Assembly (NCBI RefSeq): GCF_014648395.1
Contig: NZ_BMRA01000014.1
Span: 1 to 64,000 of the forward strand
Origin: Micromonospora fulviviridis
GTDB lineage: Bacteria; Actinomycetota; Actinomycetes; Mycobacteriales; Micromonosporaceae
Length of the DNA stretch: 64,000 bases
Reading direction: 5' to 3'
In this document: in pieces, positions 1 through 64,000 of the stretch
Position numbering within the stretch: the first letter of the stretch is position 1
How the letters are laid out: every line of letters starts with the position of its first letter
Translations under genes and position numbers: made by a program
Notes under the pieces: model-generated
What the model was told of the DNA's origin: nothing
Seen by the model: the letters and a program-made list of their open reading frames with translations, nothing else
The model's database searches: none

Positions 1-302
1 CCGTCCGGGTCCCACTCACCACGGTCCCGGCCCTCCTCACCCTTCTTGTCCTTGTCCTTGTCCTTGTGCTCCTCGTCGGCGCTCTTGCCGGAGTCGCTGG
101 CGTTCTGGGGCGCCGCGTGATTCTCCGCGACCCGCTGCGGGTCGCCGGACTTGTCGTCGCGAGCGGCGAGGCCACCGAGGGCCGCCAGGCCGACGACGCC
201 GGTCAGCCCGGCCACGCCGGTGGCGACCCAGAGTGCCCGCCGCCTGCTCGTCGGCGGGGGCGTCGGCGCCCCGCCGTCGGAAGTCGTTACGTCGTTGGAC
301 AT
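1..302 (-). CDS. Membrane-anchored hypothetical protein (5' part only)
   Basis: The gene starts with ATG at 302, preceded in mRNA sense by GGAAGG about 6 nt upstream, and runs off the left edge of the window; 100 codons are visible. Residues 1-22 are hydrophilic, proline-rich and end in RRR. Residues about 24-47 form one hydrophobic segment, so the protein is probably a single-pass membrane or signal-anchored protein with its bulk outside. After it comes a charged region with a Lys-Asp repeat (KDKDKDKDKK) near residues 79-88. No domain is recognised and the function is unknown. It lies downstream of pepP on the same strand, but the 301-nt gap makes a shared transcript unlikely. Confidence 0.75.
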   Translation of the reverse strand, partial: MSNDVTTSDGGAPTPPPTSRRRALWVATGVAGLTGVVGLAALGGLAARDDKSGDPQRVAENHAAPQNASDSGKSADEEHKDKDKDKKGEEGRDRGEWDPD

Positions 303-603
303 CAGAGCCTTCCGCCCTTTCGGTTTCTACCAAAGGGGTCGCACCGGTCTCAGCCGCGCGACCAGCTACAAATCGGTTGCAGCCTCTGATCGCCACCGTA
401 TGAGAAGGATCCTCGCGACGCGGACGTATCCGAAGAAATCGCGCATTTGACTCACATTCGGCCCGCGCGGCGTGAGCGGGCCGTAGCGGCACCAGGAGGA
501 CCGTGAGCAGCGCAAACGACGACGGGCCCGGCGTCGGCGTCGTTACCGCGAGAAACCTCGCAGACGCCGGCGGCGGGCCCGCCGGGGGGTCGTGCCTGTC
601 GGA
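303..603. other. Intergenic region between pepP and the partial membrane protein
   Basis: No convincing gene is present. The stretch holds the nested hairpin at 528-570 and, towards 303, the leader of the minus-strand membrane protein. A GGAGGACC sequence followed by GTG (503) on the plus strand opens a reading frame that runs antisense into pepP; its low-complexity product and antisense position argue against a real gene. Confidence 0.5.
528..570 (-). terminator. Nested hairpin downstream of pepP
   Basis: Outer arms CCGGCGTC (528-535) and GACGCCGG (563-570) enclose an inner stem GCGAG/CTCGC (548-552 and 557-561) with an AAAC loop. There is no U-tract, as is usual for actinobacterial terminators. 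It lies 34 nt beyond the pepP stop codon. Confidence 0.4.
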
Positions 604-2079
604 TCAGCCGGGCAGGCGGGGGCCGGCCTCGCGCTGCTCGGCCAGCCAGGTCTCCACCTCGTCCGAGCGGCGCGGCAGCCCGGCCGAGAGGTTCACCGAA
701 CCGTCGGCGGTGACCAGGATGTCGTCCTCGATCCGCACGCCGATGCCGCGCAGCTCCTCGGGGACCAGCTCGTCCTCCGGCTGGAAGTAGAGCCCCGGCT
801 CGACGGTGAGCACGTAGCCCTCGCCGAGCGGCCCGTCGCGGTAGGTCTCCTTGCGGGCGTTGGCGCAGTCGTGCACGTCGATGCCGAGCATGTGGCTGGT
901 GCCGTGCAGCGTCCAGCGGCGGTAGACCGTCGACGCCGGGTCCATCGCCTCGTCGACGCTCACCGGCAGCAGGCCGAGGTCCTTCAGCGCCTCGGCGAGC
1001 ACCCGCATGGCGGTCAGGTGCACGTCGCGGAACGCCACGCCCGGCTTGATCACGTCGATGCCGGCCTGCTGGGCGGCGTAGACGGCGTCGTAGACCTGGC
1101 GCTGGAGCGGGGTGAACCGGCCGTCGACCGGGAGCACCCGGGTGACGTCGGCCGTGTAGAGGTTGCGGTTCTCCACGCCCATGTCCATGAGCAGCAGCTC
1201 GCCCGGGCGGGTCGCCCCGTGGTTGTGCACCCAGTGCAGGATCGTGGCGTGCTCGCCGGCGCCCACGATCGAGCCGTAGCCGACGTCGTTGCCGTCGTGC
1301 CGGGCGCGCAGCGCGAAGACCCCCTCCAGCAGCCGCTCGGAGACCGCGCGGTCGGCCGGGAGCGCCCGCGCCACGTCCTCGAAGCCGCGGACGGTGGCGT
1401 CGCACGCCTCCTGGAGCTGGGCGATCTCCCACTCGTCCTTGACCAGCTTCAGCTCCGAGATGGCGATGGCCAGCTCCCGGTCACGCCCCGGCTGCCCCTC
1501 GTCCCGCGCCCCGTCGTACGGCCGCACCGCCGCGTCCACCCGGGCGTCGAAGCCGCGCAGCACCCGGGTACGCCCCGGCGCCAGCTCGGCCAGCGCCGCG
1601 TCCAGCTCGGTCAGGTCGGCGGTGGGCAGGCCCAGCTCGGTCGACTTCTCCTTCAGCGTCGGCCGACGGCCCACCCACAGCTCGCCGTGGCGGCTGCGGA
1701 AGAACTCGTCGGTCGCCCGGGACGACCGGGGCCGCATGAACAGCGTGGCCTCGCCGCCCGGCCGGAGCACGAGCACGCTGTCCGGCTCCAGGTCGCCGGT
1801 CAGGTAGGCGAAGTCGCTGCCCGGCCGGAACCGGTGGTCGGTGTCGTTGGCGCGTACCTTCTCGGTGCCGGTCGGGATGACCAGCGTCTCTCCCGGGAAC
1901 GCCTCGGCCAGCGCGGCCCGCCGCTTGGCGTGGTTGGGCACCTCCGGTCGGGGACCGACCGGCAGCTCCGTGTCCCGCCAGCCCTGCCGCATGAAGGACA
2001 GGAACGCCTCCGGGAAGTCCGGGTCGTGCGATTCGGTGCCGTCCGCCGGCTTGCCCTGCTGCGTCCGCTCCTCGGCCAT
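604..2079 (-). CDS. pepP: Xaa-Pro aminopeptidase (aminopeptidase P, M24B)
   Basis: A 491-residue cytosolic metallopeptidase that removes an N-terminal residue preceding proline. The N-terminal third matches the AMP_N (creatinase-like) domain and the C-terminal part the pita-bread M24 fold. All five dinuclear-metal ligands can be seen: Asp in MDMGVEN (about 297), Asp in TADVTR (about 308), His in GTSHMLG (about 395), Glu in VEPGLYF (about 427) and Glu in VRIEDDI (about 450). The start at 2079 is fixed by a strong AAGGAGG about 6 nt upstream. It is divergent from asnB with a 111-nt shared upstream region. Length and motifs are normal for E. coli PepP-type enzymes, so the assignment is secure; the physiological peptide substrate cannot be told. 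Confidence 0.95.
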   Translation of the reverse strand: MAEERTQQGKPADGTESHDPDFPEAFLSFMRQGWRDTELPVGPRPEVPNHAKRRAALAEAFPGETLVIPTGTEKVRANDTDHRFRPGSDFAYLTGDLEPDSVLVLRPGGEATLFMRPRSSRATDEFFRSRHGELWVGRRPTLKEKSTELGLPTADLTELDAALAELAPGRTRVLRGFDARVDAAVRPYDGARDEGQPGRDRELAIAISELKLVKDEWEIAQLQEACDATVRGFEDVARALPADRAVSERLLEGVFALRARHDGNDVGYGSIVGAGEHATILHWVHNHGATRPGELLLMDMGVENRNLYTADVTRVLPVDGRFTPLQRQVYDAVYAAQQAGIDVIKPGVAFRDVHLTAMRVLAEALKDLGLLPVSVDEAMDPASTVYRRWTLHGTSHMLGIDVHDCANARKETYRDGPLGEGYVLTVEPGLYFQPEDELVPEELRGIGVRIEDDILVTADGSVNLSAGLPRRSDEVETWLAEQREAGPRLPG

Positions 2080-2190
2080 GATCCGCCTCCTTGCGCCTCG
2101 TCGCTGGTCCAGACGGTACCGTGCGTGCGGGAGCGGGGAGTGCCTGCGGTGCCGCGACGGTGGCTTCCGGCGCGTGGAAAGATGGCCCCC

Positions 2191-4152
2191 ATGTGCGGAC
2201 TCCTGGCCTTTTTCAGCGCGCGCGGTGACGCCGCCGCTCACCGCGACCACATCGCCGGAGCACTGGAGTGCCTGCACCACCGCGGCCCGGACGAGACCGG
2301 GGTCGAGGTGGTCGGCGACGCCTCCGGCCGGTACGCGGACGGAGTGTTCGCGCACAAGCGGCTGGCGATCATCGACGTGGCGCTCAGCCACGAGCCGCTG
2401 CCCTACGCGAACGGCCGCTACCTGCTCACCTTCAACGGCGAGATCTACAACTACATCGAGCTGCGGGACGAGCTGATCCGCGACTACGGCGCCCAGTTCG
2501 CCACCAACGGCGACGGCGAGGTGATCGTCGCCGGCTACCACTACTGGGGTGAGCAGGTGCTCACCAAGCTGCGCGGCATGTTCGCCTTCGTGATCTGGGA
2601 CCGGCAGGAGCGGCGGGCCTTCGGCGCGCGGGACTACTTCGGCATCAAGCCCCTGCACTACCTGGAGACCCAGGACGGGCTCTACCTGGCCTCCGAGAAG
2701 AAGGCGCTGCTGCCCTTCGCGCACTCGGCCTACCAGGGCGACGCGGGGATCGACACCGCCAACCTGAGCCACTACCTGACCCTCCAGTACGTGCCGGAGC
2801 CGGGCACCCTGCACCGGGGGATCAGCCGGATCGGGTCGGGGGAGTACCTGACCTGGACGCCGGGCGGCCGGATCGAGGTGCGCCGCTGGTACCGGCCGGT
2901 GTTCCGCCCGGCCCCGGTCTCCGACGAGCAGAAGCTCTACCACGAGATCCGGGAGACGCTGCGGGAGAGCGTCCGGATGCACATGCGTTCGGACGTGCCG
3001 GTCGGCTCGTTCCTCTCCAGCGGCATCGACTCCACCGCCGTGGTGGCCCTGGCCCGGGAGTTCAACCCGAACATCCTCACCTTCACCGTCGGCTACGACG
3101 TGCCGGGCTACTCCGAGATCGACGTGGCCCAGGACTCGGCGCGGCACCTCGACGTGACCACCATCCCGACGAAGATCGGGCCGCAGGACATGATCGAGGC
3201 GCTGCCGAAGATCGTCTGGCACCTGGACGACCCGGTCGCCGACCCGGCCCTGGTGCCGCTCTACTTCGTGGCGAAGAAGGCCGCCGAGCACGTCACCGTG
3301 GTGCTCTCCGGGGAGGGCGCGGACGAGTTCTTCGGCGGCTACACGATCTACCGGGAGCCGCTGTCGCTCAACGCGGTGAACAGCCTGCCGGGCGGCGTGC
3401 AGAAGGGCCTGCGGGCGGTCTCCAAGGCCATCCCGCAGGGCGTGAAGGGCAAGAGCTTCCTGGAGCGGGGCACCACCCCGATCGAGGAGCGCTACTACGG
3501 CAACGCCCGGATGTTCACCGAGGAGGAGAAGCAGCACCTGCTGCGCCGCTACGACCCCTCGGTGCGCTACACCGACGTCACCTCGCCCATCTACGCCGAG
3601 TGCACCGAGCTGGACGACGTCACCAAGATGCAGTACGTCGACCTCTACACCTGGCTGCGCGGCGACATCCTGGTCAAGGCCGACCGGATCTCGATGGCGC
3701 ACTCGCTGGAGGTCCGGGTGCCCTTCCTGGACCGCGAGGTGTTCAACGTGGCGGCCGGGATCCCGGTCGACCTGAAGCTGCCGCCCCGCTCCGAGGCCAC
3801 CAAGTACGCCATGCGCCAGGCGTTGCAGGGCGTGGTGCCGCCGGCCATCGTCAACCGCAAGAAGCTGGGCTTCCCGACCCCGACCCGGGTCTGGCTGCGC
3901 GGCGAGATGTACGAGTGGGCCCGGCACGTGCTGGCCACCTCCGGCGCGGGCGACCTCATCGACCTGTCGTACGCGATGCGGCTGCTGGACGAGCACAAGC
4001 GGGAGGAGGCGGACCACTCCCGCAAGGTGTGGACCGTGCTGATCTTCTGCATCTGGCACGCCATCTTCGTGGCGAAGACCCTCGACCCGGGCATCCAGCG
4101 CAACCAGTCGGCCCTGCTCACCAAGCCGGTGGTCGGCAGCATGGTCCGCTGA
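2191..4152 (+). CDS. asnB: Asparagine synthetase (glutamine-hydrolysing)
   Basis: A 653-residue class II glutamine amidotransferase that makes asparagine from aspartate, ATP and glutamine. The start at 2191 is decided by chemistry: Cys2 of MCGLL must become the N-terminal nucleophile after Met removal, although an in-frame ATG lies 9 nt upstream. GGAAAGA about 8 nt before the chosen start can serve as the ribosome site. The GATase2 domain covers roughly residues 2-200 (RGPDETG, FNGEIYN), and the synthetase domain follows with the ATP-pyrophosphatase loop SSGIDST at about 277-283 and GEGADEFFGG further on. It is a single gene ending in a strong hairpin. Actinobacteria often have several AsnB paralogs, so a role in wall-peptide or metabolite amidation is possible. 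Confidence 0.93.
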   Translation: MCGLLAFFSARGDAAAHRDHIAGALECLHHRGPDETGVEVVGDASGRYADGVFAHKRLAIIDVALSHEPLPYANGRYLLTFNGEIYNYIELRDELIRDYGAQFATNGDGEVIVAGYHYWGEQVLTKLRGMFAFVIWDRQERRAFGARDYFGIKPLHYLETQDGLYLASEKKALLPFAHSAYQGDAGIDTANLSHYLTLQYVPEPGTLHRGISRIGSGEYLTWTPGGRIEVRRWYRPVFRPAPVSDEQKLYHEIRETLRESVRMHMRSDVPVGSFLSSGIDSTAVVALAREFNPNILTFTVGYDVPGYSEIDVAQDSARHLDVTTIPTKIGPQDMIEALPKIVWHLDDPVADPALVPLYFVAKKAAEHVTVVLSGEGADEFFGGYTIYREPLSLNAVNSLPGGVQKGLRAVSKAIPQGVKGKSFLERGTTPIEERYYGNARMFTEEEKQHLLRRYDPSVRYTDVTSPIYAECTELDDVTKMQYVDLYTWLRGDILVKADRISMAHSLEVRVPFLDREVFNVAAGIPVDLKLPPRSEATKYAMRQALQGVVPPAIVNRKKLGFPTPTRVWLRGEMYEWARHVLATSGAGDLIDLSYAMRLLDEHKREEADHSRKVWTVLIFCIWHAIFVAKTLDPGIQRNQSALLTKPVVGSMVR

Positions 4153-4166
4153 CGCGGGTGTGTGGA

Positions 4167-4200
4167 CAGGGCCCCCGGGGACGTGCCCCCGGGGGCCCTG
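4167..4200. terminator. Bidirectional terminator between asnB and the AA10 gene
   Basis: A near-perfect stem CAGGGCCCCCGGGG with its complement ending at 4200 and a loop of about 5 nt, placed between convergent genes. Confidence 0.75.
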
Positions 4201-4212
4201 CTCAGTTCCGGG

Positions 4213-5328
4213 TCACCGGCCGGTGCAGGTGACCGTGGGCAGGGTGTTGGTGCCGGAGACGTTCGCCGTGAAGCCGAACGTGGTGGTGCCCTCCGGCGCG
4301 ACGCTGCCGTTCCAGGCGGCGTTGGTGACCGTCACCGCCGCCCCGCTGGTGCTCGCCGTGCCGTTCCAGAGCTGGGTGATGGTCTGGCCGCCGGGCCACG
4401 TCCAGTTCGCCGTCCAGCCGCTGTAGGTGCGGGTGCTGTGGTTCATGATCATGACCTCGCCCTGGAAGCCGCCCTGCCACGCGCTGACCACCTTGTAGAC
4501 CGCCATGCAGGCGCCGGACGGCATGGTCGGGGTCGGTGTCGGGCTCGGCGCGGTCGGGGTGGGCGTCGGGCTGGTCGGCGTCGGCGTGGGCGTCGTGGGG
4601 GTCGGTGACGGCGTGCCGCCGGAGCCGATCCCGGTCACCTCGCCGTTGCCGCCGTCGAAGGTCACGTCGGAGCAGCCGAAGAAGTTCTCCTGGCTGTCCG
4701 AGCGGACCCAGCGGGAGTAGATGATGTGCCGGCCGCTCTTGTTGGCCGGCAGGGTGCCGTTGAAGTAGTAGTGCCCGTCGTTCGTGCCGGGCGAGCCGAC
4801 CGCCGGCGGGTTGGTGACCGTCAGGAACGGCTGCTCCTCCAGGTCGCTCCAGGCCAGCGGCCGGGTCGGGCTCCAACTGTCCTTGGTCACGTAGAAGTAG
4901 AAGGTGCCCGGGTGGTGGGCCCAGTTGCTGTAGCGGAACTCCATCGACCGCCCGGCCGTCAGGTGGGTGACCGGCCAGTCGGTGCGGGCCAGGTCGTAGC
5001 CGCCGAAGTTCGGGTTGCCGCCACTGCACAGCTTCCCGTCCGGAATGAACCCGACGGTCCGGCCGCCGGCGTCCGAGCGGAGCACGCTGAACCAGTTGTA
5101 GAGCGAGTTCGTGCCGCTCTGGGCGACCGCCGCCGCGCAGGCGGGGTTGTTGGGTCTGATCTCCCCGGTGGCGGTGAGGCCGTCCTTCCAGCACAGGTAG
5201 GTCCGGGCGCCCGGTGTCATGGCCGCGCCGTGCGCGGCGGCCGGGTCGGAGCCGGTGACCAGGGCGAACGCGCCCAGGGCCAGGGTGGCGGCCGCGGTGA
5301 GCAGCGCGGCCGTACGGGATCGGTGCAC
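4213..5328 (-). CDS. Secreted AA10 lytic polysaccharide monooxygenase with CBM2
   Basis: A 371-residue secreted copper enzyme predicted to cleave crystalline chitin or cellulose oxidatively. The GTG start at 5328 has AGGAGA 4-5 nt upstream. A Sec signal peptide ends AAA before His33, which after cleavage becomes the N-terminal His of the copper histidine brace; the second brace His lies in NWAHHPGT near residue 136. The AA10 core runs to about residue 235. A Pro-Thr repeat linker follows (about 238-270), then a family 2 carbohydrate-binding module with conserved tryptophans to the C terminus. Substrate is not decided by sequence alone; the CBM2 fits either polymer, and GlcNAc uptake genes at 47-58 kb make chitin attractive. 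Confidence 0.93.
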   Translation of the reverse strand: MHRSRTAALLTAAATLALGAFALVTGSDPAAAHGAAMTPGARTYLCWKDGLTATGEIRPNNPACAAAVAQSGTNSLYNWFSVLRSDAGGRTVGFIPDGKLCSGGNPNFGGYDLARTDWPVTHLTAGRSMEFRYSNWAHHPGTFYFYVTKDSWSPTRPLAWSDLEEQPFLTVTNPPAVGSPGTNDGHYYFNGTLPANKSGRHIIYSRWVRSDSQENFFGCSDVTFDGGNGEVTGIGSGGTPSPTPTTPTPTPTSPTPTPTAPSPTPTPTMPSGACMAVYKVVSAWQGGFQGEVMIMNHSTRTYSGWTANWTWPGGQTITQLWNGTASTSGAAVTVTNAAWNGSVAPEGTTTFGFTANVSGTNTLPTVTCTGR

Positions 5329-5660
5329 GGGATCTCCTGACTCGCGGGGCGCGACCCGCACGGGCCGCCCCGCTGCGACGAGCGGATGCGACGATCGCGG
5401 TGCCACGCCCGGCGGTCGGAGTGCGGCCGGGGCCGTCGGGGACGCGCACCGCCTGCGGTCCGTGCCACGGACCGGTGAGTGCCCTCGCGTCGGCTCGACC
5501 CGGCGGCCGGCGGCGCGGCAGCCCCCGCGCCCTCCCGGCACGCGCCATCCCATCACGTCCGGGCATCCCGCGCAATAGCCACCCGTCGATGCGGGAGTCT
5601 CGTCGCGCCGGCCCCCGCCATACGCCAGGATCAGGGGTACGACGGACGGAGGGAGCCAGG
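5329..5660. other. Intergenic region upstream of the AA10 gene and pfkB-type kinase
   Basis: Divergent upstream region without a supportable gene. It holds the palindrome at 5457-5473 and the kinase ribosome site just before 5661. I cannot place -10/-35 elements with confidence. Confidence 0.5.
5457..5473. promoter_or_regulatory. Perfect palindrome, candidate operator
   Basis: GGTCCGT-GCC-ACGGACC, 7-bp arms around 3 nt, about 130 nt upstream of the AA10 start. Symmetry and position suit a repressor site for the polysaccharide monooxygenase gene, but it could equally form an mRNA hairpin. Confidence 0.35.
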
Positions 5661-6590
5661 ATGGGCTACGCGGTGGTGCTCGGCGAGGCACTGGTCGACC
5701 TGCTCGACGCCGAGCACGACGGGGAACCCGTCTACCGGCAGGCGATCGGCGGGGGGCCGCTCAACGTGGCCGTGGCGGTGGCCCGGCTCGGCGGTGACGT
5801 CCAGTTCGTCGGGTCGCTCGGCGACGACGCGCTCGCCGCGCGGATCCGCGCCTTCCTGGGCGCCGCCGGCGTGGGGCTGGACGGGGCGGTCACGGTGCCG
5901 GCCCCGACCGCGCTGGCCGTGGCCACCTTCGCCGGCCCCGAGCCGGACTTCCGCTTCTACGGCGAGCCCCGCTCGTACGCCCTGCTCACCGCCGACGACC
6001 TGGACGTCGCCCTGGTCGAGGGCGCGCAGGTGCTCTACTGCGGATCGATCGTGCTGCTCGACCCGCCGGTGCTGGCCGCCGCCCGCCGGGCCTGGTCGAT
6101 CGCCGGGGCGCTGCGGGTGTTCGACCCGAACGTGCGACCCAGCCTGCTCACCGGCCCCGGCGCGCTGGACGACCTGCGCGCGGTGGTCGCCGAGTTCGCC
6201 GCGAGCGCCCACCTGGTCAAGCTGAGCGCCGCGGACGCGCGCCAGCTCTACCCGCACGAGCCGGTCGAGGGCGTCGCCGCGTACCTGCGGGAACTGGGCG
6301 CGGGGACCGTGGTGGTCACCCTCGGCGCGGACGGCGCCCTGGTCGCCGCCGCCGACGACGTGGTACGCGTCCCCGCGCCGAAGGTCGACGCCGTGGACGC
6401 CACCGGCGCGGGCGACTCGGTGATGGGCGCGCTCATCGCCGACCTGCTGCACGCCGGCGAGCCGACCGACCCGACCGGCTGGCGGGACCGGGTGGCCTTC
6501 GCCCTGCGGGTGGCCGGCCTGGTCTGCGAGTCACCCGGTGGGGCCACCGCCATGCCCACCCGGGAGGCGGTGGCCGACCGCTTCCGGTGA
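5661..6590 (+). CDS. PfkB-family carbohydrate kinase (fructokinase-like)
   Basis: A 309-residue cytosolic ribokinase/PfkB-fold sugar kinase that transfers phosphate from ATP to a sugar hydroxyl. Seen directly: the N-terminal glycine cluster AIGGGPLNVAVAVARLGG (PfkB signature 1, sugar side), and the C-terminal signature DATGAGDSVMGAL near 245-257 with the catalytic Asp and anion-hole glycines. ATG at 5661 is preceded by GGAGGGAGCCAGG. Its stop codon is only 2 nt from that of the convergent MFS gene. Fructokinase is the usual annotation for this subfamily; the true sugar cannot be read from the sequence, and no transporter or glycosidase gene next to it helps. Confidence 0.85.
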   Translation: MGYAVVLGEALVDLLDAEHDGEPVYRQAIGGGPLNVAVAVARLGGDVQFVGSLGDDALAARIRAFLGAAGVGLDGAVTVPAPTALAVATFAGPEPDFRFYGEPRSYALLTADDLDVALVEGAQVLYCGSIVLLDPPVLAAARRAWSIAGALRVFDPNVRPSLLTGPGALDDLRAVVAEFAASAHLVKLSAADARQLYPHEPVEGVAAYLRELGAGTVVVTLGADGALVAAADDVVRVPAPKVDAVDATGAGDSVMGALIADLLHAGEPTDPTGWRDRVAFALRVAGLVCESPGGATAMPTREAVADRFR

Positions 6591-6592
6591 GG

Positions 6593-7813
6593 TCAGCGCG
6601 GGCGGGTGAGGGTGAGCACGGCGGTGAGGGAGAGGGCGGCGGCCGCGGACAGCACGACGGCCATCGGCACGGCGCTGCCCTCGCCGCCCAGGCCGACCAG
6701 GGGCGCGGCGAGCGCGCCGACCACCGACTGGACGCCGCCCAGCAGCGCCGCGGCCGTGCCGGCGTGCCGGGCGTGCGTGTCCAGCGCCAGCGCCGTGCTG
6801 TTCGGCGTCACCATGCCCAGCGAGCCGACGAAGGCGAACAGCGTCACCGCGACCACGGCGAGGCTGCCGGCGAGCGCCCCGGTGAGCACGCCGGCCGCGG
6901 CCACCATGCCGACCACGAGCGCGGTGACCAGCAGCCGGCGCGGGTTGAACCGGTCGAGCAGGCGGGCGTTCGCCTGCCCGGTGGCCACCAGTGCGAGAGC
7001 GTTGAGCCCGAAGACCAGGCTGAACGCCACCGCGGAGACGCCGAAGACGTCCTGGAACACGAAGGACGACCCGGAGATGTACGCGAACAGCCCGGCGAAG
7101 GCGAAGCCCTGGGTCAGCGCGTACCCGAGGTAGACCCGGTCGGCGACCAGCGACCGCATGGTCCGTGCGGTGGCGCCCAGGCCGCCGGTGCTGCGGCGCT
7201 CGGCCGGCAGCGTCTCCGGCAGGCGCCGGGCGACCGCGACGGTGAGCAGCAGCCCGATGGCGGCCAGGGCCAGGAAGACCGCCCGCCAGTCACCGAAGCG
7301 CAGCACCAGGCTGCCCACGCTCGGCGCGGCCACCGGCGCGACTCCGAAGACCAGGGTGAGCCGGGAGAAGTACTTCGCGGCCTCGCGGCCGGAGTAGAGG
7401 TCGCGGACCACGGCCCGGGCGACCACCACCCCCATGCCGCCGGCCAGGCCCTGGGCGAACCGCGCGGCGGCCAGCATCGGCGCGCTCGGCGCCGCGGCGC
7501 AGGCGAGCGCGAGCAGGGTGTACGCGACGACGCCGACCAGCACGGGGCGCCGCCGCCCCCACCGGTCGCTGAGCGGGCCGGTGACGAACTGGCCGACGGC
7601 GAGGCCGATCAGGCAGGTGGTGAGGGAGAGCTGGATGCCGGCCTGGTCGGCGCCGAGGTCGCGGGCCATCGCCGGGAACGCCGGGAGGTACATGTCCAGC
7701 GAGAGCGGACCGATCGCGGTGAGCGTGCCGAGCAGCACCAGCAGCGTCGCGCCACCCGTCGCCGCGGGCGGGTGGACGGTCGGGCGCGCGGCGGTCCGCA
7801 CGGTCTGGCTCAC
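6593..7813 (-). CDS. Bcr/CflA-type multidrug efflux MFS transporter
   Basis: A 406-residue integral membrane protein with about 12 hydrophobic segments, a drug:proton antiporter of the DHA1 (Bcr/CflA) type. The loop 2-3 motif GPLSDRWGRRRP is present near residue 75-90, and the first helix carries SLDMYLPAFP, typical of Bcr/CflA exporters. It starts with GTG at 7813, with AGGGGG about 6 nt upstream. It is divergent from a MarR-family regulator, with a palindrome in the 81-nt gap, the classic arrangement of a regulator controlling an efflux pump. The drug exported cannot be inferred. Confidence 0.9.
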   Translation of the reverse strand: MSQTVRTAARPTVHPPAATGGATLLVLLGTLTAIGPLSLDMYLPAFPAMARDLGADQAGIQLSLTTCLIGLAVGQFVTGPLSDRWGRRRPVLVGVVAYTLLALACAAAPSAPMLAAARFAQGLAGGMGVVVARAVVRDLYSGREAAKYFSRLTLVFGVAPVAAPSVGSLVLRFGDWRAVFLALAAIGLLLTVAVARRLPETLPAERRSTGGLGATARTMRSLVADRVYLGYALTQGFAFAGLFAYISGSSFVFQDVFGVSAVAFSLVFGLNALALVATGQANARLLDRFNPRRLLVTALVVGMVAAAGVLTGALAGSLAVVAVTLFAFVGSLGMVTPNSTALALDTHARHAGTAAALLGGVQSVVGALAAPLVGLGGEGSAVPMAVVLSAAAALSLTAVLTLTRPR

Positions 7814-7850
7814 GAGGTTCCCCCTGAGGTCGGTGATCTCCGGGTAACCT

Positions 7851-7870
7851 TAGCTCTGCACTCAGAACTA
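7851..7870. promoter_or_regulatory. Candidate MarR operator
   Basis: TAGCTCTG-CACT-CAGAACTA is a 20-bp inverted repeat with one mismatch, lying between the divergent exporter and MarR starts. The MarR family binds palindromes of about this size in its own promoter. Confidence 0.5.
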
Positions 7871-7894
7871 TTGCGATGTGAAGAAGGTGACTCC

Positions 7895-8341
7895 GTGGCG
7901 AGTGAAGAACCCGTCGCGCGGTTCGGCGCCGTCGTGGGGGAGCTGCACCGGCTGCTGCGCCGCAGGACCGTCGCCCGGGCCGACCGGGACGCCCTGCCCG
8001 AGGCGCAGGTGGAGCTGCTGCACCTGGTCCGCGCCGAGCCGGGGATCAGCGGCAAGGAGGTCGCGCGGCGGCTGGGCACCGCACCGAACACGGTCAGCAC
8101 CCTGGTCCGCGACCTCACCGACGCCGGGCTGCTGGCCCGCGACCGCGACCCGGGCGATCGCCGGGTCGCGCGGCTCACCCTCACCGACGCCGCCCGCACC
8201 CGGATGGCCGACTACGCGGCCCACCGCAGCGCACTGCTCACCGAGGCCCTGGCCACCCTCGACCCGCCGGCCCGCGACGCGATCCTCGCCGCCGCCCCGC
8301 ACCTCGACGCCCTCCTCGCCGCCCTGCGCGGCCGCCCCTGA
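7895..8341 (+). CDS. MarR-family transcriptional regulator
   Basis: A 148-residue winged-helix regulator. The central region carries the HTH (GISGKEVARRLGTAPNTVS, about residues 50-68) and the wing signature RDPGDRRVARLTLT, with helical dimerisation ends. I chose GTG at 7895 because AAGAAGG lies 5-7 nt upstream and MarR homology begins soon after. Being divergent from the Bcr/CflA exporter with a palindrome between them, it most likely represses both genes and is released by a small ligand, which is unknown. Confidence 0.88.
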   Translation: MASEEPVARFGAVVGELHRLLRRRTVARADRDALPEAQVELLHLVRAEPGISGKEVARRLGTAPNTVSTLVRDLTDAGLLARDRDPGDRRVARLTLTDAARTRMADYAAHRSALLTEALATLDPPARDAILAAAPHLDALLAALRGRP

Positions 8342-8356
8342 CCCGCGCCCGGGCCG

Positions 8357-9187
8357 TCAGGCGGCGCCGTCGAGCTCGGCGTAGCCGCGGCGGGCCGCGA
8401 TGAGGCCGGGCCGGGCGCCGAACGGCGACTCGGCGGCCACCCGCTCGGGCGGGGCGCTGCCGGTGTGGCCGGCCCGGATGAGCCAGGCCTGCTGGGCGAG
8501 CTGGGCGTGCTGGGCCCGGACGAACTCCACGTCGACCGGCTCGCCGTGCCCCGGCACCACCACCGTGGCCGGCGTGGTCAACCGGAGCAGCGCGGCCACC
8601 GCGTCCGGCCACTGCACCGGGTACGACTCCTCGAAGGCCGGCGGCCCGCTCTGCTCCACCAGGTCGCCGGCGACCAGCACGTCCGCGTCCGGCACGTGCA
8701 CCACGAGGTCGGCGTCGGTGTGCCCGTGCCCGGGGTGGTGCAGCACCACCCGCCGGCCGCCCACGTCGAGCACCGCCTCGCCCTGCACCGGGTGGGTCGG
8801 GGCCAGCAGCTCCGTCCGGGCCAGCTCGGCGGCGAGCGCCGGCTGCTCCGTACGCATCTCCTCGGCCGCGGCCCGGCGCAGCTCGTCGGGGTGGTCGCGG
8901 AGCACCGCCGCGGCCTGGGCGTGCGCGTACACCGGGCGGGGCGGGTCGGCGGCCAGCGTGGCGTTCCCGAAGCAGTGGTCGAAGTGGTGGTGGGTGTTGA
9001 CGATCGTCCACGGATGCGGGGTGACCGCCCGAGCCGCCTCGGCCAGCTCCCGGGCCTGCCCGGCGGTGGAGAGGGTGTCCACCAGCAGCGCCGCGCCGTC
9101 GCCCACCACCAGCGTCACGTTGACGTGCAGCAGCGGGTCGCGCAGCACGTGCACGCGGTCGGCGATCTCGACGAACCGGGCGGTCAT
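8357..9187 (-). CDS. Metallo-beta-lactamase-fold hydrolase
   Basis: A 276-residue MBL-fold protein. The zinc motif HHHFDH is near residues 66-71, the later His in PGHGHTD near 153, the Asp in VAGDLVEQ near 170 and the last His in VVPGHGEP, so a full di-metal site is present. There is no signal peptide, so it is probably cytosolic. Its ATG overlaps the stop of the upstream thioesterase gene (ATGA), indicating a two-gene operon and translational coupling. Close relatives are annotated only as MBL-fold hydrolases; glyoxalase II-like or lactonase activity is possible, but the partner thioesterase hints at thioester or acyl substrates. Confidence 0.85.
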   Translation of the reverse strand: MTARFVEIADRVHVLRDPLLHVNVTLVVGDGAALLVDTLSTAGQARELAEAARAVTPHPWTIVNTHHHFDHCFGNATLAADPPRPVYAHAQAAAVLRDHPDELRRAAAEEMRTEQPALAAELARTELLAPTHPVQGEAVLDVGGRRVVLHHPGHGHTDADLVVHVPDADVLVAGDLVEQSGPPAFEESYPVQWPDAVAALLRLTTPATVVVPGHGEPVDVEFVRAQHAQLAQQAWLIRAGHTGSAPPERVAAESPFGARPGLIAARRGYAELDGAA

Positions 9188-9588
9188 GACGCCCGCGCGG
9201 CGCGCTCGACGAAGCGCTGCCGGTCGACCAGCGCCCGCTCGACCCGCCCGGTGGCCACGACCTCGTTCCCGTCGGTCACGATCACCTCGAAGGTCAGCCG
9301 CCGGCCGTCGACCTTGACCAGCTCGGCCCGGGCGGCCACGGTGCGCCCGACCGGGGTGGCGGCGCGGTGCTCCAGCTCGACCCGGGTGCCGACGGTCGTC
9401 GACACGGACGGAAGGCGGCTCGCGGTGGCCGCCACGGTCGCCGCCTCGGCCAGCGCCAGCACCCGCGGCGTGCCGAGCACGGGCACGTCTCCCGAGCCCA
9501 CCGCCTGCGCGGTGTCCGTGTCGGTGACGGTCAGCTCGACCCGGGCGGTCAGGCCCGGGGCGAGGGGCGGCTCCGGCTGCTCCTGCAT
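9184..9588 (-). CDS. Hotdog-fold thioesterase (FlK-like)
   Basis: A 134-residue single-domain protein with the pattern of the fluoroacetyl-CoA thioesterase-like hotdog family: PVLGTPRVLALAEAA near residues 37-51, followed by GTRVELEHRAATPVG and VKVDGRRLTFEV. These proteins hydrolyse acyl-CoA thioesters, commonly as housekeeping enzymes of unknown acyl preference. ATG at 9588; no strong ribosome site is visible. It is the first gene of an operon with the MBL-fold hydrolase, overlapping by 4 nt. Specificity for fluoroacetyl-CoA should not be assumed. Confidence 0.75.
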   Translation of the reverse strand: MQEQPEPPLAPGLTARVELTVTDTDTAQAVGSGDVPVLGTPRVLALAEAATVAATASRLPSVSTTVGTRVELEHRAATPVGRTVAARAELVKVDGRRLTFEVIVTDGNEVVATGRVERALVDRQRFVERAARAS

Positions 9589-9721
9589 GGGCCGAGCCTA
9601 GTGCAGCGGCCCCGGGCCCGGGCGGCGTCCGGACCGCCGTCCCGGCCCTCCGGTGCCCGGACCCGGGGGCGACCTGCCCCGGCGGCGGGCGGTCGGCGTC
9701 GGCGGCCCCGTCGCCCGCCGT

Positions 9722-9727
9722 TAACCT
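9722..9727 (+). promoter_or_regulatory. Candidate -10 of a leaderless transcript
   Basis: TAACCT lies 8 nt before the ATG of the PAP2 gene, which has no ribosome binding site. Confidence 0.45.
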
Positions 9728-9735
9728 TGTCCGCG

Positions 9736-10848
9736 ATGGCCGTGCTGACTGATCCCCCGCCCCCCGCCCCCGCCGGACCGACCGCGTCCCCCGACGGCGG
9801 GCGCCGTCGCGTGGTGGCGATGGCGATCTGGGGGATCGCCTTCGTGGCCGCCTGGCTCGCCATCGGCCTGCCGACCGACCCGGCGTACGCCTTCCTCTGG
9901 ATCTGGGCCGGCACCATCGCCTGGCACTCGTCCCGCCCGTGGCGCAGCCACCTGCGCTTCGCCCGGGACTGGATCCCGGTCGTGCTGCTGCTGGCCGCGT
10001 ACAACCTGTCCCGGGGCTTCGCCGACAACGGGGCGACGCCGCACGCCATGGAGCTGATCGTCGCCGACCGGTTCCTGACCGGCTGGGCCACCGGCGGCGA
10101 GGTGCCCACGATCTGGCTCCAGGAGCACCTCTACCGGCCCGACCAGGTGCACTGGTGGGACGTGGCGGTGAGCTGGATCTACTTCTCGCACTTCGTGGCG
10201 ACGCTCGCCGCCGCCGCGGTGCTCTGGCTGCGCGACCGCGCGCGCTGGGGCGCGTACATGCGGCGGTGGGGCTTCCTCTGCGCGGCCGGGCTGGCCACCT
10301 ACTTCATCTACCCGGCCGCCCCGCCGTGGTGGGCGGCCCAGAACGGGCTGCTCGGCGACGTGGCGCGGATCTCCACCCGGGGGTGGAAGGAGATCGGCAT
10401 GCACGGCGCGGGCAACCTGCTCAACGCCGGGCAGATCGCCTCCAACCCGGTGGCCGCCATGCCGTCGCTGCACACCGCGTTCGCCCTGTTCGTGGTCCTG
10501 TTCTTCCTGCGCGCGACCCGGAAGCGCTGGTGGCCGCTGCTGCTGGCCTACCCGCTGGCCATGACCTTCACGCTGATCTACAGCGGCGAGCACTACCTGA
10601 TCGACGTGCTGGTCGGCTGGGCGTACGTCGGGCTGACCTTCCTGGTCGTGGGGCTGGCCGAGCGGTGGTGGGCGGCCCGCGGGGCCCGCCGCGCCGCGCT
10701 CGCCCCGGCCGGGGAGGCGACCGCCGCCGAGCCGACCCGGGCGGTCGACCCGGCCGATCCCGCGCCCGCAGGCCCGGCCACGCCCGCCGGCGGCCCGGCC
10801 GATCCCGCGCCCGCCACCGACCCGGCCACGGTGCCGGCCGAGCGCTGA
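9736..10848 (+). CDS. PAP2-superfamily membrane phosphatase/phosphotransferase (Aur1-like)
   Basis: A 370-residue polytopic membrane protein. The PAP2 motifs visible are AMPSLHTAF near 240-248 and SGEHYLIDVLVGW near 281-293, which supply the catalytic histidines. The extra N-terminal helices with the PAAPPWWAA segment resemble the subset of actinobacterial PAP2 proteins called inositol phosphorylceramide synthase-like. The last about 60 residues are a low-complexity Pro/Ala tail, probably cytosolic and disordered. A leaderless start is likely. Its stop codon lies inside a hairpin and a degenerate tandem repeat. A lipid phosphate or polyprenyl phosphate substrate is plausible; I cannot decide between hydrolase and transferase. 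Confidence 0.82.
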   Translation: MAVLTDPPPPAPAGPTASPDGGRRRVVAMAIWGIAFVAAWLAIGLPTDPAYAFLWIWAGTIAWHSSRPWRSHLRFARDWIPVVLLLAAYNLSRGFADNGATPHAMELIVADRFLTGWATGGEVPTIWLQEHLYRPDQVHWWDVAVSWIYFSHFVATLAAAAVLWLRDRARWGAYMRRWGFLCAAGLATYFIYPAAPPWWAAQNGLLGDVARISTRGWKEIGMHGAGNLLNAGQIASNPVAAMPSLHTAFALFVVLFFLRATRKRWWPLLLAYPLAMTFTLIYSGEHYLIDVLVGWAYVGLTFLVVGLAERWWAARGARRAALAPAGEATAAEPTRAVDPADPAPAGPATPAGGPADPAPATDPATVPAER

Positions 10849-10869
10849 CCGCCCGGTCGCTCGGCCCGG
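10834..10869 (+). terminator. Hairpin spanning the stop codon of the PAP2 gene
   Basis: CCGGCCGAGCG (10834-10844) pairs with CGCTCGGCCCGG (10858-10869) with one bulged G. The TGA stop at 10846-10848 sits in the loop. Confidence 0.45.
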
Positions 10870-10951
10870 CTGCACGCTGACTGTCCCGTCGCTCAGCCCG
10901 GCTGTACGCGCCGGCCGAGCGCTGACCGCCCGGTTGCTCGGTCCGGGTCAG
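10843..10951. repeat. Three degenerate tandem copies after the PAP2 stop
   Basis: Three related units begin with CGCTGA at 10843, 10875 and 10920. Units 1 and 3 are nearly identical over about 30 nt (CGCTGACCGCCCGGT then CGCTCGG or TGCTCGG), and unit 2 is more diverged. Unit 1 contains the end of the PAP2 reading frame, so the gene end appears to have been duplicated downstream. Confidence 0.6.
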
Positions 10952-12648
10952 CCCGGCCGGCCGCGGTCGGTCCGCCGGGCGGCGTGCGCCCGCGCGGTCA
11001 GCTCCGCCGCCAGCTCCCACGCCTCGGCCAGGTCCCGGTCCGGCGCCGCCGCGCCCGAACCGCCGGCCGTGTCCGCGTGCACGGTGGCCAGCCGCAACCG
11101 CCGCTGCGCCGGCCCCTGGGTCACCCGCACGCTCTGGATCCGGGCGTACGGCACCAGCGTCAACCGGCGGGTGAGCAGCCCGGACCGGGCCACGAAGACG
11201 CGCTCGTCCAGGCCGGTGCCGACCCTCGCCCGGCTCAGCGGGCGCAGCCAGCGGGCCCGCCGGGGCGGCGGCGTGTCGGGCAGCGCCGCCAGCCGTACGC
11301 CGGGAAGCACCTCCGCGACGACCAGCTCGCCGGTGGGCGCGTCGCCGACCGGCAGCAGCCGGTCCGGGCGGTTCCGGTCGTCCGGCTCGGCGGCGGAGTA
11401 GCCGGCCACCTCCAGCCGCAGGCGCAGCCAGCCCTTCATCCGCCAGAGGAGCGGCCAGGTCACCCCGACGGTCTGCACCCGGTGCAGCGGCACGGTCTGC
11501 ACCCTGGTCTCCAGCAGCCCGTTGCGTACCCGCAGCGTGTCGCCGTCCCGGTCCAGCCGGAAGCTCCAGTCGTCGAGCACCCGGCGCACGGGTTGCAGCA
11601 CCACGCCTGCCATGGCGGTCAGCGTGCTGGCCACCGCGATGAACGACCAGGACCCCTCGGAGACGAACTGCGCCACCACGAACGCCAGGCCGAACGGGAG
11701 CAGGAACGCCTGCGGGGTGAGTAGTTGGCTGACCAGCAGGTCCTGGTTGCGGACGCTGTGCAGCCGGCGCCCGGCCGGGACCGGCGCGGGCGGTGCGCCG
11801 GCGGCGGGCGGGGCGGCCTCGGGGACGCCGCCGGTCACGGGGGCGCGGCCGGCCACGGCGAGCAGCCGGTGCCGCAGCGCGGTCGCCTCGGCCACGCTCA
11901 GGTACGCCAGCGGCGCCTCGGTCTTGCCCCCGCCGACCACCTCCAGCCGCAGCTCGGCCAGCCCGGTGAGCTGCGCGAGCAGCGGGCGGACCACCTCCAC
12001 CGCCTGCAACCGCTCCAGCGGGATGGCCCGGGTGCGCCGCCAGAGCAGCCCCTCGTGCACCCGCAGCTCACGGCCCACCACGTGGTAGCCGGTGTTCCAC
12101 CAGCTGACCACCGAGAGCACGGTGGCGCCGAGGACGAAGACCGCGACCAGCACGGCGAACCAGCCGAAGCCGACCCGGGACAGCGTCGACCAGGAGAGCC
12201 CGGCGATCACCACGACCAGCGACTTCGCGCCGTGCAGCGCGGGGCTCAGCGGGTGCAGCCGCCGCCGCGGCTCCTCACCGGCCGGCGCGGGCACTCCCGG
12301 CCCGCCCGGGCCGGGCGGTCCCCAGGGACCGGGTCCGGCCGGTGCGGGATGTCCCGCCCCGGGCCAGGGCGGCGCGGGGTGGCCGTAGCCGGGTGGGGGC
12401 GCGGGGTGGCCGTACCCCGGCCAGGGTCCGCCCGGGGCGGCGGGGCCGGACGGGTGGCCGTACCCGGGCCAGGGTCCGCCCGGGGTGGCCGGGCCGGGCG
12501 GGTGGGCCTGGCCGGGCTGCGGTGGCCACGGGTGGCCGTTCCGTGTCGGCTCGGCACCGGCGGGCGGCGGCGGTGCGGCGGGCGGGCCGTCGGCGGGCTG
12601 GTGCGGCGGCGGGGCGCCGGGCTCCGGCTCGGCCGGGCCGGAGCTCAC
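10948..12648 (-). CDS. Large bPH2 (DUF304) membrane protein, YdbT-like
   Basis: A 566-residue protein. Its first about 135 residues are Pro/Gly-rich with imperfect repeats of the type PGGPWPGYGHP. Paired hydrophobic segments alternate with bPH2 (bacterial pleckstrin-homology-like) domains; I count three, marked by phrases such as RTRAIPLERLQAVEV, TRVQTVPLHRVQTVGV and RRLTLVPYARIQSVRV. This is the YdbT arrangement. The GTG start at 12648 overlaps the stop of the upstream bPH2 gene (GTGA), so the two are translationally coupled. In Bacillus the ydbST pair contributes to resistance against membrane-active peptides; a comparable membrane-protection role here is inference. Confidence 0.85.
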   Translation of the reverse strand: MSSGPAEPEPGAPPPHQPADGPPAAPPPPAGAEPTRNGHPWPPQPGQAHPPGPATPGGPWPGYGHPSGPAAPGGPWPGYGHPAPPPGYGHPAPPWPGAGHPAPAGPGPWGPPGPGGPGVPAPAGEEPRRRLHPLSPALHGAKSLVVVIAGLSWSTLSRVGFGWFAVLVAVFVLGATVLSVVSWWNTGYHVVGRELRVHEGLLWRRTRAIPLERLQAVEVVRPLLAQLTGLAELRLEVVGGGKTEAPLAYLSVAEATALRHRLLAVAGRAPVTGGVPEAAPPAAGAPPAPVPAGRRLHSVRNQDLLVSQLLTPQAFLLPFGLAFVVAQFVSEGSWSFIAVASTLTAMAGVVLQPVRRVLDDWSFRLDRDGDTLRVRNGLLETRVQTVPLHRVQTVGVTWPLLWRMKGWLRLRLEVAGYSAAEPDDRNRPDRLLPVGDAPTGELVVAEVLPGVRLAALPDTPPPRRARWLRPLSRARVGTGLDERVFVARSGLLTRRLTLVPYARIQSVRVTQGPAQRRLRLATVHADTAGGSGAAAPDRDLAEAWELAAELTARAHAARRTDRGRPG

Positions 12649-13172
12649 AGGCCCTCCGCCCGGTCCTCGCCCAGCGCGGTGAGCCGGTCCCGCAGCCGGG
12701 ACGCCTCGGCCGGTCGCAGGCCCGGCACCCGGGCGTCGCTGGCCGCCGCGGCGGTGTGCAGCTGCACGGTGGCCAGGTCGAAGGCGCGTTCCAGCGGCCC
12801 CGCGCTCACGTCGACGAACTGCATCCGGGAGTACGGCACGATGGACAGCCGCCGCACCAGCAGCCCGTGCCGGACCAGCAGGTCGTCCGCCCGCTCGGCG
12901 TAGCCCCAGGCGCGTACCGCGCGGACGATGGTGACCGCCCGCCAGGCGGCCAGCAGCAGCGCCACGCCCAGGGCGGCGCCGAACAGCCAGTGCCCGGCGA
13001 GCGCCCAGGCCACGCCGAGCACGACCAGCGCCACGGCGAGACCGATGCCGAGCCGGATCAGCTCCACCCAGATCAGGTCGCGGGAGATCGGCTGCCACCG
13101 GACGGTCTCCGGCCAGGGCTCCAGGGGGCCGGTCGGGGCCGGCCGCCGGCCGGCGAGGTCGTCACCGTTCAC
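12645..13172 (-). CDS. Small bPH2 (DUF304) membrane protein, YdbS-like
   Basis: A 175-residue protein with two adjacent hydrophobic segments (about residues 38-75) and one bPH2 domain containing VRRLSIVPYSRMQFVDVSAG. It starts with GTG at 13172 and has only a weak ribosome site. It is the first gene of a coupled pair with the larger three-domain protein, matching the ydbS-ydbT layout. A membrane-associated complex of the two is expected from the family; the ligand is unknown. Confidence 0.85.
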   Translation of the reverse strand: MNGDDLAGRRPAPTGPLEPWPETVRWQPISRDLIWVELIRLGIGLAVALVVLGVAWALAGHWLFGAALGVALLLAAWRAVTIVRAVRAWGYAERADDLLVRHGLLVRRLSIVPYSRMQFVDVSAGPLERAFDLATVQLHTAAAASDARVPGLRPAEASRLRDRLTALGEDRAEGL

Positions 13173-13194
13173 CCGGGTGATCCGCTGCGCTCAA

Positions 13195-13425
13195 TCACCC
13201 TTCGAGCGTAGGCGATCCGGGCACCGGTACGACCTCGCGCAGGAAGCCGCGCGCGTCGAGGAAGTCGCCCAGCGATCCCCGGTGCGCGGCGCAGGCCAGC
13301 CAGGTCTTGCGCCGCTCGGGCGGGTGCAGGCGGGGATTGTTCCAGCGCAGCTCCCACACGGCGGGGGCGCGACATCCCCGCGCCGAACAGATCAGCGGTT
13401 CGTCGGGGGGAGCGGGAGTGGTCAC
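13195..13425 (-). CDS. Small conserved actinobacterial Cys/His protein
   Basis: A 76-residue protein with cysteines in LICSARGCRAPAVWEL (13 and 18) and a second Cys-x2-His in LACAAHRG, which together look like a zinc site. The sequence RWNNPRLH-PERRKTWLAC is of a kind I recognise from short conserved actinobacterial proteins of unknown function; a database label of acetone carboxylase sometimes attached to such proteins is not supported by its size. GTG at 13425 is preceded by TACACT 7 nt upstream and no ribosome site, so it is probably leaderless. It faces moxR divergently. Confidence 0.7.
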   Translation of the reverse strand: MTTPAPPDEPLICSARGCRAPAVWELRWNNPRLHPPERRKTWLACAAHRGSLGDFLDARGFLREVVPVPGSPTLEG

Positions 13426-13665
13426 CGGGGCGAGTGTAGAGCCGCACGCCGGGAGCTATAGCGCCGGGCGGCCACGGGGGGAGCCGCCCGGCGACGGGAT
13501 GAATCGTACACACGCCGGACCCCTGGTTGTCCACCCGTGTTCAGGGTTTTCCGGGCCGTGGGACGGCGCGGCGAAAATCGTCCCTCTCCCGCCCTCGGCT
13601 CTCAGCGAGGCATGACAGTCTTGATACGCACCATGCCGCGACGACGACCAAGCTGTGGAGGACCG

Positions 13666-14772
13666 GTGGCCCAGCCGACCACGCCCGACGCCCCGACCCC
13701 GACCGAGGCCGTGCCGGACGCGTCGCCCCCGGCGACCACCACCCCGGCGCAGGACGCCACCCTGCTGGAGCGGGCGCTGTTCGAGATCAAGCGGGTGATC
13801 GTCGGCCAGGACCGGATGGTCGAGCGGATGTTCGTGGCCCTGCTCGCCCGGGGCCACTGCCTGCTGGAGGGGGTGCCCGGCGTCGCCAAGACGCTCGCCG
13901 TGGAGACCCTGGCCAAGGTGGTCGGCGGGTCGTTCGCCCGGGTCCAGTTCACCCCCGACCTGGTGCCGGCCGACATCATGGGCACCCGGATCTACCGGCA
14001 GTCGAGCGAGAAGTTCGACGTCGAGCTGGGCCCGGTCTTCGTCAACTTCCTGCTCGCCGACGAGATCAACCGGGCACCGGCGAAGGTGCAGTCGGCGCTG
14101 CTGGAGGTGATGAGCGAGCGCCAGGTGTCCATCGGCGGCGAGACCCACCGGGTGCCCGATCCGTTCCTGGTGATGGCCACCCAGAACCCGATCGAGCAGG
14201 AGGGCGTCTACCCGCTGCCGGAGGCGCAGCGCGACCGGTTCCTCATGAAGATCGTGGTGGGCTACCCGACCGACGCCGAGGAGCGCGAGATCGTCTACCG
14301 GATGGGGGTCGCACCGCCCGAGCCGGCCCGGGTCTTCGACACCCCGGACCTCATCGCGCTCCAGCACAAGGCTGACCAGGTCTTCGTGCACAACGCGCTG
14401 GTCGACTACGCGGTCCGGCTGGTGCTGGCCACCCGGGCCCCCGCCGAGCACGGCATGCCGGACGTCGCGCAGCTCATCCAGTACGGCGCGAGCCCGCGCG
14501 CCTCGCTCGGCCTGGTCCGGGCCACCCGGGCGCTGGCGCTGCTGCGTGGCCGGGACTACGCCCTGCCGCAGGACGTGCAGGACATCGCCCCGGACATCCT
14601 GCGGCACCGGCTGGTGCTCAGCTACGACGCGCTCGCCGACGACGTGCCGGCCGACCACATCGTGCACCGGGTGATGTCGACCATCCCGCTGCCCGCGGTC
14701 GCGCCCCGGCAGCAGGCCACGCCGCCGCCACCGGCCGTCCCGCACGGCGGCTGGCCCGGGCAGCGGCCGTGA
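13666..14772 (+). CDS. moxR: MoxR-family AAA+ ATPase
   Basis: A 368-residue AAA+ chaperone-like ATPase. Residues 1-40 are a Pro/Thr/Ala-rich tail. Walker A GVPGVAKT is near 70-77, Walker B LLADEINRA near 128-136 and sensor-1 ATQNP near 171. I chose GTG at 13666 because GTGGAGGA lies 3-5 nt upstream; the upstream ATG codons lack this. It is the first gene of a tight operon with DUF58 (GTGA overlap) and vWA (ATGA overlap), the standard MoxR-VWA arrangement thought to act on assembly or activation of envelope or metalloprotein complexes. The client is unknown. Confidence 0.92.
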   Translation: MAQPTTPDAPTPTEAVPDASPPATTTPAQDATLLERALFEIKRVIVGQDRMVERMFVALLARGHCLLEGVPGVAKTLAVETLAKVVGGSFARVQFTPDLVPADIMGTRIYRQSSEKFDVELGPVFVNFLLADEINRAPAKVQSALLEVMSERQVSIGGETHRVPDPFLVMATQNPIEQEGVYPLPEAQRDRFLMKIVVGYPTDAEEREIVYRMGVAPPEPARVFDTPDLIALQHKADQVFVHNALVDYAVRLVLATRAPAEHGMPDVAQLIQYGASPRASLGLVRATRALALLRGRDYALPQDVQDIAPDILRHRLVLSYDALADDVPADHIVHRVMSTIPLPAVAPRQQATPPPPAVPHGGWPGQRP

Positions 14773-15743
14773 CCCCACCCACCCCACCGCCGGCCACCGG
14801 CGACCGCTCCGGCGCCGTCCTCGCCCGCTTGCAGCTCATGGTCACCCGGAAGCTGGACGGGCTGCTCCAGGGCGACTACGCGGGGCTGCTGCCCGGCCCG
14901 GGCAGCGAGGCGGGGGAGTCCCGCGAGTACCGCCCCGGCGACGACGTACGCCGGATGGACTGGCCGGTCACCGCCCGCACCACCATGCCGCACGTCCGGC
15001 GTACGGTGGCCGACCGGGAACTGGAGACCTGGCTGGCGGTCGACCTCTCGGCCAGCCTGGACTTCGGCACCGGGCGGTGGCTCAAGCGGGACGTGGTGGT
15101 CGCCGCCGCGGCCGCCCTGGCCCACCTGACCGTCCGGGGCGGCAACCGGATCGGCGCGGTGGTCGGCACGGGCGCGCCGGCGCCGGCCGGCCGGTGGCGG
15201 GGCGGCTCCCCGCCCAGCGGGCCGGGGACGCTGCACCGGCTGCCGGCCCGGGCCGGGCGCAAGGAGGCGCAGGGGCTGCTGCGCGCCATCGCCGGCACCG
15301 AGATCCGGCCCGGCCGCAGCGACCTGGGTGTCCTCGTCGACATGCTCAACCGCCCGCCACGCCGGCGGGGCGTGGCGGTGGTGATCTCCGACTTCCTCGC
15401 GCCACCCGAGCAGTGGGGCCGGCCGATCCGTAAGCTGCGGGTCCGGCACGACGTGCTGGCCGTCGAGGTGGTCGACCCGCGCGAGCTGGAACTGCCCGAC
15501 GTGGGGGTGCTGCCGGTGGTCGACCCGGAGACGGGCGAGCTGCACGAGGTGCAGACCGCCGACCCGGGCCTGCGCCGCCGGTACGCCGAGTCGGCGGCCG
15601 CCCAACGCGCGGCGATCGCCGCCGAGCTGCGCACCGCCGGCGCGGCCCACCTGCGACTGCGTACCGACCGAGACTGGCTGCTGGACATGGTGCGTTTCGT
15701 GGCCGCGCAGCGGCACGCCCGTACCCGAGGGACGACCCGATGA
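14769..15743 (+). CDS. DUF58 domain-containing protein
   Basis: A 324-residue protein with the DUF58 core signature EYRPGDDVRRMDWPVTAR near 52-69, followed by a divergent vWA-like fold (AVDLSASLDFGT near 100). No membrane segment is apparent. The GTG start overlaps the moxR stop by 4 nt and its own stop overlaps the next gene, so the three products are made in step. DUF58 proteins usually partner with MoxR ATPases; the biochemical role is not known. Confidence 0.92.
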   Translation: MTPPTPPPATGDRSGAVLARLQLMVTRKLDGLLQGDYAGLLPGPGSEAGESREYRPGDDVRRMDWPVTARTTMPHVRRTVADRELETWLAVDLSASLDFGTGRWLKRDVVVAAAAALAHLTVRGGNRIGAVVGTGAPAPAGRWRGGSPPSGPGTLHRLPARAGRKEAQGLLRAIAGTEIRPGRSDLGVLVDMLNRPPRRRGVAVVISDFLAPPEQWGRPIRKLRVRHDVLAVEVVDPRELELPDVGVLPVVDPETGELHEVQTADPGLRRRYAESAAAQRAAIAAELRTAGAAHLRLRTDRDWLLDMVRFVAAQRHARTRGTTR

Positions 15744-16690
15744 TCCGTTTTCTGCAACCGTGGTGGCTGCTGGCCGTGCTGCCGGTGCTCGCCCTGGCCG
15801 CCGCGTACGTCTGGCGGCAGCTGCACCGCCGGCAGTACGCCATGCGGTTCACCAACGTGGACCTGCTGCGCACCCTGGCGCCGAAGGGGTTGGGCTGGCG
15901 GCGGCACGCGGCGGCCACCGCCTTCCTGCTCTGCCTGCTGGTGCTCGCCACCGGGCTGGCCCGGCCGGCGGTCGACACCAAGGAGCCCCTCGAACGGGCG
16001 ACCGTGATGCTCGCCATCGACGTGTCGCTGTCCATGCAGGCCGACGACGTGGCGCCGAACCGGCTGGAGGCCGCGCAGGAGGCGGCCAAGCAGTTCGTCG
16101 GTGAGCTGCCGGAGAGCTACAACCTCGGGCTGGTGTCGTTCGCCAAGTCGGCGAACGTGCTGGTCCCGCCGACCAAGGACCGGGGCGCCGTGACCACCGC
16201 CATCGACGGCCTGGTGCTGGCCGAGGCGACCGCCACCGGTGAGGCGGTCTTCACCTGCCTGGAGGCCATCCGTTCGGTGCCGGCGGACGGTGCGGCCGGC
16301 ATCCCGCCGGCCCGGATCGTGCTGCTCTCCGACGGCTACCGCACCTCGGGCCGGTCGGTGGAGGAGGCGGCCGCGGCGGCGCAGGCGGCCAACGTGCCGG
16401 TGTCCACCATCGCGTTCGGCACCGACTCGGGGCAGGTGGACATCGGCGGCCAGCTCCAGCGGGTGCCGGTGGACCGGATGGCGCTGTCGCAGCTCGCCGA
16501 GACCACCCAGGGCTACTTCTACGAGGCGGCCTCGGTCAGCGAGCTGAAGCAGGTCTACCAGGACATGGGCAGCTCGATCGGGTTCCGGACCGAGCCGCGG
16601 GAGATCACCCAGTGGTACGCGGGCATCGCGCTGCTCCTCGCGCTCTGCGCGGGGGCGCTGAGCCTGCTCTGGTCGTCCCGCCTGATCTGA
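15740..16690 (+). CDS. vWA-domain membrane protein (BatA-like)
   Basis: A 316-residue protein with two N-terminal hydrophobic segments (about 8-26 and 54-76), a von Willebrand A domain and a C-terminal membrane helix near 293-313. The metal-dependent adhesion site is visible as DVSLSM near 93-98, with LLSDGY later. This matches the BatA/B type, where the vWA domain faces outside or the periplasm-like space. The ATG overlaps the DUF58 stop (ATGA). It is the last gene of the moxR operon. Confidence 0.92.
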   Translation: MIRFLQPWWLLAVLPVLALAAAYVWRQLHRRQYAMRFTNVDLLRTLAPKGLGWRRHAAATAFLLCLLVLATGLARPAVDTKEPLERATVMLAIDVSLSMQADDVAPNRLEAAQEAAKQFVGELPESYNLGLVSFAKSANVLVPPTKDRGAVTTAIDGLVLAEATATGEAVFTCLEAIRSVPADGAAGIPPARIVLLSDGYRTSGRSVEEAAAAAQAANVPVSTIAFGTDSGQVDIGGQLQRVPVDRMALSQLAETTQGYFYEAASVSELKQVYQDMGSSIGFRTEPREITQWYAGIALLLALCAGALSLLWSSRLI

Positions 16691-16721
16691 GGCGGGACGA
16701 CCCGGGACCGGCCGGTGGCGG

Positions 16722-16808
16722 TCAGTGACCGCCACCGGCCAGGACGAAGAGGACGGCCACCCAGACGGCGGCGAGGGTGAAGCCCAGCGGGGCGACGTAA
16801 CGGCTCAT
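16722..16808 (-). CDS. 28-residue single-pass membrane peptide
   Basis: ATG at 16808 has GGAG 8 nt upstream; the product starts MSRYVAPLGF, continues as one hydrophobic helix (about residues 6-24) and ends AGGGH. Short start, helix and a Gly/His tail are typical of actinobacterial membrane micropeptides missed by annotation. It is convergent with the vWA gene, about 30 nt apart. No function can be assigned. Support is the ribosome site and the helix, with no homology known to me. Confidence 0.5.
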   Translation of the reverse strand: MSRYVAPLGFTLAAVWVAVLFVLAGGGH

Positions 16809-17037
16809 GGGACTGCTCCGTGGCGACGGACGGTCCGGGCGGGACGGACCGCGGGGGTGGATCAGGACGTACGCACACGAAGTCGTGACCGGGGTGCTCC
16901 GCCCCGGGCCGCGCGCCACGGTCGCCCCGGCGGACGGCCGAGGACATTCGGGGCGGTGCGGGAGGGCGGGGAGCGGGGTCAGCCGCGCCGACTGAGTCGT
17001 GGCTCAGCGGGGCTGACGGTCGGCCCGGCCACGACTG

Positions 17038-17070
17038 GGAGGATCGCTATCTCGCACAGCGATCACCTCC
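17038..17070. repeat. Bulged 11-bp inverted repeat
   Basis: GGAGG-ATCGCT (17038-17048) pairs with AGCGAT-CA-CCTCC (17058-17070), leaving a 9-nt loop and a 2-nt bulge. On the plus strand a GGAGG ribosome-site-like sequence would be sequestered in the stem. It sits about 220 nt upstream of fabG, so it could be a leader structure, a small-RNA element or a terminator. Confidence 0.4.
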
Positions 17071-17226
17071 TGCGGTCGGCGGGGCTCGACGGCGGGCGAA
17101 TCCACTGCCCGCAAACGTCGATCATCGTACACCCGGCGCGCCGGCGGCACGCACTCGGCCGACCGGTCCACGCACCCCGGTCCGACCGGGTCGGCGGGGT
17201 TCCCGGCGGGCCGCCCGCGTTAGCGC

Positions 17227-17240
17227 TTACCTGCCGGTAA
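17227..17240. promoter_or_regulatory. Palindrome upstream of fabG
   Basis: TTACC-TGCC-GGTAA lies just before the putative -10 TAGGCT (17245-17250), a reasonable place for a fatty-acid-synthesis regulator. No binding protein can be named. Confidence 0.3.
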
Positions 17241-17247
17241 CCCCTAG

Positions 17248-17994
<747 letters not shown>

Positions 17995-18017
17995 GAAAGT
18001 ACGAAGGAGATAGCACA

Positions 18018-18785
18018 ATGTCCGGACTCCTGGCCGGTAAGCGGCTGCTGGTCACCGGCGTCATCACCGACGCCTCGATCGCCTTCTCGGTGGCGAAGCT
18101 CGCCCAGGAGAACGGCGCCCAGGTCGTGCTCACCGGCTACGGCCGGCTCTCCCTGGTCGAGCGGATCGCCAAGCGGCTGCCCGAGCCGGCGCCGGTGATC
18201 GAGCTGGACGTCACCAACACCGAGCACCTGGCCGGCCTGGCCGACCGGGTGCGCGAGCACGTCGACGGCCTCGACGGGGTGGTGCACTCGATCGGCTTCG
18301 CCCCGCAGAGCTGCCTCGGCGGCGGCTTCCTCGACGCGCCCTGGGAGGACGTGGCGACCGCGCTCCAGGTCTCCACCTACTCCTACAAGTCCCTCGCCAT
18401 GGCGGCGCTGCCGCTGATGTCGGCGGGCGGCGCCGTGGTGGGCCTCACCTTCGACGCCACCAAGGCGTGGCCGGTCTACGACTGGATGGGCGTGGCCAAG
18501 GCCGGGTTGGAGTCCGCCTCCCGCTACCTGGCCCTGCACCTGGGCAAGCAGGGCATCCGCAGCAACCTGGTCGCCGCCGGGCCGCTGCGCACCATCGCCG
18601 CCAAGTCCATCCCCGGCTTCGAGCAGTTCGAGGAGGCCTGGGCCGAGCGCGCCCCGCTGGGCTGGAACCTCACCGACCAGGAGCCGGCCGCCCGGGCCTG
18701 CCTCGCGCTGCTCTCCGACTGGTTCCCGGCCACCACCGGCGAGATCGTCCACGTCGACGGCGGCTACCACGCCATCGGCGCCTGA
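18018..18785 (+). CDS. fabI: Enoyl-ACP reductase, InhA/FabI type
   Basis: A 255-residue NADH-dependent enoyl-ACP reductase that completes the FAS II elongation cycle. The mycobacterial InhA features are present: GVITDASIA for NADH, HSIGFAPQ (Ser equivalent to InhA Ser94), TFDATKAWPVYDWMGVAK carrying the Phe-Tyr-Lys active site (Tyr154, Lys161). ATG at 18018 follows AAGGAGA by about 7 nt. It sits in one operon with fabG. This is the orthologue position of inhA although these bacteria do not make mycolic acids, so its product should be ordinary fatty acids. Confidence 0.95.
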   Translation: MSGLLAGKRLLVTGVITDASIAFSVAKLAQENGAQVVLTGYGRLSLVERIAKRLPEPAPVIELDVTNTEHLAGLADRVREHVDGLDGVVHSIGFAPQSCLGGGFLDAPWEDVATALQVSTYSYKSLAMAALPLMSAGGAVVGLTFDATKAWPVYDWMGVAKAGLESASRYLALHLGKQGIRSNLVAAGPLRTIAAKSIPGFEQFEEAWAERAPLGWNLTDQEPAARACLALLSDWFPATTGEIVHVDGGYHAIGA

Positions 18786-18857
18786 CACCGGGCGCGAAAC
18801 CCGCTCGACCCGGGGTGGTCGCCGGACCGGCACGGCCGTCGGGGGAGAATAGGGACC

Positions 18858-19889
18858 ATGGCGTACGACGCGTTGGTGCTGGTCTCCTTCGGCGGCCCCG
18901 AGCGGCCCGAGGACGTGCTGCCCTTCCTGCAGAACGTGACCCGGGGCCGGGGCGTGCCGCCCGAGCGGCTCGCCGAGGTCGCCGAGCACTACCTGCACTT
19001 CGGCGGGGTGTCCCCGATCAACCAGCAGTGCCGTGACCTGCTCGCGGCGATCCGGGAGGACTTCGTCGCGCACGGCGTCGACCTGCCGGTCTACTGGGGC
19101 AACCGGAACTGGGACCCGATGCTCGCCGACACGGTGGCGCAGATGCGCGACGACGGCGTCCAGCGGGCCCTCGCCTTCGTCACCAGCGCCTACGGCGGCT
19201 ACTCGTCCTGCCGGCAGTACCAGGAGGACATCGCCGCGGCCCGGGCCGCCGTCGGCCCGGACGCCCCGCTGATCGAGAAGCTGCGCCAGTTCTGGGACCA
19301 CCCGGGCTTCGTCGAGCCGCACGCCGACGCCGTCCGGGCCGCGCTGGCGCAGCTCGACCCGGCCCGGCGGGACAGCACCCGGCTGGTGTTCACCGCGCAC
19401 TCGGTGCCGGTGTCGGCGGCCGCCACCGCCGGCCCGCACGGCGGCCGGTACACCGCCCAGCTGGAGGAGGCCGCCCGGCTGGTGCACGCCGCCGCCGCGC
19501 CGGACCTGCCCTACGACCTGGTCTGGCAGAGCCGCTCCGGGCCGCCGCAGGTGCCGTGGCTGGAGCCGGACATCAACGACCACCTCGCCACGCTGGCCGG
19601 CCAGGGCGTGACCGGCGTGGTGGTCAGCCCCATCGGGTTCGTCTCCGACCACCTCGAGGTGGTCTGGGACCTGGACACCGAGGCGCTCGACACGGCCAAG
19701 CAACTCGGCCTGGACTTCGCCCGCGCCGGCACGCCCGGCACCGACCCGCGGTTCGTGGCCATGGTCCGCGAGCTGGTGCTGGAACGGACCGCCCCGGACG
19801 GCGCGCGGTTCCGCCGCCGCCTCGGCGAGCTGCCCACCTGGGACACCTGCCCGGCGCTGTGCTGTGTGCCCCCGGCCCGCCGTCCCTGA
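18858..19889 (+). CDS. hemH: Ferrochelatase (coproporphyrin ferrochelatase type)
   Basis: A 343-residue class II chelatase that inserts iron into porphyrin. In actinobacteria the substrate is coproporphyrin III (CpfC role). Catalytic His is in TAHSVPVS (near 182) and the conserved Glu in SDHLEVVWD (near 267). The C-terminal CPALCC, with an upstream Cys in SSCRQ, fits the actinobacterial [2Fe-2S] ligand set. GAGAAT lies 7 nt before the ATG and no strong ribosome site is seen, so a leaderless start from an internal promoter is possible even though it follows fabI by 72 nt. Confidence 0.93.
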
Positions 19890-19924
19890 GCCCGACCACC
19901 TCCGACACTCCCTGGGGACGACAC

Positions 19925-20704
19925 ATGCATGACCGCAAGCCGGTGCAGAGCTGGCTCACCGACATGGACGGGGTGCTGGTGCACGAGGGCCAGCCGGTGC
20001 CCGGCGCGCCCGAGTTCGTCAAGCGGCTGCGCGCCTCCGGCAAGCCGTTCCTGGTGCTCACCAACAACTCGATCTACACGCCGCGCGACCTCCAGGCCCG
20101 GCTGGCCCGGATGGGGCTGGACGTGCCGGAGGAGGCGATCTGGTCGTCGGCGCTGGCCACCGCCCAGTTCCTGGCCGACCAGCGGCCGGGCGGCACCGCG
20201 TACGTGATCGGTGAGGCCGGGCTGACCACGGCGCTGCACGCGGTGGGCTACGTGCTCAGCGACTTCGCCCCCGACTACGTGGTGCTGGGGGAGACCCGCA
20301 CCTACAGCTTCGAGGCGATCACCAAGGCGATCCGGCTGATCAACGACGGGGCCCGGTTCATCTGCACCAACCCGGACGCGACCGGCCCGTCGGTGGAGGG
20401 CGCCCTGCCGGCCGCCGGCTCGGTGGCCGCGATGATCTCCAAGGCGACCGGGGTGGACCCGTACTTCGTCGGCAAGCCGAACCCGATGATGATGCGCTCG
20501 GCGTTGAACACCATCGACGCGCACTCCGAGTCCACCGCCATGATCGGCGACCGGATGGACACCGACATCCTCTGCGGCCTGGAGGCGGGGCTCGAGACCA
20601 TCCTGGTGCTCACCGGGATCAGCAGCCGCGCCGAGGCCGAGCGTTACCCCTACCGGCCGTCCCGGATCGTCGACTCGGTGGCCGACCTGATCGACGAGGT
20701 CTGA
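19925..20704 (+). CDS. HAD-IIA phosphatase (NagD-like)
   Basis: A 259-residue cytosolic HAD hydrolase. The nucleophile motif is DMDGV (Asp13, Asp15); motif II is LTNNS near 45, motif III Lys is in GKPNP near 183 and the acidic motif IV is GDRMDTDI near 207. The large cap and motif arrangement are NagD/AraL type; such enzymes dephosphorylate small sugar or nucleotide phosphates with broad specificity. Start at ATG 19925 with GGGGACGAC upstream; 35 nt follow hemH on the same strand, so it may be co-transcribed. Its stop lies in a hairpin shared with the convergent gene. Confidence 0.88.
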   Translation: MHDRKPVQSWLTDMDGVLVHEGQPVPGAPEFVKRLRASGKPFLVLTNNSIYTPRDLQARLARMGLDVPEEAIWSSALATAQFLADQRPGGTAYVIGEAGLTTALHAVGYVLSDFAPDYVVLGETRTYSFEAITKAIRLINDGARFICTNPDATGPSVEGALPAAGSVAAMISKATGVDPYFVGKPNPMMMRSALNTIDAHSESTAMIGDRMDTDILCGLEAGLETILVLTGISSRAEAERYPYRPSRIVDSVADLIDEV

Positions 20705-20718
20705 GCCCTCCGGCTCAG
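20701..20718. terminator. Short hairpin containing both convergent stop codons
   Basis: CTGAGCC (20701-20707) and GGCTCAG (20712-20718) with a CTCC loop. The two stop codons (20702-20704 plus strand, 20717-20715 minus strand) lie in the two arms, a compact bidirectional element. Confidence 0.45.
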
Positions 20719-21509
20719 GGGCGCAGCGGGGCGTTGCAGGCGGCCACCAGGGCCTGCCGGCAGGCGGTGGTCAACGGCCGCAGCGCCGCGTCCCGCTGCT
20801 GCGCCTCGTAGGTGTTCACGGCACCGCCCGGGGCGCTCTCCCCGGCCAGGGCGAGCACCCGGTCCAGCACGGCCGCGCGGGCGAACAGCCGGCGCGACCG
20901 CGGGTCGAAGCCGGGCGGCAGGTCGGTCCCGCCGTCCGGGCGGCGCAGCGCGGCGAGCGCGCCGGCCAGCTCGGGCCGCCACTGGGCCACGTCGAGTCGG
21001 GTCAGCGCGGCCGTCGTCTCGGCCAGCGCGGCGGCCAGTTCGGCTTCCGCCTCGGCCGCGCCGGGCGTGATCAGGGACGCCTTCGGCGCGTCGGCCGGCA
21101 GCGGATGGACCCGCCAGAGCACGGTCTCCCAGGTCATCCCCGAGCCCGAGGTGTGCGTGCGCACCTCCGGGACGAACCCGAGCCCGCTGGCCACCACGGC
21201 CTCCCCGGCCAGCAGCGCCGCCCCGGCGAAGTCGCCGGGACCGGGCAGCCCGCGCGGGTCGCCCGGGGCGGGCAGCACCAGGCGGATCTCGTCCGGGGAG
21301 AGCTTGGCCAGGCTGGGCAGCGCCTCCCGCAGGGACACGTCGGTCCAGGTGCCGGGGGCGTCGGCGACCAGGTGCTCCTCGTCGCCGGCGATCTCGTCGG
21401 CGACCTCGTCGAAGGGCACCAGGCCGGCGCGCCAGGCGCGAACCCAGGCGACGAACCGGCTCGACCGGCGCGGAGCCAGCGTGGCCGCGCCCGTTGCGGG
21501 GGAGGACAT
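20715..21509 (-). CDS. Conserved hypothetical protein
   Basis: A 264-residue soluble protein, rich in Ala, Leu and acidic residues, without signal peptide or membrane segment. I do not recognise a domain; phrases such as LVPFDEVADEIAGDEEH and MTWETVLWRVHPLP suggest a conserved actinobacterial family of unknown role. ATG at 21509 is supported by TACCCT 6 nt upstream and no ribosome site, again a leaderless pattern, whereas the upstream in-frame ATG lies in a low-complexity stretch. It is divergent from the DUF3097 gene. Confidence 0.65.
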   Translation of the reverse strand: MSSPATGAATLAPRRSSRFVAWVRAWRAGLVPFDEVADEIAGDEEHLVADAPGTWTDVSLREALPSLAKLSPDEIRLVLPAPGDPRGLPGPGDFAGAALLAGEAVVASGLGFVPEVRTHTSGSGMTWETVLWRVHPLPADAPKASLITPGAAEAEAELAAALAETTAALTRLDVAQWRPELAGALAALRRPDGGTDLPPGFDPRSRRLFARAAVLDRVLALAGESAPGGAVNTYEAQQRDAALRPLTTACRQALVAACNAPLRP

Positions 21510-21657
21510 GCCGAAAGGGTACGTGCTCGCCGCCGTCGCTGTCTCGGCTGCCGCTCCGGCGGCGTGACCTGCCCCCAACTACCCCCTTCGCCCCTTTCTG
21601 TGTCTCCGGTGGAACGCCTGGTCGGCGCGTCGCCGGGCGACACGCCGGGCCGGTGGC

Positions 21658-21663
21658 TAGCGT
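21658..21663 (+). promoter_or_regulatory. Candidate -10 of a leaderless transcript
   Basis: TAGCGT lies 7 nt before the ATG at 21671; the same hexamer and spacing occur before the pucR start at 34500. Confidence 0.45.
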
Positions 21664-21670
21664 GATCGAC

Positions 21671-22483
21671 ATGGCGGGGCGATACGACGGCGACGTGCTG
21701 GCGGGCGACTGGCGGCGGCGGAAGGTGATCCCCGAGGTCGACGCCGAACCCGACCTGGTGGTCGAGGACGCCGACTCCGGGTTCTGCGGCGCGGTCGTCG
21801 GCTTCGAGTCCGGCGCGGTGGTGCTGGAGGACCGGCACGGCCGGCGGCGCAACTTCCCGCTGCTGCCCGCCGCGTTCCTGCTCGACGGCCGGCCGGTGAC
21901 CCTGCGCCGCCCGGTCCGGGCCCCGGTGCCCGCCGCCCGGCGGCGTACCGCCTCCGGCTCGATCGCCGTCGACAACGTCCGGGCGCAGGTCGCCAAGGCC
22001 AGCCGGATCTGGGTCGAGGGCGTGCACGACGCGGCCCTGGTCGAGCGGATCTGGGGCGACGACCTGCGGATCGAGGGCGTGGTGGTGGAGCCGCTCGACG
22101 GCATCGACGCGCTCGCCGCCGAGGTACGCGCCTTCGCCCCGGGCCCCGGCCGCCGGCTCGGCGTGCTCGTCGACCACCTGGTGCCCGGCTCCAAGGAGAG
22201 CCGGATCGTCACGCAGGTCACCTCGCCGCACGTGCTGGTCACCGGGCACCCGTACGTCGACGTGTGGCAGGCCGTGAAGCCCCGGGCGCTGGGCATCCCA
22301 GCCTGGCCGGTGGTGCCGCCGGGGCGGCCCTGGAAGGAGGGGGTCTGCGCGGCCCTCGGGGTGGCCGAGCCGGCGGACATGTGGCGGCACATCCTGTCCC
22401 GGGTGGACAGTTTCGCGGACGTGGAGACGCCGTTGATCAACGCTGTCGAGCGGATGATCGATTTCGTGACTTCGCCTGAGTAG
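21671..22483 (+). CDS. DUF3097 family protein
   Basis: A 270-residue soluble protein. The segment with RIWVEGVHDAALVERIWG followed by VEPLDGID is the signature I associate with DUF3097; it resembles an acidic nucleotide-binding fold (Toprim-like), but that is inference. ATG at 21671 is favoured over GTG at 21662 because TAGCGT sits 7 nt before the ATG and no ribosome site is present. It ends just before an extensive inverted repeat. No function is known. Confidence 0.75.
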   Translation: MAGRYDGDVLAGDWRRRKVIPEVDAEPDLVVEDADSGFCGAVVGFESGAVVLEDRHGRRRNFPLLPAAFLLDGRPVTLRRPVRAPVPAARRRTASGSIAVDNVRAQVAKASRIWVEGVHDAALVERIWGDDLRIEGVVVEPLDGIDALAAEVRAFAPGPGRRLGVLVDHLVPGSKESRIVTQVTSPHVLVTGHPYVDVWQAVKPRALGIPAWPVVPPGRPWKEGVCAALGVAEPADMWRHILSRVDSFADVETPLINAVERMIDFVTSPE

Positions 22484-22496
22484 TGGTTGCGGTCCA

Positions 22497-22568
22497 GGGC
22501 CGGGGCGACCGTGCCCGGCTCCGGGCGGTCAGGCTTGATCCCTCCGCCGGGCACGGTCGCCCCGGCCC
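22497..22568. terminator. Perfect 22-bp inverted repeat between convergent genes
   Basis: Arms 22497-22518 and 22547-22568 are perfectly complementary (GGGCCGGGGCGACCG... against ...CGGTCGCCCCGGCCC) across a 28-nt spacer. The position after DUF3097 and before the serine hydrolase end makes a bidirectional terminator the simplest reading; the length is unusual and may instead mark a mobile palindrome. Confidence 0.6.
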
Positions 22569-22627
22569 CGTCGTGCTCGGGCTGCGCGGGTCGGTGCCGG
22601 CAGTCGAGGGTGGAGGACCTTACGCCT

Positions 22628-22690
22628 GCTACGAACCTCATGACGTGGACGGATCCCGGGGTCGGTCATCCATGTCTTCACGTTCGTAGC
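22628..22690. repeat. Long imperfect palindrome
   Basis: GCTACGAAC (22628-22636) matches GTTCGTAGC (22682-22690), and the arms continue imperfectly inward (GAC-TGGA blocks) to a centre near CCCGGGG. It ends 12 nt before the hydrolase stop. Confidence 0.5.
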
Positions 22691-22701
22691 GGCTCTGGGA
22701 G

Positions 22702-24015
22702 TTACGGCTCCTGGTCGGGGGTTCTCGTGAAGACGAAGGTGGCGATGTCGAGGGCGACCGCTCGCCCCGCCTCGTCGCGGATGACGGTGAGGAGTTCGCC
22801 GTCCTGTGCGCCGGAGCGGCCGCGCCAGCGGTCGGGCCCCTCCGGGGTGAAGCGGAGGGTGGGGCGACCGACCTGGCCGCCCACGAGGTCGCCGGCGGGG
22901 TCGATGCGGAACTCGTACTCGCCGCCCATCCACCACCAGCGGCCGGTCAGCTCGGCCAGGTCGGCGGGCGGCGCCTCGGCCGGGCGCCACGGGGCGGGCG
23001 CGGCCGGCTCGGCGTCCAGCACCAGGGTGAGGATGTCGCGGGCCAGGCCGACGACGTGGTGGCCGCCACGCAGCCCGTAAGAGTTGGCGAAGTCGACCAC
23101 GGCGGTGCGGGTGGGGCGGTGCACGGCCAGGCCGGCGACGTAGCCGGGCATCGAGCCGCCGTGGCCCACGTACACCCGGTCGCCGACCCGGTAGAGCTCC
23201 ACGCCGAGGCCGTGCCCGCCCGTCCAGGCGTCCAGGTCGCTGATCACCACGGGCGCGCACATCTCGGTGAGCGTGGCCGGGGCCAGCAGGTCCGGGGCGG
23301 GGTCGGCCAGGAAGGCCGCCCAGCGGGCCAGGTCCTCGACGGTCGACCAGAGCTGCCCGGCCGGCGCCATCGCCCCGGTGTCGGTGCGCGGCTCCTCCCG
23401 CAGCGTGTCGTGCCAGGGGTGCACGACGTAGCCGCGGGCGTACGGCTCGGTCGGGTGGTAGGTGGTGCGGCGCATGGCCAGCGGTTCGAGGAGCCGCTCC
23501 CGGAGCAGGTCGGCCCAGGGCGTACCGGTGATCCGCTCCAGCACCCCGCCGAGCAGCCCGTACGCCAGGTTCGAGTAGTGGTAGACGTGGTGCGGCGGGT
23601 GGGCGATCTTCGCCGGGGTGAGCCCGGCGAGCAGGGTCGCCAGGTCGGTGCCCGCGGCCCGCTCCCACCACTGCCCGTCCGGCTCCCGCTGGAGGCCGCT
23701 GGCGTGCCCGAGCAGTTGGCGCAGGGTGAGCGCGCCGACCGGGGTGCCGGGCAGGTGCTTGTCCAGCGGGTCGTCCAGCGCCAGCCGGCCGGCGTCGCGC
23801 TGCTGCATCACCAGCACGGCCGTCATGGTCTTGCTGATCGAGCCGATCCGGTACTGGAGGTCGGCGTCGGGGCGCGGCTGCTCGCCGGCGACCGCGACGT
23901 GCGCGAGGCCGCCGTCCCGGATCACCCCGAGGGCGAGCGAGGGGCCGCGCCCCTCCGCCTGGGCCCGGGCGACCAGCAGGTCGACCTGTCGGGCGGTCTC
24001 GGGCAGCAGGGCCAT
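22702..24015 (-). CDS. Serine hydrolase of the beta-lactamase/S12 family
   Basis: A 437-residue protein of the class C beta-lactamase/DD-peptidase fold. The nucleophile motif is SISK in RIGSISKTM (about 58-61), the second motif YSN in YHYSNLAYG (about 144), and the third motif HGG in VGHGGSMPG (about 282). A C-terminal lipocalin-like beta domain follows residue 360. No signal peptide is apparent, so it is probably cytosolic. ATG at 24015 is preceded by GAGGAGGA. Members cleave esters or D-amino-acid peptides; this sequence does not say which. Confidence 0.88.
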   Translation of the reverse strand: MALLPETARQVDLLVARAQAEGRGPSLALGVIRDGGLAHVAVAGEQPRPDADLQYRIGSISKTMTAVLVMQQRDAGRLALDDPLDKHLPGTPVGALTLRQLLGHASGLQREPDGQWWERAAGTDLATLLAGLTPAKIAHPPHHVYHYSNLAYGLLGGVLERITGTPWADLLRERLLEPLAMRRTTYHPTEPYARGYVVHPWHDTLREEPRTDTGAMAPAGQLWSTVEDLARWAAFLADPAPDLLAPATLTEMCAPVVISDLDAWTGGHGLGVELYRVGDRVYVGHGGSMPGYVAGLAVHRPTRTAVVDFANSYGLRGGHHVVGLARDILTLVLDAEPAAPAPWRPAEAPPADLAELTGRWWWMGGEYEFRIDPAGDLVGGQVGRPTLRFTPEGPDRWRGRSGAQDGELLTVIRDEAGRAVALDIATFVFTRTPDQEP

Positions 24016-24106
24016 GGCGTCCTCCTCGGCGGTCGTCGGCGCGGTGCCGAGCTTAGGTGATCATGTGGGGGCGGTGCTGCGTGCGTCGGCGTGTCACGAT
24101 CTAAGG

Positions 24107-24580
24107 GTGGACGCCGTGTTCTGGATCGTTCTGGGTGTGTTGCTGGCGGTCGCCGAGATCTTCACGACGACGCTCTTCCTGATCATGTTCGCGGCCGGGG
24201 CGTTCGCCGCCGCGGGCGCCGCGGCGCTCGGCGCGCCGGTCGCGCTCCAGGCGCTGGTCTTCGCGGTGGTCTCCGCGCTGTCGGTGGCCCTGGTCCGGCC
24301 GGTCATCAAACGGCACGCCATGCCGGCCCTGCAGAGCGGCGACCAGCCGTTCGGGGTCGAGGCGATCGAGGGGTCCACCGCGATGGTGCTGGAGCCGGTG
24401 GATGCCGAGCGGGGCCTCGTCAAGATCGACGGTGAGCTGTGGACGGCCCGGTCGTACGACGCGACGCGCAGCTACGCGGTCGGCGAGCGGGTGCAGGTGA
24501 TAAAGGTCCGGGGCGCGACCGCCCTGGTCTGGCAGGACGAGATTTCCACCCCGGGCGGACTGCCCGAAGGGAAAAGGTGA
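24107..24580 (+). CDS. NfeD-family membrane protein
   Basis: A 157-residue protein with three N-terminal hydrophobic segments (FWIVLGVLLAVAEIF onward) and a C-terminal OB-fold domain (about 80-157) containing GSTAMVLEPVDAERG and YAVGERVQVIKVRG. It is the short NfeD type, which lacks the ClpP-like protease domain. GTG at 24107 has CACGAT 6 nt upstream and no ribosome site, so a leaderless start is likely. It is 4 nt upstream of an SPFH gene, the standard nfeD-SPFH pair acting on membrane microdomains. Confidence 0.88.
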   Translation: MDAVFWIVLGVLLAVAEIFTTTLFLIMFAAGAFAAAGAAALGAPVALQALVFAVVSALSVALVRPVIKRHAMPALQSGDQPFGVEAIEGSTAMVLEPVDAERGLVKIDGELWTARSYDATRSYAVGERVQVIKVRGATALVWQDEISTPGGLPEGKR

Positions 24581-24584
24581 AGAT

Positions 24585-25691
24585 ATGGAGTTTGCAGCGA
24601 TCGTGTTGATCGCCGTCGCCGTGATCGTCGTGGTGACGCTGGTGAAGGCGGTGCGGATCGTGCCGCAGCAGCGCCAGGACGTGGTGGAGCGGCTGGGCAA
24701 GTACAAGCGGACCCTGAACCCGGGGCTGAACCTGCTGGTGCCGTACATCGACGCGGTGCGCACCAAGGTGGACATGCGGGAGCAGGTGGTCAGCTTCCCG
24801 CCGCAGCCGGTGATCACCTCGGACAACCTCGTCGTCTCGATCGACACGGTGCTCTACTTCAAGGTGGTCGACTCGGTCCGCGCCACCTACGAGATCTCCA
24901 ACTTCCTCCAGGCCATCGAGCAGCTCACCGTCACCACGCTGCGCAACGTGATCGGCTCGCTGGACCTGGAGCGGGCGCTGACCAGCCGCGAGGAGATCAA
25001 CCGGCACCTCTCCGGGGTGCTGGACGAGACCACCGGCCGGTGGGGCATCAAGGTGACGCGGGTCGAGATCAAGGCGATCGAGCCGCCGCCGAGCATCCGC
25101 GACTCGATGGAGAAGCAGATGCGCGCCGAGCGGGACCGCCGTGCCGCTATCCTGAACGCCGAGGGGCACAAGCAGTCGCAGATCCTCACCGCCGAGGGTG
25201 AGAAGCAGGCCGCCGTGCTGCGCGCCGACGGTGACCGGCAGGCCCGGATCCTCCAGGCGGAGGGCCAGGCCAAGGCGATCCGCACCGTCTTCGACGCGAT
25301 CCACCAGGCCAACCCGAGCCAGAAGGTGCTCGCCTACCAGTACCTCCAGGCCCTGCCGCAGATCGCCAACGGCACCGCCAACAAGGTCTGGATCGTCCCG
25401 ACCGAGCTGACCAAGGCCCTGGAGGGCATGGGTGGCGCGCTCGGCGGGCTGGCCAACATGGTCGGCGACGTGCCGTCGCCGGAGGCCACCAAGAGCGCCA
25501 GCGAGGTGGAGCGCGAGGCCGCCGAGGCCGCGCACGCCGCCGCCACCGCGGCCCAGGAGATCCACGACGAGGTACGCGTGGCCGAGGCGCAGGCCACCGG
25601 CGGCACCGCCCCGCAGGGGCTGCCGGCGCCCGAGCCAGTCTCCCCGCAGAGCCTGCTCAACGACCCGTCGGACCAGCGCGAACGGGGCTGA
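24585..25691 (+). CDS. SPFH/stomatin-like membrane protein (QmcA-type)
   Basis: A 368-residue protein with an N-terminal membrane anchor (residues 4-22), an SPFH domain (YKRTLNPGLNLLVPYID and ISNFLQAIEQLTVTTLRN), and a long charged coiled coil around 180-220 with AEGHKQ/AEGEKQ repeats. The C terminus is Ala/Glu-rich and low in complexity. ATG at 24585 follows AAGGTGAAGAT. It overlaps functionally with the NfeD gene 4 nt before it. Such proteins form large membrane rings that organise lipid domains and proteases; the client here is unknown. Confidence 0.92.
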   Translation: MEFAAIVLIAVAVIVVVTLVKAVRIVPQQRQDVVERLGKYKRTLNPGLNLLVPYIDAVRTKVDMREQVVSFPPQPVITSDNLVVSIDTVLYFKVVDSVRATYEISNFLQAIEQLTVTTLRNVIGSLDLERALTSREEINRHLSGVLDETTGRWGIKVTRVEIKAIEPPPSIRDSMEKQMRAERDRRAAILNAEGHKQSQILTAEGEKQAAVLRADGDRQARILQAEGQAKAIRTVFDAIHQANPSQKVLAYQYLQALPQIANGTANKVWIVPTELTKALEGMGGALGGLANMVGDVPSPEATKSASEVEREAAEAAHAAATAAQEIHDEVRVAEAQATGGTAPQGLPAPEPVSPQSLLNDPSDQRERG

Positions 25692-25822
25692 ACGGGCACG
25701 CCGCCCGCAAATCCGAGAATCACTCATACGGCGCCCCGGCGCCTGCCACGATCGGTCTGAGGACGGGTGGTGAGCAGGACCGGGGCGCCGTCGCGCGTCC
25801 CGCACGCGGAGCGAGGTGACGC

Positions 25823-26620
25823 ATGAAGGATCCGGCCAACCGGCTGTTCTCCAGGACCCCGGTCCCCGGCGCGCACGACCCGGCCGGGCCGCTGGGCACC
25901 CGGCGTACCGGGGGTGGGTTCGGGGTGCTGCCGTTCGTCTCCGAGCCCGGGCCGGCCGCCCCGGCCACCGACGCGAGCTGGGCCTGGTCGGTCCGGCGGT
26001 TCGCCCGCGCGGCGGTCTGGCTGCTGCCCGCGTACGCGGTCCTCTACGGTCTGGTGGCGATCGCCAGCGACGGCGGGGTGGGCAACGACCCCTACCCGGC
26101 CGACGGCCAGCCGCTCTACCTGGTCGGCTGGGTGGCCGCGGTCTGGCTCGGGCTGCTCGCCCTGCTGGCGCTCGCCGGCCTGCTCGCCGCCACCCGCTGC
26201 CGGCGGATCGCCCTCGTCGGCCTGCTGGCCAGCATCGGCGGGATGGTGCTGATGCTGCCCTTCGCCGGGCTGGAGGAGCAGGCGCCGGTGTTCGGCACCA
26301 CCGCGCGCTCCCTCGTCCTGGTCGGCGCCACCTTCTACAGCCTCGGCTGGTTCCTCACCGGCTGGTCGGTCGCCCGGTCCGGGATGTTCTCCTACGGCGA
26401 CGGGATCATGTTGATGATCGCCGCCCCGCTGCTGGGCCTGGGCGGCGCGTTGATCGGCTCCCTGCAGACCTTCGGCGCGATCTTCGTGCTGATCGCCGGC
26501 ATCGGCATCGGCTACCGCTCGGGCCGCCTCGTCCCCGCAGTGATCGCCCAGGACGCCCTGGCCGCCAGCGTCACGGCCACCCCCTCCCCACCCCCGAACG
26601 GCCCCCTGGCCGCCGGCTGA
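25823..26620 (+). CDS. Polytopic membrane protein, function unknown
   Basis: A 265-residue protein with about six hydrophobic segments beginning near residue 65 (AAVWLLPAYAVLYGLVAI). The N-terminal about 50 residues are soluble and proline-rich. No family is recognised. ATG at 25823 follows GCGAGGTGACGC. It stands alone, 131 nt after the SPFH gene, with a palindromic repeat downstream. A transporter or sensor role would be guesswork. Confidence 0.7.
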   Translation: MKDPANRLFSRTPVPGAHDPAGPLGTRRTGGGFGVLPFVSEPGPAAPATDASWAWSVRRFARAAVWLLPAYAVLYGLVAIASDGGVGNDPYPADGQPLYLVGWVAAVWLGLLALLALAGLLAATRCRRIALVGLLASIGGMVLMLPFAGLEEQAPVFGTTARSLVLVGATFYSLGWFLTGWSVARSGMFSYGDGIMLMIAAPLLGLGGALIGSLQTFGAIFVLIAGIGIGYRSGRLVPAVIAQDALAASVTATPSPPPNGPLAAG

Positions 26621-26638
26621 CCGCCCCGGGCCCGACTC

Positions 26639-26701
26639 CGTCGATCATGAGGTTGGCGGCACCCAGGGAGATCCACATGACCGGCAACCTCATGATCGAC
26701 G
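26639..26701. repeat. Intergenic GATCATG palindrome
   Basis: Left arm 26639-26659 (CGTCGATCATGAGGTTG then GCGG) and right arm 26681-26701 match over 21 nt with one mismatch around a 21-nt spacer. It resembles the 51690-51753 element in its core (TGATCA or CGATCA then GAGGTT). Confidence 0.6.
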
Positions 26702-26793
26702 CGCTCCCGGCGAGCTGGGAGGTTGCCGTGAGGTAACTGACAGTTGCCTGGCGGGGTGGCCGAATCGCCGCATTCGCGGTAATCCTGGAGTCC

Positions 26794-29001
26794 ATGCCGT
26801 CTCCCCGGTCGCCGCTGTCGCGGCTCTTCACCGTGCTGCTCGCCGGCGTCCTCGCCGGGCTCGTCCTCGCGGTCGCCGCGCTTCCCGGCGGCCTGCTCGG
26901 CGGGCTCACGGCCAAGGCCAGCCTGGGCGCGTACGCGGAGCTGCCCGACGCGCTGCGCACCCCCGCGCAGCCTCAGCGCTCCTACCTCTACGCGAACGAC
27001 GGCAAGACCCTGATCACCACGTTCTACGACGTCAACCGCTCCGACGTTCCCCTCGCCGAGATCGCCCCGGTGATGCGGCAGGCGATCATCGCCGCCGAGG
27101 ACCGTCGCTTCTACTCGCACGGCGGGGCGGACCTGCGCGGCATCGCCCGCGCCCTGGTCGCCAACGTCAAGGGCGGCGGCACCGAGCAGGGCGGCTCGAC
27201 GCTGACCATGCAGTACGTCCGCAACGTGCTCAAGACCGATCCCACCCGCACCGCCGAGGAGCGGCAGGCCGCCACCGAGCAGACCGTCGGGCGCAAGCTC
27301 CAGGAGATCCGGTACGCGAACGCGCTGGAGAAGACGCTCAGCAAGGACGAGATCCTCAACCGCTACCTCAACATCGCGTACTTCGGCTCCGGCGCGTACG
27401 GCGTCGCCGCGGCCAGCCAGCGCTACTTCGGCAAGGCCCCGGCCGACCTGACCCTGGGCGAGGCGGCGCTGCTCGCCGGCCTGGTCCAGTCGCCGGACGA
27501 GTACAGCCCGATCGACGGCGACAAGGACCAGGCGCTCGCCCGCCGGGGGTACGTGCTCGACTCGATGGCCGAGACCGGCGCGATCACCGCGCAGCAGGCG
27601 GCTGCGGCCAAGGCGGAGCCGCTCACCCTGCACCCGACCGCCCAGCCCAACGGCTGCACGGCGGTCGCCCAGGGGCACGACGACTGGGGCTTCTTCTGCG
27701 ACTACCTGCGCCAGTGGTGGCTCGCCCAGCCGGCCTTCGGCAACACGGTCAAGGAGCGCGAGCAGGCGCTGCGCCGGGGCGGCTACAGCGTGGTCACCAC
27801 GCTCGACCCCAAGATCCAGCAGACCGCACAGAAGCAGGCCACCAGCGTCTACGGCTACGGCAACAAGCGCGCCCTGCCGATCGCCGCGGTCGAGCCGGGC
27901 ACCGGCCGGGTGCTCGCCATGGCGGTCAATCGGCACTACAGCCTCGCCGACAACCCGGCCGGGCAGGCCAACCACCCGAACACCGTCAACCCGCTGATCT
28001 CCGGCGGCGCCAGCGTCGACGGCTACCAGGCCGGGTCCACGTTCAAGCTGTTCACCATGCTCGCGGCGCTGGAGGCCGGCAAGACGCTCTCCACCGGCTT
28101 CGACGCCCCGGCCAAGCTGCCCACCCGCTACGCCTCGGACGACGAGGGCAACTGCGCCGGCAAGTGGTGCCCGGGCAACGCCAACCCGGAGTGGATGGAC
28201 GGCTACCGGATGATGTGGGACGGCTTCGGCCGCTCCGTGAACACCTACTTCGTCTGGCTGGCCGAGCAGGTCGGCGAGGACAAGGTGGTGGAGATGGCGC
28301 AGCGGCTCGGCATCACCTTCCGGGCCGACTCCGACGCCGCCTTCGCCAAGGACGACGCGGAGAACTGGGGCGCGTTCACCCTGGGCGTCGCGGCCACCAC
28401 CCCGCTCGACCTGGCCAACGCGTACGCCACCGTGGCCGCCGAGGGGACCTACTGCACCCCGCTGCCGGTGGTCTCGGTGACCGCGGCCAACGGCGAGAAG
28501 GTGGACGTCGGCCAGCCGTCCTGCCGGAAGGTGCTGGACGCCGACGTGGCCCGGGCGGCCACCGACGCGGCCCGCTGCCCGGTCGGCCAGCAGTCGGCGT
28601 ACGGGCAGTGCAACGGCGGCACCGCCACCTCGGTGAACCGGATCGTCGGCCGCCCGGTGGCCGGCAAGACCGGTAGCTCCGAGCAGAACGCCACCGAGAC
28701 CTTCGTCGGGTTCACCCCGCAGGTGGCCGTGGCCGGCATCGCGGCCAACCCCGACGACTCGACCGACCTGGTCGGCTCGGCGGTGCAGGCCAAGGTGATC
28801 GACGCGGTCGCCCGGGTGATCCGGACGGCGGTGGACGGCAAGCCGGTGAAGGACTTCACCGCGCCGAGCCGTGAGCTGGCCGGTGACCCGCAGCGTCCCC
28901 AGCCGCGCCCCACGCCGGACCCCGAGGAGCGGCGCCAGCAGGACCGGGAGAACCTTCCCTCGGACCTGCTCCGCTGGCTCCAGGGCCGCGGCCGCGGCTG
29001 A
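26794..29001 (+). CDS. Class A penicillin-binding protein (transglycosylase/transpeptidase)
   Basis: A 735-residue bifunctional murein synthase: glycosyltransferase GT51 followed by a transpeptidase, anchored by one N-terminal helix (about 12-35). The GT51 catalytic Glu is in AAEDRRFYSHGG near 101-112, with QGGSTLTMQ further on. Transpeptidase motifs are STFK near 414-417, SVN near 480 and KTGSS near 624-628. The C-terminal tail is Pro/Arg-rich. TAATCC 8 nt before the ATG and a GGAG within the same gap leave the start mode open. Divergence from its neighbours and length are normal for actinobacterial PonA-type enzymes. Confidence 0.93.
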   Translation: MPSPRSPLSRLFTVLLAGVLAGLVLAVAALPGGLLGGLTAKASLGAYAELPDALRTPAQPQRSYLYANDGKTLITTFYDVNRSDVPLAEIAPVMRQAIIAAEDRRFYSHGGADLRGIARALVANVKGGGTEQGGSTLTMQYVRNVLKTDPTRTAEERQAATEQTVGRKLQEIRYANALEKTLSKDEILNRYLNIAYFGSGAYGVAAASQRYFGKAPADLTLGEAALLAGLVQSPDEYSPIDGDKDQALARRGYVLDSMAETGAITAQQAAAAKAEPLTLHPTAQPNGCTAVAQGHDDWGFFCDYLRQWWLAQPAFGNTVKEREQALRRGGYSVVTTLDPKIQQTAQKQATSVYGYGNKRALPIAAVEPGTGRVLAMAVNRHYSLADNPAGQANHPNTVNPLISGGASVDGYQAGSTFKLFTMLAALEAGKTLSTGFDAPAKLPTRYASDDEGNCAGKWCPGNANPEWMDGYRMMWDGFGRSVNTYFVWLAEQVGEDKVVEMAQRLGITFRADSDAAFAKDDAENWGAFTLGVAATTPLDLANAYATVAAEGTYCTPLPVVSVTAANGEKVDVGQPSCRKVLDADVARAATDAARCPVGQQSAYGQCNGGTATSVNRIVGRPVAGKTGSSEQNATETFVGFTPQVAVAGIAANPDDSTDLVGSAVQAKVIDAVARVIRTAVDGKPVKDFTAPSRELAGDPQRPQPRPTPDPEERRQQDRENLPSDLLRWLQGRGRG

Positions 29002-29010
29002 CCTCGATCC

Positions 29011-29043
29011 GCGGTGTCACCCCGCCACGAGGGGTGACACCGC
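29011..29043. terminator. 13-bp hairpin overlapping the minus-strand gene end
   Basis: GCGGTGTCACCCC (29011-29023) and GGGGTGACACCGC (29031-29043), 7-nt loop, perfect. The stop codon of the kinase-like gene (29019-29017) is inside the left arm, so its last codons form the terminator stem. Confidence 0.6.
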
Positions 29044-29619
29044 GCGGTCCAGGGCGGCGGCCACCTCGTCGGGGTCGCCGTCGCCGTCGAGCACCACGAA
29101 CGAGCCGAACTCCGGCAGGGCGCGGTAGGCGGCGTCCAGCGCGCGCAGGTGCGTCAACTCCTCGGTGTCGATGCCCCGGGCGGTGACCCGCCGCTGCGCG
29201 ACCTCGGGCGAGGTGGCCAGGAAGCAGACCACCGCCGGGCGCGGGAAGATGGCGTACGCGGCGCGGACCGCCCGCCGGCCGCGGTCGCCGCGGGCGGCCA
29301 TGATGACCTCCTGGCACCAGGTCCACCGGTCCAGCACCGCCGTGCGCCCGGTCAACCGGGCCACCAGCACGGTGCGGGCCATCGCGAGCGCGCGGACCGT
29401 CGCCTCCAGCGCCGGATAGAGGGTACGGCCGAACAGCGCCACCCCGTCCGCCCGGCCGAGCGCCCGGGCCAGCCGGTTCCACAGCGGCCGGCCACCGGCG
29501 TTCTCGAAGTAGGTCGCCGGGATCCCCCGGGCCGTCAGCCGGCGGGCGAGGGCCCGGGCCTGGGTGCTCTTGCCGGAGCCGTCGACACCGACCAGGGCGA
29601 TCATCACGGAGCGGGCCAC
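29017..29619 (-). CDS. Thymidylate-kinase-like P-loop protein
   Basis: A 200-residue cytosolic nucleotide kinase-like protein. The P-loop is GVDGSGKST near residues 11-19, followed by a region with DRWTWCQEV and FLATSPEVAQRR typical of thymidylate-kinase-type lids. I prefer GTG at 29619 because TACCGT is 8 nt upstream and no ribosome site is seen; an ATG at 29604 would shorten it by 5 residues. It is shorter and more diverged than the housekeeping Tmk and stands alone, so it may phosphorylate another nucleotide or act on a specialised substrate. Confidence 0.7.
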   Translation of the reverse strand: MARSVMIALVGVDGSGKSTQARALARRLTARGIPATYFENAGGRPLWNRLARALGRADGVALFGRTLYPALEATVRALAMARTVLVARLTGRTAVLDRWTWCQEVIMAARGDRGRRAVRAAYAIFPRPAVVCFLATSPEVAQRRVTARGIDTEELTHLRALDAAYRALPEFGSFVVLDGDGDPDEVAAALDRAVSPLVAG

Positions 29620-29749
29620 GGATCCGGACGGTAGCCGCCCCGGGCAAGTTCCTCGAAAGAAATCCGCGCCGGCTGTCGGATCCGGTCGGCCGGCTCCGAC
29701 CCACCGGTGAGCGCGCCCGCCGGGGGCGTCGCCGGAAGCGGAGGACACC

Positions 29750-30310
29750 ATGCGCAAGCTCGTCTACTGGGTGCACCAGTCGGTCGACGGCTTCATCGAG
29801 GGGCCGAACGGGGAGTTCGACTGGCCGGCCATGGGGCCGGAGCTGTCCGCGTACTCGTTCGAGCTGACCGACCGGGCCGACGCCTTCCTCTACGGCGGCA
29901 AGGTGTGGGGGTTGATGTCCTGGTACTGGCCCCGCGCGGAGCAGATCTCCCAGGACCCGCACGACCTGCGGTTCGCCCCGGTCTGGGCCCGCACCCCGAA
30001 GATCGTCATCTCGCGCACGCTGGAGAGCGCCGAGTACGGTGCCCGGGTGATCGGCCGCCGCGACCTGGCCGCCGAGGTCGCCGAGCTGAAGGCGCAGCCG
30101 GGTGGGGACCTGCTGCTCACCGGTGGCTCCGGCGCCGCGGCGGCGCTGACCGAGCTGGGGCTGGTCGACGAGTACCACGTGGTGGTGCACCCCGTCGTGC
30201 TGGGCGGCGGCACCCCGGTCTTTCCCGGCAAGGACCGCCTCGACCTGCGGCTGACCGGGACCCGGGGCTTCGACGGCCGGTCGGTGCTGCTGCGCTACGA
30301 GCGCTCCTGA
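29750..30310 (+). CDS. RibD C-terminal/dihydrofolate reductase-like protein
   Basis: A 186-residue single-domain protein of the RibD_C/DHFR-like superfamily, expected to bind NADPH. Start MRKLVYWVHQSVDGFIEG is typical, as are LLLTGGSGAAAAL and VVHPVVLGGGTPVF. ATG at 29750 has GCGGAGGACACC. Despite the name, such proteins are rarely true folate reductases and substrates are mostly unknown. It is convergent with the ThDP enzyme with only 7 nt between the ends. Confidence 0.8.
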   Translation: MRKLVYWVHQSVDGFIEGPNGEFDWPAMGPELSAYSFELTDRADAFLYGGKVWGLMSWYWPRAEQISQDPHDLRFAPVWARTPKIVISRTLESAEYGARVIGRRDLAAEVAELKAQPGGDLLLTGGSGAAAALTELGLVDEYHVVVHPVVLGGGTPVFPGKDRLDLRLTGTRGFDGRSVLLRYERS

Positions 30311-30317
30311 GACCGCC

Positions 30318-32156
30318 TCACCTCCCGCGGCGGCGGGGACGGTACGTGGCGATGACCGACGGCAGCCCACGCCGGAGGATCTCCGTCCGGTCGCTGTCCC
30401 CGCGCAGCACCGCGGCGGCCGTCTTGCGCGCCTGCTCCGCGGTGAAGTGCGGCGGCAGCATCAGCTCCGCCGGGTCGACGACCGCGTTCACCACCACCGG
30501 CCGGTCGGCGGCGAGCGCCCGCCGCCACAGGTCGGGCACCTGGTCGGGGGAGTCGACCAGGACGCCGTCGAGCCCCAGCACCTCCGCCCACCGGTGGTAC
30601 GCCACGTCCGGCAGGTCCTGGCTCGCCGGGAACATCGGCGTGCCCTCGCCGGAGCGCTGCTCCCAGCTCACGAACGACAGGTCGCGGTTGTTGAGCACCA
30701 GCACCACGAACCGCGGGTCCGCCCACTCCCGCCAGTACTTAGCCACCGTGATCAGCTCGTTGACACCGTTCATCTGCATGGCGCCGTCGCCGATCAGCGC
30801 GACCAGCGGGCGGTCCGGGTGGGCGAACTTCGCGGCGATGGCGTACGGCATGGCCCCGCCCATGGAGAGCAGGGTGCCGGAGAGGCTGGCCAGCATGCCG
30901 GGGCGGACCCGGACGTGGCGGGCGTACCAGGCGGTCGCGGTGCCGCAGTCCACGGCCAGCATCGCGTCGTCGGGCAGGGCGTCGTCCAGCGTGGCGAAGA
31001 GCAGCTGGGGGTTCACCGGGTCGGCCGCCTGCTCGGCCAGTTCCCGCTGGGCCCGCCGCCACTTCCCGGTCGCGTCGGCCAGGGTGGCCCGCCAGGCGGT
31101 CGGCACCGGCCCGGTGCCCAGCTCCCGCAGCAGCGCCCGCAGGGTCGGCGCGGCGTCGCCGGTCAGGTTCACCTCGGTCGGGTAGCGCAGCCCCATCCGG
31201 CTGCCGTCCAGGTCGATCTGCACCGCCCGGGCCTGCCCCTGGGGCGGGTAGAACTCGGAGTACGGCATGTTGCTGCCCACGATCAGCAGCCGGTCGCACT
31301 CCTGCATGAGCTGCCAGCTCGGGCGGCTGCCCAGCAGGCCGATCGCGCCGGTGACCCAGGGCTCCCGGTGGTCGACGGCGGCGAAGCCGAGCAGGGCCGT
31401 GGCCACCCCCGCGCCGAGCCGGTCGGCGACCCGGCGTACCTCGTCCTCCGCGCCGAGGGCGCCCTGACCGACCAGCATGGCGACCTTCTCGCCGCCGCGC
31501 AGCACCTCGGCCGCCCGGCGTACCTCCTCCTCCGGCGGCACGGTCGGCATGCTGCTCGGCACCGCGCTGGTGTGGTAGTAGCCGTGCGCGTGCGGCGGCT
31601 CCGGCACCGCCGGCTCGTCCTGCACGTCGGAGGGGAGCACCAGGGCGGTGACCGTACGCCGGGCCAGGGCGGTCCGGCAGGCCCGGTCGACCAGGTGCCG
31701 CGCCTGCGACGGGTCGTCGAGCTGGGCGAGGAAGGCCGAGGCCACGTCCTTGTAGAGGGCGAGCAGGTCGACCTCCTGGTAGTAGCCGCCGCCCTCGGCG
31801 GGCAGCGCGGTGTGCCCGAGCAGCGCCACCACCGGCTGGTGGTCGAGCTTGGCGTCGTACAGGCCGTTGAGCGCGTGGATGGCGCCGGGGCCGCTGGTCA
31901 CCACCACGCAGCCGAGCGGGCCGCCGCCGTACTTGACGTGGGCGCAGGCCGCGAAGCCGGCCGTCTCCTCGTGCCGGACCTGGATGAACTGCGTCCGGTC
32001 GGCGGCCCGTTGCAGCGCGGAGGTCATCCCGTTGATGCCGTCGCCGGGATAGCCGTAGTAGCGGTGCACGCCCCACTCGGCCAGCCGGGCCACGATGTGA
32101 TCGGCGACCGTGGCGTTCCGGGGCAGCCGGCCGTCGCCGCTGGGGTCCGCGCTCAT
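30318..32156 (-). CDS. Thiamine-diphosphate-dependent enzyme (pyruvate oxidase/PoxB-like)
   Basis: A 612-residue three-domain ThDP enzyme. The catalytic Glu is in RHEETAGFAA near 61-62, and the ThDP/metal motif begins GDGAMQMNGV near 453 with NNRD after it. The central domain is the nucleotide-binding (TPP_enzyme_M) type. Sequence style fits the PoxB or acetolactate-synthase-like group, probably pyruvate decarboxylation to acetate or a related reaction. ATG at 32156 has AAGGGACCACC upstream. No obvious partner genes; the electron acceptor cannot be told. Confidence 0.82.
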   Translation of the reverse strand: MSADPSGDGRLPRNATVADHIVARLAEWGVHRYYGYPGDGINGMTSALQRAADRTQFIQVRHEETAGFAACAHVKYGGGPLGCVVVTSGPGAIHALNGLYDAKLDHQPVVALLGHTALPAEGGGYYQEVDLLALYKDVASAFLAQLDDPSQARHLVDRACRTALARRTVTALVLPSDVQDEPAVPEPPHAHGYYHTSAVPSSMPTVPPEEEVRRAAEVLRGGEKVAMLVGQGALGAEDEVRRVADRLGAGVATALLGFAAVDHREPWVTGAIGLLGSRPSWQLMQECDRLLIVGSNMPYSEFYPPQGQARAVQIDLDGSRMGLRYPTEVNLTGDAAPTLRALLRELGTGPVPTAWRATLADATGKWRRAQRELAEQAADPVNPQLLFATLDDALPDDAMLAVDCGTATAWYARHVRVRPGMLASLSGTLLSMGGAMPYAIAAKFAHPDRPLVALIGDGAMQMNGVNELITVAKYWREWADPRFVVLVLNNRDLSFVSWEQRSGEGTPMFPASQDLPDVAYHRWAEVLGLDGVLVDSPDQVPDLWRRALAADRPVVVNAVVDPAELMLPPHFTAEQARKTAAAVLRGDSDRTEILRRGLPSVIATYRPRRRGR

Positions 32157-32254
32157 CGTGGTGGTCCCTTCGTCGCTGTCCGCTTTCCCGGGCTCCGTTC
32201 CCCTCCCCGGTCGGCGGAAACCCGGGCCGCGCCGGACCGGCCGGACCGACCAGG

Positions 32255-32260
32255 CAGAAT
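32255..32260 (+). promoter_or_regulatory. Candidate -10 of a leaderless transcript
   Basis: CAGAAT lies 6 nt before the GTG of the SpoU methyltransferase gene, which has no ribosome site. Confidence 0.45.
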
Positions 32261-32266
32261 CGTCCG

Positions 32267-33076
32267 GTGCCCGTCCACGAGATCACCGACCCCGACGACG
32301 ACCGGATCGCCGACTACCGCGCGCTGACCGACGTGGAACTGCGGACCCGCTGGGAGCCCCCGCACGGGCTGTTCATCGCCGAGGGGGAGCTGGTGCTGCG
32401 GCGGGCGCTGCGGGCCGGCTACCCGGCCCGGTCGTACCTGGTCGACGCCAAGCGGGTGGACCAGCTCGCCGACCTCGACACCGGCGACACCCCGGTCTAC
32501 GCGGCGACCCCCGAGGTGCTCCAGCGGGCCACCGGCTTCCACGTGCACCGGGGCGTGCTCGCCTCGTTCCGCCGCAAGCCACTGCCGTCCGCCACCGAGG
32601 TGCTGGCCACCGCCCGGCGGGTGGTGATCCTGGAGGACGTCAACAACCACACCAACCTGGGCGCGATCTTCCGGGCCGTGGCGGCGCTCGGCGTGGACGC
32701 CGTGCTGCTCTCGCCGACCTGCGCCGACCCGCTCTACCGGCGCAGCGTCCGGGTCAGCATGGGCGAGGTCTTCGCCATCCCGTACGCGAAGCTCTCACCC
32801 TGGCCGGACGCGCTCGACGAGGTGCGGGCGGCGGGCTTCACGGTGCTGGCCATGACGCCCGCGCCGGACGCGGTGCCGATCCAGCGCCTCGACGCCGGGC
32901 AGCGGGCCCGCGCGGCCCTGCTCATGGGGGCCGAGGGCGCCGGCCTGACCGGGGCCGCCATGGCGGCCAGCGACGTCCGGGTGGTGATCCCCATGCGGCG
33001 CGGGGTGGACTCGCTCAACGTGGCCGCCGCCACCGCGGTGGCCTGCTGGGAGCTGGGCCGCGACGACCCGCTGTGA
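32267..33076 (+). CDS. SpoU/TrmH-family RNA 2'-O-methyltransferase
   Basis: A 269-residue SPOUT-class methyltransferase with an N-terminal substrate-binding domain (EGELVLRRALRAG). Motif 1 is NNHTNLGAIFR near 120, motif 2 LLMGAEGAGLT, motif 3 VVIPMRRGVDSLNVAAATAV near 240-259, the deep trefoil-knot SAM site. Start GTG at 32267 is leaderless by the CAGAAT signal. Such enzymes methylate 2'-OH of rRNA or tRNA; which nucleotide is not decided. It ends in a 12-bp hairpin. Confidence 0.88.
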   Translation: MPVHEITDPDDDRIADYRALTDVELRTRWEPPHGLFIAEGELVLRRALRAGYPARSYLVDAKRVDQLADLDTGDTPVYAATPEVLQRATGFHVHRGVLASFRRKPLPSATEVLATARRVVILEDVNNHTNLGAIFRAVAALGVDAVLLSPTCADPLYRRSVRVSMGEVFAIPYAKLSPWPDALDEVRAAGFTVLAMTPAPDAVPIQRLDAGQRARAALLMGAEGAGLTGAAMAASDVRVVIPMRRGVDSLNVAAATAVACWELGRDDPL

Positions 33077-33104
33077 CGCCGGGGCGGCCCGTGCCGCCCC
33101 GGCG
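33077..33104. terminator. Bidirectional hairpin after the methyltransferase
   Basis: CGCCGGGGCGGC and GCCGCCCCGGCG with a CCGT loop, 12 perfect pairs, between convergent genes. Confidence 0.7.
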
Positions 33105-33112
33105 CCGCACGG

Positions 33113-34387
33113 TCAGGCGAAGTACTTCGACCATAGGTTGTGCGTCGGCCAGGTGCTCACGGCGCGGGAGGCGGTCCAGAGCGCCGAGTCGATCGGGGCG
33201 TAGCTCAGCCCGGACTCGTCGTCGCGCTGGTTGAACACCGCCGCCCAGCTCATCCCCTGGTACGTGCGCACCAGGATGCTGTACGTGCCGGCGAAGCTGC
33301 CGGTGTGCCACGTGTTGCGGCCGGTGCCGCCGGTGACCGGGCGGACCGCCCAGCCGAGGCCGTAGTACCAGCCGTCGGCGTTGACCCCGGTCGGGTTGGG
33401 CACCGCGAAGACCCGGCCGGTCGAGGTGCTGTTCAGCACCGGGCTGCCGGTGTCGAACGCGGTCGCCCAGCGGACCAGGTCCACCGCCGAGGCCAGCCAG
33501 CCGCCGTTGGCGTCGTGGATGCGCATGCTGAACGTCCCGTACGGGGCGTCCACGACGGTGCCGGAGTTGTCCAGCACCGTGGGGCCGGTGTACTGCGACC
33601 GGTAGCCGACCTCGCCGGCGTGCCGGCTGACCGTCCACCCCAGACCCATCCGGGTGATGCCGAGCGGGGCGAGCAGCTTCTGCTTCACGTACGTCTCGTA
33701 GGGCAGGCCGCTGACCTTCTCGACGATCCGGCCGGCGAGCAGGTAGCCGTAGTTGCTGTAGGAGACCGTCGAGCCGGGCTCGTGCATGAGCGGCTGGCCG
33801 GACATGAACCGGATGACGTCGGCGTGGGTCAGCTCCATCGGCACGCCGAGCGCGTTGGCGATGATCCGGTCCTTGAAGACCGGGTCGAACGCGGTGAGGT
33901 CCCGGTCCCAGCCGCCGGTGTGCTGAAGCAGCCGCCACAGCGTCACCTTGGCGAGCCGGGGGTCGGCGCTCTGCCCGGCCGGCGGGGTCAGGTCGAGGAA
34001 CTTGGTGATCGGGTCACCGAGGCTGAGCTTGCCGTCCTGGGCGAGCCGGACCAGCGCCGCCGCGGTCAGCGACTTGGAGAGGCTGGCCACCCGGAACAGC
34101 GAGGTGGGCTGGATGAGCATCGGCGAGTTGTTGCCGTAGCCCCGGGCCAGAACCAGCCGGCCCTGGTAGGTGACCGCGAGCTGGCCGGCGTCGATGTGCC
34201 GGGCCTGCATGAAGCTCTTCATCGTGTCGTCGAACGCGCTCAGCGCGCTCACTGTGGTGCCCGTGGTCGTCCAGGTGTCCACCGCGGCCGTTGCCGGCGC
34301 CGCCGCCGTGCCCGCGCCCAGCGCCCCCGCCCCCGCGGCGGTGACCAGCTTCGCGAACGCCCGTCGGCTGACCGTCGTCCCGTCCAT
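33113..34387 (-). CDS. Tat-exported serine hydrolase (class C beta-lactamase fold)
   Basis: A 424-residue exported protein. The N terminus has a twin-arginine motif SRRAFAK followed by a hydrophobic Ala/Gly core, so Tat export is predicted. Motifs: SLSK in VASLSKSL near 100, YSN in SYSNYG near 210, HTG in TWHTGSFAG near 360. ATG at 34387 has AAGGGGAGG 5 nt upstream. It is probably a D,D-peptidase, esterase or beta-lactamase-like enzyme outside the cell. It is divergent from pucR with an inverted repeat in the 112-nt gap. Confidence 0.88.
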   Translation of the reverse strand: MDGTTVSRRAFAKLVTAAGAGALGAGTAAAPATAAVDTWTTTGTTVSALSAFDDTMKSFMQARHIDAGQLAVTYQGRLVLARGYGNNSPMLIQPTSLFRVASLSKSLTAAALVRLAQDGKLSLGDPITKFLDLTPPAGQSADPRLAKVTLWRLLQHTGGWDRDLTAFDPVFKDRIIANALGVPMELTHADVIRFMSGQPLMHEPGSTVSYSNYGYLLAGRIVEKVSGLPYETYVKQKLLAPLGITRMGLGWTVSRHAGEVGYRSQYTGPTVLDNSGTVVDAPYGTFSMRIHDANGGWLASAVDLVRWATAFDTGSPVLNSTSTGRVFAVPNPTGVNADGWYYGLGWAVRPVTGGTGRNTWHTGSFAGTYSILVRTYQGMSWAAVFNQRDDESGLSYAPIDSALWTASRAVSTWPTHNLWSKYFA

Positions 34388-34401
34388 GCCTCCCCTTCCG
34401 A

Positions 34402-34439
34402 TTGATCACGATCTCCGGCACGCTACTGGAGGTGATCAA
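34402..34439. promoter_or_regulatory. TTGATCAC inverted repeat between the hydrolase and pucR
   Basis: TTGATCAC (34402-34409) and GTGATCAA (34432-34439) with a 22-nt spacer. Position between divergent genes suits a shared operator, although the TGATCA core also occurs in the intergenic palindromes of this genome. Confidence 0.4.
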
Positions 34440-34486
34440 CGGGTGGGGGGCCGCCCCGCGTGCTCGGAATCGGCGGTGACGCAGGG

Positions 34487-34492
34487 TAGCGT
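34487..34492 (+). promoter_or_regulatory. Candidate -10 of a leaderless transcript
   Basis: TAGCGT lies 7 nt before GTG 34500, identical in sequence and spacing to the hexamer before the DUF3097 gene. Confidence 0.45.
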
Positions 34493-34499
34493 GTCGCCC

Positions 34500-36476
34500 G
34501 TGTTCCCTACCGTCCGTGAGGTGCTCGCCCTGGTGCCGGTGCGCCATGGCGCACCGCGCCTCGTGGCGGGGGACGCGGGCCTGGACCGGCCGGTGCGCTG
34601 GGTGCACGTGGCCGAGGTGCCCGACATCGCCACCCTGCTCGGCGGGGGCGAGCTGGTGCTCACCACCGGGATCGGGCTGCCCGCCGACGACGCCGGGCTG
34701 CGCGCGTTCATCGGCGACCTGGCCGACGTCGGGGTCTCCGGGCTGGTGGTGGAGCTGGGCCGCCGCTACGTCAGCGGGGTGCCCCGGGTGATGGCGGCCG
34801 CCGCCGAGCGGCGCGGGCTGCCCCTGGTCGAGCTGCGCCGGGCCACCCCGTTCGTGCGGATCACCGAGGCGGTGCACGCGCTGATCGTGGACGCCCAGCT
34901 CACCGAGCTGCGCGCCACCGAGGAGATCCACCAGCGGTTCACCGAACTCTCGGTGGAGGGCGCCGAGCCGGCCGAGGTGGTCCGGCAGGCCGCCGAGCTG
35001 GCCGGCTGCCCCGTCGTGCTGGAGAACCTGTCCCGGCAGGTGCTCGCGTACGACCCGGCGGGGGAGAGCGCCGAGCTGCTGCTGGACGGCTGGGAGCAGC
35101 ACTCCCGGCGGATCCGGCCGGCCGGGCGTACCGCGTACGACCCGGACAGCGGGTGGCTCGTGACCACCGTCGGCGCCCGCGGCCAGGACTGGGGGCGGCT
35201 GCTGCTGCGCTGGCCGGCCGGCACCGAGCTGACGACCGGCCGGACACCGCCCGCCCGGGACCACGCCGCCGCCGACGAGGCGGTCGCGACCACGGCGGGA
35301 CGGGACGCCGCCGAGCCGGTGACCACCGCTCTCGGCGCGGCCCGTCCCGGGCGGCCGTCCGACGACGACCGCACCGAACCGGCCTCCGCCGACGGGGGCC
35401 CGTCACCGGTTACGCCCACCCGCCCGTCCGCCGTGACCGGTCCGCCCACCCGGCTCACCATCCTGATCGAGCGGGCCGCCTCCACCCTCGCCCTGGGCCG
35501 GCTGATCCGGCGCGACGCCGAGGGACTGGAACGGCAGATCCACCGCACCCTGCTCACCGCCCTGATCGACCACTCCCGCCCGGTGGACGAGGTGGCGCTG
35601 CGGGCCAAGGCGCTCGGCGTCACCCTGGACCGCCGGCACCTGGTCGGCGTGGTGGTCCGGCACCGGGCCGACGACCCGACCGAGGGCGGCGGGCCGGGCC
35701 CCGACGCCGGACCGGAGGCCGGCCCGGCCCGGCTGCGCGACCTCGCCGAGGCGGTCGGCCAGGCGCTGCGCGAGGCCAAGCTCACCGCGCTGACCAGCGC
35801 CGTCGACGACCAGGCGGTCGGGGCGCTGCTCGCGCTGCCCGATCCGGCGGCCGAGGAGAAGGCGCTCGCCGCGTTCGCCGCCGCGCTGCGCCGGGTACGC
35901 CTCGACGCCGACCCGGCCCGCCCTCCGGCGCCGCGCCCCGCCCGCCCCGTCGACCCGGCCGCCCGGACCGTGGCGGTCGGCGCGCTGCGGGCCGCGGATC
36001 CGGCGCCCCGCCCGCGCCCGGCCGGCCCGGCCGTGATCGTGGCGGCCGGGTCCGGGGTGGGCAGCCTGCGGGAGGCGCGCCGCTCGCTGGTCGAGGCCCG
36101 GCAGGTCGCCGAGGCGGCCCGCCGGGACCGCCGGGACCTGCCCTACTTCCGGCTGCCGCACGTCGGGCTGGCCGGCCTGCTGCACCTGCTCCGGGACGAG
36201 CCGCGGTTGCAGACCTTCGTCGAGCGGGAGCTGGGCGGGCTGCTGGCGTACGACGCCCAGCACCCCCGGGAGCAGTTGCTCGGCACCCTCCGGGCGTACC
36301 TGGAGCAGGGCCGCAACAAGTCCGCGGCGGCCGCCGCCGCACACCTCTCCCGGCCGGCCTTCTACGAGCGGCTGGCCCGCATCGGCCGCATCCTCGACGT
36401 CGACCTCGACTCCGTGGAGCAGTGCCTGTCCCTCCACGTGGCCCTGCTGGCCCTGGACGCCGTCCGCACCCCGTAA
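34500..36476 (+). CDS. PucR-family transcriptional regulator
   Basis: A 658-residue regulator. Residues 1-120 are the PucR N-terminal domain (TVREVLALVPVRHG, ELVLTTGIGLP). A low-complexity charged linker of about 70 residues follows near 240-315, with another near 470-510. The C terminus carries the PucR HTH (ARLSRPAFYERLARIG-like; here AAAHLSRPAFYERLARIG). PucR proteins sense purines or other metabolites and activate catabolic operons. GTG at 34500 is leaderless. The target is not in the immediate neighbourhood except the divergent hydrolase; the beta-amino acid genes at 43-46 kb are a conceivable but untested target. Confidence 0.85.
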   Translation: MFPTVREVLALVPVRHGAPRLVAGDAGLDRPVRWVHVAEVPDIATLLGGGELVLTTGIGLPADDAGLRAFIGDLADVGVSGLVVELGRRYVSGVPRVMAAAAERRGLPLVELRRATPFVRITEAVHALIVDAQLTELRATEEIHQRFTELSVEGAEPAEVVRQAAELAGCPVVLENLSRQVLAYDPAGESAELLLDGWEQHSRRIRPAGRTAYDPDSGWLVTTVGARGQDWGRLLLRWPAGTELTTGRTPPARDHAAADEAVATTAGRDAAEPVTTALGAARPGRPSDDDRTEPASADGGPSPVTPTRPSAVTGPPTRLTILIERAASTLALGRLIRRDAEGLERQIHRTLLTALIDHSRPVDEVALRAKALGVTLDRRHLVGVVVRHRADDPTEGGGPGPDAGPEAGPARLRDLAEAVGQALREAKLTALTSAVDDQAVGALLALPDPAAEEKALAAFAAALRRVRLDADPARPPAPRPARPVDPAARTVAVGALRAADPAPRPRPAGPAVIVAAGSGVGSLREARRSLVEARQVAEAARRDRRDLPYFRLPHVGLAGLLHLLRDEPRLQTFVERELGGLLAYDAQHPREQLLGTLRAYLEQGRNKSAAAAAAHLSRPAFYERLARIGRILDVDLDSVEQCLSLHVALLALDAVRTP

Positions 36477-36499
36477 CGGCCGCGCCCTCGTCCCGCGGG

Positions 36500-37849
36500 T
36501 CAGGTGAGGGCGGTCAGGGCCTTGGCGTAGGGGGTGGGGACGTAGGTGGGGCCGCCGGGCGTGAAGACGTCGGAGGTGGCGGCGGCCGACCAGGCCGTGG
36601 GGGGGACCGCGTCGACCAGGGCGCGGACCACCGGGGCGTCGCGCCACTGCTCCTGCTCGGCGAGCAGGCTCAGCGCGACCACCGACTCCTCCACCTCGCC
36701 GACGCACTCGAACGGCTTGTGCCCGTCCACCCCGAGCAGCTCCCGGTAGCCGGGGATCTGGGACTCGTCGGCCAGCAGGTCGCCGCCGAAGATCGTGGTG
36801 ATCCGCTCCCGGGACATGAACGGGGCCATGGCCAGGAAGACGAACCGGCACTTCGGGCAGTCGCGGCACCAGCGCTCGCTCGCGTCGCGCAGCTTGAACG
36901 CGGCGTTGCAACTGGTCACCACGGCGTCGTAGCGGTCGGTCTCGGCGAAGAGCCGGGCGATGTGCAGCTCGGACAGCGACCGCAGCAGCGAGAAGTACGG
37001 CTCGGTGAGGCCGGCGTGCTCGGCCAGCGCCGCGCGCAGCAGCCCCTCCGCCTCGACACCCTTGGACCACTGGTGGTTGATCTCGTGGCCCTGCCAGACC
37101 AGGTTCGGGTCGGACGCCGAGCGCTCGTTGGACATCACCACCGGCCCGAGCCCGTGCAGCACGGCCGTGGCGACGGCGATCAGCGAGTTGATCGCGGTGA
37201 CCGGGATGTGCCCGTTCCGGGCGCCGGCCGCGTTGAGGTCGAACAGCACCGGGTCGATCCGCCGCCGGGCGGCCAGCGGCACCAGGTCGGACGCCTCGTT
37301 GACCGAGACGATGACGTGGTTGGGGTTGACCGAGAAGGGCACCGGGTCGAAGCCGGCCCGGCGCAGCGCCTCCAGCGTGACGATGGAGTCCTTGCCGCCG
37401 CCGACGGCCGACAGCGGCCGGCGGTCCGAGTCGTCGTACACCCGGGGCGGGGCGACCTCGCCGGCCGGCACCTCCGGGCGCAGCTCCAGCACGTGCGGCA
37501 GCTGGTTGCGGTACGCGTACTCGGCGAGGCCCTTGGTGTAGACGGCGGTGACGAGGTCGGCGGCGGCCGCGCCCAGCGGCGCCGGCAGCACCAGCCGGGG
37601 CGGCGCGGCGGCCTTGTAGTAGCTGACCCCGGCGACCACGTGCAGCAGTTCGAGGACCCGGGCGAGGGTGGCCGCGGTCTCGTCGGACACCGGCTCCGCC
37701 GGCAGGGGAAGGGTGACCACCTCGGTGAACCGCTGCTCGCCGTCGGGGCCGGTCAGGGCGTAGTCGAACAACACCTCGCCGGTGGCGAAGTCGATCGAGT
37801 AGGACGGGAAGGTGAAGGCGTCCATCCGCCGCAGCTGCTCGTTGGGCAC
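36500..37849 (-). CDS. murL: UDP-MurNAc-L-Ala-L-Glu epimerase (MurL)
   Basis: A 449-residue soluble enzyme predicted to epimerise the terminal L-Glu of UDP-MurNAc-L-Ala-L-Glu to D-Glu using ATP (AMP and PPi released). Visible: a PP-loop-like motif VGGGKDSIV near 144-152, and a cysteine cluster WCRDCPKC near 325-332 that may bind metal. GTG at 37849 is preferred since TAGTAT lies 5 nt upstream; ATG at 37825 is the alternative. It is divergent from murD2, whose L-Glu product it would use. MurL was characterised in Xanthomonas as replacing the glutamate racemase route. Assignment rests on the paired context and the recalled family signature, so an alignment is needed. Confidence 0.82.
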   Translation of the reverse strand: MPNEQLRRMDAFTFPSYSIDFATGEVLFDYALTGPDGEQRFTEVVTLPLPAEPVSDETAATLARVLELLHVVAGVSYYKAAAPPRLVLPAPLGAAAADLVTAVYTKGLAEYAYRNQLPHVLELRPEVPAGEVAPPRVYDDSDRRPLSAVGGGKDSIVTLEALRRAGFDPVPFSVNPNHVIVSVNEASDLVPLAARRRIDPVLFDLNAAGARNGHIPVTAINSLIAVATAVLHGLGPVVMSNERSASDPNLVWQGHEINHQWSKGVEAEGLLRAALAEHAGLTEPYFSLLRSLSELHIARLFAETDRYDAVVTSCNAAFKLRDASERWCRDCPKCRFVFLAMAPFMSRERITTIFGGDLLADESQIPGYRELLGVDGHKPFECVGEVEESVVALSLLAEQEQWRDAPVVRALVDAVPPTAWSAAATSDVFTPGGPTYVPTPYAKALTALT

Positions 37850-37854
37850 ACGCC

Positions 37855-37860
37855 ATACTA
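37855..37860 (-). promoter_or_regulatory. Candidate -10 for murL
   Basis: TAGTAT in minus-strand sense, 5 nt before the GTG at 37849, suggests a leaderless murL mRNA; the overlapping plus-strand TACTA is the mirror half. Confidence 0.4.
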
Positions 37861-37939
37861 GGCCCTGGTCTGTCCTGCCGTGTCCGGCTGTGCCGGACCG
37901 CACCCGCCGAACCGCCGACCCGAACCCCGAGGAGAGCCC

Positions 37940-39286
37940 GTGCGCCTGTCTGACCTGCGCGGACGTCATGTCGCCGTCTGGGGCGCCGGCCGGGAGGGCC
38001 GGGCCGCGGTGATCGCGATCGCCGCGCACGGCCCGGCCGCCCTGGTGGCCGTCGACGACAGCGCGAACTTCCTCACCCTGCCCTGGGAGGGTCCGCTCGC
38101 CGCGGCCGCGCCGCTGGTGACGGGGGAGGACGGTTTCGCCCGGCTGGCCGCCGCCGACGTGGTGGTCCGCTCGCCCGGGGTGCCGAACACCCACCCGTGG
38201 ATGGTGGAGCTGCGCCGCCGGGCCGTCCCGGTCACCCAGGGCAGCGCGCTCTGGATGGCCGACCACGCGGACCGGACCGTCGGGGTGACCGGCAGCAAGG
38301 GCAAGAGCACCACCTCCAGCCTGATCAGCCACCTGCTCACCGCGATGGACCGGCCGAACGTCTTCGGCGGCAACATCGGCGTGCCGCTGCTCGACCTGCC
38401 CGAGGCGGAGCTGTACGTGCTGGAGCTTTCCAGCTACCAGTGCGCCGACCTGACCGACTCGCCCCGGGTGGCCGTGGTGACCGCGCTGTTCCCTGAGCAC
38501 CTCGACGCGCACGGCGGCGAGCGGGAGTACTACCGGGACAAGCTCAACCTGCTGGCGCACGGCCCACACACCGTGGTGGTGAACGGCGCCGACCCCCGGC
38601 TGGCGTTCGAACTGGGGGACCGGGCGGCGGTCCGGGCCGGCTCGTCGGACACCACCCACGTGGCCACCGGCCCGGACGGCGCCCCCTGGTTCCACCTGCG
38701 GGACACCCCGCTCTTCCCGCGCGCCGTGCTGCCCCTGGTCGGGCGGCACAACGAGGGCAACCTCTGCGTCGCCCTGGCGGTGCTCGACGCGCTCGGCGTC
38801 GACGTGGTGGCGCGCAAGGACAGCCTCGCCATCGCGGTGGCCGGGTTCCAGGGCCTCGCCCATCGGCTCACCGAGATCGCCGACCCGTCCGGGCTCACCT
38901 TCGTCGACGACACGCTGGCCACCAGCCCGTACGCGGCCATGCACGCGATCGACGCGTACGAGGGGCGGCCGTTGACCGTGATCGTCGGCGGGACGGACCG
39001 GGGGCTGGACTACACCCCGCTCCGCGACCACCTGGCCGAGCGGGAGATCACCGTGATCGGCATCCCGGACAGCGGCCCCCGGATCGTCGAGGCGCTGGCG
39101 GGGCTGCCGGCGGTGCGCACCGAGATCGCCGAGGACCTGGTCGCCGCGGTGGGGCTGGCCCGCAAGCTCACCCCGGCCGGCGGGGTGGTGCTACTCTCCC
39201 CGGCCGCGCCCAGCTACGGCCGGTTCCGCAACTTCGAGCACCGCTCCGAGGTCTTCGCGCAGGCGGTCGCCGACACCGCCCGCTGA
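37940..39286 (+). CDS. murD2: UDP-MurNAc-L-Ala--L-Glu ligase (MurD2)
   Basis: A 448-residue Mur ligase. ATP loop TGSKGKSTT near 116-124, substrate-binding LELSSYQCADL near 163 and a C-terminal Rossmann domain are present. Where MurD has a conserved DSKATN motif, this protein has VDDTLATSP, which fits the MurD2 group adding L- rather than D-glutamate. GTG at 37940 with GAGGAGAG 4 nt upstream is the start. A hairpin GTCCGG-CTGTG-CCGGAC lies in its leader at 37882-37898. It is paired with the divergent MurL-like epimerase; together they would deliver D-Glu into the stem peptide without free D-Glu. A housekeeping MurD elsewhere cannot be excluded. Confidence 0.85.
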   Translation: MRLSDLRGRHVAVWGAGREGRAAVIAIAAHGPAALVAVDDSANFLTLPWEGPLAAAAPLVTGEDGFARLAAADVVVRSPGVPNTHPWMVELRRRAVPVTQGSALWMADHADRTVGVTGSKGKSTTSSLISHLLTAMDRPNVFGGNIGVPLLDLPEAELYVLELSSYQCADLTDSPRVAVVTALFPEHLDAHGGEREYYRDKLNLLAHGPHTVVVNGADPRLAFELGDRAAVRAGSSDTTHVATGPDGAPWFHLRDTPLFPRAVLPLVGRHNEGNLCVALAVLDALGVDVVARKDSLAIAVAGFQGLAHRLTEIADPSGLTFVDDTLATSPYAAMHAIDAYEGRPLTVIVGGTDRGLDYTPLRDHLAEREITVIGIPDSGPRIVEALAGLPAVRTEIAEDLVAAVGLARKLTPAGGVVLLSPAAPSYGRFRNFEHRSEVFAQAVADTAR

Positions 39287-39315
39287 CTCAGCCCGCCGGC
39301 CCCGCCGCGCGCCGG

Positions 39316-40293
39316 TCAGCCGGCTGCCAGCACCCCGTGCAGGGCGCGCATCGAGCGGACCGCCGAGCGGATCTCCTGGAGGTAGCGCCCCGCGGTGAGG
39401 GTGGGCTCCGGCACCCTGAGCGGCGTGGCCAGCGCCGGGTCCACCCCGACCGTGTCGATCCCGCAGCCGAACGGCACGGCGAGCGTCCGCAGCGCGTCGC
39501 AGTGCTGGAACGGCACGTAGATCGGGGCGGTCACCATCAGCACCGGATCCCCCTCCCGCAGCCGGACGTGCCCCGCCCAGAACCGCTGCGTGTCGGCGGT
39601 GTGCGCCCGGCGGCGGTCCGGCTCGCCGGACGGGGCGGCGAGCACCCGGACCGGAGGCAGCCCGGCGGGCCGGTAGGTGCGCGAGGACCAGGCCCGGTGC
39701 GGGTGGTCCGCGGTCTCGCCGATCTCCTCGCTCGGCCCGTCCACCCCGAACGCCACGCGCACCCCGGCGTCCAGGGCGTCCACCTCGGTGGCGCAGCCGT
39801 GCACCCCGAGGCCGGCGAGCAGCCGCGACTCGACCGGGGAGAGGGCCCGGAAGCTGCCCAGCACCGCCACCTCGCCGTCGACCCCGGCGCCCGTCCGGGC
39901 CAGGTGCGCGGCGTACGCGGTCCGCCGCAGGCAGGCGTGCGCCAGGCCGCCCAGGACCAGCAGGTGCGCGTATCGGGGCAGGGTGGGCGGGACGGCCCGG
40001 ACCAGGCCCAGCGCCGCCGCCGCGTCGAGCACCAGCCCGACCGTGGCCGGGTCGAACGCCGGCTCCCGGGCGTCGGGGCGTTCCCGCCCGCCCCGGAAGT
40101 CCCAGTGCCGGGCGGAGAAGTCGTCCAGCCCGGCCAGCACCGCGCCCAGGTCGCCGGCCGGCCAGTCGCCGCCGAAGTGCCCGACCAGGGCCCGCATCGG
40201 CGGCGAGTCCACCCAGTCCCGTACCCCCGCCGCGAGTTCCGCCCGGGTCGTCCCCACGGCGCCGGCCGGCAGCGCCACCTCCGTCGTCCGCAC
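39316..40293 (-). CDS. Conserved hypothetical protein near murD2
   Basis: A 325-residue soluble protein, no signal peptide and no recognised domain. Motifs of possible interest are LLVLGGLAHACLRRT and MVTAPIYVPFQHCDALR. GTG at 40293 has TAGCAT 7 nt upstream, a leaderless signal. It is convergent with murD2 with a 29-nt gap. An Ala/Arg-rich amino acid composition like that of neighbours gives no sign of transfer. Proximity to murL/murD2 is a reason to test for a cell-wall role, but this is only context. Confidence 0.6.
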   Translation of the reverse strand: MRTTEVALPAGAVGTTRAELAAGVRDWVDSPPMRALVGHFGGDWPAGDLGAVLAGLDDFSARHWDFRGGRERPDAREPAFDPATVGLVLDAAAALGLVRAVPPTLPRYAHLLVLGGLAHACLRRTAYAAHLARTGAGVDGEVAVLGSFRALSPVESRLLAGLGVHGCATEVDALDAGVRVAFGVDGPSEEIGETADHPHRAWSSRTYRPAGLPPVRVLAAPSGEPDRRRAHTADTQRFWAGHVRLREGDPVLMVTAPIYVPFQHCDALRTLAVPFGCGIDTVGVDPALATPLRVPEPTLTAGRYLQEIRSAVRSMRALHGVLAAG

Positions 40294-40381
40294 CCGGCGG
40301 ATGCTACCGGCGGTGGGCGGGCGCCGACCGACCGTTGTGGATCGTGGCTACCCTGGGCGCACGAGTGACCGGGGGTGGCCG

Positions 40382-41254
40382 ATGGCGGGTGAGGCGATGC
40401 GGCGACGCGCGCGGGGCCGGACCGGCTCGGCGGAGAACCTCGGGCGGCTGGTCGCGCACACCGACCCGGTGGCCCTGGTCGGCATCAGCCTCTCCATCCT
40501 GCTGTCCGTGACGCTCGACCTGACCAACGCGGCCACCGGAGTCGAGTCGCTGCTGGCCGGGCTGATGGGCATCACCATCTCGCTGGTGCTCGACTCGCTG
40601 GCCCGGGCCGAGCGCCGGTTCCACCTGCGGACGCTGCTGGACGGGCCGCCCTGGCTGGTCCGCGTCACCCCGCAGGTCGCCGGCGCGCTGCGCGAGGCGG
40701 CCGAGCGGCACGCCGGCACCCGGGTCGCGGCCGAGGCGCAGCGCCGCTTCGAGGAGTTCCGCCGGGAGGCGGAGCAGCTCGCGGCGGGCCGAATCGTCCG
40801 CCCCGGCGACGACGACGAGGACCTGATCGGCGCGACCCGGGACTGCACCCGGGAACTGCTCGGGCTGACCAACGTGATGCCCCGGGTCAGCGGCGAGCTG
40901 AGCTGGTGGCGCGGGGACGTCGGCCGGCGCTACTGGGAGGCGAACCTGGCCGCCCTGGCCCGGGGCGTACGGATCACCCGGGTCTTCACCTACGCCACCC
41001 TCAGCCCCGAGCTGTCCGAGCTGGTGGAGACGCAACGGCGGGCCGGCGTGCGGGTGGGCCTGCTGCCGCTCGGCGCGGTCAGCTCGCACCTGCACGTCAA
41101 CCTGGCGGTCTGGGACGGGTCGAGCTGCTGGGAGGCGAAGATGACCGCGCACGGCGAGATCAGCGAGAACGAGTTCTCGGTCCACCCCGCCGACGTGGAG
41201 CGGCTGACCCGGGCCTTCCGGCTCTGCGCCGACATCGCCACCTTCCAGGACTGA
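40382..41254 (+). CDS. Two-helix membrane protein with a C-terminal soluble domain
   Basis: A 290-residue protein. Residues about 30-72 form two hydrophobic helices; residues 80-140 look helical and charged (possible coiled coil). The C-terminal about 130 residues contain YWEANLAALARGVRITRVF and a later QRRAGVRVGLLPLG, a pattern reminiscent of phospholipase-D-like or related sensor folds, but no HKD catalytic motif is visible. ATG at 40382 follows GGGGGTGG. It is 6 nt upstream of the next membrane gene, so they form an operon. Function unknown. Confidence 0.65.
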   Translation: MAGEAMRRRARGRTGSAENLGRLVAHTDPVALVGISLSILLSVTLDLTNAATGVESLLAGLMGITISLVLDSLARAERRFHLRTLLDGPPWLVRVTPQVAGALREAAERHAGTRVAAEAQRRFEEFRREAEQLAAGRIVRPGDDDEDLIGATRDCTRELLGLTNVMPRVSGELSWWRGDVGRRYWEANLAALARGVRITRVFTYATLSPELSELVETQRRAGVRVGLLPLGAVSSHLHVNLAVWDGSSCWEAKMTAHGEISENEFSVHPADVERLTRAFRLCADIATFQD

Positions 41255-41260
41255 GGCGTC

Positions 41261-42064
41261 ATGACGTGGAGCGCGGTGCTGCTGGTGACCGCCGTGGTCT
41301 GGGCGGTCAGCGTGATCCGCTCGGTCCGGGTGCGCGCCTTCGTCTACAGCCTGCCGCTGCCGATGACCCTCGCACTGCTCACCACCGGTCACCGGGTGGA
41401 CGGGCCGCAGCTGCTCGGGGTGGTCGGCCTCAACCTCTTCTTCGTCACGGTGGCGGTCACCCACCGCCGGCTGCGCTGGCCGATCCTCCTGGCCGACCTG
41501 GCCGGCGTCGCGGTCTACGTGGCGCTCAGCGCCGGGGTGCTGGCGGTGCCGGTGCCGTTCGAGGCGGCGCTGGCCGGCACCGTGGCGCTCTGGGCGCTGA
41601 CCATGGTGCTGCTGCGCCGCCGGGCCGCCGCCGCGCCGCCGGCGGAGCCGGCGGACGCCCGGCGGGACGGTCTCGCCGCGCCGGTCAAGCTGGTGGTCAT
41701 CTTCGTCGGCGCGCTGCTCACCGGGCTGCTCGGCGAGCTGCTGCGCGGCATGGTGGTCACCTTCCCCTACTCCGGGGTGCTGGTCGCCGTCGAGGCGCGC
41801 CGCCAGCTCGCCGAGTTCAGCCGGCACTTCGCCCGCAACAGCCTGGCCCTGATCGGCTTCCTCGCCGGCCACCACTACCTCCAGGACACCTCGCCGGCGC
41901 TCGCCCTGGCCGCCGGCTGGGCCGCCTTCGCGCTGGTCTCCGCCGCCCTGCACCTGCCCCGCCGCCGTCCCGCCCGGCCGGCCGCACAGCCCGGTCCGGA
42001 GCGCGCCGCGCCGCGTCCGGGCGGCCGGCCGCTGCCCGCCCCCGAGCGCCCCGCCGCCACCTGA
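41261..42064 (+). CDS. Polytopic membrane protein, function unknown
   Basis: A 267-residue protein with about seven hydrophobic segments and a proline-rich cytoplasmic-type tail from about residue 235. The region FPYSGVLVAVEARRQ is distinctive but I do not recognise a family. ATG at 41261, 6 nt after the upstream gene's stop, with TGAGG nearby. It is almost certainly co-expressed with the two-helix protein, which may act as its soluble partner. Convergent with the DUF4392 gene. Confidence 0.65.
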   Translation: MTWSAVLLVTAVVWAVSVIRSVRVRAFVYSLPLPMTLALLTTGHRVDGPQLLGVVGLNLFFVTVAVTHRRLRWPILLADLAGVAVYVALSAGVLAVPVPFEAALAGTVALWALTMVLLRRRAAAAPPAEPADARRDGLAAPVKLVVIFVGALLTGLLGELLRGMVVTFPYSGVLVAVEARRQLAEFSRHFARNSLALIGFLAGHHYLQDTSPALALAAGWAAFALVSAALHLPRRRPARPAAQPGPERAAPRPGGRPLPAPERPAAT

Positions 42065-42083
42065 CCGACCGGTTCCCCGTGGT

Positions 42084-42983
42084 TCAGGCCGCGGCCGCCA
42101 CCAGCTCCGCGATCCGCGCCAGGGGCTCGGCGTACGCGGGCCAGTCAAGACCGTCCACGCTGGGCGTCGCCCGTCGGCGTACGCCGTCCACGGCGCCGGC
42201 TCCCGCGACGATCGCGGCCAGCACCCCGGCGGACCACTCGGGGCGGAGCAGGTCGCGCAGGGCGGGCACCTCGGGGCGCAGCACCGCGAGCGCGCCGACC
42301 AGCGCGGCGGCGGCCCAGTTGGAGGTGCCGCCGACCAGCAGCGTCTCGCAGCCGACCACGCAGCGGATCCGCTCGCCCCGGTCGACCACGCGGGCCACCA
42401 GCTCGGCCGGCAGCAGCCCCATGCCCAGCTCGTTGCCGCCGTCGCCGATGCCGATCCGGAAGGCGGGCCCGGCCGTGAAGAGCCGGTCGAGCGGGGCGCT
42501 GTGGGCGCCGATGTCCTCGCCGCGCATGGTGCGGGGCCGGCCGTCGACGCCCGGGCCGACCCGTTCGCAGGCGATCACGTGCGACAGTCGCGCGTACCGG
42601 GGCAGCATGGTCGCGGCCCACTCGTCGTACCCCCGCAGTGGCGCCACGTCGAGCGGGACGCCGGGGGCGCCGGCGGTGATCGCGGCCTCGACGACCGGCG
42701 CGCAGGGCGCGTCGGTGACCAGCCGGGCCTGCCCGCCGACCGCGCGCAGGGCGGCGGCGAGCTGCACGGCGCCGATCGGACCGTCGGTCTCGGCGGCGGG
42801 CGGGTCGGCGCGGGAGATGAAGAACCCGGTCAGCACGGCGGCGTCCGGTGCGGGCCGGCCGGCGAGCGACCGGGCGGCGGTGAGCAGCCCTCCGGCCGTC
42901 GGTGCGGCGAGCGCCTCGCTGCCCCGGCCCACCTCGCGGGCGGCGACCCGGGCCAGCTCGGCGACGACGTCCTCGACCCGCAT
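42084..42983 (-). CDS. D-glutamate cyclase-like protein (DUF4392)
   Basis: A 299-residue soluble protein with the motifs I associate with the DUF4392/D-glutamate cyclase C-terminal family: FRIGIGDGGNELGMG near 185 and GCETLLVGGTSNWAAAAL near 223-240. Family members convert D-glutamate to 5-oxo-D-proline. ATG at 42983 follows GGAGGGAGCC. It would remove free D-Glu, a plausible companion to a MurL pathway that makes D-Glu only on the nucleotide peptide. The activity is inferred by family; the assignment is moderately sure. Confidence 0.75.
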   Translation of the reverse strand: MRVEDVVAELARVAAREVGRGSEALAAPTAGGLLTAARSLAGRPAPDAAVLTGFFISRADPPAAETDGPIGAVQLAAALRAVGGQARLVTDAPCAPVVEAAITAGAPGVPLDVAPLRGYDEWAATMLPRYARLSHVIACERVGPGVDGRPRTMRGEDIGAHSAPLDRLFTAGPAFRIGIGDGGNELGMGLLPAELVARVVDRGERIRCVVGCETLLVGGTSNWAAAALVGALAVLRPEVPALRDLLRPEWSAGVLAAIVAGAGAVDGVRRRATPSVDGLDWPAYAEPLARIAELVAAAA

Positions 42984-43228
42984 GAGGCTCCCTCCGCCGG
43001 CGACGGGCCCAGGGTAGGCAGGGAGGTCCACTGCTGCGGATCGAGTGGTCGGGTGACCCGGTGACCAGCGAAACGACCGGCGTCGTCGGCATTCCGCTCC
43101 GGAAATCGCAGCGGGCGGGTTGACGTGGTGTCAGGCGGGCGGGCCCGCTGCGCTACACAGTGACAGTTGTCCCTGCCTCCGCGTGGTGAGAGCGTGCGGG
43201 GGACCAACCGCCGCTGAAGGGTGCGCCG

Positions 43229-44532
43229 ATGACCTCCGACGACCTGCTGGCCCGGCACCGGGCCGTGCTCCCGTCCTGGATGCCGCTCTACTACGCCGAA
43301 CCGCTAGAGCTGGTCGCCGGCTCCGGCCGCCGGGTGACCGACGCGGCCGGACGCAGCTACCTGGACTTCTTCGGCGGCGTGCTGACCAACATGATCGGCT
43401 ACGACATCCCGGAGATCCGCGAGGCGGTCGAACGGCAGCTGCGCACCGGCATCGTGCACAGCTCGACGCTCTATCTGATCCGGCAGCAGGTCGAGCTGGC
43501 CGAGAAGATCGCCCGGCTCTCCGGCATCCCGGACGCCCGGGTCTTCTTCACCAACTCCGGAACCGAGGCCAATGAGGCGGCCCTGCTCGTCGCCACCAAC
43601 CACCGCCGCTCGCACCAGATCCTGGCGGTGCGCAACAGCTACCACGGCCGGTCGTACGCGGCCATGGGCGTCACCGGCAACCGGGGCTGGTCGGCCAGCG
43701 CCCTCAACCCGCTCCAGGTGGCCTGGCTGCACTCCGGCGAGCGGCTGCGCGGGCTGCTGGCGCGGCTGGACGAGGGCGACCGGATCGACGCCGCCGTGGA
43801 GGACCTGCGCGAGGTGCTCGCCACCCAGACCGCCGGCGACGTGGCCTGCCTGATCGCCGAGCCGATCCAGGGCGTCGGCGGGTTCGTGCACGGCCCGGAC
43901 GGGCTCTTCGCCGCCTGGAAGAAGGTGCTCGACGAACACGGCATCCTGCTGATCAGCGACGAGGTGCAGACCGGCTGGGGCCGCACGGGCGAGCACTTCT
44001 GGGGCTACCAGGCGCACGGGATCACCCCGGACCTGCTCACCTTCGCCAAGGGCATCGGCAACGGCTTCGCCCTGGCCGGCGTGGTCGGCCGGGCCGACGT
44101 GCTGGAGTCGGTGCCGGCGATCAGCTTCTCCACCTTCGGCGGCAACCCGGTCTCCACGGCGGCCGGCAACGCCGTCCTGGACTACCTGCTCGACCACGAC
44201 CTCCAGGCGAACGCGGCGCGGGTGGGCGCGATCCTCGGCGACGGCCTGCGGGCCGCCACGGCCGACCTCGACTGCGTCGCCGAGGTCCGCGGCAAGGGCC
44301 TCATGCTGGGCGTCGAGTTCGTCCGCCCGGGCACCACCGAACCGGATCCGTCGCTCACCACCCGGGTCTTCGAGTCCTGCCGGGAGGGCGGCCTGCTGGT
44401 CGGCAAGGGCGGCCTGCTGGGCAACGTGGTGCGGATGGGGCCGCCGCTGACCCTGACCGAGGACGAGGCCCGCGAGGGCCTGGCCATCCTGGTCGAGGCC
44501 ATCCGTTCGTCCGTCGCCGCGGAGGTGGCGGC

Positions 44533-44536
<4 letters not shown>
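43229..44536 (+). CDS. Class III PLP aminotransferase (beta-alanine/omega-amino acid type)
   Basis: A 435-residue fold-type I aminotransferase. The PLP lysine is in TFAKGIGNG near 273, preceded by LLISDEVQTGWGRTG, and FTNSGTEANEAAL anchors the cofactor. The sequence is of the alanine-glyoxylate/beta-aminoisobutyrate (AGXT2-like) style. Its stop overlaps the start of the MmsA gene by 4 nt, so the aldehyde product probably passes straight to that dehydrogenase: beta-alanine to malonate semialdehyde, or beta-aminoisobutyrate to methylmalonate semialdehyde. Upstream at 43162-43171 is a small palindrome GACAGTTGTC that could bind a regulator. Confidence 0.85.
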
Positions 44537-45994
<1,458 letters not shown>

Positions 45995-46023
<29 letters not shown>

Positions 46024-47389
46024 GCAGCCGCAGCACCCCCGCCCCGGCCAGGTACGCCACCAGCGCCGGGGCGGGCAGCCCCAGCGGCTCGGGCGCGGCC
46101 TTGCGGGTGAGGCTGTTCAGCAGCAGCCCGGCGACGAGTCCGGCGTACCCGAGGACGGCCAGCGCGGTGCGGAGCCGGCGGGCGCCCTCGCGGGCCGGAC
46201 CGGTGGCGCGCGGGCGGCGGGTGCGGGCCTCGATCGGGCCGAAGACGGCGACCAGCGCGGCCAGCACCACGGTGAGGGCGAGCAGCCAGGGGATCCGCCA
46301 GGCGTACCAGGCGGCCGAGCCGACCCGGGGAGTGGGCAGCACGCCGAGCGCGTCCAGCAGACCGACCAGCAGCACCGCCGCGGTCAGGTGCCAGAGGAAG
46401 ACCGTGAGCACCACGGCGTTCACCGCGATCACCGCCTGCCACGGGCGGGGGCGGCGCAGCCAGCGCTGCGCCGGCTCGCGCAGCAGCAGGATCAGGCCGA
46501 GCTGCGCGGTGGCCGCGGCGAGCAGCGCCAGGCTCGGCGGGGCCGCGTTGTCCAGCCGCTCGCCGGGCACGTTGAGCATCACCACCGGGTACGGCCCGAC
46601 GACGGTGAGCAGCAGCAGTGCGGCCAGCCCGCCGGCGAGCAGGGCCGCCCCCGCCCGGCGGGAGAGCGGCAGCCGGCGCCGGCGCAGGCCACGCGGCTCC
46701 GGCTCGACCGGGCCGGCCGCCTCGCCGCCGGAGCGCGCCCGGCTGTCGTACCAGGCGAAGCCGAGCTGGTGCACGGCCAGCCAGCCGAAGAGGTAGTTGC
46801 CGGTGGCCAGGCCGGCCGGCCCGAGCAGCCGGCCCAGGTCGCCGAGCGCCACCAGGCCGACCAGCGCCACGGGCACGGCGAGGCCGAAGCGGCGGTGCAG
46901 CGCGTACATGGGCGGGGTCAGCGGCACCACCACGAGGTAGGCCACCAGGAACCAGAGCGGGATGGTGGCGAACCAGACCACCGTGCGGACCTGTGTCGGG
47001 TCGGCGCCGCGCAGCGTGGCCACCGCGGCGCCGACCGCGAGCACCACCAGCAGGGCGGTGGTCGGCCGGGCCAGCCGGGCGCTGCGGTCGACCAGCCACC
47101 CGGTGGGGGTTCCGCCCCGGCCGCGGCGGGCGGCCAGCGAGGCGGCGTTGGCGTAGCCGCCGACCAGGAAGAACACCGGCATCACCTGGGCCACCCAGGT
47201 CAGCGGCCAGGCCCAGGGCAGGTCGCCGAGGGCGGAGTGGCCGGCGGGGCGGCCGGCCCGGTCGTACCCGATGACGGTCACGCCCCAGTGGCCGAGCACG
47301 ACCATGGTGATGGCGAGCGCCCGGAGCAGGTCGACGTAGCGCTCCCGGGTGGCCGGCGTGCGCTCGGCGAGCTGCCGCAGGCGGCGCAT
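45995..47389 (-). CDS. Acyltransferase family 3 membrane protein
   Basis: A 464-residue polytopic protein with about ten hydrophobic segments. The N-terminal VDLLRALAITMVVLGHWG is the acyltransferase-3 signature with the catalytic-region His, and VFFLVGGYANA follows. Members O-acylate sugars or other exported polymers. ATG at 47389 is the start with weak ribosome site. Its stop lies inside the coding end of mmsA on the other strand. What is acylated cannot be said. Confidence 0.85.
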
Positions 47390-47448
47390 GGGCCCAGGCT
47401 ATGCCAGCCGGCGGCGACCGGTACGGATAACGGTTCGGTCGTGAGGTC

Positions 47449-47506
47449 TTGTGGTCCGCGCCGGTCTGCCGTAGAAATTCTTCAGCAACATCAACTGAAA
47501 TGAAGA
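47449..47506 (+). promoter_or_regulatory. Candidate promoter and operator of the first ngc operon
   Basis: TTGTGG (47449-47454), 17-nt spacer and TAGAAA (47472-47477) form a sigma-A-like promoter. The inverted repeat TCTTCA (47479-47484)/TGAAGA (47501-47506) lies around the expected start point, and a second pair TTCAG/CTGAA is nested. The patch is unusually AT-rich for this genome. Confidence 0.45.
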
Positions 47507-47598
47507 CAAGCAACAGCTGACACCCCCGAGCCTCGCCGTCGCGGCCGCCGTTCCCCCAGACTGCGGCGGTCCGCGCGTACCCGAACCGAGGAGATGCG

Positions 47599-49014
47599 AT
47601 GAACAGGCGTGAGATCCTCCAGCGGACCGCTGCCGCCGGTCTGCTGGCCACCCCCGCCGCCGGCCTGCTCGCCGGCTGCGCCACCTCCGGTGGCGACGAC
47701 AAGGGCGACTCCGGCGCCTACAAGGGCACCAAGAGCGAGCAGAACCCGCTCGGCGTCAAGGAGGACGCCCCGCTCGAGGTGGTGATCTTCAATGGCGGCT
47801 TCGGCGAGGAGTACGCCAAGGCCCACGAGGCCATGTACAAGGAGAAGTACCCGAAGGCGAAGATCAACCACTCGGCCACCCAGGAGATCAGCAAGACCCT
47901 CCAGCCGCGCTTCGTCGACGGCACGCCGCCGGACGTGGTGAACAACTCCGGCGCCGGGCAGATCGACTTCAACGGCCTGGTCTCGCAGAACGCCCTGGCC
48001 GACCTCGGCGACCTGCTCGCCGCGCCCAGCCTCGACATCCCCGGCAAGACGGTCAAGGACACCCTGCTCCCCGGCGCCGTCGAGGTCGGCTCGTACGACG
48101 GCAAGTTCCTGGTGATGAACTACACCTACACGGTGTACGGCATCTGGCACTCCACCAAGCTCTTCGCCGACCGGGGCTGGCAGTACGCCAAGACCTGGGA
48201 CGAGCACATCGCGCTCTGCAAGCAGATCAAGGCCGCCGGCATCGCCCCCTGGACGTACGCCGGCATCCACCCGCGCTACATGAGCTGGCCGCTGATCTCC
48301 ACGGCCATCAAGCTCGGCGGGCCCTCGGTGGCGCTGGCCATCGACAACCTGGAGCCCAACGCCTGGAAGTCCGACGCCATGAAGTCCGCCGCGGACGCCT
48401 GGCACCAGATCGTCAAGGACAAGTACATCCTGGAGGGCTCGCCCGGCCTCGACCACAAGCAGTCGCAGACCGCCTGGTGCCAGGGCAAGGCCGCCTTCAT
48501 CTCCTGCGGCTCCTGGCTGGAGAGCGAGCAGAAGGACGTCACCCCGGCCGGCTTCAACATGACCGTCGCGCCGACCCCGAGCCTGGGCAGCGGCGACAAG
48601 CTGCCGTTCGAGGCGGTCCGGGGCACCGCCGGCGAGCCGTTCATGGTCCCGGCCAAGGCCAAGAACGTGGCCGGCGGCCTGGAGTACTTCCGGACCATGC
48701 TGTCCAAGAAGGGCGCGCAGGACTTCACCAAGAAGGTCGCCAGTCTCACCGTGGTGGCCGGCGCGACCGAGGGCGTCGAGCTGCCGTTCGGGCTGAACAC
48801 CGTGGTCAAGGCGCTGGAGGCGTCCGGGTCCAACGGCTTCAACTGGGTCTACAACAACTACTACCGCAAGCTCGAGCGCAACCTGGTCGACGCCGCCTGC
48901 GGCGAGTTCTTCAGCGGCCGGATCGGGCCGGCCGAGTTCCTCGACCAGTGCCAGAAGGGCGCCGACTCGATCGCCCAGGACAGCTCGATCAAGAAGTACA
49001 AGCGCGCCGCGTGA
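47599..49014 (+). CDS. ngcE: N-acetylglucosamine/chitobiose-binding lipoprotein (NgcE-type, copy 1)
   Basis: A 471-residue solute-binding protein of a carbohydrate ABC importer. The N terminus has a Tat-like NRREILQR followed by a lipobox ending at Cys27 (LLAGC). Body features LEVVIFNGGFGEEYAK and TWDEHIALCKQIKAAGIAPW are typical of NgcE, which binds GlcNAc and chitobiose in Streptomyces. ATG at 47599 follows GAGGAG by 5 nt. The permeases follow, with a hairpin between. A paralogue lies at 54719, about 5 kb downstream. As in Streptomyces, no ATPase gene is present, so a shared MsiK-like ATPase is expected. Confidence 0.85.
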   Translation: MNRREILQRTAAAGLLATPAAGLLAGCATSGGDDKGDSGAYKGTKSEQNPLGVKEDAPLEVVIFNGGFGEEYAKAHEAMYKEKYPKAKINHSATQEISKTLQPRFVDGTPPDVVNNSGAGQIDFNGLVSQNALADLGDLLAAPSLDIPGKTVKDTLLPGAVEVGSYDGKFLVMNYTYTVYGIWHSTKLFADRGWQYAKTWDEHIALCKQIKAAGIAPWTYAGIHPRYMSWPLISTAIKLGGPSVALAIDNLEPNAWKSDAMKSAADAWHQIVKDKYILEGSPGLDHKQSQTAWCQGKAAFISCGSWLESEQKDVTPAGFNMTVAPTPSLGSGDKLPFEAVRGTAGEPFMVPAKAKNVAGGLEYFRTMLSKKGAQDFTKKVASLTVVAGATEGVELPFGLNTVVKALEASGSNGFNWVYNNYYRKLERNLVDAACGEFFSGRIGPAEFLDQCQKGADSIAQDSSIKKYKRAA

Positions 49015-49020
49015 CGTGCC

Positions 49021-49052
49021 CCGGTGGGGGTGGGCGTGCCCGCCCCCACCGG
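49021..49052 (+). terminator. Intercistronic hairpin after ngcE copy 1
   Basis: CCGGTGGGGG (49021-49030) pairs with CCCCCACCGG (49043-49052), with an inner GGGC/GCCC. Between binding protein and permease this would favour excess binding protein, by attenuation or RNA end protection. Confidence 0.5.
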
Positions 49053-49075
49053 TCGAACCAGGGAGGGGTCGCCAG

Positions 49076-49984
49076 GTGCGACATGGCAGATACCCGCTGA
49101 TCGTCAGCTTCCTGCTGCCGCCGCTGGTGCTGTACGGCGTCTTCGTGCTCTCGCCGTACCTTCAGGCCTTTCAGATCTCGACCACCAACTGGCTGGGCTA
49201 CTCCGCGCAGGCCGACCCGGTGGGCATGGCGAACTTCCGCACCCTGCTGCACGACGGCTACGTCTGGAACGCGCTGACGAACAACGCGGTCCTGCTGCTC
49301 GTGGTGCCGGTGCTGACCATCGCGCTCGGCCTGTTCTTCGCCACCATGCTCACCATGGGCGGCCGCAAGGGCCAGGCCGGCGTGACCGGCGTCCGGGGCA
49401 CCGCGGTCTACCGACTGGTCTACTTCTTCCCCCAGGTGCTCTCGGTGGTGATCATCGCGCTGCTGTGGAAGGAGATCTACAACCCGCGCAGCGGCCTGCT
49501 CAACGGCGCCCTGCACGCGCTCGGCCTGCCCACCCCGGCCTGGCTGGGCGACCCCCGGTTCGCCTTCTGGTGCGTGCTGGCCGTGATGGTGTGGAGCAAC
49601 GTCGGCTTCTATGTGGTGCTCTTCGGCGCCGCCATGCAGGCCATCCCGCGCGACATCTACGAGGCGGTGATGCTCGACGGGGCGTCCCGGGCCGTGATGC
49701 TGCGGAAGATCACCATCCCGCTGCTCTGGGACACCATCCAGGTGGCCTGGATCTACCTGGCCATCGCCGCGCTCGACGGGTTCATCCTGGTCCAGCTCAT
49801 GACCAACGGCGGCCCGAACTTCTCCTCCGACGTGATCGGCAACCGGATGTACGACACCGCGTTCGGCAGCGAGACCAAGTTCGGTTACGCCTCGGCGATC
49901 GGCGTGGTGATGTTCTTCCTGACCCTCTCGGTGGCGGTGCTGGCGCTGCGGGCCGCCCGGCGCGATCGGATCGAGTACTCATGA
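49076..49984 (+). CDS. ngcF: Sugar ABC transporter permease (NgcF-type, copy 1)
   Basis: A 302-residue membrane protein with about six transmembrane segments and an EAA loop of the form EAVMLDGASR-x-LRKITIP near 195-215, which docks the ATPase. I chose GTG at 49076 since GGGAGGGG precedes it by about 7 nt and the product begins at the conserved first helix; a longer frame has no such support. It is the inner permease partner of ngcG, whose ATG overlaps its stop (ATGA). Confidence 0.88.
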   Translation: MRHGRYPLIVSFLLPPLVLYGVFVLSPYLQAFQISTTNWLGYSAQADPVGMANFRTLLHDGYVWNALTNNAVLLLVVPVLTIALGLFFATMLTMGGRKGQAGVTGVRGTAVYRLVYFFPQVLSVVIIALLWKEIYNPRSGLLNGALHALGLPTPAWLGDPRFAFWCVLAVMVWSNVGFYVVLFGAAMQAIPRDIYEAVMLDGASRAVMLRKITIPLLWDTIQVAWIYLAIAALDGFILVQLMTNGGPNFSSDVIGNRMYDTAFGSETKFGYASAIGVVMFFLTLSVAVLALRAARRDRIEYS

Positions 49985-50886
49985 CCAGTGTGGACTCCGG
50001 CACCCGGCCGGCTCCGGCCGCGCTCGCCGAGCCGACGACCGGCCGGCCGCCGCGCCGCGAACTGGGCGTGGCGAACGTCTTCTCGCACAGCTTCCTGCTG
50101 CTCTGGGCGGCCATGACCGTGCTGCCGCTGGCCTGGATGGTGCTCAGCTCGCTGAAGAGCAACGGCGAGATCCTCGCCGACCCCTGGGGGCTGCCCGAGG
50201 CGCTGCACCTGGACAACTGGGCGCGGGCCTGGACCAAGGCCCACATCGGGCGCTACTTCCTCAACAGCGCCGTGGTGGTGGCCGGCTCGCTGACCCTCAC
50301 CATGCTCCTCGGCGCCGCCGCCGCGTACGTCTTCGCGCGCTACGACTTCCGCGGCCGGCAGGTGGTCTACTACCTGTTCGTCGGCGGGATGATGTTCCCG
50401 GTCTTCCTCGCCCTCGTGCCGCTCTTCTTCGTGGTTCGCAACGCCGGCCTCTTCGGCACCTGGACCGGCCTGATCCTGGTCTACACCGCCTACTCGCTGC
50501 CGTTCACGGTGTTCTTCCTGACCGCGTTCTTCCGCACCCTGCCGACCGCGATCGCCGAGGCGGCGCTGATCGACGGCTGCGGCCACTTCCGGCTCTTCTT
50601 CCGGGTGATGCTGCCCATGGCGCGTCCGGGACTGATCAGTGTGGGGATCTTCAACCTCCTCAGCCACTGGAACCAGTTCCTGCTGCCGCAGGTGCTCATG
50701 CAGGGCGACGAGTCCAAGTGGATGCTCGCCCAGGGGCTCAACGCGCTCGCCGTCAACCAGGGCTACGCGGGCGACTACGCGCAACTCTTCGCCGGCCTGA
50801 CCATCGCGGTGCTGCCGGTGCTCGTGGTCTACGTGGCCTTCCAGCGGCAGATCCAGGCGGGTCTCACCGCCGGGCAGCTCAAGTGA
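49981..50886 (+). CDS. ngcG: Sugar ABC transporter permease (NgcG-type, copy 1)
   Basis: A 301-residue permease with six transmembrane segments after an about 30-residue soluble N terminus, and an EAA loop IAEAALIDGCGHFRLFF near 195. It overlaps ngcF by 4 nt. Both permeases are of the CUT1 type. A hairpin GTTGCC-ACA-GGCAAC at 50894-50908 lies 8 nt past its stop. Together with the binding protein it forms an importer for GlcNAc or chitobiose. Confidence 0.88.
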   Translation: MTSVDSGTRPAPAALAEPTTGRPPRRELGVANVFSHSFLLLWAAMTVLPLAWMVLSSLKSNGEILADPWGLPEALHLDNWARAWTKAHIGRYFLNSAVVVAGSLTLTMLLGAAAAYVFARYDFRGRQVVYYLFVGGMMFPVFLALVPLFFVVRNAGLFGTWTGLILVYTAYSLPFTVFFLTAFFRTLPTAIAEAALIDGCGHFRLFFRVMLPMARPGLISVGIFNLLSHWNQFLLPQVLMQGDESKWMLAQGLNALAVNQGYAGDYAQLFAGLTIAVLPVLVVYVAFQRQIQAGLTAGQLK

Positions 50887-50975
50887 GGTGTTGGTTGCCA
50901 CAGGCAACGGGGCAGCGCGACCGCTGAGGGCTCCCTTATCGTGGGCCGGCACCTTCACCGATTGACAGGAATCAC

Positions 50976-51539
50976 ATGTTCTTCCTCATCTACGACCTCC
51001 TGTTGCTGCTCGGCGGCATCGCGATGGTCGCCATCGGCATCGCCATCAAGGAGCAGGGCACCGGTGCCCGGATCCTCAACGTGGTCGTCGGCCTGGCCTT
51101 CTTCGCCTACGGCTTCTACCTGATGTTCCTCTTCGAGGGCGGCTCGTACCGGATCTTCATCTACGTCTTCATCCTGCCGATCCTGCTGATCGTGCGCGCG
51201 GTGAAGGCCCGCAAGGAGGCCCGCGAGCAGGCCGCGGCGCACCAGTTCGCCGGCGCGCCCCAGCCCGGCCAGTTCGCCCCGTCCGCCCCGGGCCAGCCGG
51301 CCCAGGGTTGGCCGGCCCCGCAGGGCCAGCCCGCCCCGTACGGCCAGGCGCCGCAGGCGCCCTACGGCCAGGCGCCGCAGGGCCAGTACGGCCAGGCCCC
51401 GCAGCAGCCCGGCCACCCGACGCCGCAGCAGCCGTACGGCCAGCCGGCCCCGCAGGGCCAGTACGGCCAGCCCCAGGGCCAGTACGGGCAGCAGGCCCAG
51501 TACGGCCAGCCGCAGCAGCAGGGCTACCCGAACGCCTGA
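50976..51539 (+). CDS. Membrane protein with a Gln/Pro/Gly/Tyr-rich tail
   Basis: A 187-residue protein. Residues 1-80 hold about three hydrophobic segments; residues 90-187 are an extreme low-complexity tail with repeats of the type APQGQYGQ and QPYGQ. The tail is probably disordered and may self-associate. ATG at 50976 follows GACAGGAATCAC. It is not clearly part of the sugar operon, lying 89 nt after ngcG. No family is recognised and function is unknown. Confidence 0.65.
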   Translation: MFFLIYDLLLLLGGIAMVAIGIAIKEQGTGARILNVVVGLAFFAYGFYLMFLFEGGSYRIFIYVFILPILLIVRAVKARKEAREQAAAHQFAGAPQPGQFAPSAPGQPAQGWPAPQGQPAPYGQAPQAPYGQAPQGQYGQAPQQPGHPTPQQPYGQPAPQGQYGQPQGQYGQQAQYGQPQQQGYPNA

Positions 51540-51552
51540 AGTCAGCACGTCG

Positions 51553-51587
51553 AGCGGGCCGGTCGACGCCTTGTCGACCGGCCCGCT
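51553..51587. terminator. Strong 15-bp hairpin
   Basis: AGCGGGCCGGTCGAC (51553-51567) and GTCGACCGGCCCGCT (51573-51587) with a GCCTT loop, perfect, 13 nt after the stop of the gene ending at 51539. Confidence 0.75.
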
Positions 51588-51689
51588 GCCGTCGTTCCGG
51601 CTGCCACCACCCCGGCGCGCCACGCATTCGCGCCGACCTGACCGTTCCTGATCACCCACCCGACTCCGCTGGCCAAGATCCCGTCCCTG

Positions 51690-51753
51690 GCGTTGATCAA
51701 GAGGTTTTGGTCGGGATCTGGCCGGAAGGTGACGCAAACTTCTTGATCAACGC
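51690..51753. repeat. Intergenic GTTGATCAA palindrome
   Basis: GCGTTGATCAAGAGGTTT (51690-51707) and AAACTTCTTGATCAACGC (51736-51753) match with one mismatch. It resembles the 26639-26701 element in core sequence. A second pair, AGATCCCG/CGGGATCT, is interlaced. Confidence 0.6.
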
Positions 51754-51844
51754 GGGCAGTGGGATGCGGCGCCGCTCGACCCGTACTCGGGTGCGAAGCG
51801 CGGGTGGGGGCGGTCGGGCGCGGTTCCCACGTGGGGCCTGCTGG

Positions 51845-52831
51845 TCAGGTCGCCGGGACCAGCAGGGCGTGCAGTGCCGCCGGGTCGGCGACCTCGGGCA
51901 GGTCGCGGGCGGCGAGCCAGGCCGCCGCGGCGGCCCCGTCGCCGGCGCCGCACAGTGGGGCGTCCGGCCACCGGCGGGCCAGTTCGGCGCGGACGGCGGT
52001 GGCCAGCGGCGTGTCCCCGGTGAGCAGGCCGCCGCCGAGCACCACCGGGTCGGTCGCGCCGGGCGGCCGGATCCGGGAGACGCTCTCGGCCAGCAACGCG
52101 GCCGCCTCCGCGACCAGGGCCACACCGGTCGGCTCGCCGTCCCGGGCCGCCGTGACGACCAGCGGCGCGAGCCGGGCCAGTTCGACCGGCGGCCGGCGGG
52201 TCACCGCCTGCACCACGGCCTCCGCGGTCGCGCGGGGGCGGGCGGCCACCTCGGCGGCGCCGGTGAGGTCGGCGAGCACCCGCCGGGCCAGGTCGCCCGG
52301 CGGGTCGGCCCGGTCCAGGTCGGTGAGCAGCCGGCGGACCGCCTCGCGGCCCAGCCAGAACCCGGAGCCGGCGTCGCCGAGCAGCCAGCCGTGCCCGTCG
52401 GCGGTGCGGTCGAGGCGCAGGTTGCGTACCTGGGCGGCGATCGCTCCGGTGCCGGCGATGAGCACGGTGCCGTCCGGGGCCGCCGTGCCCGAGGCGTAGG
52501 CGACCAGGGCGTCGCCGTGCACCGCGTACGGGCAGCGCAGGCCGGCGTCGGCCCAGGCGTGGTCGAAGGCCGCCCGGCCCTGCGGGTCGGCGAGGAGCCG
52601 GCCGGCCCCGGCCAGCCCGATGACGCCCGCACGGACTCGGGTCGGGTCGACGTCGGCGAGGGCGGCGCGCAGCGCGGCGAGGAGTTCGACGGCGGCCCGC
52701 TCGGCGCCGTGGCTGGTCGGGTTGCCCCCGCCGGCACGGCCGGTGCCGAGGCGTGTCCCGTCGAGGCTGAGGGCGGCGGCGCGGGTGGACGTACCCCCGA
52801 CGTCGAGACCGACCACGACGGTGTCCGACAT
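51845..52831 (-). CDS. N-acetylglucosamine kinase-like protein (BadF/BadG family)
   Basis: A 328-residue ASKHA-fold kinase. Phosphate loop 1 is VVGLDVGGTST near 6-16, phosphate loop 2 is LIAGTGAIAA near 124, and the adenosine region is VVLGGGLLTG near 270. The family includes eukaryotic GlcNAc kinase and bacterial amino-sugar kinases; phosphorylation of imported GlcNAc is the best guess. ATG at 52831 has CAGCAT 6 nt upstream and no properly spaced ribosome site, so it may be leaderless. It is divergent from the RpiR-type regulator. Confidence 0.8.
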   Translation of the reverse strand: MSDTVVVGLDVGGTSTRAAALSLDGTRLGTGRAGGGNPTSHGAERAAVELLAALRAALADVDPTRVRAGVIGLAGAGRLLADPQGRAAFDHAWADAGLRCPYAVHGDALVAYASGTAAPDGTVLIAGTGAIAAQVRNLRLDRTADGHGWLLGDAGSGFWLGREAVRRLLTDLDRADPPGDLARRVLADLTGAAEVAARPRATAEAVVQAVTRRPPVELARLAPLVVTAARDGEPTGVALVAEAAALLAESVSRIRPPGATDPVVLGGGLLTGDTPLATAVRAELARRWPDAPLCGAGDGAAAAAWLAARDLPEVADPAALHALLVPAT

Positions 52832-52886
52832 CCCTTCATGCTGGTCGGCCGGGCTTCCGGACGCAAGATCCGGGCTGTGCGCCAGG

Positions 52887-52959
52887 TAACAGTTTGAAAA
52901 CTTCGCCCACGGCCTTGACACGGAGGGGCCTTCAGTAAGAACTTTTACCACTAACAGTT
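52887..52959. promoter_or_regulatory. Operator cluster between the kinase and the RpiR-type regulator
   Basis: An AT-rich patch with direct repeat TAACAGTT (52887-52894 and 52952-52959), palindromes AGTTTGAAAACT (52891-52902) and GTAAGAACTTTTAC (52935-52948). A -35 TTGACA (52915-52920) faces the regulator, with TAAGAACT starting 15-18 nt later as the likely -10, so the second palindrome covers it. Confidence 0.5.
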
Positions 52960-52984
52960 AACACTCTTTTCCGAAAGGCGTCCC

Positions 52985-53947
52985 ATGGTTGATCACGAGG
53001 TGGACACCCCCGCGGGGACCGCGGTGGTCGACGCCGACGCGGTCGACCGGCGGGGTGCGATGACCGTCTCCTCCGACGGCGTGCTGGCCAGGGTCCGGGC
53101 CGGGGCGGGGGAGCTGACGGGGGCGTTGCGCCGGGTCGCCGAGCACGTGCTCAGCGACCCGGAGGCGGCGGCCCGGGCCACCATCGTCGAGTTGGCCGAG
53201 CGTAGCGGCACCTCACCGGCGACCATCACCCGGTTCTGCCGGGCCATGGGCTTCGAGGGGTACGCCGACCTGCGGCTCGGCATCGCCGCGGAGACCGGCC
53301 GGGCGCGCTCGGCCGGCTGGACGGTCGACATCGGCCGGGAGATCCAGCCCAGCGACCCGCTGTCCCGGGTGCTCGACCAGATCATGGCCGCCGACACGCG
53401 GGCCATGCACGACACCGCCGCGCTGCTCGACCTCGGCGAGGTGGAGCGGGCCGCGGTGGCCATCGCCGGGGCCAGCCGGGTGAACATCTTCGGCGCCAGC
53501 GGCAGCGCCCTGGTCGGCGAGGAGATGCAGTTCAGCCTGCACCGCATCGGGGTGGCCGCCTGGGCCTGGAGCGACGTGCACGAGGGGCTGGCCAGCGCCG
53601 CGCTGCTCGGCGTCGGCGACGTCGCGCTCGGCATCTCGCACACCGGGCAGACGCGGGAGACCATCGAGATGCTCGCCGAGGCGGGCAGCCGGGGCGCCAC
53701 AACGGTCGCGCTGACCGGGTTCCCCCGCTCGCCGCTGGCCGAGCTGGCCGACATCGTGCTGGTCACCGCCAGCCAGGCCACCACCTTCCGGCCCGACGCG
53801 CTCTCCGCGCGGCACCCCCAGCTCGTCGTGCTCGACCTGCTCTACATCGCGGTGGCGCAGCGCACCCACGACCGCGCCCACGCGGCCTTCCGGCGTACCG
53901 CCCAGGCCGTCGACGGGCACAAGGCCGAGAAGGGGGCCACCTCATGA
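52985..53947 (+). CDS. MurR/RpiR-family regulator with SIS domain
   Basis: A 320-residue regulator. The N-terminal HTH_6 contains RSGTSPATITRFCRAMGFEG near 76-95; the C-terminal SIS domain (INIFGASGSALVGEEMQ-like, here VNIFGASGSAL) binds a phospho-sugar. Family members repress amino-sugar or pentose genes and are released by a sugar phosphate. ATG at 52985 follows GAAAGG by 6 nt. Its stop overlaps the SIS-domain gene (ATGA). It most likely controls the divergent kinase, its own operon and perhaps the ngc transporters. Confidence 0.9.
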   Translation: MVDHEVDTPAGTAVVDADAVDRRGAMTVSSDGVLARVRAGAGELTGALRRVAEHVLSDPEAAARATIVELAERSGTSPATITRFCRAMGFEGYADLRLGIAAETGRARSAGWTVDIGREIQPSDPLSRVLDQIMAADTRAMHDTAALLDLGEVERAAVAIAGASRVNIFGASGSALVGEEMQFSLHRIGVAAWAWSDVHEGLASAALLGVGDVALGISHTGQTRETIEMLAEAGSRGATTVALTGFPRSPLAELADIVLVTASQATTFRPDALSARHPQLVVLDLLYIAVAQRTHDRAHAAFRRTAQAVDGHKAEKGATS

Positions 53948-54693
53948 TCAGTGCCCAGCGGTACGCAGACGCCGTCCGCCCGGTGCTCGACCGGCTGGTC
54001 GACACCCAGGCGGAGGCGGTCGACCGGGCGGCCGACGTGATCGCCGGCGGGCTGCGTGCCGGCGGGGTGCTCCAGGCGTTCGGCGCCGGCCACTCCGAGG
54101 CGTTCGCCGCCGAGCTGGTGGCCCGGGCCGGCGGCCTGGTCCCGACCAACCGACTCTCCCTGCACGACCTCGTGCTGCACGGCGACGCGCCCCGCGACGT
54201 GCTCGCCGACCCCAAGCTGGAACGCGACCCGGCCGTGGCGCACCAGCTCTACGCCCTGGCGGCGCCGCAGCCGGAGGACGTGTTCGTGGTCGCCTCCCAG
54301 TCCGGCATCAACGGCTCGGTGGTCGAGCTGGCGACGCTGGTCCGGGAGCAGGGCCACCCGTTGATCGCGGTCACCTCGGTCGAGCACACCGCACGGGTCG
54401 CCCCGCGGCACCCGTCCGGCCACCGGCTCGCCGACCTCGCCGACGTCGTGCTGGACAACGGCGCGCCGTACGGCGACGCACTGCTGCCGCTCGAGGGCGG
54501 CGGCGCGGTCTGTGCGGTCTCGTCGGTCACCGCGGCGCTCCTGGCGCAGCTGCTGACCGCCGAGGTCGTACGACGGTTCCACCAGGCCGGGGAGGTACCC
54601 CCTATCTACCTCTCCGCCAACGTCCCCGGTGGGGACGAGCACAACCTCGCCCTCGAGTCGCGGTACGCCGGGCGCCTCCGGCGGACCGCCTGA
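53944..54693 (+). CDS. Single SIS-domain protein (UPF0309-like)
   Basis: A 249-residue protein with a sugar isomerase domain: AFGAGHSEAFAAEL near 44-57 and FVVASQSGINGSVVE near 113-127. Such stand-alone SIS proteins bind phospho-sugars; no isomerase residues can be assigned with certainty. It is coupled to the regulator by ATGA overlap and is followed 25 nt later by the second NgcE-type gene, so regulator, SIS protein and importer probably share one transcript. A role in amino-sugar or MurNAc-type phosphate conversion is inference. Confidence 0.82.
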   Translation: MISAQRYADAVRPVLDRLVDTQAEAVDRAADVIAGGLRAGGVLQAFGAGHSEAFAAELVARAGGLVPTNRLSLHDLVLHGDAPRDVLADPKLERDPAVAHQLYALAAPQPEDVFVVASQSGINGSVVELATLVREQGHPLIAVTSVEHTARVAPRHPSGHRLADLADVVLDNGAPYGDALLPLEGGGAVCAVSSVTAALLAQLLTAEVVRRFHQAGEVPPIYLSANVPGGDEHNLALESRYAGRLRRTA

Positions 54694-54718
54694 CCCGACA
54701 CCACAAGGAGAGACAAAG

Positions 54719-56131
54719 ATGTCGGTTACCCCCGAGAACCTCGGCGACCTCAGCCGCCGGACCCTGCTCCAGCGGGCCGCCGCGGCGGGCCTCCTCGCCG
54801 CTCCGGCGATGGGCCTGCTCAGCGCCTGCGCCGGCAGCGAGCCGGAGAAGTCCGACACCGGCGGCGCGGCCAAGAGCAAGGACAACCCGTTCGGTGTGAA
54901 GGACGGCAGCGCCGTCAAGGTGGTCATCTTCAACGGCGGCCTGGGCGACCAGTGGGCCAAGGAAGACAAGGTCGTCTTCAGCGCCAAGCACCCGAACATC
55001 ACGGTCAACATGTCTTCGACCCAGAAGATCAAGACCGAAGAGCAGCCGAAGATGGCGACGCAGCCCAGCGACCTCGTCATGAACTCGGGCGCCGACAGCA
55101 TGGACCGCGCCACGCTGATCAACGAGGGCGCCATCGAGCCGCTCGACGACCTGCTCACCGCGCCCGCCTGGGACGGCGAGGGCACCGTGGCCGACTCGCT
55201 GCTGCCCGGCACCGTCTCCGACGGCACGCAGAACGGCAAGTTCTACGTGGTGAACATCGCCTTCACCGTCTGGGGCAACTGGTACAACGCGGCCAAGTTC
55301 AAGCAGGAGGGCTGGCAGCCGCCGACCACCTGGGACGAGTTCTTCGCCCTGGCTCCGAAGATCAAGGCCAAGGGCATGGCGCCGTACGTGCACGACGCCG
55401 TGCACGGCTACTACCCGCGCTGGGCCCTGATGGCCAGCATCTGGAAGTCCGCCGGCAAGCAGGTCGTCGTCGACATCGACAACCTCAAGGACGGCGCCTG
55501 GAAGGCGGACGGCGTGCTCAAGGCGCTGGAGCCGTGGGAGAAGCTGGTCAAGGACAAGCTGCTCCTGCCGGGCAAGCTCGACCACACCCAGTCGCAGCAG
55601 GCCTTCCTCGACGGCAAGGCGGCGTTCATCCAGGTCGGCACCTGGCTGAAGAACGAGATGGCCGCGACCATCCCGCCGGGCTTCGAGATGACGCTCTCCG
55701 ACTACTGGAGCAACACCGGCGACAAGGCGGCGAAGGACGTGTTCGCCGCCTCCGGCGAGGGCTTCGTGGTCCCGAGCAAGGCCCCCAACAAGGAGGCCGC
55801 CAAGGAGTTCCTGCGGGCGATCCTGTCCAAGGCCGGTTCGGCGAAGTTCGCCGAGCTGACCAAGTCGCTGGCCTCCACCAAGGGCTCCGGCGACAACGTG
55901 CAGGACTCCGCGCTGTCCAGCGCGAACAGCCTGATGAAGAACGGTGGCTCCGAGCTCATCTCGTTCAAGTTCCCGGACTTCTACGCCGACCTGGACAAGG
56001 AGAGCCAGAACCTCTCCGAGGAGCTGATGGCCGGCCGGCTCACCGCGCAGCAGTTCGTCGACAAGATGCAGGCGGCCGCCGACAAGGTCGCCAAGGACTC
56101 GTCGATCAAGAAGCAGACCCGCACCGCCTGA
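54719..56131 (+). CDS. ngcE: N-acetylglucosamine/chitobiose-binding lipoprotein (NgcE-type, copy 2)
   Basis: A 470-residue solute-binding lipoprotein. The signal has a twin-arginine motif SRRTLLQR and a lipobox ending at Cys37 (LLSAC). The body shares blocks with copy 1: KVVIFNGGLGDQW, SSTQKIKTEEQ and HTQSQQAFLDGKAAF, so the two are paralogues. ATG at 54719 follows AAGGAGAG. It heads a transporter unit placed behind the regulator and SIS gene. Binding of a slightly different amino sugar than copy 1 is likely but not shown. Confidence 0.85.
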   Translation: MSVTPENLGDLSRRTLLQRAAAAGLLAAPAMGLLSACAGSEPEKSDTGGAAKSKDNPFGVKDGSAVKVVIFNGGLGDQWAKEDKVVFSAKHPNITVNMSSTQKIKTEEQPKMATQPSDLVMNSGADSMDRATLINEGAIEPLDDLLTAPAWDGEGTVADSLLPGTVSDGTQNGKFYVVNIAFTVWGNWYNAAKFKQEGWQPPTTWDEFFALAPKIKAKGMAPYVHDAVHGYYPRWALMASIWKSAGKQVVVDIDNLKDGAWKADGVLKALEPWEKLVKDKLLLPGKLDHTQSQQAFLDGKAAFIQVGTWLKNEMAATIPPGFEMTLSDYWSNTGDKAAKDVFAASGEGFVVPSKAPNKEAAKEFLRAILSKAGSAKFAELTKSLASTKGSGDNVQDSALSSANSLMKNGGSELISFKFPDFYADLDKESQNLSEELMAGRLTAQQFVDKMQAAADKVAKDSSIKKQTRTA

Positions 56132-56153
56132 TCCGACGGAGAGAGTGAGTCCA

Positions 56154-57095
56154 ATGCGGCACGGAGTCGCGCGTTTCGTCACGGGCTTCCTGGCCCTGCC
56201 CGTCGCGCTGTACCTGTTCTACGTGGTGTGGCCGTTCGCGCAGGCGGCGGGATACTCGCTGACCGACTGGGGCGGGTACTCGGATTCCCAGCGCTTCGTC
56301 GGGCTGGACAACTACGTCCGGCTGCTCTCCGACGAGCTGATCCGGAAGGCGTTCTGGCACAACGTCTTCTTCCTGGTCACCGTGCCGCTGTTCACCATCG
56401 CGCTGGCCCTGTTCCTCGCGTTCCTGCTCAACGTGGGCGGACGCGAGGACAGGGCCGGCGTCCGCGGAGTCTTCGGCTCCGCCCTCTACAAGGTCGTCTT
56501 CTTCTTCCCGCAGGTGCTGTCGCTGGTGGTCATCGCCGTCATGTGGCAGCAGATCTACCGCACCGACAGCCAGGGCCTGATCAACGGCCTGCTCATCAAG
56601 ATCGGGCTGGTCGACGCGGACAACCCGATCGCCTTCACCGCCGACCCGGAGCCGTTCCTCGGCATCCCCGCGGTGCTCTGGTGGCTGCTGCTCATCGCCG
56701 TGTGGAGCGGCGCCGGCTTCTACATGGTGCTCTTTTCCGCGGCCATGCAGTCGATCCCCAAGGACATCTACGAGGCGGCGATCCTCGACGGGGCGGGCCG
56801 GTTCGACACGTTCTTCCGGGTCACCCTGCCGCTGCTCCGGGACACCATCTCGGTCGCCTGGGTCTACCTGGGCTTCATCGCCCTGGACATGTACGCCCTG
56901 GTCTTCGTCATGACGCCGAGCCAGGGCGGCCCGAACCACGCCAGCGAGATCTTCGCCTCGGTGATCCAGTTCAACGCGTTCCAGAAGGGCCAGTTCGGCT
57001 ACGCCTGCGCGATCGCCGTGGCGCTGGCCATCTTCACCATCCTGCTGGCCGCCGTCCAGCTGAGGATCACCCGTCGTGACCGGATCGAGTTCTGA
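56154..57095 (+). CDS. ngcF: Sugar ABC transporter permease (NgcF-type, copy 2)
   Basis: A 313-residue permease, six transmembrane segments, EAA loop DIYEAAILDGAGRFDTFFRV near 202-221. ATG at 56154 is favoured over GTG at 56145 because GGAGAGAG lies 8 nt upstream of the ATG. Similar in order and sequence to the copy at 49076. It is followed by the partner permease after 13 nt. Confidence 0.88.
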   Translation: MRHGVARFVTGFLALPVALYLFYVVWPFAQAAGYSLTDWGGYSDSQRFVGLDNYVRLLSDELIRKAFWHNVFFLVTVPLFTIALALFLAFLLNVGGREDRAGVRGVFGSALYKVVFFFPQVLSLVVIAVMWQQIYRTDSQGLINGLLIKIGLVDADNPIAFTADPEPFLGIPAVLWWLLLIAVWSGAGFYMVLFSAAMQSIPKDIYEAAILDGAGRFDTFFRVTLPLLRDTISVAWVYLGFIALDMYALVFVMTPSQGGPNHASEIFASVIQFNAFQKGQFGYACAIAVALAIFTILLAAVQLRITRRDRIEF

Positions 57096-57108
57096 GGAGG
57101 CCTGGACG

Positions 57109-58050
57109 ATGAGCACGGTGACCCACACCTCCGGCCAGCAGCAAACCGACTTGGCAGCGCCCGGCCGACGGGCGCAAGCCGCCGGCAACGGCATCGCCGG
57201 CCGGGTGTTCAACGGCTTCTCGCACCTGTTCCTCGCGGTCTGGGCGATCATGGTGATCTACCCGCTGCTCTGGGTGGTGATGTCCGCGCTCAAGACCGAC
57301 TCGGAGGTCATCCGCGAGCCGCTGTCGCTGATCCCCAAGTCGCTGCAGTGGGACAACTTCGCCCGGGCGTGGACGGCCGGGATCGACAGCTTCTTCCTGG
57401 ACACGCTGCTCGTGCTCGTCTTCAGCGTGACCCTGACGATGCTGCTCGGCTCGATGGCGGCGTACGCGCTGGCGCGCTACGAGTTCCGGGGCAACCGGCT
57501 GATCTACTGGATGTTCCTGTCCGGGCTGACCCTGCCGGTCTACCTCGCCGCGGTGCCGCTGTTCAAGGGCGTCTACAACATGAACGTGGTGTTCCCGCTG
57601 CTCGGCCCGAACAAGCACCTCACGCTGATCCTGGTCTACGTGGCGTGGTCGCTGTCGTTCACCGTCTTCTTCATGCACTCGTTCTTCCGGACGCTGCCGC
57701 ACTCGATCGCCGAGGCGGCGATGGTCGACGGCGCCTCGCACACCCGGGCGTTCTTCAGCGTCATGCTGCCGATGGCCAAGCCCGGCCTGATCAGCATCGG
57801 CATCTTCAACGTGCTCGGCCAGTGGAACCAGTGGTACCTGCCGACCCTGCTCATGCAGCCGGTCGCCGGTGAGCCGAAGAACCAGGTGATCGCCCAGGGG
57901 CTCATCGAGCTGTCGGTCAACCAGGGCTACAAGTCCGACTGGTCCGGCCTCTTCGCCGGGGTCACCATGGCGATGCTGCCGGTGCTCATCGTGTACATCG
58001 TGTTCCAGCGCCAGGTGCAGTCCGGCCTCACGGCCGGCGTCGGCAAGTAA
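57109..58050 (+). CDS. ngcG: Sugar ABC transporter permease (NgcG-type, copy 2)
   Basis: A 313-residue permease, six transmembrane segments after a soluble N terminus of about 35 residues, with EAA loop SIAEAAMVDGASHTRAFF near 202. ATG at 57109 has GAGGAGG 8 nt upstream. The transcript ends at a 16-bp hairpin just downstream. No ATPase gene follows, as in the first set. Confidence 0.88.
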   Translation: MSTVTHTSGQQQTDLAAPGRRAQAAGNGIAGRVFNGFSHLFLAVWAIMVIYPLLWVVMSALKTDSEVIREPLSLIPKSLQWDNFARAWTAGIDSFFLDTLLVLVFSVTLTMLLGSMAAYALARYEFRGNRLIYWMFLSGLTLPVYLAAVPLFKGVYNMNVVFPLLGPNKHLTLILVYVAWSLSFTVFFMHSFFRTLPHSIAEAAMVDGASHTRAFFSVMLPMAKPGLISIGIFNVLGQWNQWYLPTLLMQPVAGEPKNQVIAQGLIELSVNQGYKSDWSGLFAGVTMAMLPVLIVYIVFQRQVQSGLTAGVGK

Positions 58051-58063
58051 CCCGCGCGACCCG

Positions 58064-58103
58064 CTGCCCGGCCCCTCCGCCAACTGTCGGAGGGGCCGGG
58101 CAG
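58064..58103 (+). terminator. 16-bp terminator of the second ngc operon
   Basis: CTGCCCGGCCCCTCCG (58064-58079) and CGGAGGGGCCGGGCAG (58088-58103), 8-nt loop, perfect pairing. Its right arm overlaps the -10 of the next gene. Confidence 0.8.
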
Positions 58104-58106
58104 AAT
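58101..58106 (+). promoter_or_regulatory. Candidate -10 of a leaderless polymerase transcript
   Basis: CAGAAT lies 7 nt before GTG 58114, and its first three bases are the end of the upstream terminator arm. Confidence 0.45.
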
Positions 58107-58113
58107 CGCGTCC

Positions 58114-59787
58114 GTGCTGGTGGCGGTGGAGTCGGACGAGCGGGGCGGCGGGATGCTGCAACCGCTCGACGACGGTGGCCGCCCGGCCGGCCCGGCCGAG
58201 CCGGTGGCCGACCTGGCCGCCGCGGTGGCCGCCCGGGAGGCCGCCGACCGACCCCGCTGGGTCTGGGCCACCGGTGCCACCCTCTACCCGGCGCTGCTGC
58301 GCGCCGGCGTCCGGCTCGACCGGTGCCACGACGTCGAGCTGACCGAGGCGCTGCTGCTCGGCCACGCCGGCCGCTGGGGCGAGCCGCGCTCGCTCGCCGC
58401 GGCCTGGGCCCGGCTCACCGGGGCGCCGGTCCCGCCCGACCCGGCGCCGCGCCCGCCGGAGCCGCCCGGCCACGGCCAGGACGCGCTCTTCGACGCGCCG
58501 TCCGGCCCGCCCGGACCGGGCATCGCGGCGTTGACCCGGGTGTACGCGGACCAGCTCGCCCGGATCGCGCGGACCGCCCACCCCGGCCGGTTCCGGCTGC
58601 TGGTGGCCGCCGAATCGGCTGGCGCGCTGATCGCCGCCGAGATGGGCGTGGCCGGGCTGCCCTGGCGCGCCGACGTGCACGACGCGATCCTGGCCGACCT
58701 GCTGGGCGAGGCGTCTCCGGTCGGCGGGCCGCCCCGCCGGCTGGCCGAGCTGGCCGCCCGGATCGCCGAGGCGTTCGGCGTCCGCCAGCTGCACGCCGAC
58801 TCCCCGGCCGAGTTGCTGAAGGCGTTCGCCCGGGCCGGCGTGGAGCTGCCGAACACCCGGGCCTGGGTGCTGCGCGGGGTGGAGCATCCGGCGGTGCCGC
58901 TGGTCCTGGAATACAAGGAGCTCTACCGGATCTGGACGGCGCACGGCTGGGCCTGGCGGGACGCCTGGGTCTCCGGCGGGCGCTTCCACCCGGAGTACGT
59001 GCCGGGCGGCGTGGTCTCCGGCCGGTGGGCCACCCGGGGCGGCGGGGCGTTGCAGATCCCGAAGGTGATCCGGCGGGCCGTGGTGGCCGATCCGGGCTGG
59101 ACGTTCGTGGTGGCCGACGCGGGCCAGCTCGAACCGCGGGTGCTCGCCGCGGTCTCCGGCGACGAGCGGCTGGCCGCCGCCGGTGGCGCCGGTGACCTCT
59201 ACGCCGCGCTGGCCCGGGACGCCTTCGCCGGTGACCGGGCCCGGGCCAAAGTCGCCCTGCTCGGCGCCATGTACGGGCAGACCGGCGGCGCCGCGGTGCC
59301 CGCCCTGGCGGTGCTCCGGAAGAACTACCCGACCGCGTTCGGCCACGTCGAGGCGGCCGCCCGCACCGGCGAGGCGGGCGGGCTCGTGCGGTCGTGGCTG
59401 GGGCGTACCTGCCCGCCGGGGTCGGTCGGCTTCGGCGACGGTGACGAGGCGGTGGTGGACGCCGGGGCGGATCCGCAGAGCCCGCGCGCCCGGGCTGCCC
59501 GCTCGCGGGGGCGGTTCACCCGCAACTTCGTCATCCAGGCCACCGCCGCCGAGTGGGCCTCCACGCTGCTGGCCACGCTCCGCACCGAGCTGGCCGGCAG
59601 CGGGGTCGAGCTGGTCTTCTTCCAGCACGACGAGGTGATCGTGCACTGCCCGGCCGAGGCGGCCGAGTCGGTCGCCGCGGCGGTCACCGGGGCCGGGGAG
59701 CGGGCCACCCGGCTGCTCTTCGGCGAGACGCCGGTCCGCTTCCCGCTCGACCTGTCCGTGGTGGACTGCTACGCCGACGCGGCATAG
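58114..59787 (+). CDS. DNA polymerase I-like protein (3'-5' exonuclease/polymerase type)
   Basis: A 557-residue family A polymerase without a 5'-3' exonuclease domain. Polymerase motifs: motif A VADAGQLEPRV near 335, motif B RAKVALLGAMYGQ near 375, motif C FQHDEVIVH near 505. The N-terminal 180 residues correspond to a degenerate exonuclease-like domain. Such short actinobacterial PolA paralogues are distinct from the housekeeping Pol I; a repair or bypass role is plausible but unproven. GTG start is leaderless. It starts immediately after the ngc terminator, with which it shares bases. Confidence 0.85.
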   Translation: MLVAVESDERGGGMLQPLDDGGRPAGPAEPVADLAAAVAAREAADRPRWVWATGATLYPALLRAGVRLDRCHDVELTEALLLGHAGRWGEPRSLAAAWARLTGAPVPPDPAPRPPEPPGHGQDALFDAPSGPPGPGIAALTRVYADQLARIARTAHPGRFRLLVAAESAGALIAAEMGVAGLPWRADVHDAILADLLGEASPVGGPPRRLAELAARIAEAFGVRQLHADSPAELLKAFARAGVELPNTRAWVLRGVEHPAVPLVLEYKELYRIWTAHGWAWRDAWVSGGRFHPEYVPGGVVSGRWATRGGGALQIPKVIRRAVVADPGWTFVVADAGQLEPRVLAAVSGDERLAAAGGAGDLYAALARDAFAGDRARAKVALLGAMYGQTGGAAVPALAVLRKNYPTAFGHVEAAARTGEAGGLVRSWLGRTCPPGSVGFGDGDEAVVDAGADPQSPRARAARSRGRFTRNFVIQATAAEWASTLLATLRTELAGSGVELVFFQHDEVIVHCPAEAAESVAAAVTGAGERATRLLFGETPVRFPLDLSVVDCYADAA

Positions 59788-59788
59788 T

Positions 59789-59810
59789 CGGGCAATTTTC
59801 CGTTTTGCCC
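59789..59810 (+). terminator. Short hairpin after the polymerase gene
   Basis: CGGGCAA then TTGCCC around a loop TTTTCCGTT; an AT-richer region after the stop codon of the polymerase. Confidence 0.4.
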
Positions 59811-59912
59811 CGCTACCCGCCCCCCGGCGCGCTCGTTGGGCCCGGTGTGCGTACGACGGGACGGACCGGGCGCTGCTGCCCCGGGTCCGTCCCCCAGGTC
59901 GAGGGGGCACCG

Positions 59913-60524
59913 CTGAACCGGATCGCAGGAATGATCATCGCCGCTGGTGGGGGCCGCCGGATCGGTGGGCCCGAGGCGCTGCTGCATCAAGGGGAGAAGC
60001 CCCTGGTGAGCCAGATGATCGACACGCTGGCCGAGGCGGGCTGCGTGGAGGTCGTGGTCGTGCTGGGCGCGGCCGCGGACCAGGTGCGGCAGACGACCGA
60101 CCTGAGCGCGGCCACCGTGGTGGTCAACCGGGCCTGGGGGACCGGGGTCGGCTCCTCGATCCGGGCCGGGCTGGCCGCGCTGACCGACGAGACCATCGAG
60201 GCCGTGGTCGTGGTGCCGGTGGACATGCCCGGGCTCACCGCCGTGGCAATCCGCCGGGTCGCCGCCCTGCCGTACCCGGACGTGCTGGCCTGCGCCACCT
60301 ACGACGGGCTGCGCGGCTACCCGATGCTCTTCGGCCGCCGGCACTGGTCCGGCATCGCCACCCTGGCCAGCGCCGACGTCGGCGCCCGGCCCTACCTGCT
60401 GGCGCACAAGGACCAGATCGTCGACATCGCCTGCGACTTGGTGGCCGACGGCAGCCGGATCGACAGCCCGGAACTGATGGCCCTCTACGGCCTCAGCATC
60501 CCGGAGCAGCGCGTCGGCGTCTGA
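59913..60524 (+). CDS. MobA/MocA-like nucleotidyltransferase
   Basis: A protein of about 203 residues with the signature RIAGMIIAAGGGRRIGG at the N terminus, VVVVPVDMPGL near 105 for metal and PMLFGRRHW later: the NTP_transf_3 fold of MobA/MocA, which attaches CMP or GMP to molybdenum cofactor, or acts on related sugars. Start is uncertain. CTG at 59913 has GAGGGGG 5 nt upstream and keeps the first beta strand; ATG at 59931 would cut into that strand and lacks a well placed ribosome site. I favour CTG. Confidence 0.75.
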   Translation: MNRIAGMIIAAGGGRRIGGPEALLHQGEKPLVSQMIDTLAEAGCVEVVVVLGAAADQVRQTTDLSAATVVVNRAWGTGVGSSIRAGLAALTDETIEAVVVVPVDMPGLTAVAIRRVAALPYPDVLACATYDGLRGYPMLFGRRHWSGIATLASADVGARPYLLAHKDQIVDIACDLVADGSRIDSPELMALYGLSIPEQRVGV

Positions 60525-60582
60525 GGTGGACTGAGTACCCGTACGGATGCGGCGGGTCGGCGGCGCGGCCAGACTCGCAGCC

Positions 60583-61359
60583 ATGCGTCGACTCGCTATC
60601 GCCCTGCTGTGCCTGGCCGCGCTCCTGAGCTGCGCCACACCCGGCCGCGTGCCCACGCCGGGCGACGGACCCCCGCCGAGCGACTCCACCGAGGGCACCA
60701 CCTGGGGCACCTACCAGGCCGACGTGACGGCGGTACGCCTCAGCGACGACCCGCGCTCGCTGGTGCTGACCGTGGCGCTGCTCGCCGACGCCGACGGATG
60801 CTCCCGGAATCCGCGGATCACCTACTTCGTCGAGGAGAACAACCGCATCTTCGCCAACGTGGTGCAGGACTCGCGCCTGTCGGGGGTGGTCGGCGCCTGC
60901 CCGACCCACACGCCGGGCGAGGTGAGGCTGACCGCGCCGGGGCCGATCGCCGGCCGCCTCGTCGTGCTCAACCAGGAGCCGTGGAAGCGCGACGGCGCGG
61001 AGTACCACCGCTGCGATCCGACGTTCGGCTGTGACCCGATGCCCGCGGACCACTGCGACCCGGCCTGGATCAGTGTCACCGTCCGGGGCATGGACGTGTC
61101 CCGCCACTCCGTCGGCTCGCCCGAGGGCTGCGACGGCACCTGGCTGGTCATGACGGTGCCGTTCGATCCGGTGCCGTGCGGCGCCGAGCCGAGGCCGGGC
61201 TGCGAGCCGACGGTCAACGTACGCCGCTATTTCCTGCGCTGGGCCGGCCAGCGCGGCTGGGCCATGATCGCCAGTTCGACGGAGGCCGGCTGCGGACGGG
61301 TCCGCACCGTGGAGCCGGCGTTCCCGACGAAGCTGTGCGCCGAACTGCCCAAGCCGTGA
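60583..61359 (+). CDS. Secreted lipoprotein, function unknown
   Basis: A 258-residue protein with a short signal ending in a lipobox LLSC (Cys at residue 16-17), followed by a Pro/Ser-rich spacer and a cysteine-containing domain (at least eight more cysteines, likely disulfides). I do not recognise the domain. Start at ATG 60583 is preferred since CAGACT lies 7 nt upstream, a leaderless pattern; the upstream ATG at 60547 would add 12 residues before the signal. It stands alone between the nucleotidyltransferase and the TfoX-N gene. Confidence 0.7.
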   Translation: MRRLAIALLCLAALLSCATPGRVPTPGDGPPPSDSTEGTTWGTYQADVTAVRLSDDPRSLVLTVALLADADGCSRNPRITYFVEENNRIFANVVQDSRLSGVVGACPTHTPGEVRLTAPGPIAGRLVVLNQEPWKRDGAEYHRCDPTFGCDPMPADHCDPAWISVTVRGMDVSRHSVGSPEGCDGTWLVMTVPFDPVPCGAEPRPGCEPTVNVRRYFLRWAGQRGWAMIASSTEAGCGRVRTVEPAFPTKLCAELPKP

Positions 61360-61423
61360 CCGTCGGCGAAGCCGCTCGTCGCCGCTGCTTCGCGCTGTCG
61401 TAGCTGGATGCCAGGATGCGGGT

Positions 61424-61756
61424 ATGGCGTATGACGAGGACCTCGCGGACCGGGTCCGCGAACTGGTCGGGCGCGAGCCCGGGTTCGACGAGCGGCGCAT
61501 GTTCGGCGGTCTGGCGATGATGGTGAAGGGCAATATGGCGGTGGTCGTCCGCGGTGCCGGTGGCCTCATGGTGCGCGTCGACCCGGCGGAGTCCGAGCGG
61601 CTGGAGGCGGAGCCCGGCGCGCAGGCGACGGTGATGCGCGGGCGCCCGATGCGCGGGTGGATCACGGTGGATCCGTCGGCCTGCGCGCAGGATGCCGATC
61701 TGGCCCGGTGGGTCGATCGCGGCGTCGGCTACGCCGGGACCCTGCCGGCGAAGTAG
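61424..61756 (+). CDS. TfoX N-terminal-domain protein
   Basis: A 110-residue protein with the TfoX_N fold: RRMFGGLAMMVKGNMAVVV near 24-42 and RGWITVDPSA. Full TfoX/Sxy activates competence in Gammaproteobacteria, but stand-alone N-domains in actinobacteria have no proven competence role. ATG at 61424 is leaderless by CAGGAT 6 nt upstream. It ends at a 14-bp hairpin shared with a convergent DUF1062 gene. Confidence 0.85.
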   Translation: MAYDEDLADRVRELVGREPGFDERRMFGGLAMMVKGNMAVVVRGAGGLMVRVDPAESERLEAEPGAQATVMRGRPMRGWITVDPSACAQDADLARWVDRGVGYAGTLPAK

Positions 61757-61765
61757 GGCGCCGCT

Positions 61766-61802
61766 CAGAGCCTGCCCGGCGGATCCTGCCGGACAGGCTC
61801 TG
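61766..61802. terminator. Bidirectional hairpin between TfoX-N and DUF1062 genes
   Basis: CAGAGCCTG-C-CCGGC and GCCGG-A-CAGGCTCTG, a 14-bp stem with one mismatch around GGATCCT, between convergent genes. Confidence 0.6.
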
Positions 61803-61816
61803 GTCCCGACGAGGGA

Positions 61817-62344
61817 TCAGCGCTTGAGCGTGAAGGTGAAGTCGCCGGAGAGCCGGCCGGTCAGCCGGACCGCCGAAACGACCGTCCCCTCCGCGATCAG
61901 CCTCTCGACCTCCGCCCGCGAAAGCCCGCAACCCTCGGCGATCAGTCGCACCGGCCGGACGGGAATCCGCGCCGCGAAGCGGACCGCGACGTCGATCACC
62001 TCGGCGTCCAGGTGGTCCCCTCCGCCGGTGTCGAGGCGCCAGGCGTCGTCCCAGTCGAGGGCGATGCGATTGCGGCGCTGCACGACCGGATCCTGGAGCA
62101 GCTTGGCTGTCAGGCCCGGGTCGTTGTCATGCAGTCGGTCCAGCAGCTCGGGTCGTATGGAGCGGACAGTCGTGCGCTCCAGGAGCGTGAGCTTCGCCGT
62201 GTCCCCGCACCCGGTACAGAGCGCGAGGAGCCAGGCGTCGAGGAGCTTGTGGTTGGCGTTGACGCGGAATTTGCCGCTCGCCCGGAAGCGGTCGGACGCG
62301 CATGCGTGGCAACGGCGGATGACGAGCGGTAGGCAGGTGGGCAT
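61817..62344 (-). CDS. DUF1062 zinc-ribbon-like protein
   Basis: A 175-residue protein with CHAC near residue 12 and CTGC near 45, a likely zinc ribbon, in a DUF1062-type sequence (KFRVNANHKLLDAWLLALCTGC). The C-terminal half contains a helix-turn-helix-like GCGLSRAEVERLIAEG. ATG at 62344 has GGGTGG about 5 nt upstream; a GTG at 62350 is the alternative. Function is unknown. It is convergent with the TfoX-N gene. Confidence 0.78.
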   Translation of the reverse strand: MPTCLPLVIRRCHACASDRFRASGKFRVNANHKLLDAWLLALCTGCGDTAKLTLLERTTVRSIRPELLDRLHDNDPGLTAKLLQDPVVQRRNRIALDWDDAWRLDTGGGDHLDAEVIDVAVRFAARIPVRPVRLIAEGCGLSRAEVERLIAEGTVVSAVRLTGRLSGDFTFTLKR

Positions 62345-62581
62345 GACCACCCAATTGGTGAGCGCAGAAATACACCGATTTCAGTGAGAAGTCCGCAGCA
62401 AAAGGAAGCGCGGCGCAACTGCGCGACGCGCGACGAATCAGCGCTCGGGAGGTCTCACAGGGTGTACAACGGCACATCCTCTGCCTGGACGATCTGGCCC
62501 GGCAGCACGGTAACGGCGCACCACGGCGCCGCTCCACCGGTTTTCCGGCGCCTCTGCCGCGAGGCTGCGTCCAAAAAGGAC

Positions 62582-63460
62582 CTAGGGTCGGCCGCCGGAC
62601 GGCCGCTCAAGACCGAGCCGGTCGGCCAGCTCGCCCACCATCGCCGCCAGCGCCGGGGGAGCCGGCCGCCGGGTGACCAGGAAGAGGGTGAAGCGGCCCG
62701 GCACCGGCGCCGTCGAGACCTCCTCGTCCGGGCCGGCGTAGACGCGCGCGAGCCCGCGGGGCAGGATGACCGGGCAGCGCAGCAGCCGGCCCATGCGTAC
62801 CGCGGTCTCGGCCGTGGCCACCCGCTTCGGGCGGCCGCCGAGTTCGGAGAGCCGCCGGTGGAGGGCTTCGGCGGACACGTCGTAGGTGTGTGTGACGACG
62901 TCGAGGCCGGCGAAGGGTCGGCGTCCGCCACCGAGTCGTACCCCGGGCGGGGTGAGCACGGCCAGTTGGTCGCTGGCGACCGGCGCCGCGGTCACCGTGG
63001 CCGGCAGCCGCATCTGGTTGGCGATCGTGACGAAGGCGGCGTCCAACGAGCCCTCGCCCACCCACTCGACCAGGCGGTCACCGTGGTCGAGGACCTGGTG
63101 CACGGTGGCGTCCCGGAGCAGCTCCACCAGCGCGGGGAACAGCCACGCGGCCAGGCTCGCGAACGTCCCCACGCTGAGGACCCGGCCGCGCGCGGCCGCC
63201 CGGGTCCGGTCGAAGATGCCCTCCAGGTGATCCAGCACGTGGGCCGCCTCGGCGGCCAGCGCCCGGCCGGCGGGGGTGGGGCGTGCGCCGGTGGTGTCGC
63301 GGTCGAACAGCCGCTCGCCGATCCGCCGCTCCAGCGCCGCCAGCCGGTTGCTGGCGGCGGGCTGGCTGATCCGCAGCTCCCGGCCGGCCGCGCCGAGCGA
63401 GCCGTGCCGGAGCAGCGCCTCGACGAGGCGCAGATCCTCGACCGAGGGTAGGGAGCTCAT
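62582..63460 (-). CDS. LysR-family transcriptional regulator
   Basis: A 292-residue LysR-type regulator. N-terminal HTH is EALLRHGSLGAAGRELRIS-QPAASN (written here in two parts) near 15-40, followed by the effector domain. ATG at 63460 has TAATCT 6 nt upstream and no ribosome site; a GTG at 63466 would extend it by 2 residues. It is divergent from an MFS transporter with an interrupted palindrome across its start codon, the standard LysR arrangement of autorepression and activation of a neighbour. The inducer is unknown. Confidence 0.9.
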   Translation of the reverse strand: MSSLPSVEDLRLVEALLRHGSLGAAGRELRISQPAASNRLAALERRIGERLFDRDTTGARPTPAGRALAAEAAHVLDHLEGIFDRTRAAARGRVLSVGTFASLAAWLFPALVELLRDATVHQVLDHGDRLVEWVGEGSLDAAFVTIANQMRLPATVTAAPVASDQLAVLTPPGVRLGGGRRPFAGLDVVTHTYDVSAEALHRRLSELGGRPKRVATAETAVRMGRLLRCPVILPRGLARVYAGPDEEVSTAPVPGRFTLFLVTRRPAPPALAAMVGELADRLGLERPSGGRP

Positions 63461-63477
63461 AGGCACAGATTATGAGC
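63455..63477. promoter_or_regulatory. LysR-type box overlapping the regulator start
   Basis: GCTCATA (63455-63461) and TATGAGC (63471-63477) with a 9-nt spacer, including T-N11-A spacing (T63460 to A63472). It overlaps the ATG at 63460 and the -10 signal of the same gene. Confidence 0.6.
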
Positions 63478-63532
63478 CGGGCCGGTGATCCGCCGGCTAC
63501 CCGGGGGCCCGGCCCGGCCACATGATCGGTCC

Positions 63533-64000
63533 ATGACCGTTCGCCGGGACCTCGCCGCCATGCTGACCACCACCTTCGTGACCTGGCTCGGGCAGCGCAC
63601 CACCGCCGTCGCGCTGCCCCTGGTCGCGCTCGCCGAGACCGGGTCGGCCTGGACCACCGGGCTGGTCGGCGGCGCGGTCGGGCTGCCCATGCTCACCTCC
63701 GCCTGGTGGGCCCGCGGCCTGCGGCAGCGGCTCACCACCGGTCGGGCCCTCGCCGGGGTGCTCGCGATCCAGGTGCTCGGCCTGCTCGTCATCCCGGTCG
63801 GGGCGGCGGTCGGCACCGTCGGCCCCCTCCACCTGACCGCCACCGGGCTGGTCACCGGCGCCGCCACCACCCTCAGCGGACCCGGACAGCGGGCCCTGCT
63901 GGCCGACCTCTGCGACGGCGTCGGCACCGGTCTCGCCGCCCGGATGCTGGCCTGGCAGGACTTTGCCCACCGCAGCACCATGGTCCTGGCGCCGCCGCTG
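63533..64000 (+). CDS. MFS transporter, N-terminal part (runs off the window)
   Basis: 156 codons of an open frame that continues beyond the right edge. MTVRRDLAAMLTTTFVTWLG is followed by alternating hydrophobic segments (about five visible), typical of major facilitator proteins. ATG at 63533 has CATGAT 6 nt upstream, a leaderless signal. It is divergent from the LysR regulator, which probably controls it. Substrate unknown; the part seen fits DHA or unassigned exporter groups. Confidence 0.82.
   Translation, partial: MTVRRDLAAMLTTTFVTWLGQRTTAVALPLVALAETGSAWTTGLVGGAVGLPMLTSAWWARGLRQRLTTGRALAGVLAIQVLGLLVIPVGAAVGTVGPLHLTATGLVTGAATTLSGPGQRALLADLCDGVGTGLAARMLAWQDFAHRSTMVLAPPL

Follow-up and report, generated by a model that had tools for sequence, protein, structure and literature searches.

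The window, a 64,000-nucleotide stretch of Micromonospora fulviviridis DNA, contains two head-to-head divergent genes, murL and murD2, with 114 bp separating their chosen starts. The earlier note had described a PP-loop protein with GGGKDS and WCRDCPKC motifs divergent from a MurD-like ligase; both frames and both motifs were located, the motifs at MurL residues 142–147 and 319–326. The features of the locus are as follows.

36500..37825, minus strand: murL, UDP-MurNAc-peptide-L-Glu epimerase; 441 aa, ATG start at 37825, stop at 36500
36848..36910, minus strand: codons of the MurL four-cysteine motif, SC306...WC320xxC323xKC326, aligned to the QueC cysteine motif
37385..37402, minus strand: codons of the PP-loop GGGKDS, MurL residues 142–147, aligned to the QueC SGGxDS loop by HHalign
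37826..37939, no strand: murL-murD2 intergenic region; 114 bp, from sequence
37940..39286, plus strand: murD2, L-Glu-adding MurD-like ligase; 448 aa, GTG start at 37940, stop at 39286
38495..38497, plus strand: MurD2 Glu codon at the E. coli MurD D182 position, equivalent to X. oryzae MurD2 E197
38903..38929, plus strand: VDDTLATSP motif of MurD2, with Leu at the E. coli MurD K319 position (alignment)
38999..39001, plus strand: MurD2 Arg codon at the E. coli MurD K348 position, equivalent to X. oryzae MurD2 R358
39209..39211, plus strand: MurD2 Pro codon at the E. coli MurD A414 position, equivalent to X. oryzae MurD2 P433

The GTG start of murD2 at 37940 is preceded by AGGAG, and its open frame reaches back to a GTG at 37880. 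The intergenic region presumably holds the promoters of both genes. MurL matched NF041275, the NCBIfam equivalog model of Xanthomonadales MurL, over its full length (E 6e-121, ~404 bits, model positions 6–444 of 447). The curated cut-off of this model is 700 bits; X. sacchari MurL scored 836.5 bits, and the cut-off was reached by none of the 79 family and 27 phylum genomes with a match. The window MurL is thus outside the membership of this narrow model. It is 91% identical to the protein of Micromonospora sp. ATCC 39149 and 43% identical to X. sacchari MurL; for MurD2, the corresponding values are 90 and 37%. MurD2 scored 292.8 bits with the MurD model TIGR01087 (cut-off 211.95), and its best solved-structure matches were MurD. 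These two family matches, together with the L-Glu–linked residues described below, support the earlier assignment of the locus as a MurD2-MurL arrangement.

Probable relationship of MurL to QueC-like PP-loop proteins

The earlier note regarded an epimerase homologue lacking the MurL PP-loop residues as evidence against its reading. Instead, G143, G144, D146, and S147 of the PP-loop are constant in all 124 distinct MurL sequences, as are C306, C320, C323, and C326 (counts exclude the 251-aa L211, cut at a contig end). The first Ser of SGGxDS is Gly in GGGKDS, and only 1 of the 124 sequences has Ser at this position. A Pfam search with the window MurL returned no domain even at E 10. When 12 MurL proteins were searched, PF06508 was not matched at E 10, a zinc-ribbon Pfam match in one member (E 0.18) was taken as chance, and PADLOC gave no matches. 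A phmmer search against PDB sequences gave no matches at E 1, and the MurL profile gave only four weak ones (E 0.13–0.72), all to the PP-loop proteins TtuA/PH0300. In a scan of viral contigs for MurL, 19 stretches fit a pattern; none encodes a relative.

We compared a profile of 126 distinct MurL (an earlier row set) by HHalign with QueC rows chosen by requiring both family motifs, SGGxDS and C(x)8CxxCxxC as given in passages of PMC13329287. The probability was 81.9 (E 1.1e-5) in local mode and 88.2 (E 3.4e-7) in global mode, while reversed QueC gave at most 0.2 and all 20 column shuffles at most 0.8. The canonical MurD control reached a local probability of 5.4 with E 0.0071; therefore, E values of about this size carry no meaning for MurL comparisons. 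GGGKDS was aligned to SGGLDS of QueC, and both QueC hallmark motifs were collinear in one alignment. GGGKDS thus corresponds to the SGGxDS phosphate-binding loop of the QueC family; the MurL cysteine spacing, C(x)13CxxCxxC, departs from the QueC zinc motif as written. The four-cysteine motif is likely a metal site as in QueC, judging from this alignment.

An AlphaFold model of MurL was of moderate quality (pLDDT 70.5, pTM 0.71; alignment of 44 rows, the others 82–94% identical to the first, with proteobacterial and distant actinomycetotal MurL left out), with residues 304–313, including C306, at pLDDT below 50. In a structure search, QatC (Z 15.3 over 314 residues, rmsd 4.8), QueC (Z 9.2 and 9.1), and Cap9 (Z 8.6) accounted for the first five rows, and unrelated Rossmann-type proteins scored Z ~5.5. 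The QatC match spans model residues 1–402. Foldseek returned no matches at E 0.001; its top match was again QatC (E 0.011, probability 0.96), and many unrelated Rossmann-type proteins were also listed. A core-only model of residues 126–417 was of low quality (pLDDT 52, pTM 0.53). MurL may have the fold of the solved QueC-family proteins. The closest solved relative of MurL in the QueC/QatC/Cap9 reading would be an anti-phage protein.

Because PF06508 was not matched at E 10, MurL looks like a remote QueC-like relative and not a member of that family. The match could instead reflect a shared Rossmann-type core only, with MurL ATP chemistry being of another kind. The moderate model, the failed core-only model, the absence of a Pfam match, and the Z ~5.5 of unrelated Rossmann-type proteins are compatible with this view, as is the fact that best Z values of 7 to 8 are typical of models without a clear match. 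However, the controls did not reproduce the collinear alignment of both hallmark motifs, QueC-family proteins occupied the first five rows of the structure search, and the AMP product of the reaction, as described in parts of PMC8788868, fits an ATP pyrophosphatase. We therefore consider a match limited to the Rossmann-type core unlikely. MurL probably works through a PP-loop site of the QueC-like kind that a Cys4 metal site holds in place.

Specificity residues of MurD2 and the source of D-Glu

VDDTLATSP occupies the place of the DSKATN motif of MurD, as the earlier note had it, and covers the E. coli MurD K319 site. This position is Leu or Ile in 135 of 135 MurD2 from MurL genomes, compared to Lys in all 30 canonical MurD fetched from MurI genomes; likewise, the K348 position is Arg in 135/135 MurD2 and Lys in 30/30 canonical MurD (counts exclude the 243-aa L207/L230, cut at contig ends). 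Loss of K319 combined with the K348-to-Arg change thus separates the two sets with no exception, and this two-residue signature could serve to correct proteins automatically annotated as "D-glutamate ligase." The D182 position is Glu in 116/135 MurD2, Asp in 18, and Cys in one, and Asp in 30/30 canonical MurD, so that the residue equivalent to X. oryzae E197 is not a universal diagnostic of L-Glu use. At the A414 position, 128/135 MurD2 have Pro; canonical MurD have Ala (28/30) or Gly (2/30). According to passages of PMC8788868, the use of L-Glu by X. oryzae MurD2 is governed by the D182 and K348 sites, while a change at P433 left specificity unaltered. The window MurD2 has Glu and Arg at the two controlling sites, matching X. 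oryzae E197 and R358. In a tree of 61 rows, for which the program warns of long branches and from which L166, L083, and L090 were left out, a 100/99 branch split a MurD2 group including the Xanthomonas and window proteins from canonical MurD.

The M. fulviviridis genome, which is 99.99% complete, was searched for other sources of D-Glu. Neither PF01177 nor TIGR00067 had a match, i.e., no glutamate racemase (murI) was found, and no D-amino-acid transaminase exceeded its cut-off. Two weak transaminase matches were below cut-off; models of aminodeoxychorismate lyase and branched-chain aminotransferase gave these proteins higher scores. No second murD was found in the genome: the window gene is the sole MurD over cut-off, and in the dcw cluster mraY directly adjoins ftsW, leaving the murD slot empty. 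The searches for murI and for a housekeeping murD that the earlier note had proposed thus agree with its view that free D-Glu from glutamate racemase is not needed, and no route to the second peptidoglycan stem residue other than the murL-murD2 pair is visible in this host.

Among 150 family genomes, MurL was found in 79 and MurI (TIGR00067) in 70, never together. Exactly one of the two was present in 149 genomes, the exception being a 77%-complete genome with neither; five MurL genomes carry sub-threshold TIGR00067 matches. TIGR00067 was used since PF01177 is too broad as a family-wide murI marker, with matches in 119 of the 150 genomes.

The ligase could be an ordinary D-Glu–adding MurD that has moved out of dcw, with the divergent PP-loop protein doing something else. 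TIGR01087 does name it MurD, over cut-off, and X. sacchari MurD2 is also annotated "D-glutamate ligase." Yet the missing D-Glu source, the residues at the K319 and K348 positions, the MurD2 branch shared with Xanthomonas, and the mutual exclusion of MurL and MurI make this highly improbable. The least probable reading, that MurL is a glutamate racemase making free D-Glu, would account for its replacement of MurI across the family but conflicts with the lack of Glu racemase activity in X. oryzae MurL tested by its discoverers, with MurD2 residues that fit L-Glu, and, as weak evidence, with the absence of amino-acid racemases among the fold-search matches listed.

The divergent pair was present in 79 of 80 named Micromonospora, Salinispora, Verrucosispora, and other Micromonosporaceae loci. 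In the 80th (L127), the sequence begins 176 bases before murL, at a contig end; in L179, the divergent pair is present and MurD2 is in two pieces. In two genomes, murL-murD2 occupies the murD slot of dcw, and the divergent pair therefore looks derived. Loci of the family appear to represent successive stages of the switch, in an order that we infer: murL-murD2 in the dcw murD slot, then outside dcw, then divergent or unlinked. On three Pseudonocardia plasmids, MurL is encoded with no MurD2 nearby, beside an nSTAND1-WD40 gene.

The probable L-Glu–first route and known systems

Full-length family matches, ~90% identity to the ATCC 39149 pair, the specificity residues, the lack of D-Glu genes, the empty dcw murD slot, and the exclusion between MurL and MurI together make it very probable, from sequence comparisons, that the L-Glu–first MurD2/MurL pathway operates in M. 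fulviviridis. MurD2 would join L-Glu to the UDP-muramoyl–amino acid supplied by MurC. MurL would then use ATP to adenylate the Glu α-carboxylate, with AMP released; the α-proton of the adenylated Glu would be acidic enough for removal and return on the opposite face, and hydrolysis of the acyl-AMP by MurL would leave UDP-muramoyl-X-D-Glu for MurE. Chemotaxonomy indicates that Micromonospora may have Gly in place of L-Ala as the first stem residue. Word searches of the literature for Gly at this position gave no paper, and the passages of a taxonomy paper (PMC6113628) did not decide between the two residues.

The pathway itself is already published. MurD2 and MurL of X. oryzae were reported by Feng et al. 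(2017), as described in the discoverers' review (PMC8788868). This review names Micromonospora, Actinoplanes, Verrucosispora, and Salinispora among the users of the pathway, counts Micromonospora sp. ATCC 39149 as one of them, and reports in vitro confirmation of Micromonospora sp. and Salinispora tropica orthologues. The earlier note was therefore right to regard the chemistry as established in Xanthomonas but too narrow in naming Xanthomonas alone, and its L-Glu reading is stronger yet less new than first thought, the window locus being a confirmation. In the same review, both activities, the conversion of ATP to AMP, and the one-way L-to-D reaction are shown in relatives, adenylation is the discoverers' proposal, and the MurL mechanism is called unclear, with no known domains.

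What appears to be new here is the fold and active-site prediction of MurL as a QueC-like PP-loop enzyme, which supplies residues to mutate. We put at about 0.7 the probability that MurL belongs, as a remote member, to the QueC/QatC/Cap9 superfamily, with a carboxylate-activating PP-loop site turned epimerase, in which the Glu α-carboxylate is adenylated only to acidify Cα and AMP is discarded. In this reading, the Pseudonocardia plasmid copies may have been repurposed a second time, for a role other than cell-wall synthesis. Such adenylation would explain both the ATP-to-AMP cost and the one-way reaction. Further additions are the two-residue MurD2 signature, the staged switch within the family, the dcw-slot arrangement in two genomes, and the three plasmid-borne MurL. 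A word search of the literature did not find MurL and QueC together as whole words. The main text of a 2026 QueC-family survey (PMC13329287) does not contain the words MurL, epimerase, or peptidoglycan, and neither MurL nor epimerase was found by word search in the QatC structure paper (PMC13279940). In PMC2922099, a candidate MurL/PP-loop link, "murl" stands for Mur_ligase.

The window pair shares with the MurD2/MurL systems of X. oryzae, Micromonospora sp., and S. tropica the same two families, matching specificity residues, and the same lack of D-Glu genes. In X. sacchari, murL is followed by murD2 on one strand with an overlap, whereas the window genes diverge. The canonical MurI-MurD route delivers the same product to MurE but starts from free D-Glu, and its MurD has K319 and K348; in the loci seen, the gene for this MurD lies between mraY and ftsW. 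Of the 150 family genomes, 70 have MurI. Compared to QueC, QatC, and Cap9 (PF06508), MurL is alike in its PP-loop (GGGKDS versus SGGxDS), in a cysteine cluster ending in CxxCxxC, and in the core of its model, and differs in lacking a PF06508 match, in its longer C(x)13CxxCxxC spacing, and in having isomerization as the outcome.

The divergent pair and the glutamate genes of its host

The host genome (6.98 Mb in 33 contigs, completeness rated 99.99%) carries murL and murD2 with starts 114 bp apart, and the earlier note was right to recognize the pair, which is ordinary for the genus:

36500-37825, minus strand, murL (441 aa)
37940-39286, plus strand, murD2 (448 aa; GTG start preceded by AGGAG)

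The encoded MurL shares 99% identity with its counterpart in Micromonospora sp. MA102, which very likely places the host in Micromonospora. It is matched end to end (E = 6e-121) by NF041275, a Xanthomonadales MurL model with a cut-off of 700 bits, below which its 404 bits fall; MurD2 passes the cut-off of TIGR01087 (MurD). A gene for a PucR-type regulator (34515-36476, plus strand) is transcribed toward the murL stop, and past it lies a gene for a beta-lactamase-family (PF00144) protein (33113-34387, minus strand); neither gene has an evident link to murL/murD2.

When the host genome was searched for murI and a housekeeping murD, as suggested in the earlier note, 0 matches were obtained with PF01177 and 0 with TIGR00067, and the sole MurD over cut-off was the window gene. 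The D-amino-acid transaminase model gave two weak matches in this genome (60.9 and 38.8 bits versus a cut-off of 277). For one of them, the best model is aminodeoxychorismate lyase (193 bits, short of the 278 that this model requires); the second scores above the cut-offs of branched-chain aminotransferase models. In the host dcw cluster (locus L007), the open frame of mraY runs to 11282 and that of ftsW begins at 11407, leaving no room for murD. MraY, FtsW, and MurC were named here via matches to annotated E. coli genes, and the remaining dcw genes from a reading of sequence and order.

Distribution and history of murL and murD2

Among 150 genomes drawn from the Micromonosporaceae, MurL was found in 79 and MurI over cut-off in 70, with zero overlap between the two sets; a single genome (77% complete) has neither. 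Within the genus, the counts are 16/16 for MurL and 0/16 for MurI over cut-off. Sub-threshold TIGR00067 matches in five MurL genomes were read as other racemase-superfamily members. Across the phylum, MurL occurs in 27 of 396 genomes, and 25 of the 27 lie outside the family. Of two species placed in one genus (G040 and G062), one has MurL/MurD2 and the other MurI with a dcw MurD, which is either a within-genus switch or a genus needing a split.

MurL homologues are also encoded on three Pseudonocardia plasmids:

L220:14968-16368, MurL homologue, pPaSha1
L221:14968-16377, MurL homologue, pLS1-1
L222:14968-16362, MurL homologue, pFRP1-2

They are 43 to 49% identical to the window MurL, retain the invariant residues, and group with the family's MurL (SH-aLRT 100). 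No MurD match lies within about 15 kb of any of the three, and Pseudonocardia is absent among the 25 of 29 plasmid MurD matches listed. The neighboring gene is convergent with murL in 3/3 and in L220 encodes an nSTAND1-WD40 protein.

In a 61-row tree, a 100/99 branch parts MurD2 (X. sacchari included) from canonical MurD, and the family's MurD2 form one 100/99 group, which argues that the dcw murD of the family did not give rise to MurD2; long branches drew a warning from the program, and with E. coli as sole outgroup the root is weak. In the 79 family MurL genomes, the pair is divergent in 51, co-directional in 4, and unlinked in 23; the remaining one (G037) has no MurD row, and tblastn located a divergent MurD2, ~50 residues longer, adjoining its murL. 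This MurD2 (locus L116), absent from the HMM list at E 1e-45, spans 501 codons versus 447 in the window MurD2 and so seems to carry an insertion. For 18 of the 23 unlinked MurD2, fetched with about 4 kb on either side, neither murL nor the tested dcw genes were found nearby (none in 18/18). Outside the family, murL is directly upstream of murD2 on the same strand in all 20 genomes fetched of the 25 with MurL.

In two genomes, one from a family member 69% complete (L112, from G005) and one from another family (L226, from G227), the order is mraY-murL-murD2-ftsW, the pair standing in dcw in the place of murD. In L112, an additional ~2 kb lies between murD2 and ftsW. We infer, together with the direction of the steps, that an incoming murL-murD2 operon would have replaced murD in place, later moved out of dcw, and then been turned round in the Micromonospora line.

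Residues of MurD2 at the glutamate chirality sites

The available part of PMC8788868 reports that X. oryzae MurD2 uses D-Glu when E197 and R358 are both changed, that changes of P433 and F435 do not bring the switch, and that E. coli MurD K319T takes L-Glu. In the numbering of K-12 MurD (Met excluded), the corresponding residues of the window MurD2 are E182, L319, R348, P414, and Y416. We compared 135 distinct MurD2 (113 from the family) with 30 distinct canonical MurD, the best-scoring 30 from MurI genomes. R348 is present in 135/135 MurD2 versus 0/30 MurD, and site 319 is L/I in 135/135 versus K in 30/30; E182 and P414 occur in 116/135 and 128/135 MurD2. Since K319T accepts L-Glu, the VDDTLATSP motif singled out in the earlier note, which covers the K319 site, does lie at a site with a known influence on Glu chirality. 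The X. sacchari MurD2 (L223, 7304-8740, annotated murD) carries the name "D-glutamate ligase"; the K319/K348 signature could allow correction of such names.

A putative QueC-like site in MurL

MurL is described, in the available text of PMC8788868 and PMC5808125, as lacking known conserved domains, requiring ATP, producing AMP, and acting in one direction. Across 124 distinct MurL, a set that takes in the X. sacchari protein and all three plasmid homologues, 33 residues are invariant (columns with at least 90% of rows aligned), among them G143, G144, D146, S147, H206, N233, E234, H251, K255, C306, C320, C323, C326, E373, and C374. A profile of 126 MurL was compared with one of 25 QueC, chosen from the 26 top PF06508 loci for holding both motifs. 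The probability was 81.9 (E = 1.1e-5) locally and 88.2 (E = 3.4e-7) globally, and the PP-loops and CxxCxxC ends line up. Reversed QueC gave 0.2 and 0.1, 20 column shuffles all gave at most 0.8, and canonical MurD gave 5.4 (local).

The AlphaFold model of MurL (pLDDT 70.5, pTM 0.71) best matches QatC (Z = 15.3 over 314 residues, rmsd 4.8), followed by QueC (Z = 9.2 and 9.1 over 179 and 192 residues, rmsd 3.6) and Cap9 (Z = 8.6 over 167 residues, rmsd 3.4), with Z computed among Foldseek's top chains. Next, at Z = 6.6 to 5.5, come the PP-loop enzymes argininosuccinate synthase, NAD synthetase, and TtuA, and then unrelated Rossmann-type rows. Against a QueC-like reading count the lack of a Pfam PF06508 match for MurL, the lack of a Foldseek match to the model with E < 0.001, and the failure of a core-only model to give a confident fold.

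From profile and model, we propose that MurL may have a QueC-like site. QueC activates a carboxylate via an adenylate; MurL would turn this type of activation to acidifying the Glu alpha-carbon. The available portion of a 2026 QueC-family survey (PMC13329287) describes ATP-dependent carboxylate activation by QueC, in two ATP-dependent steps, and contains zero occurrences of MurL; an adenylation step in MurL is the discoverers' proposal (PMC8788868, as available in part). In the one literature collection searched, no paper was found to link MurL with QueC or to name both, and in the single paper listed for "murl" and PP-loop, "murl" stands for Mur_ligase. The pathway was already known in the genus, and to it the present analysis adds a predicted fold for MurL, the K319/K348 signature, and the proposed dcw history.
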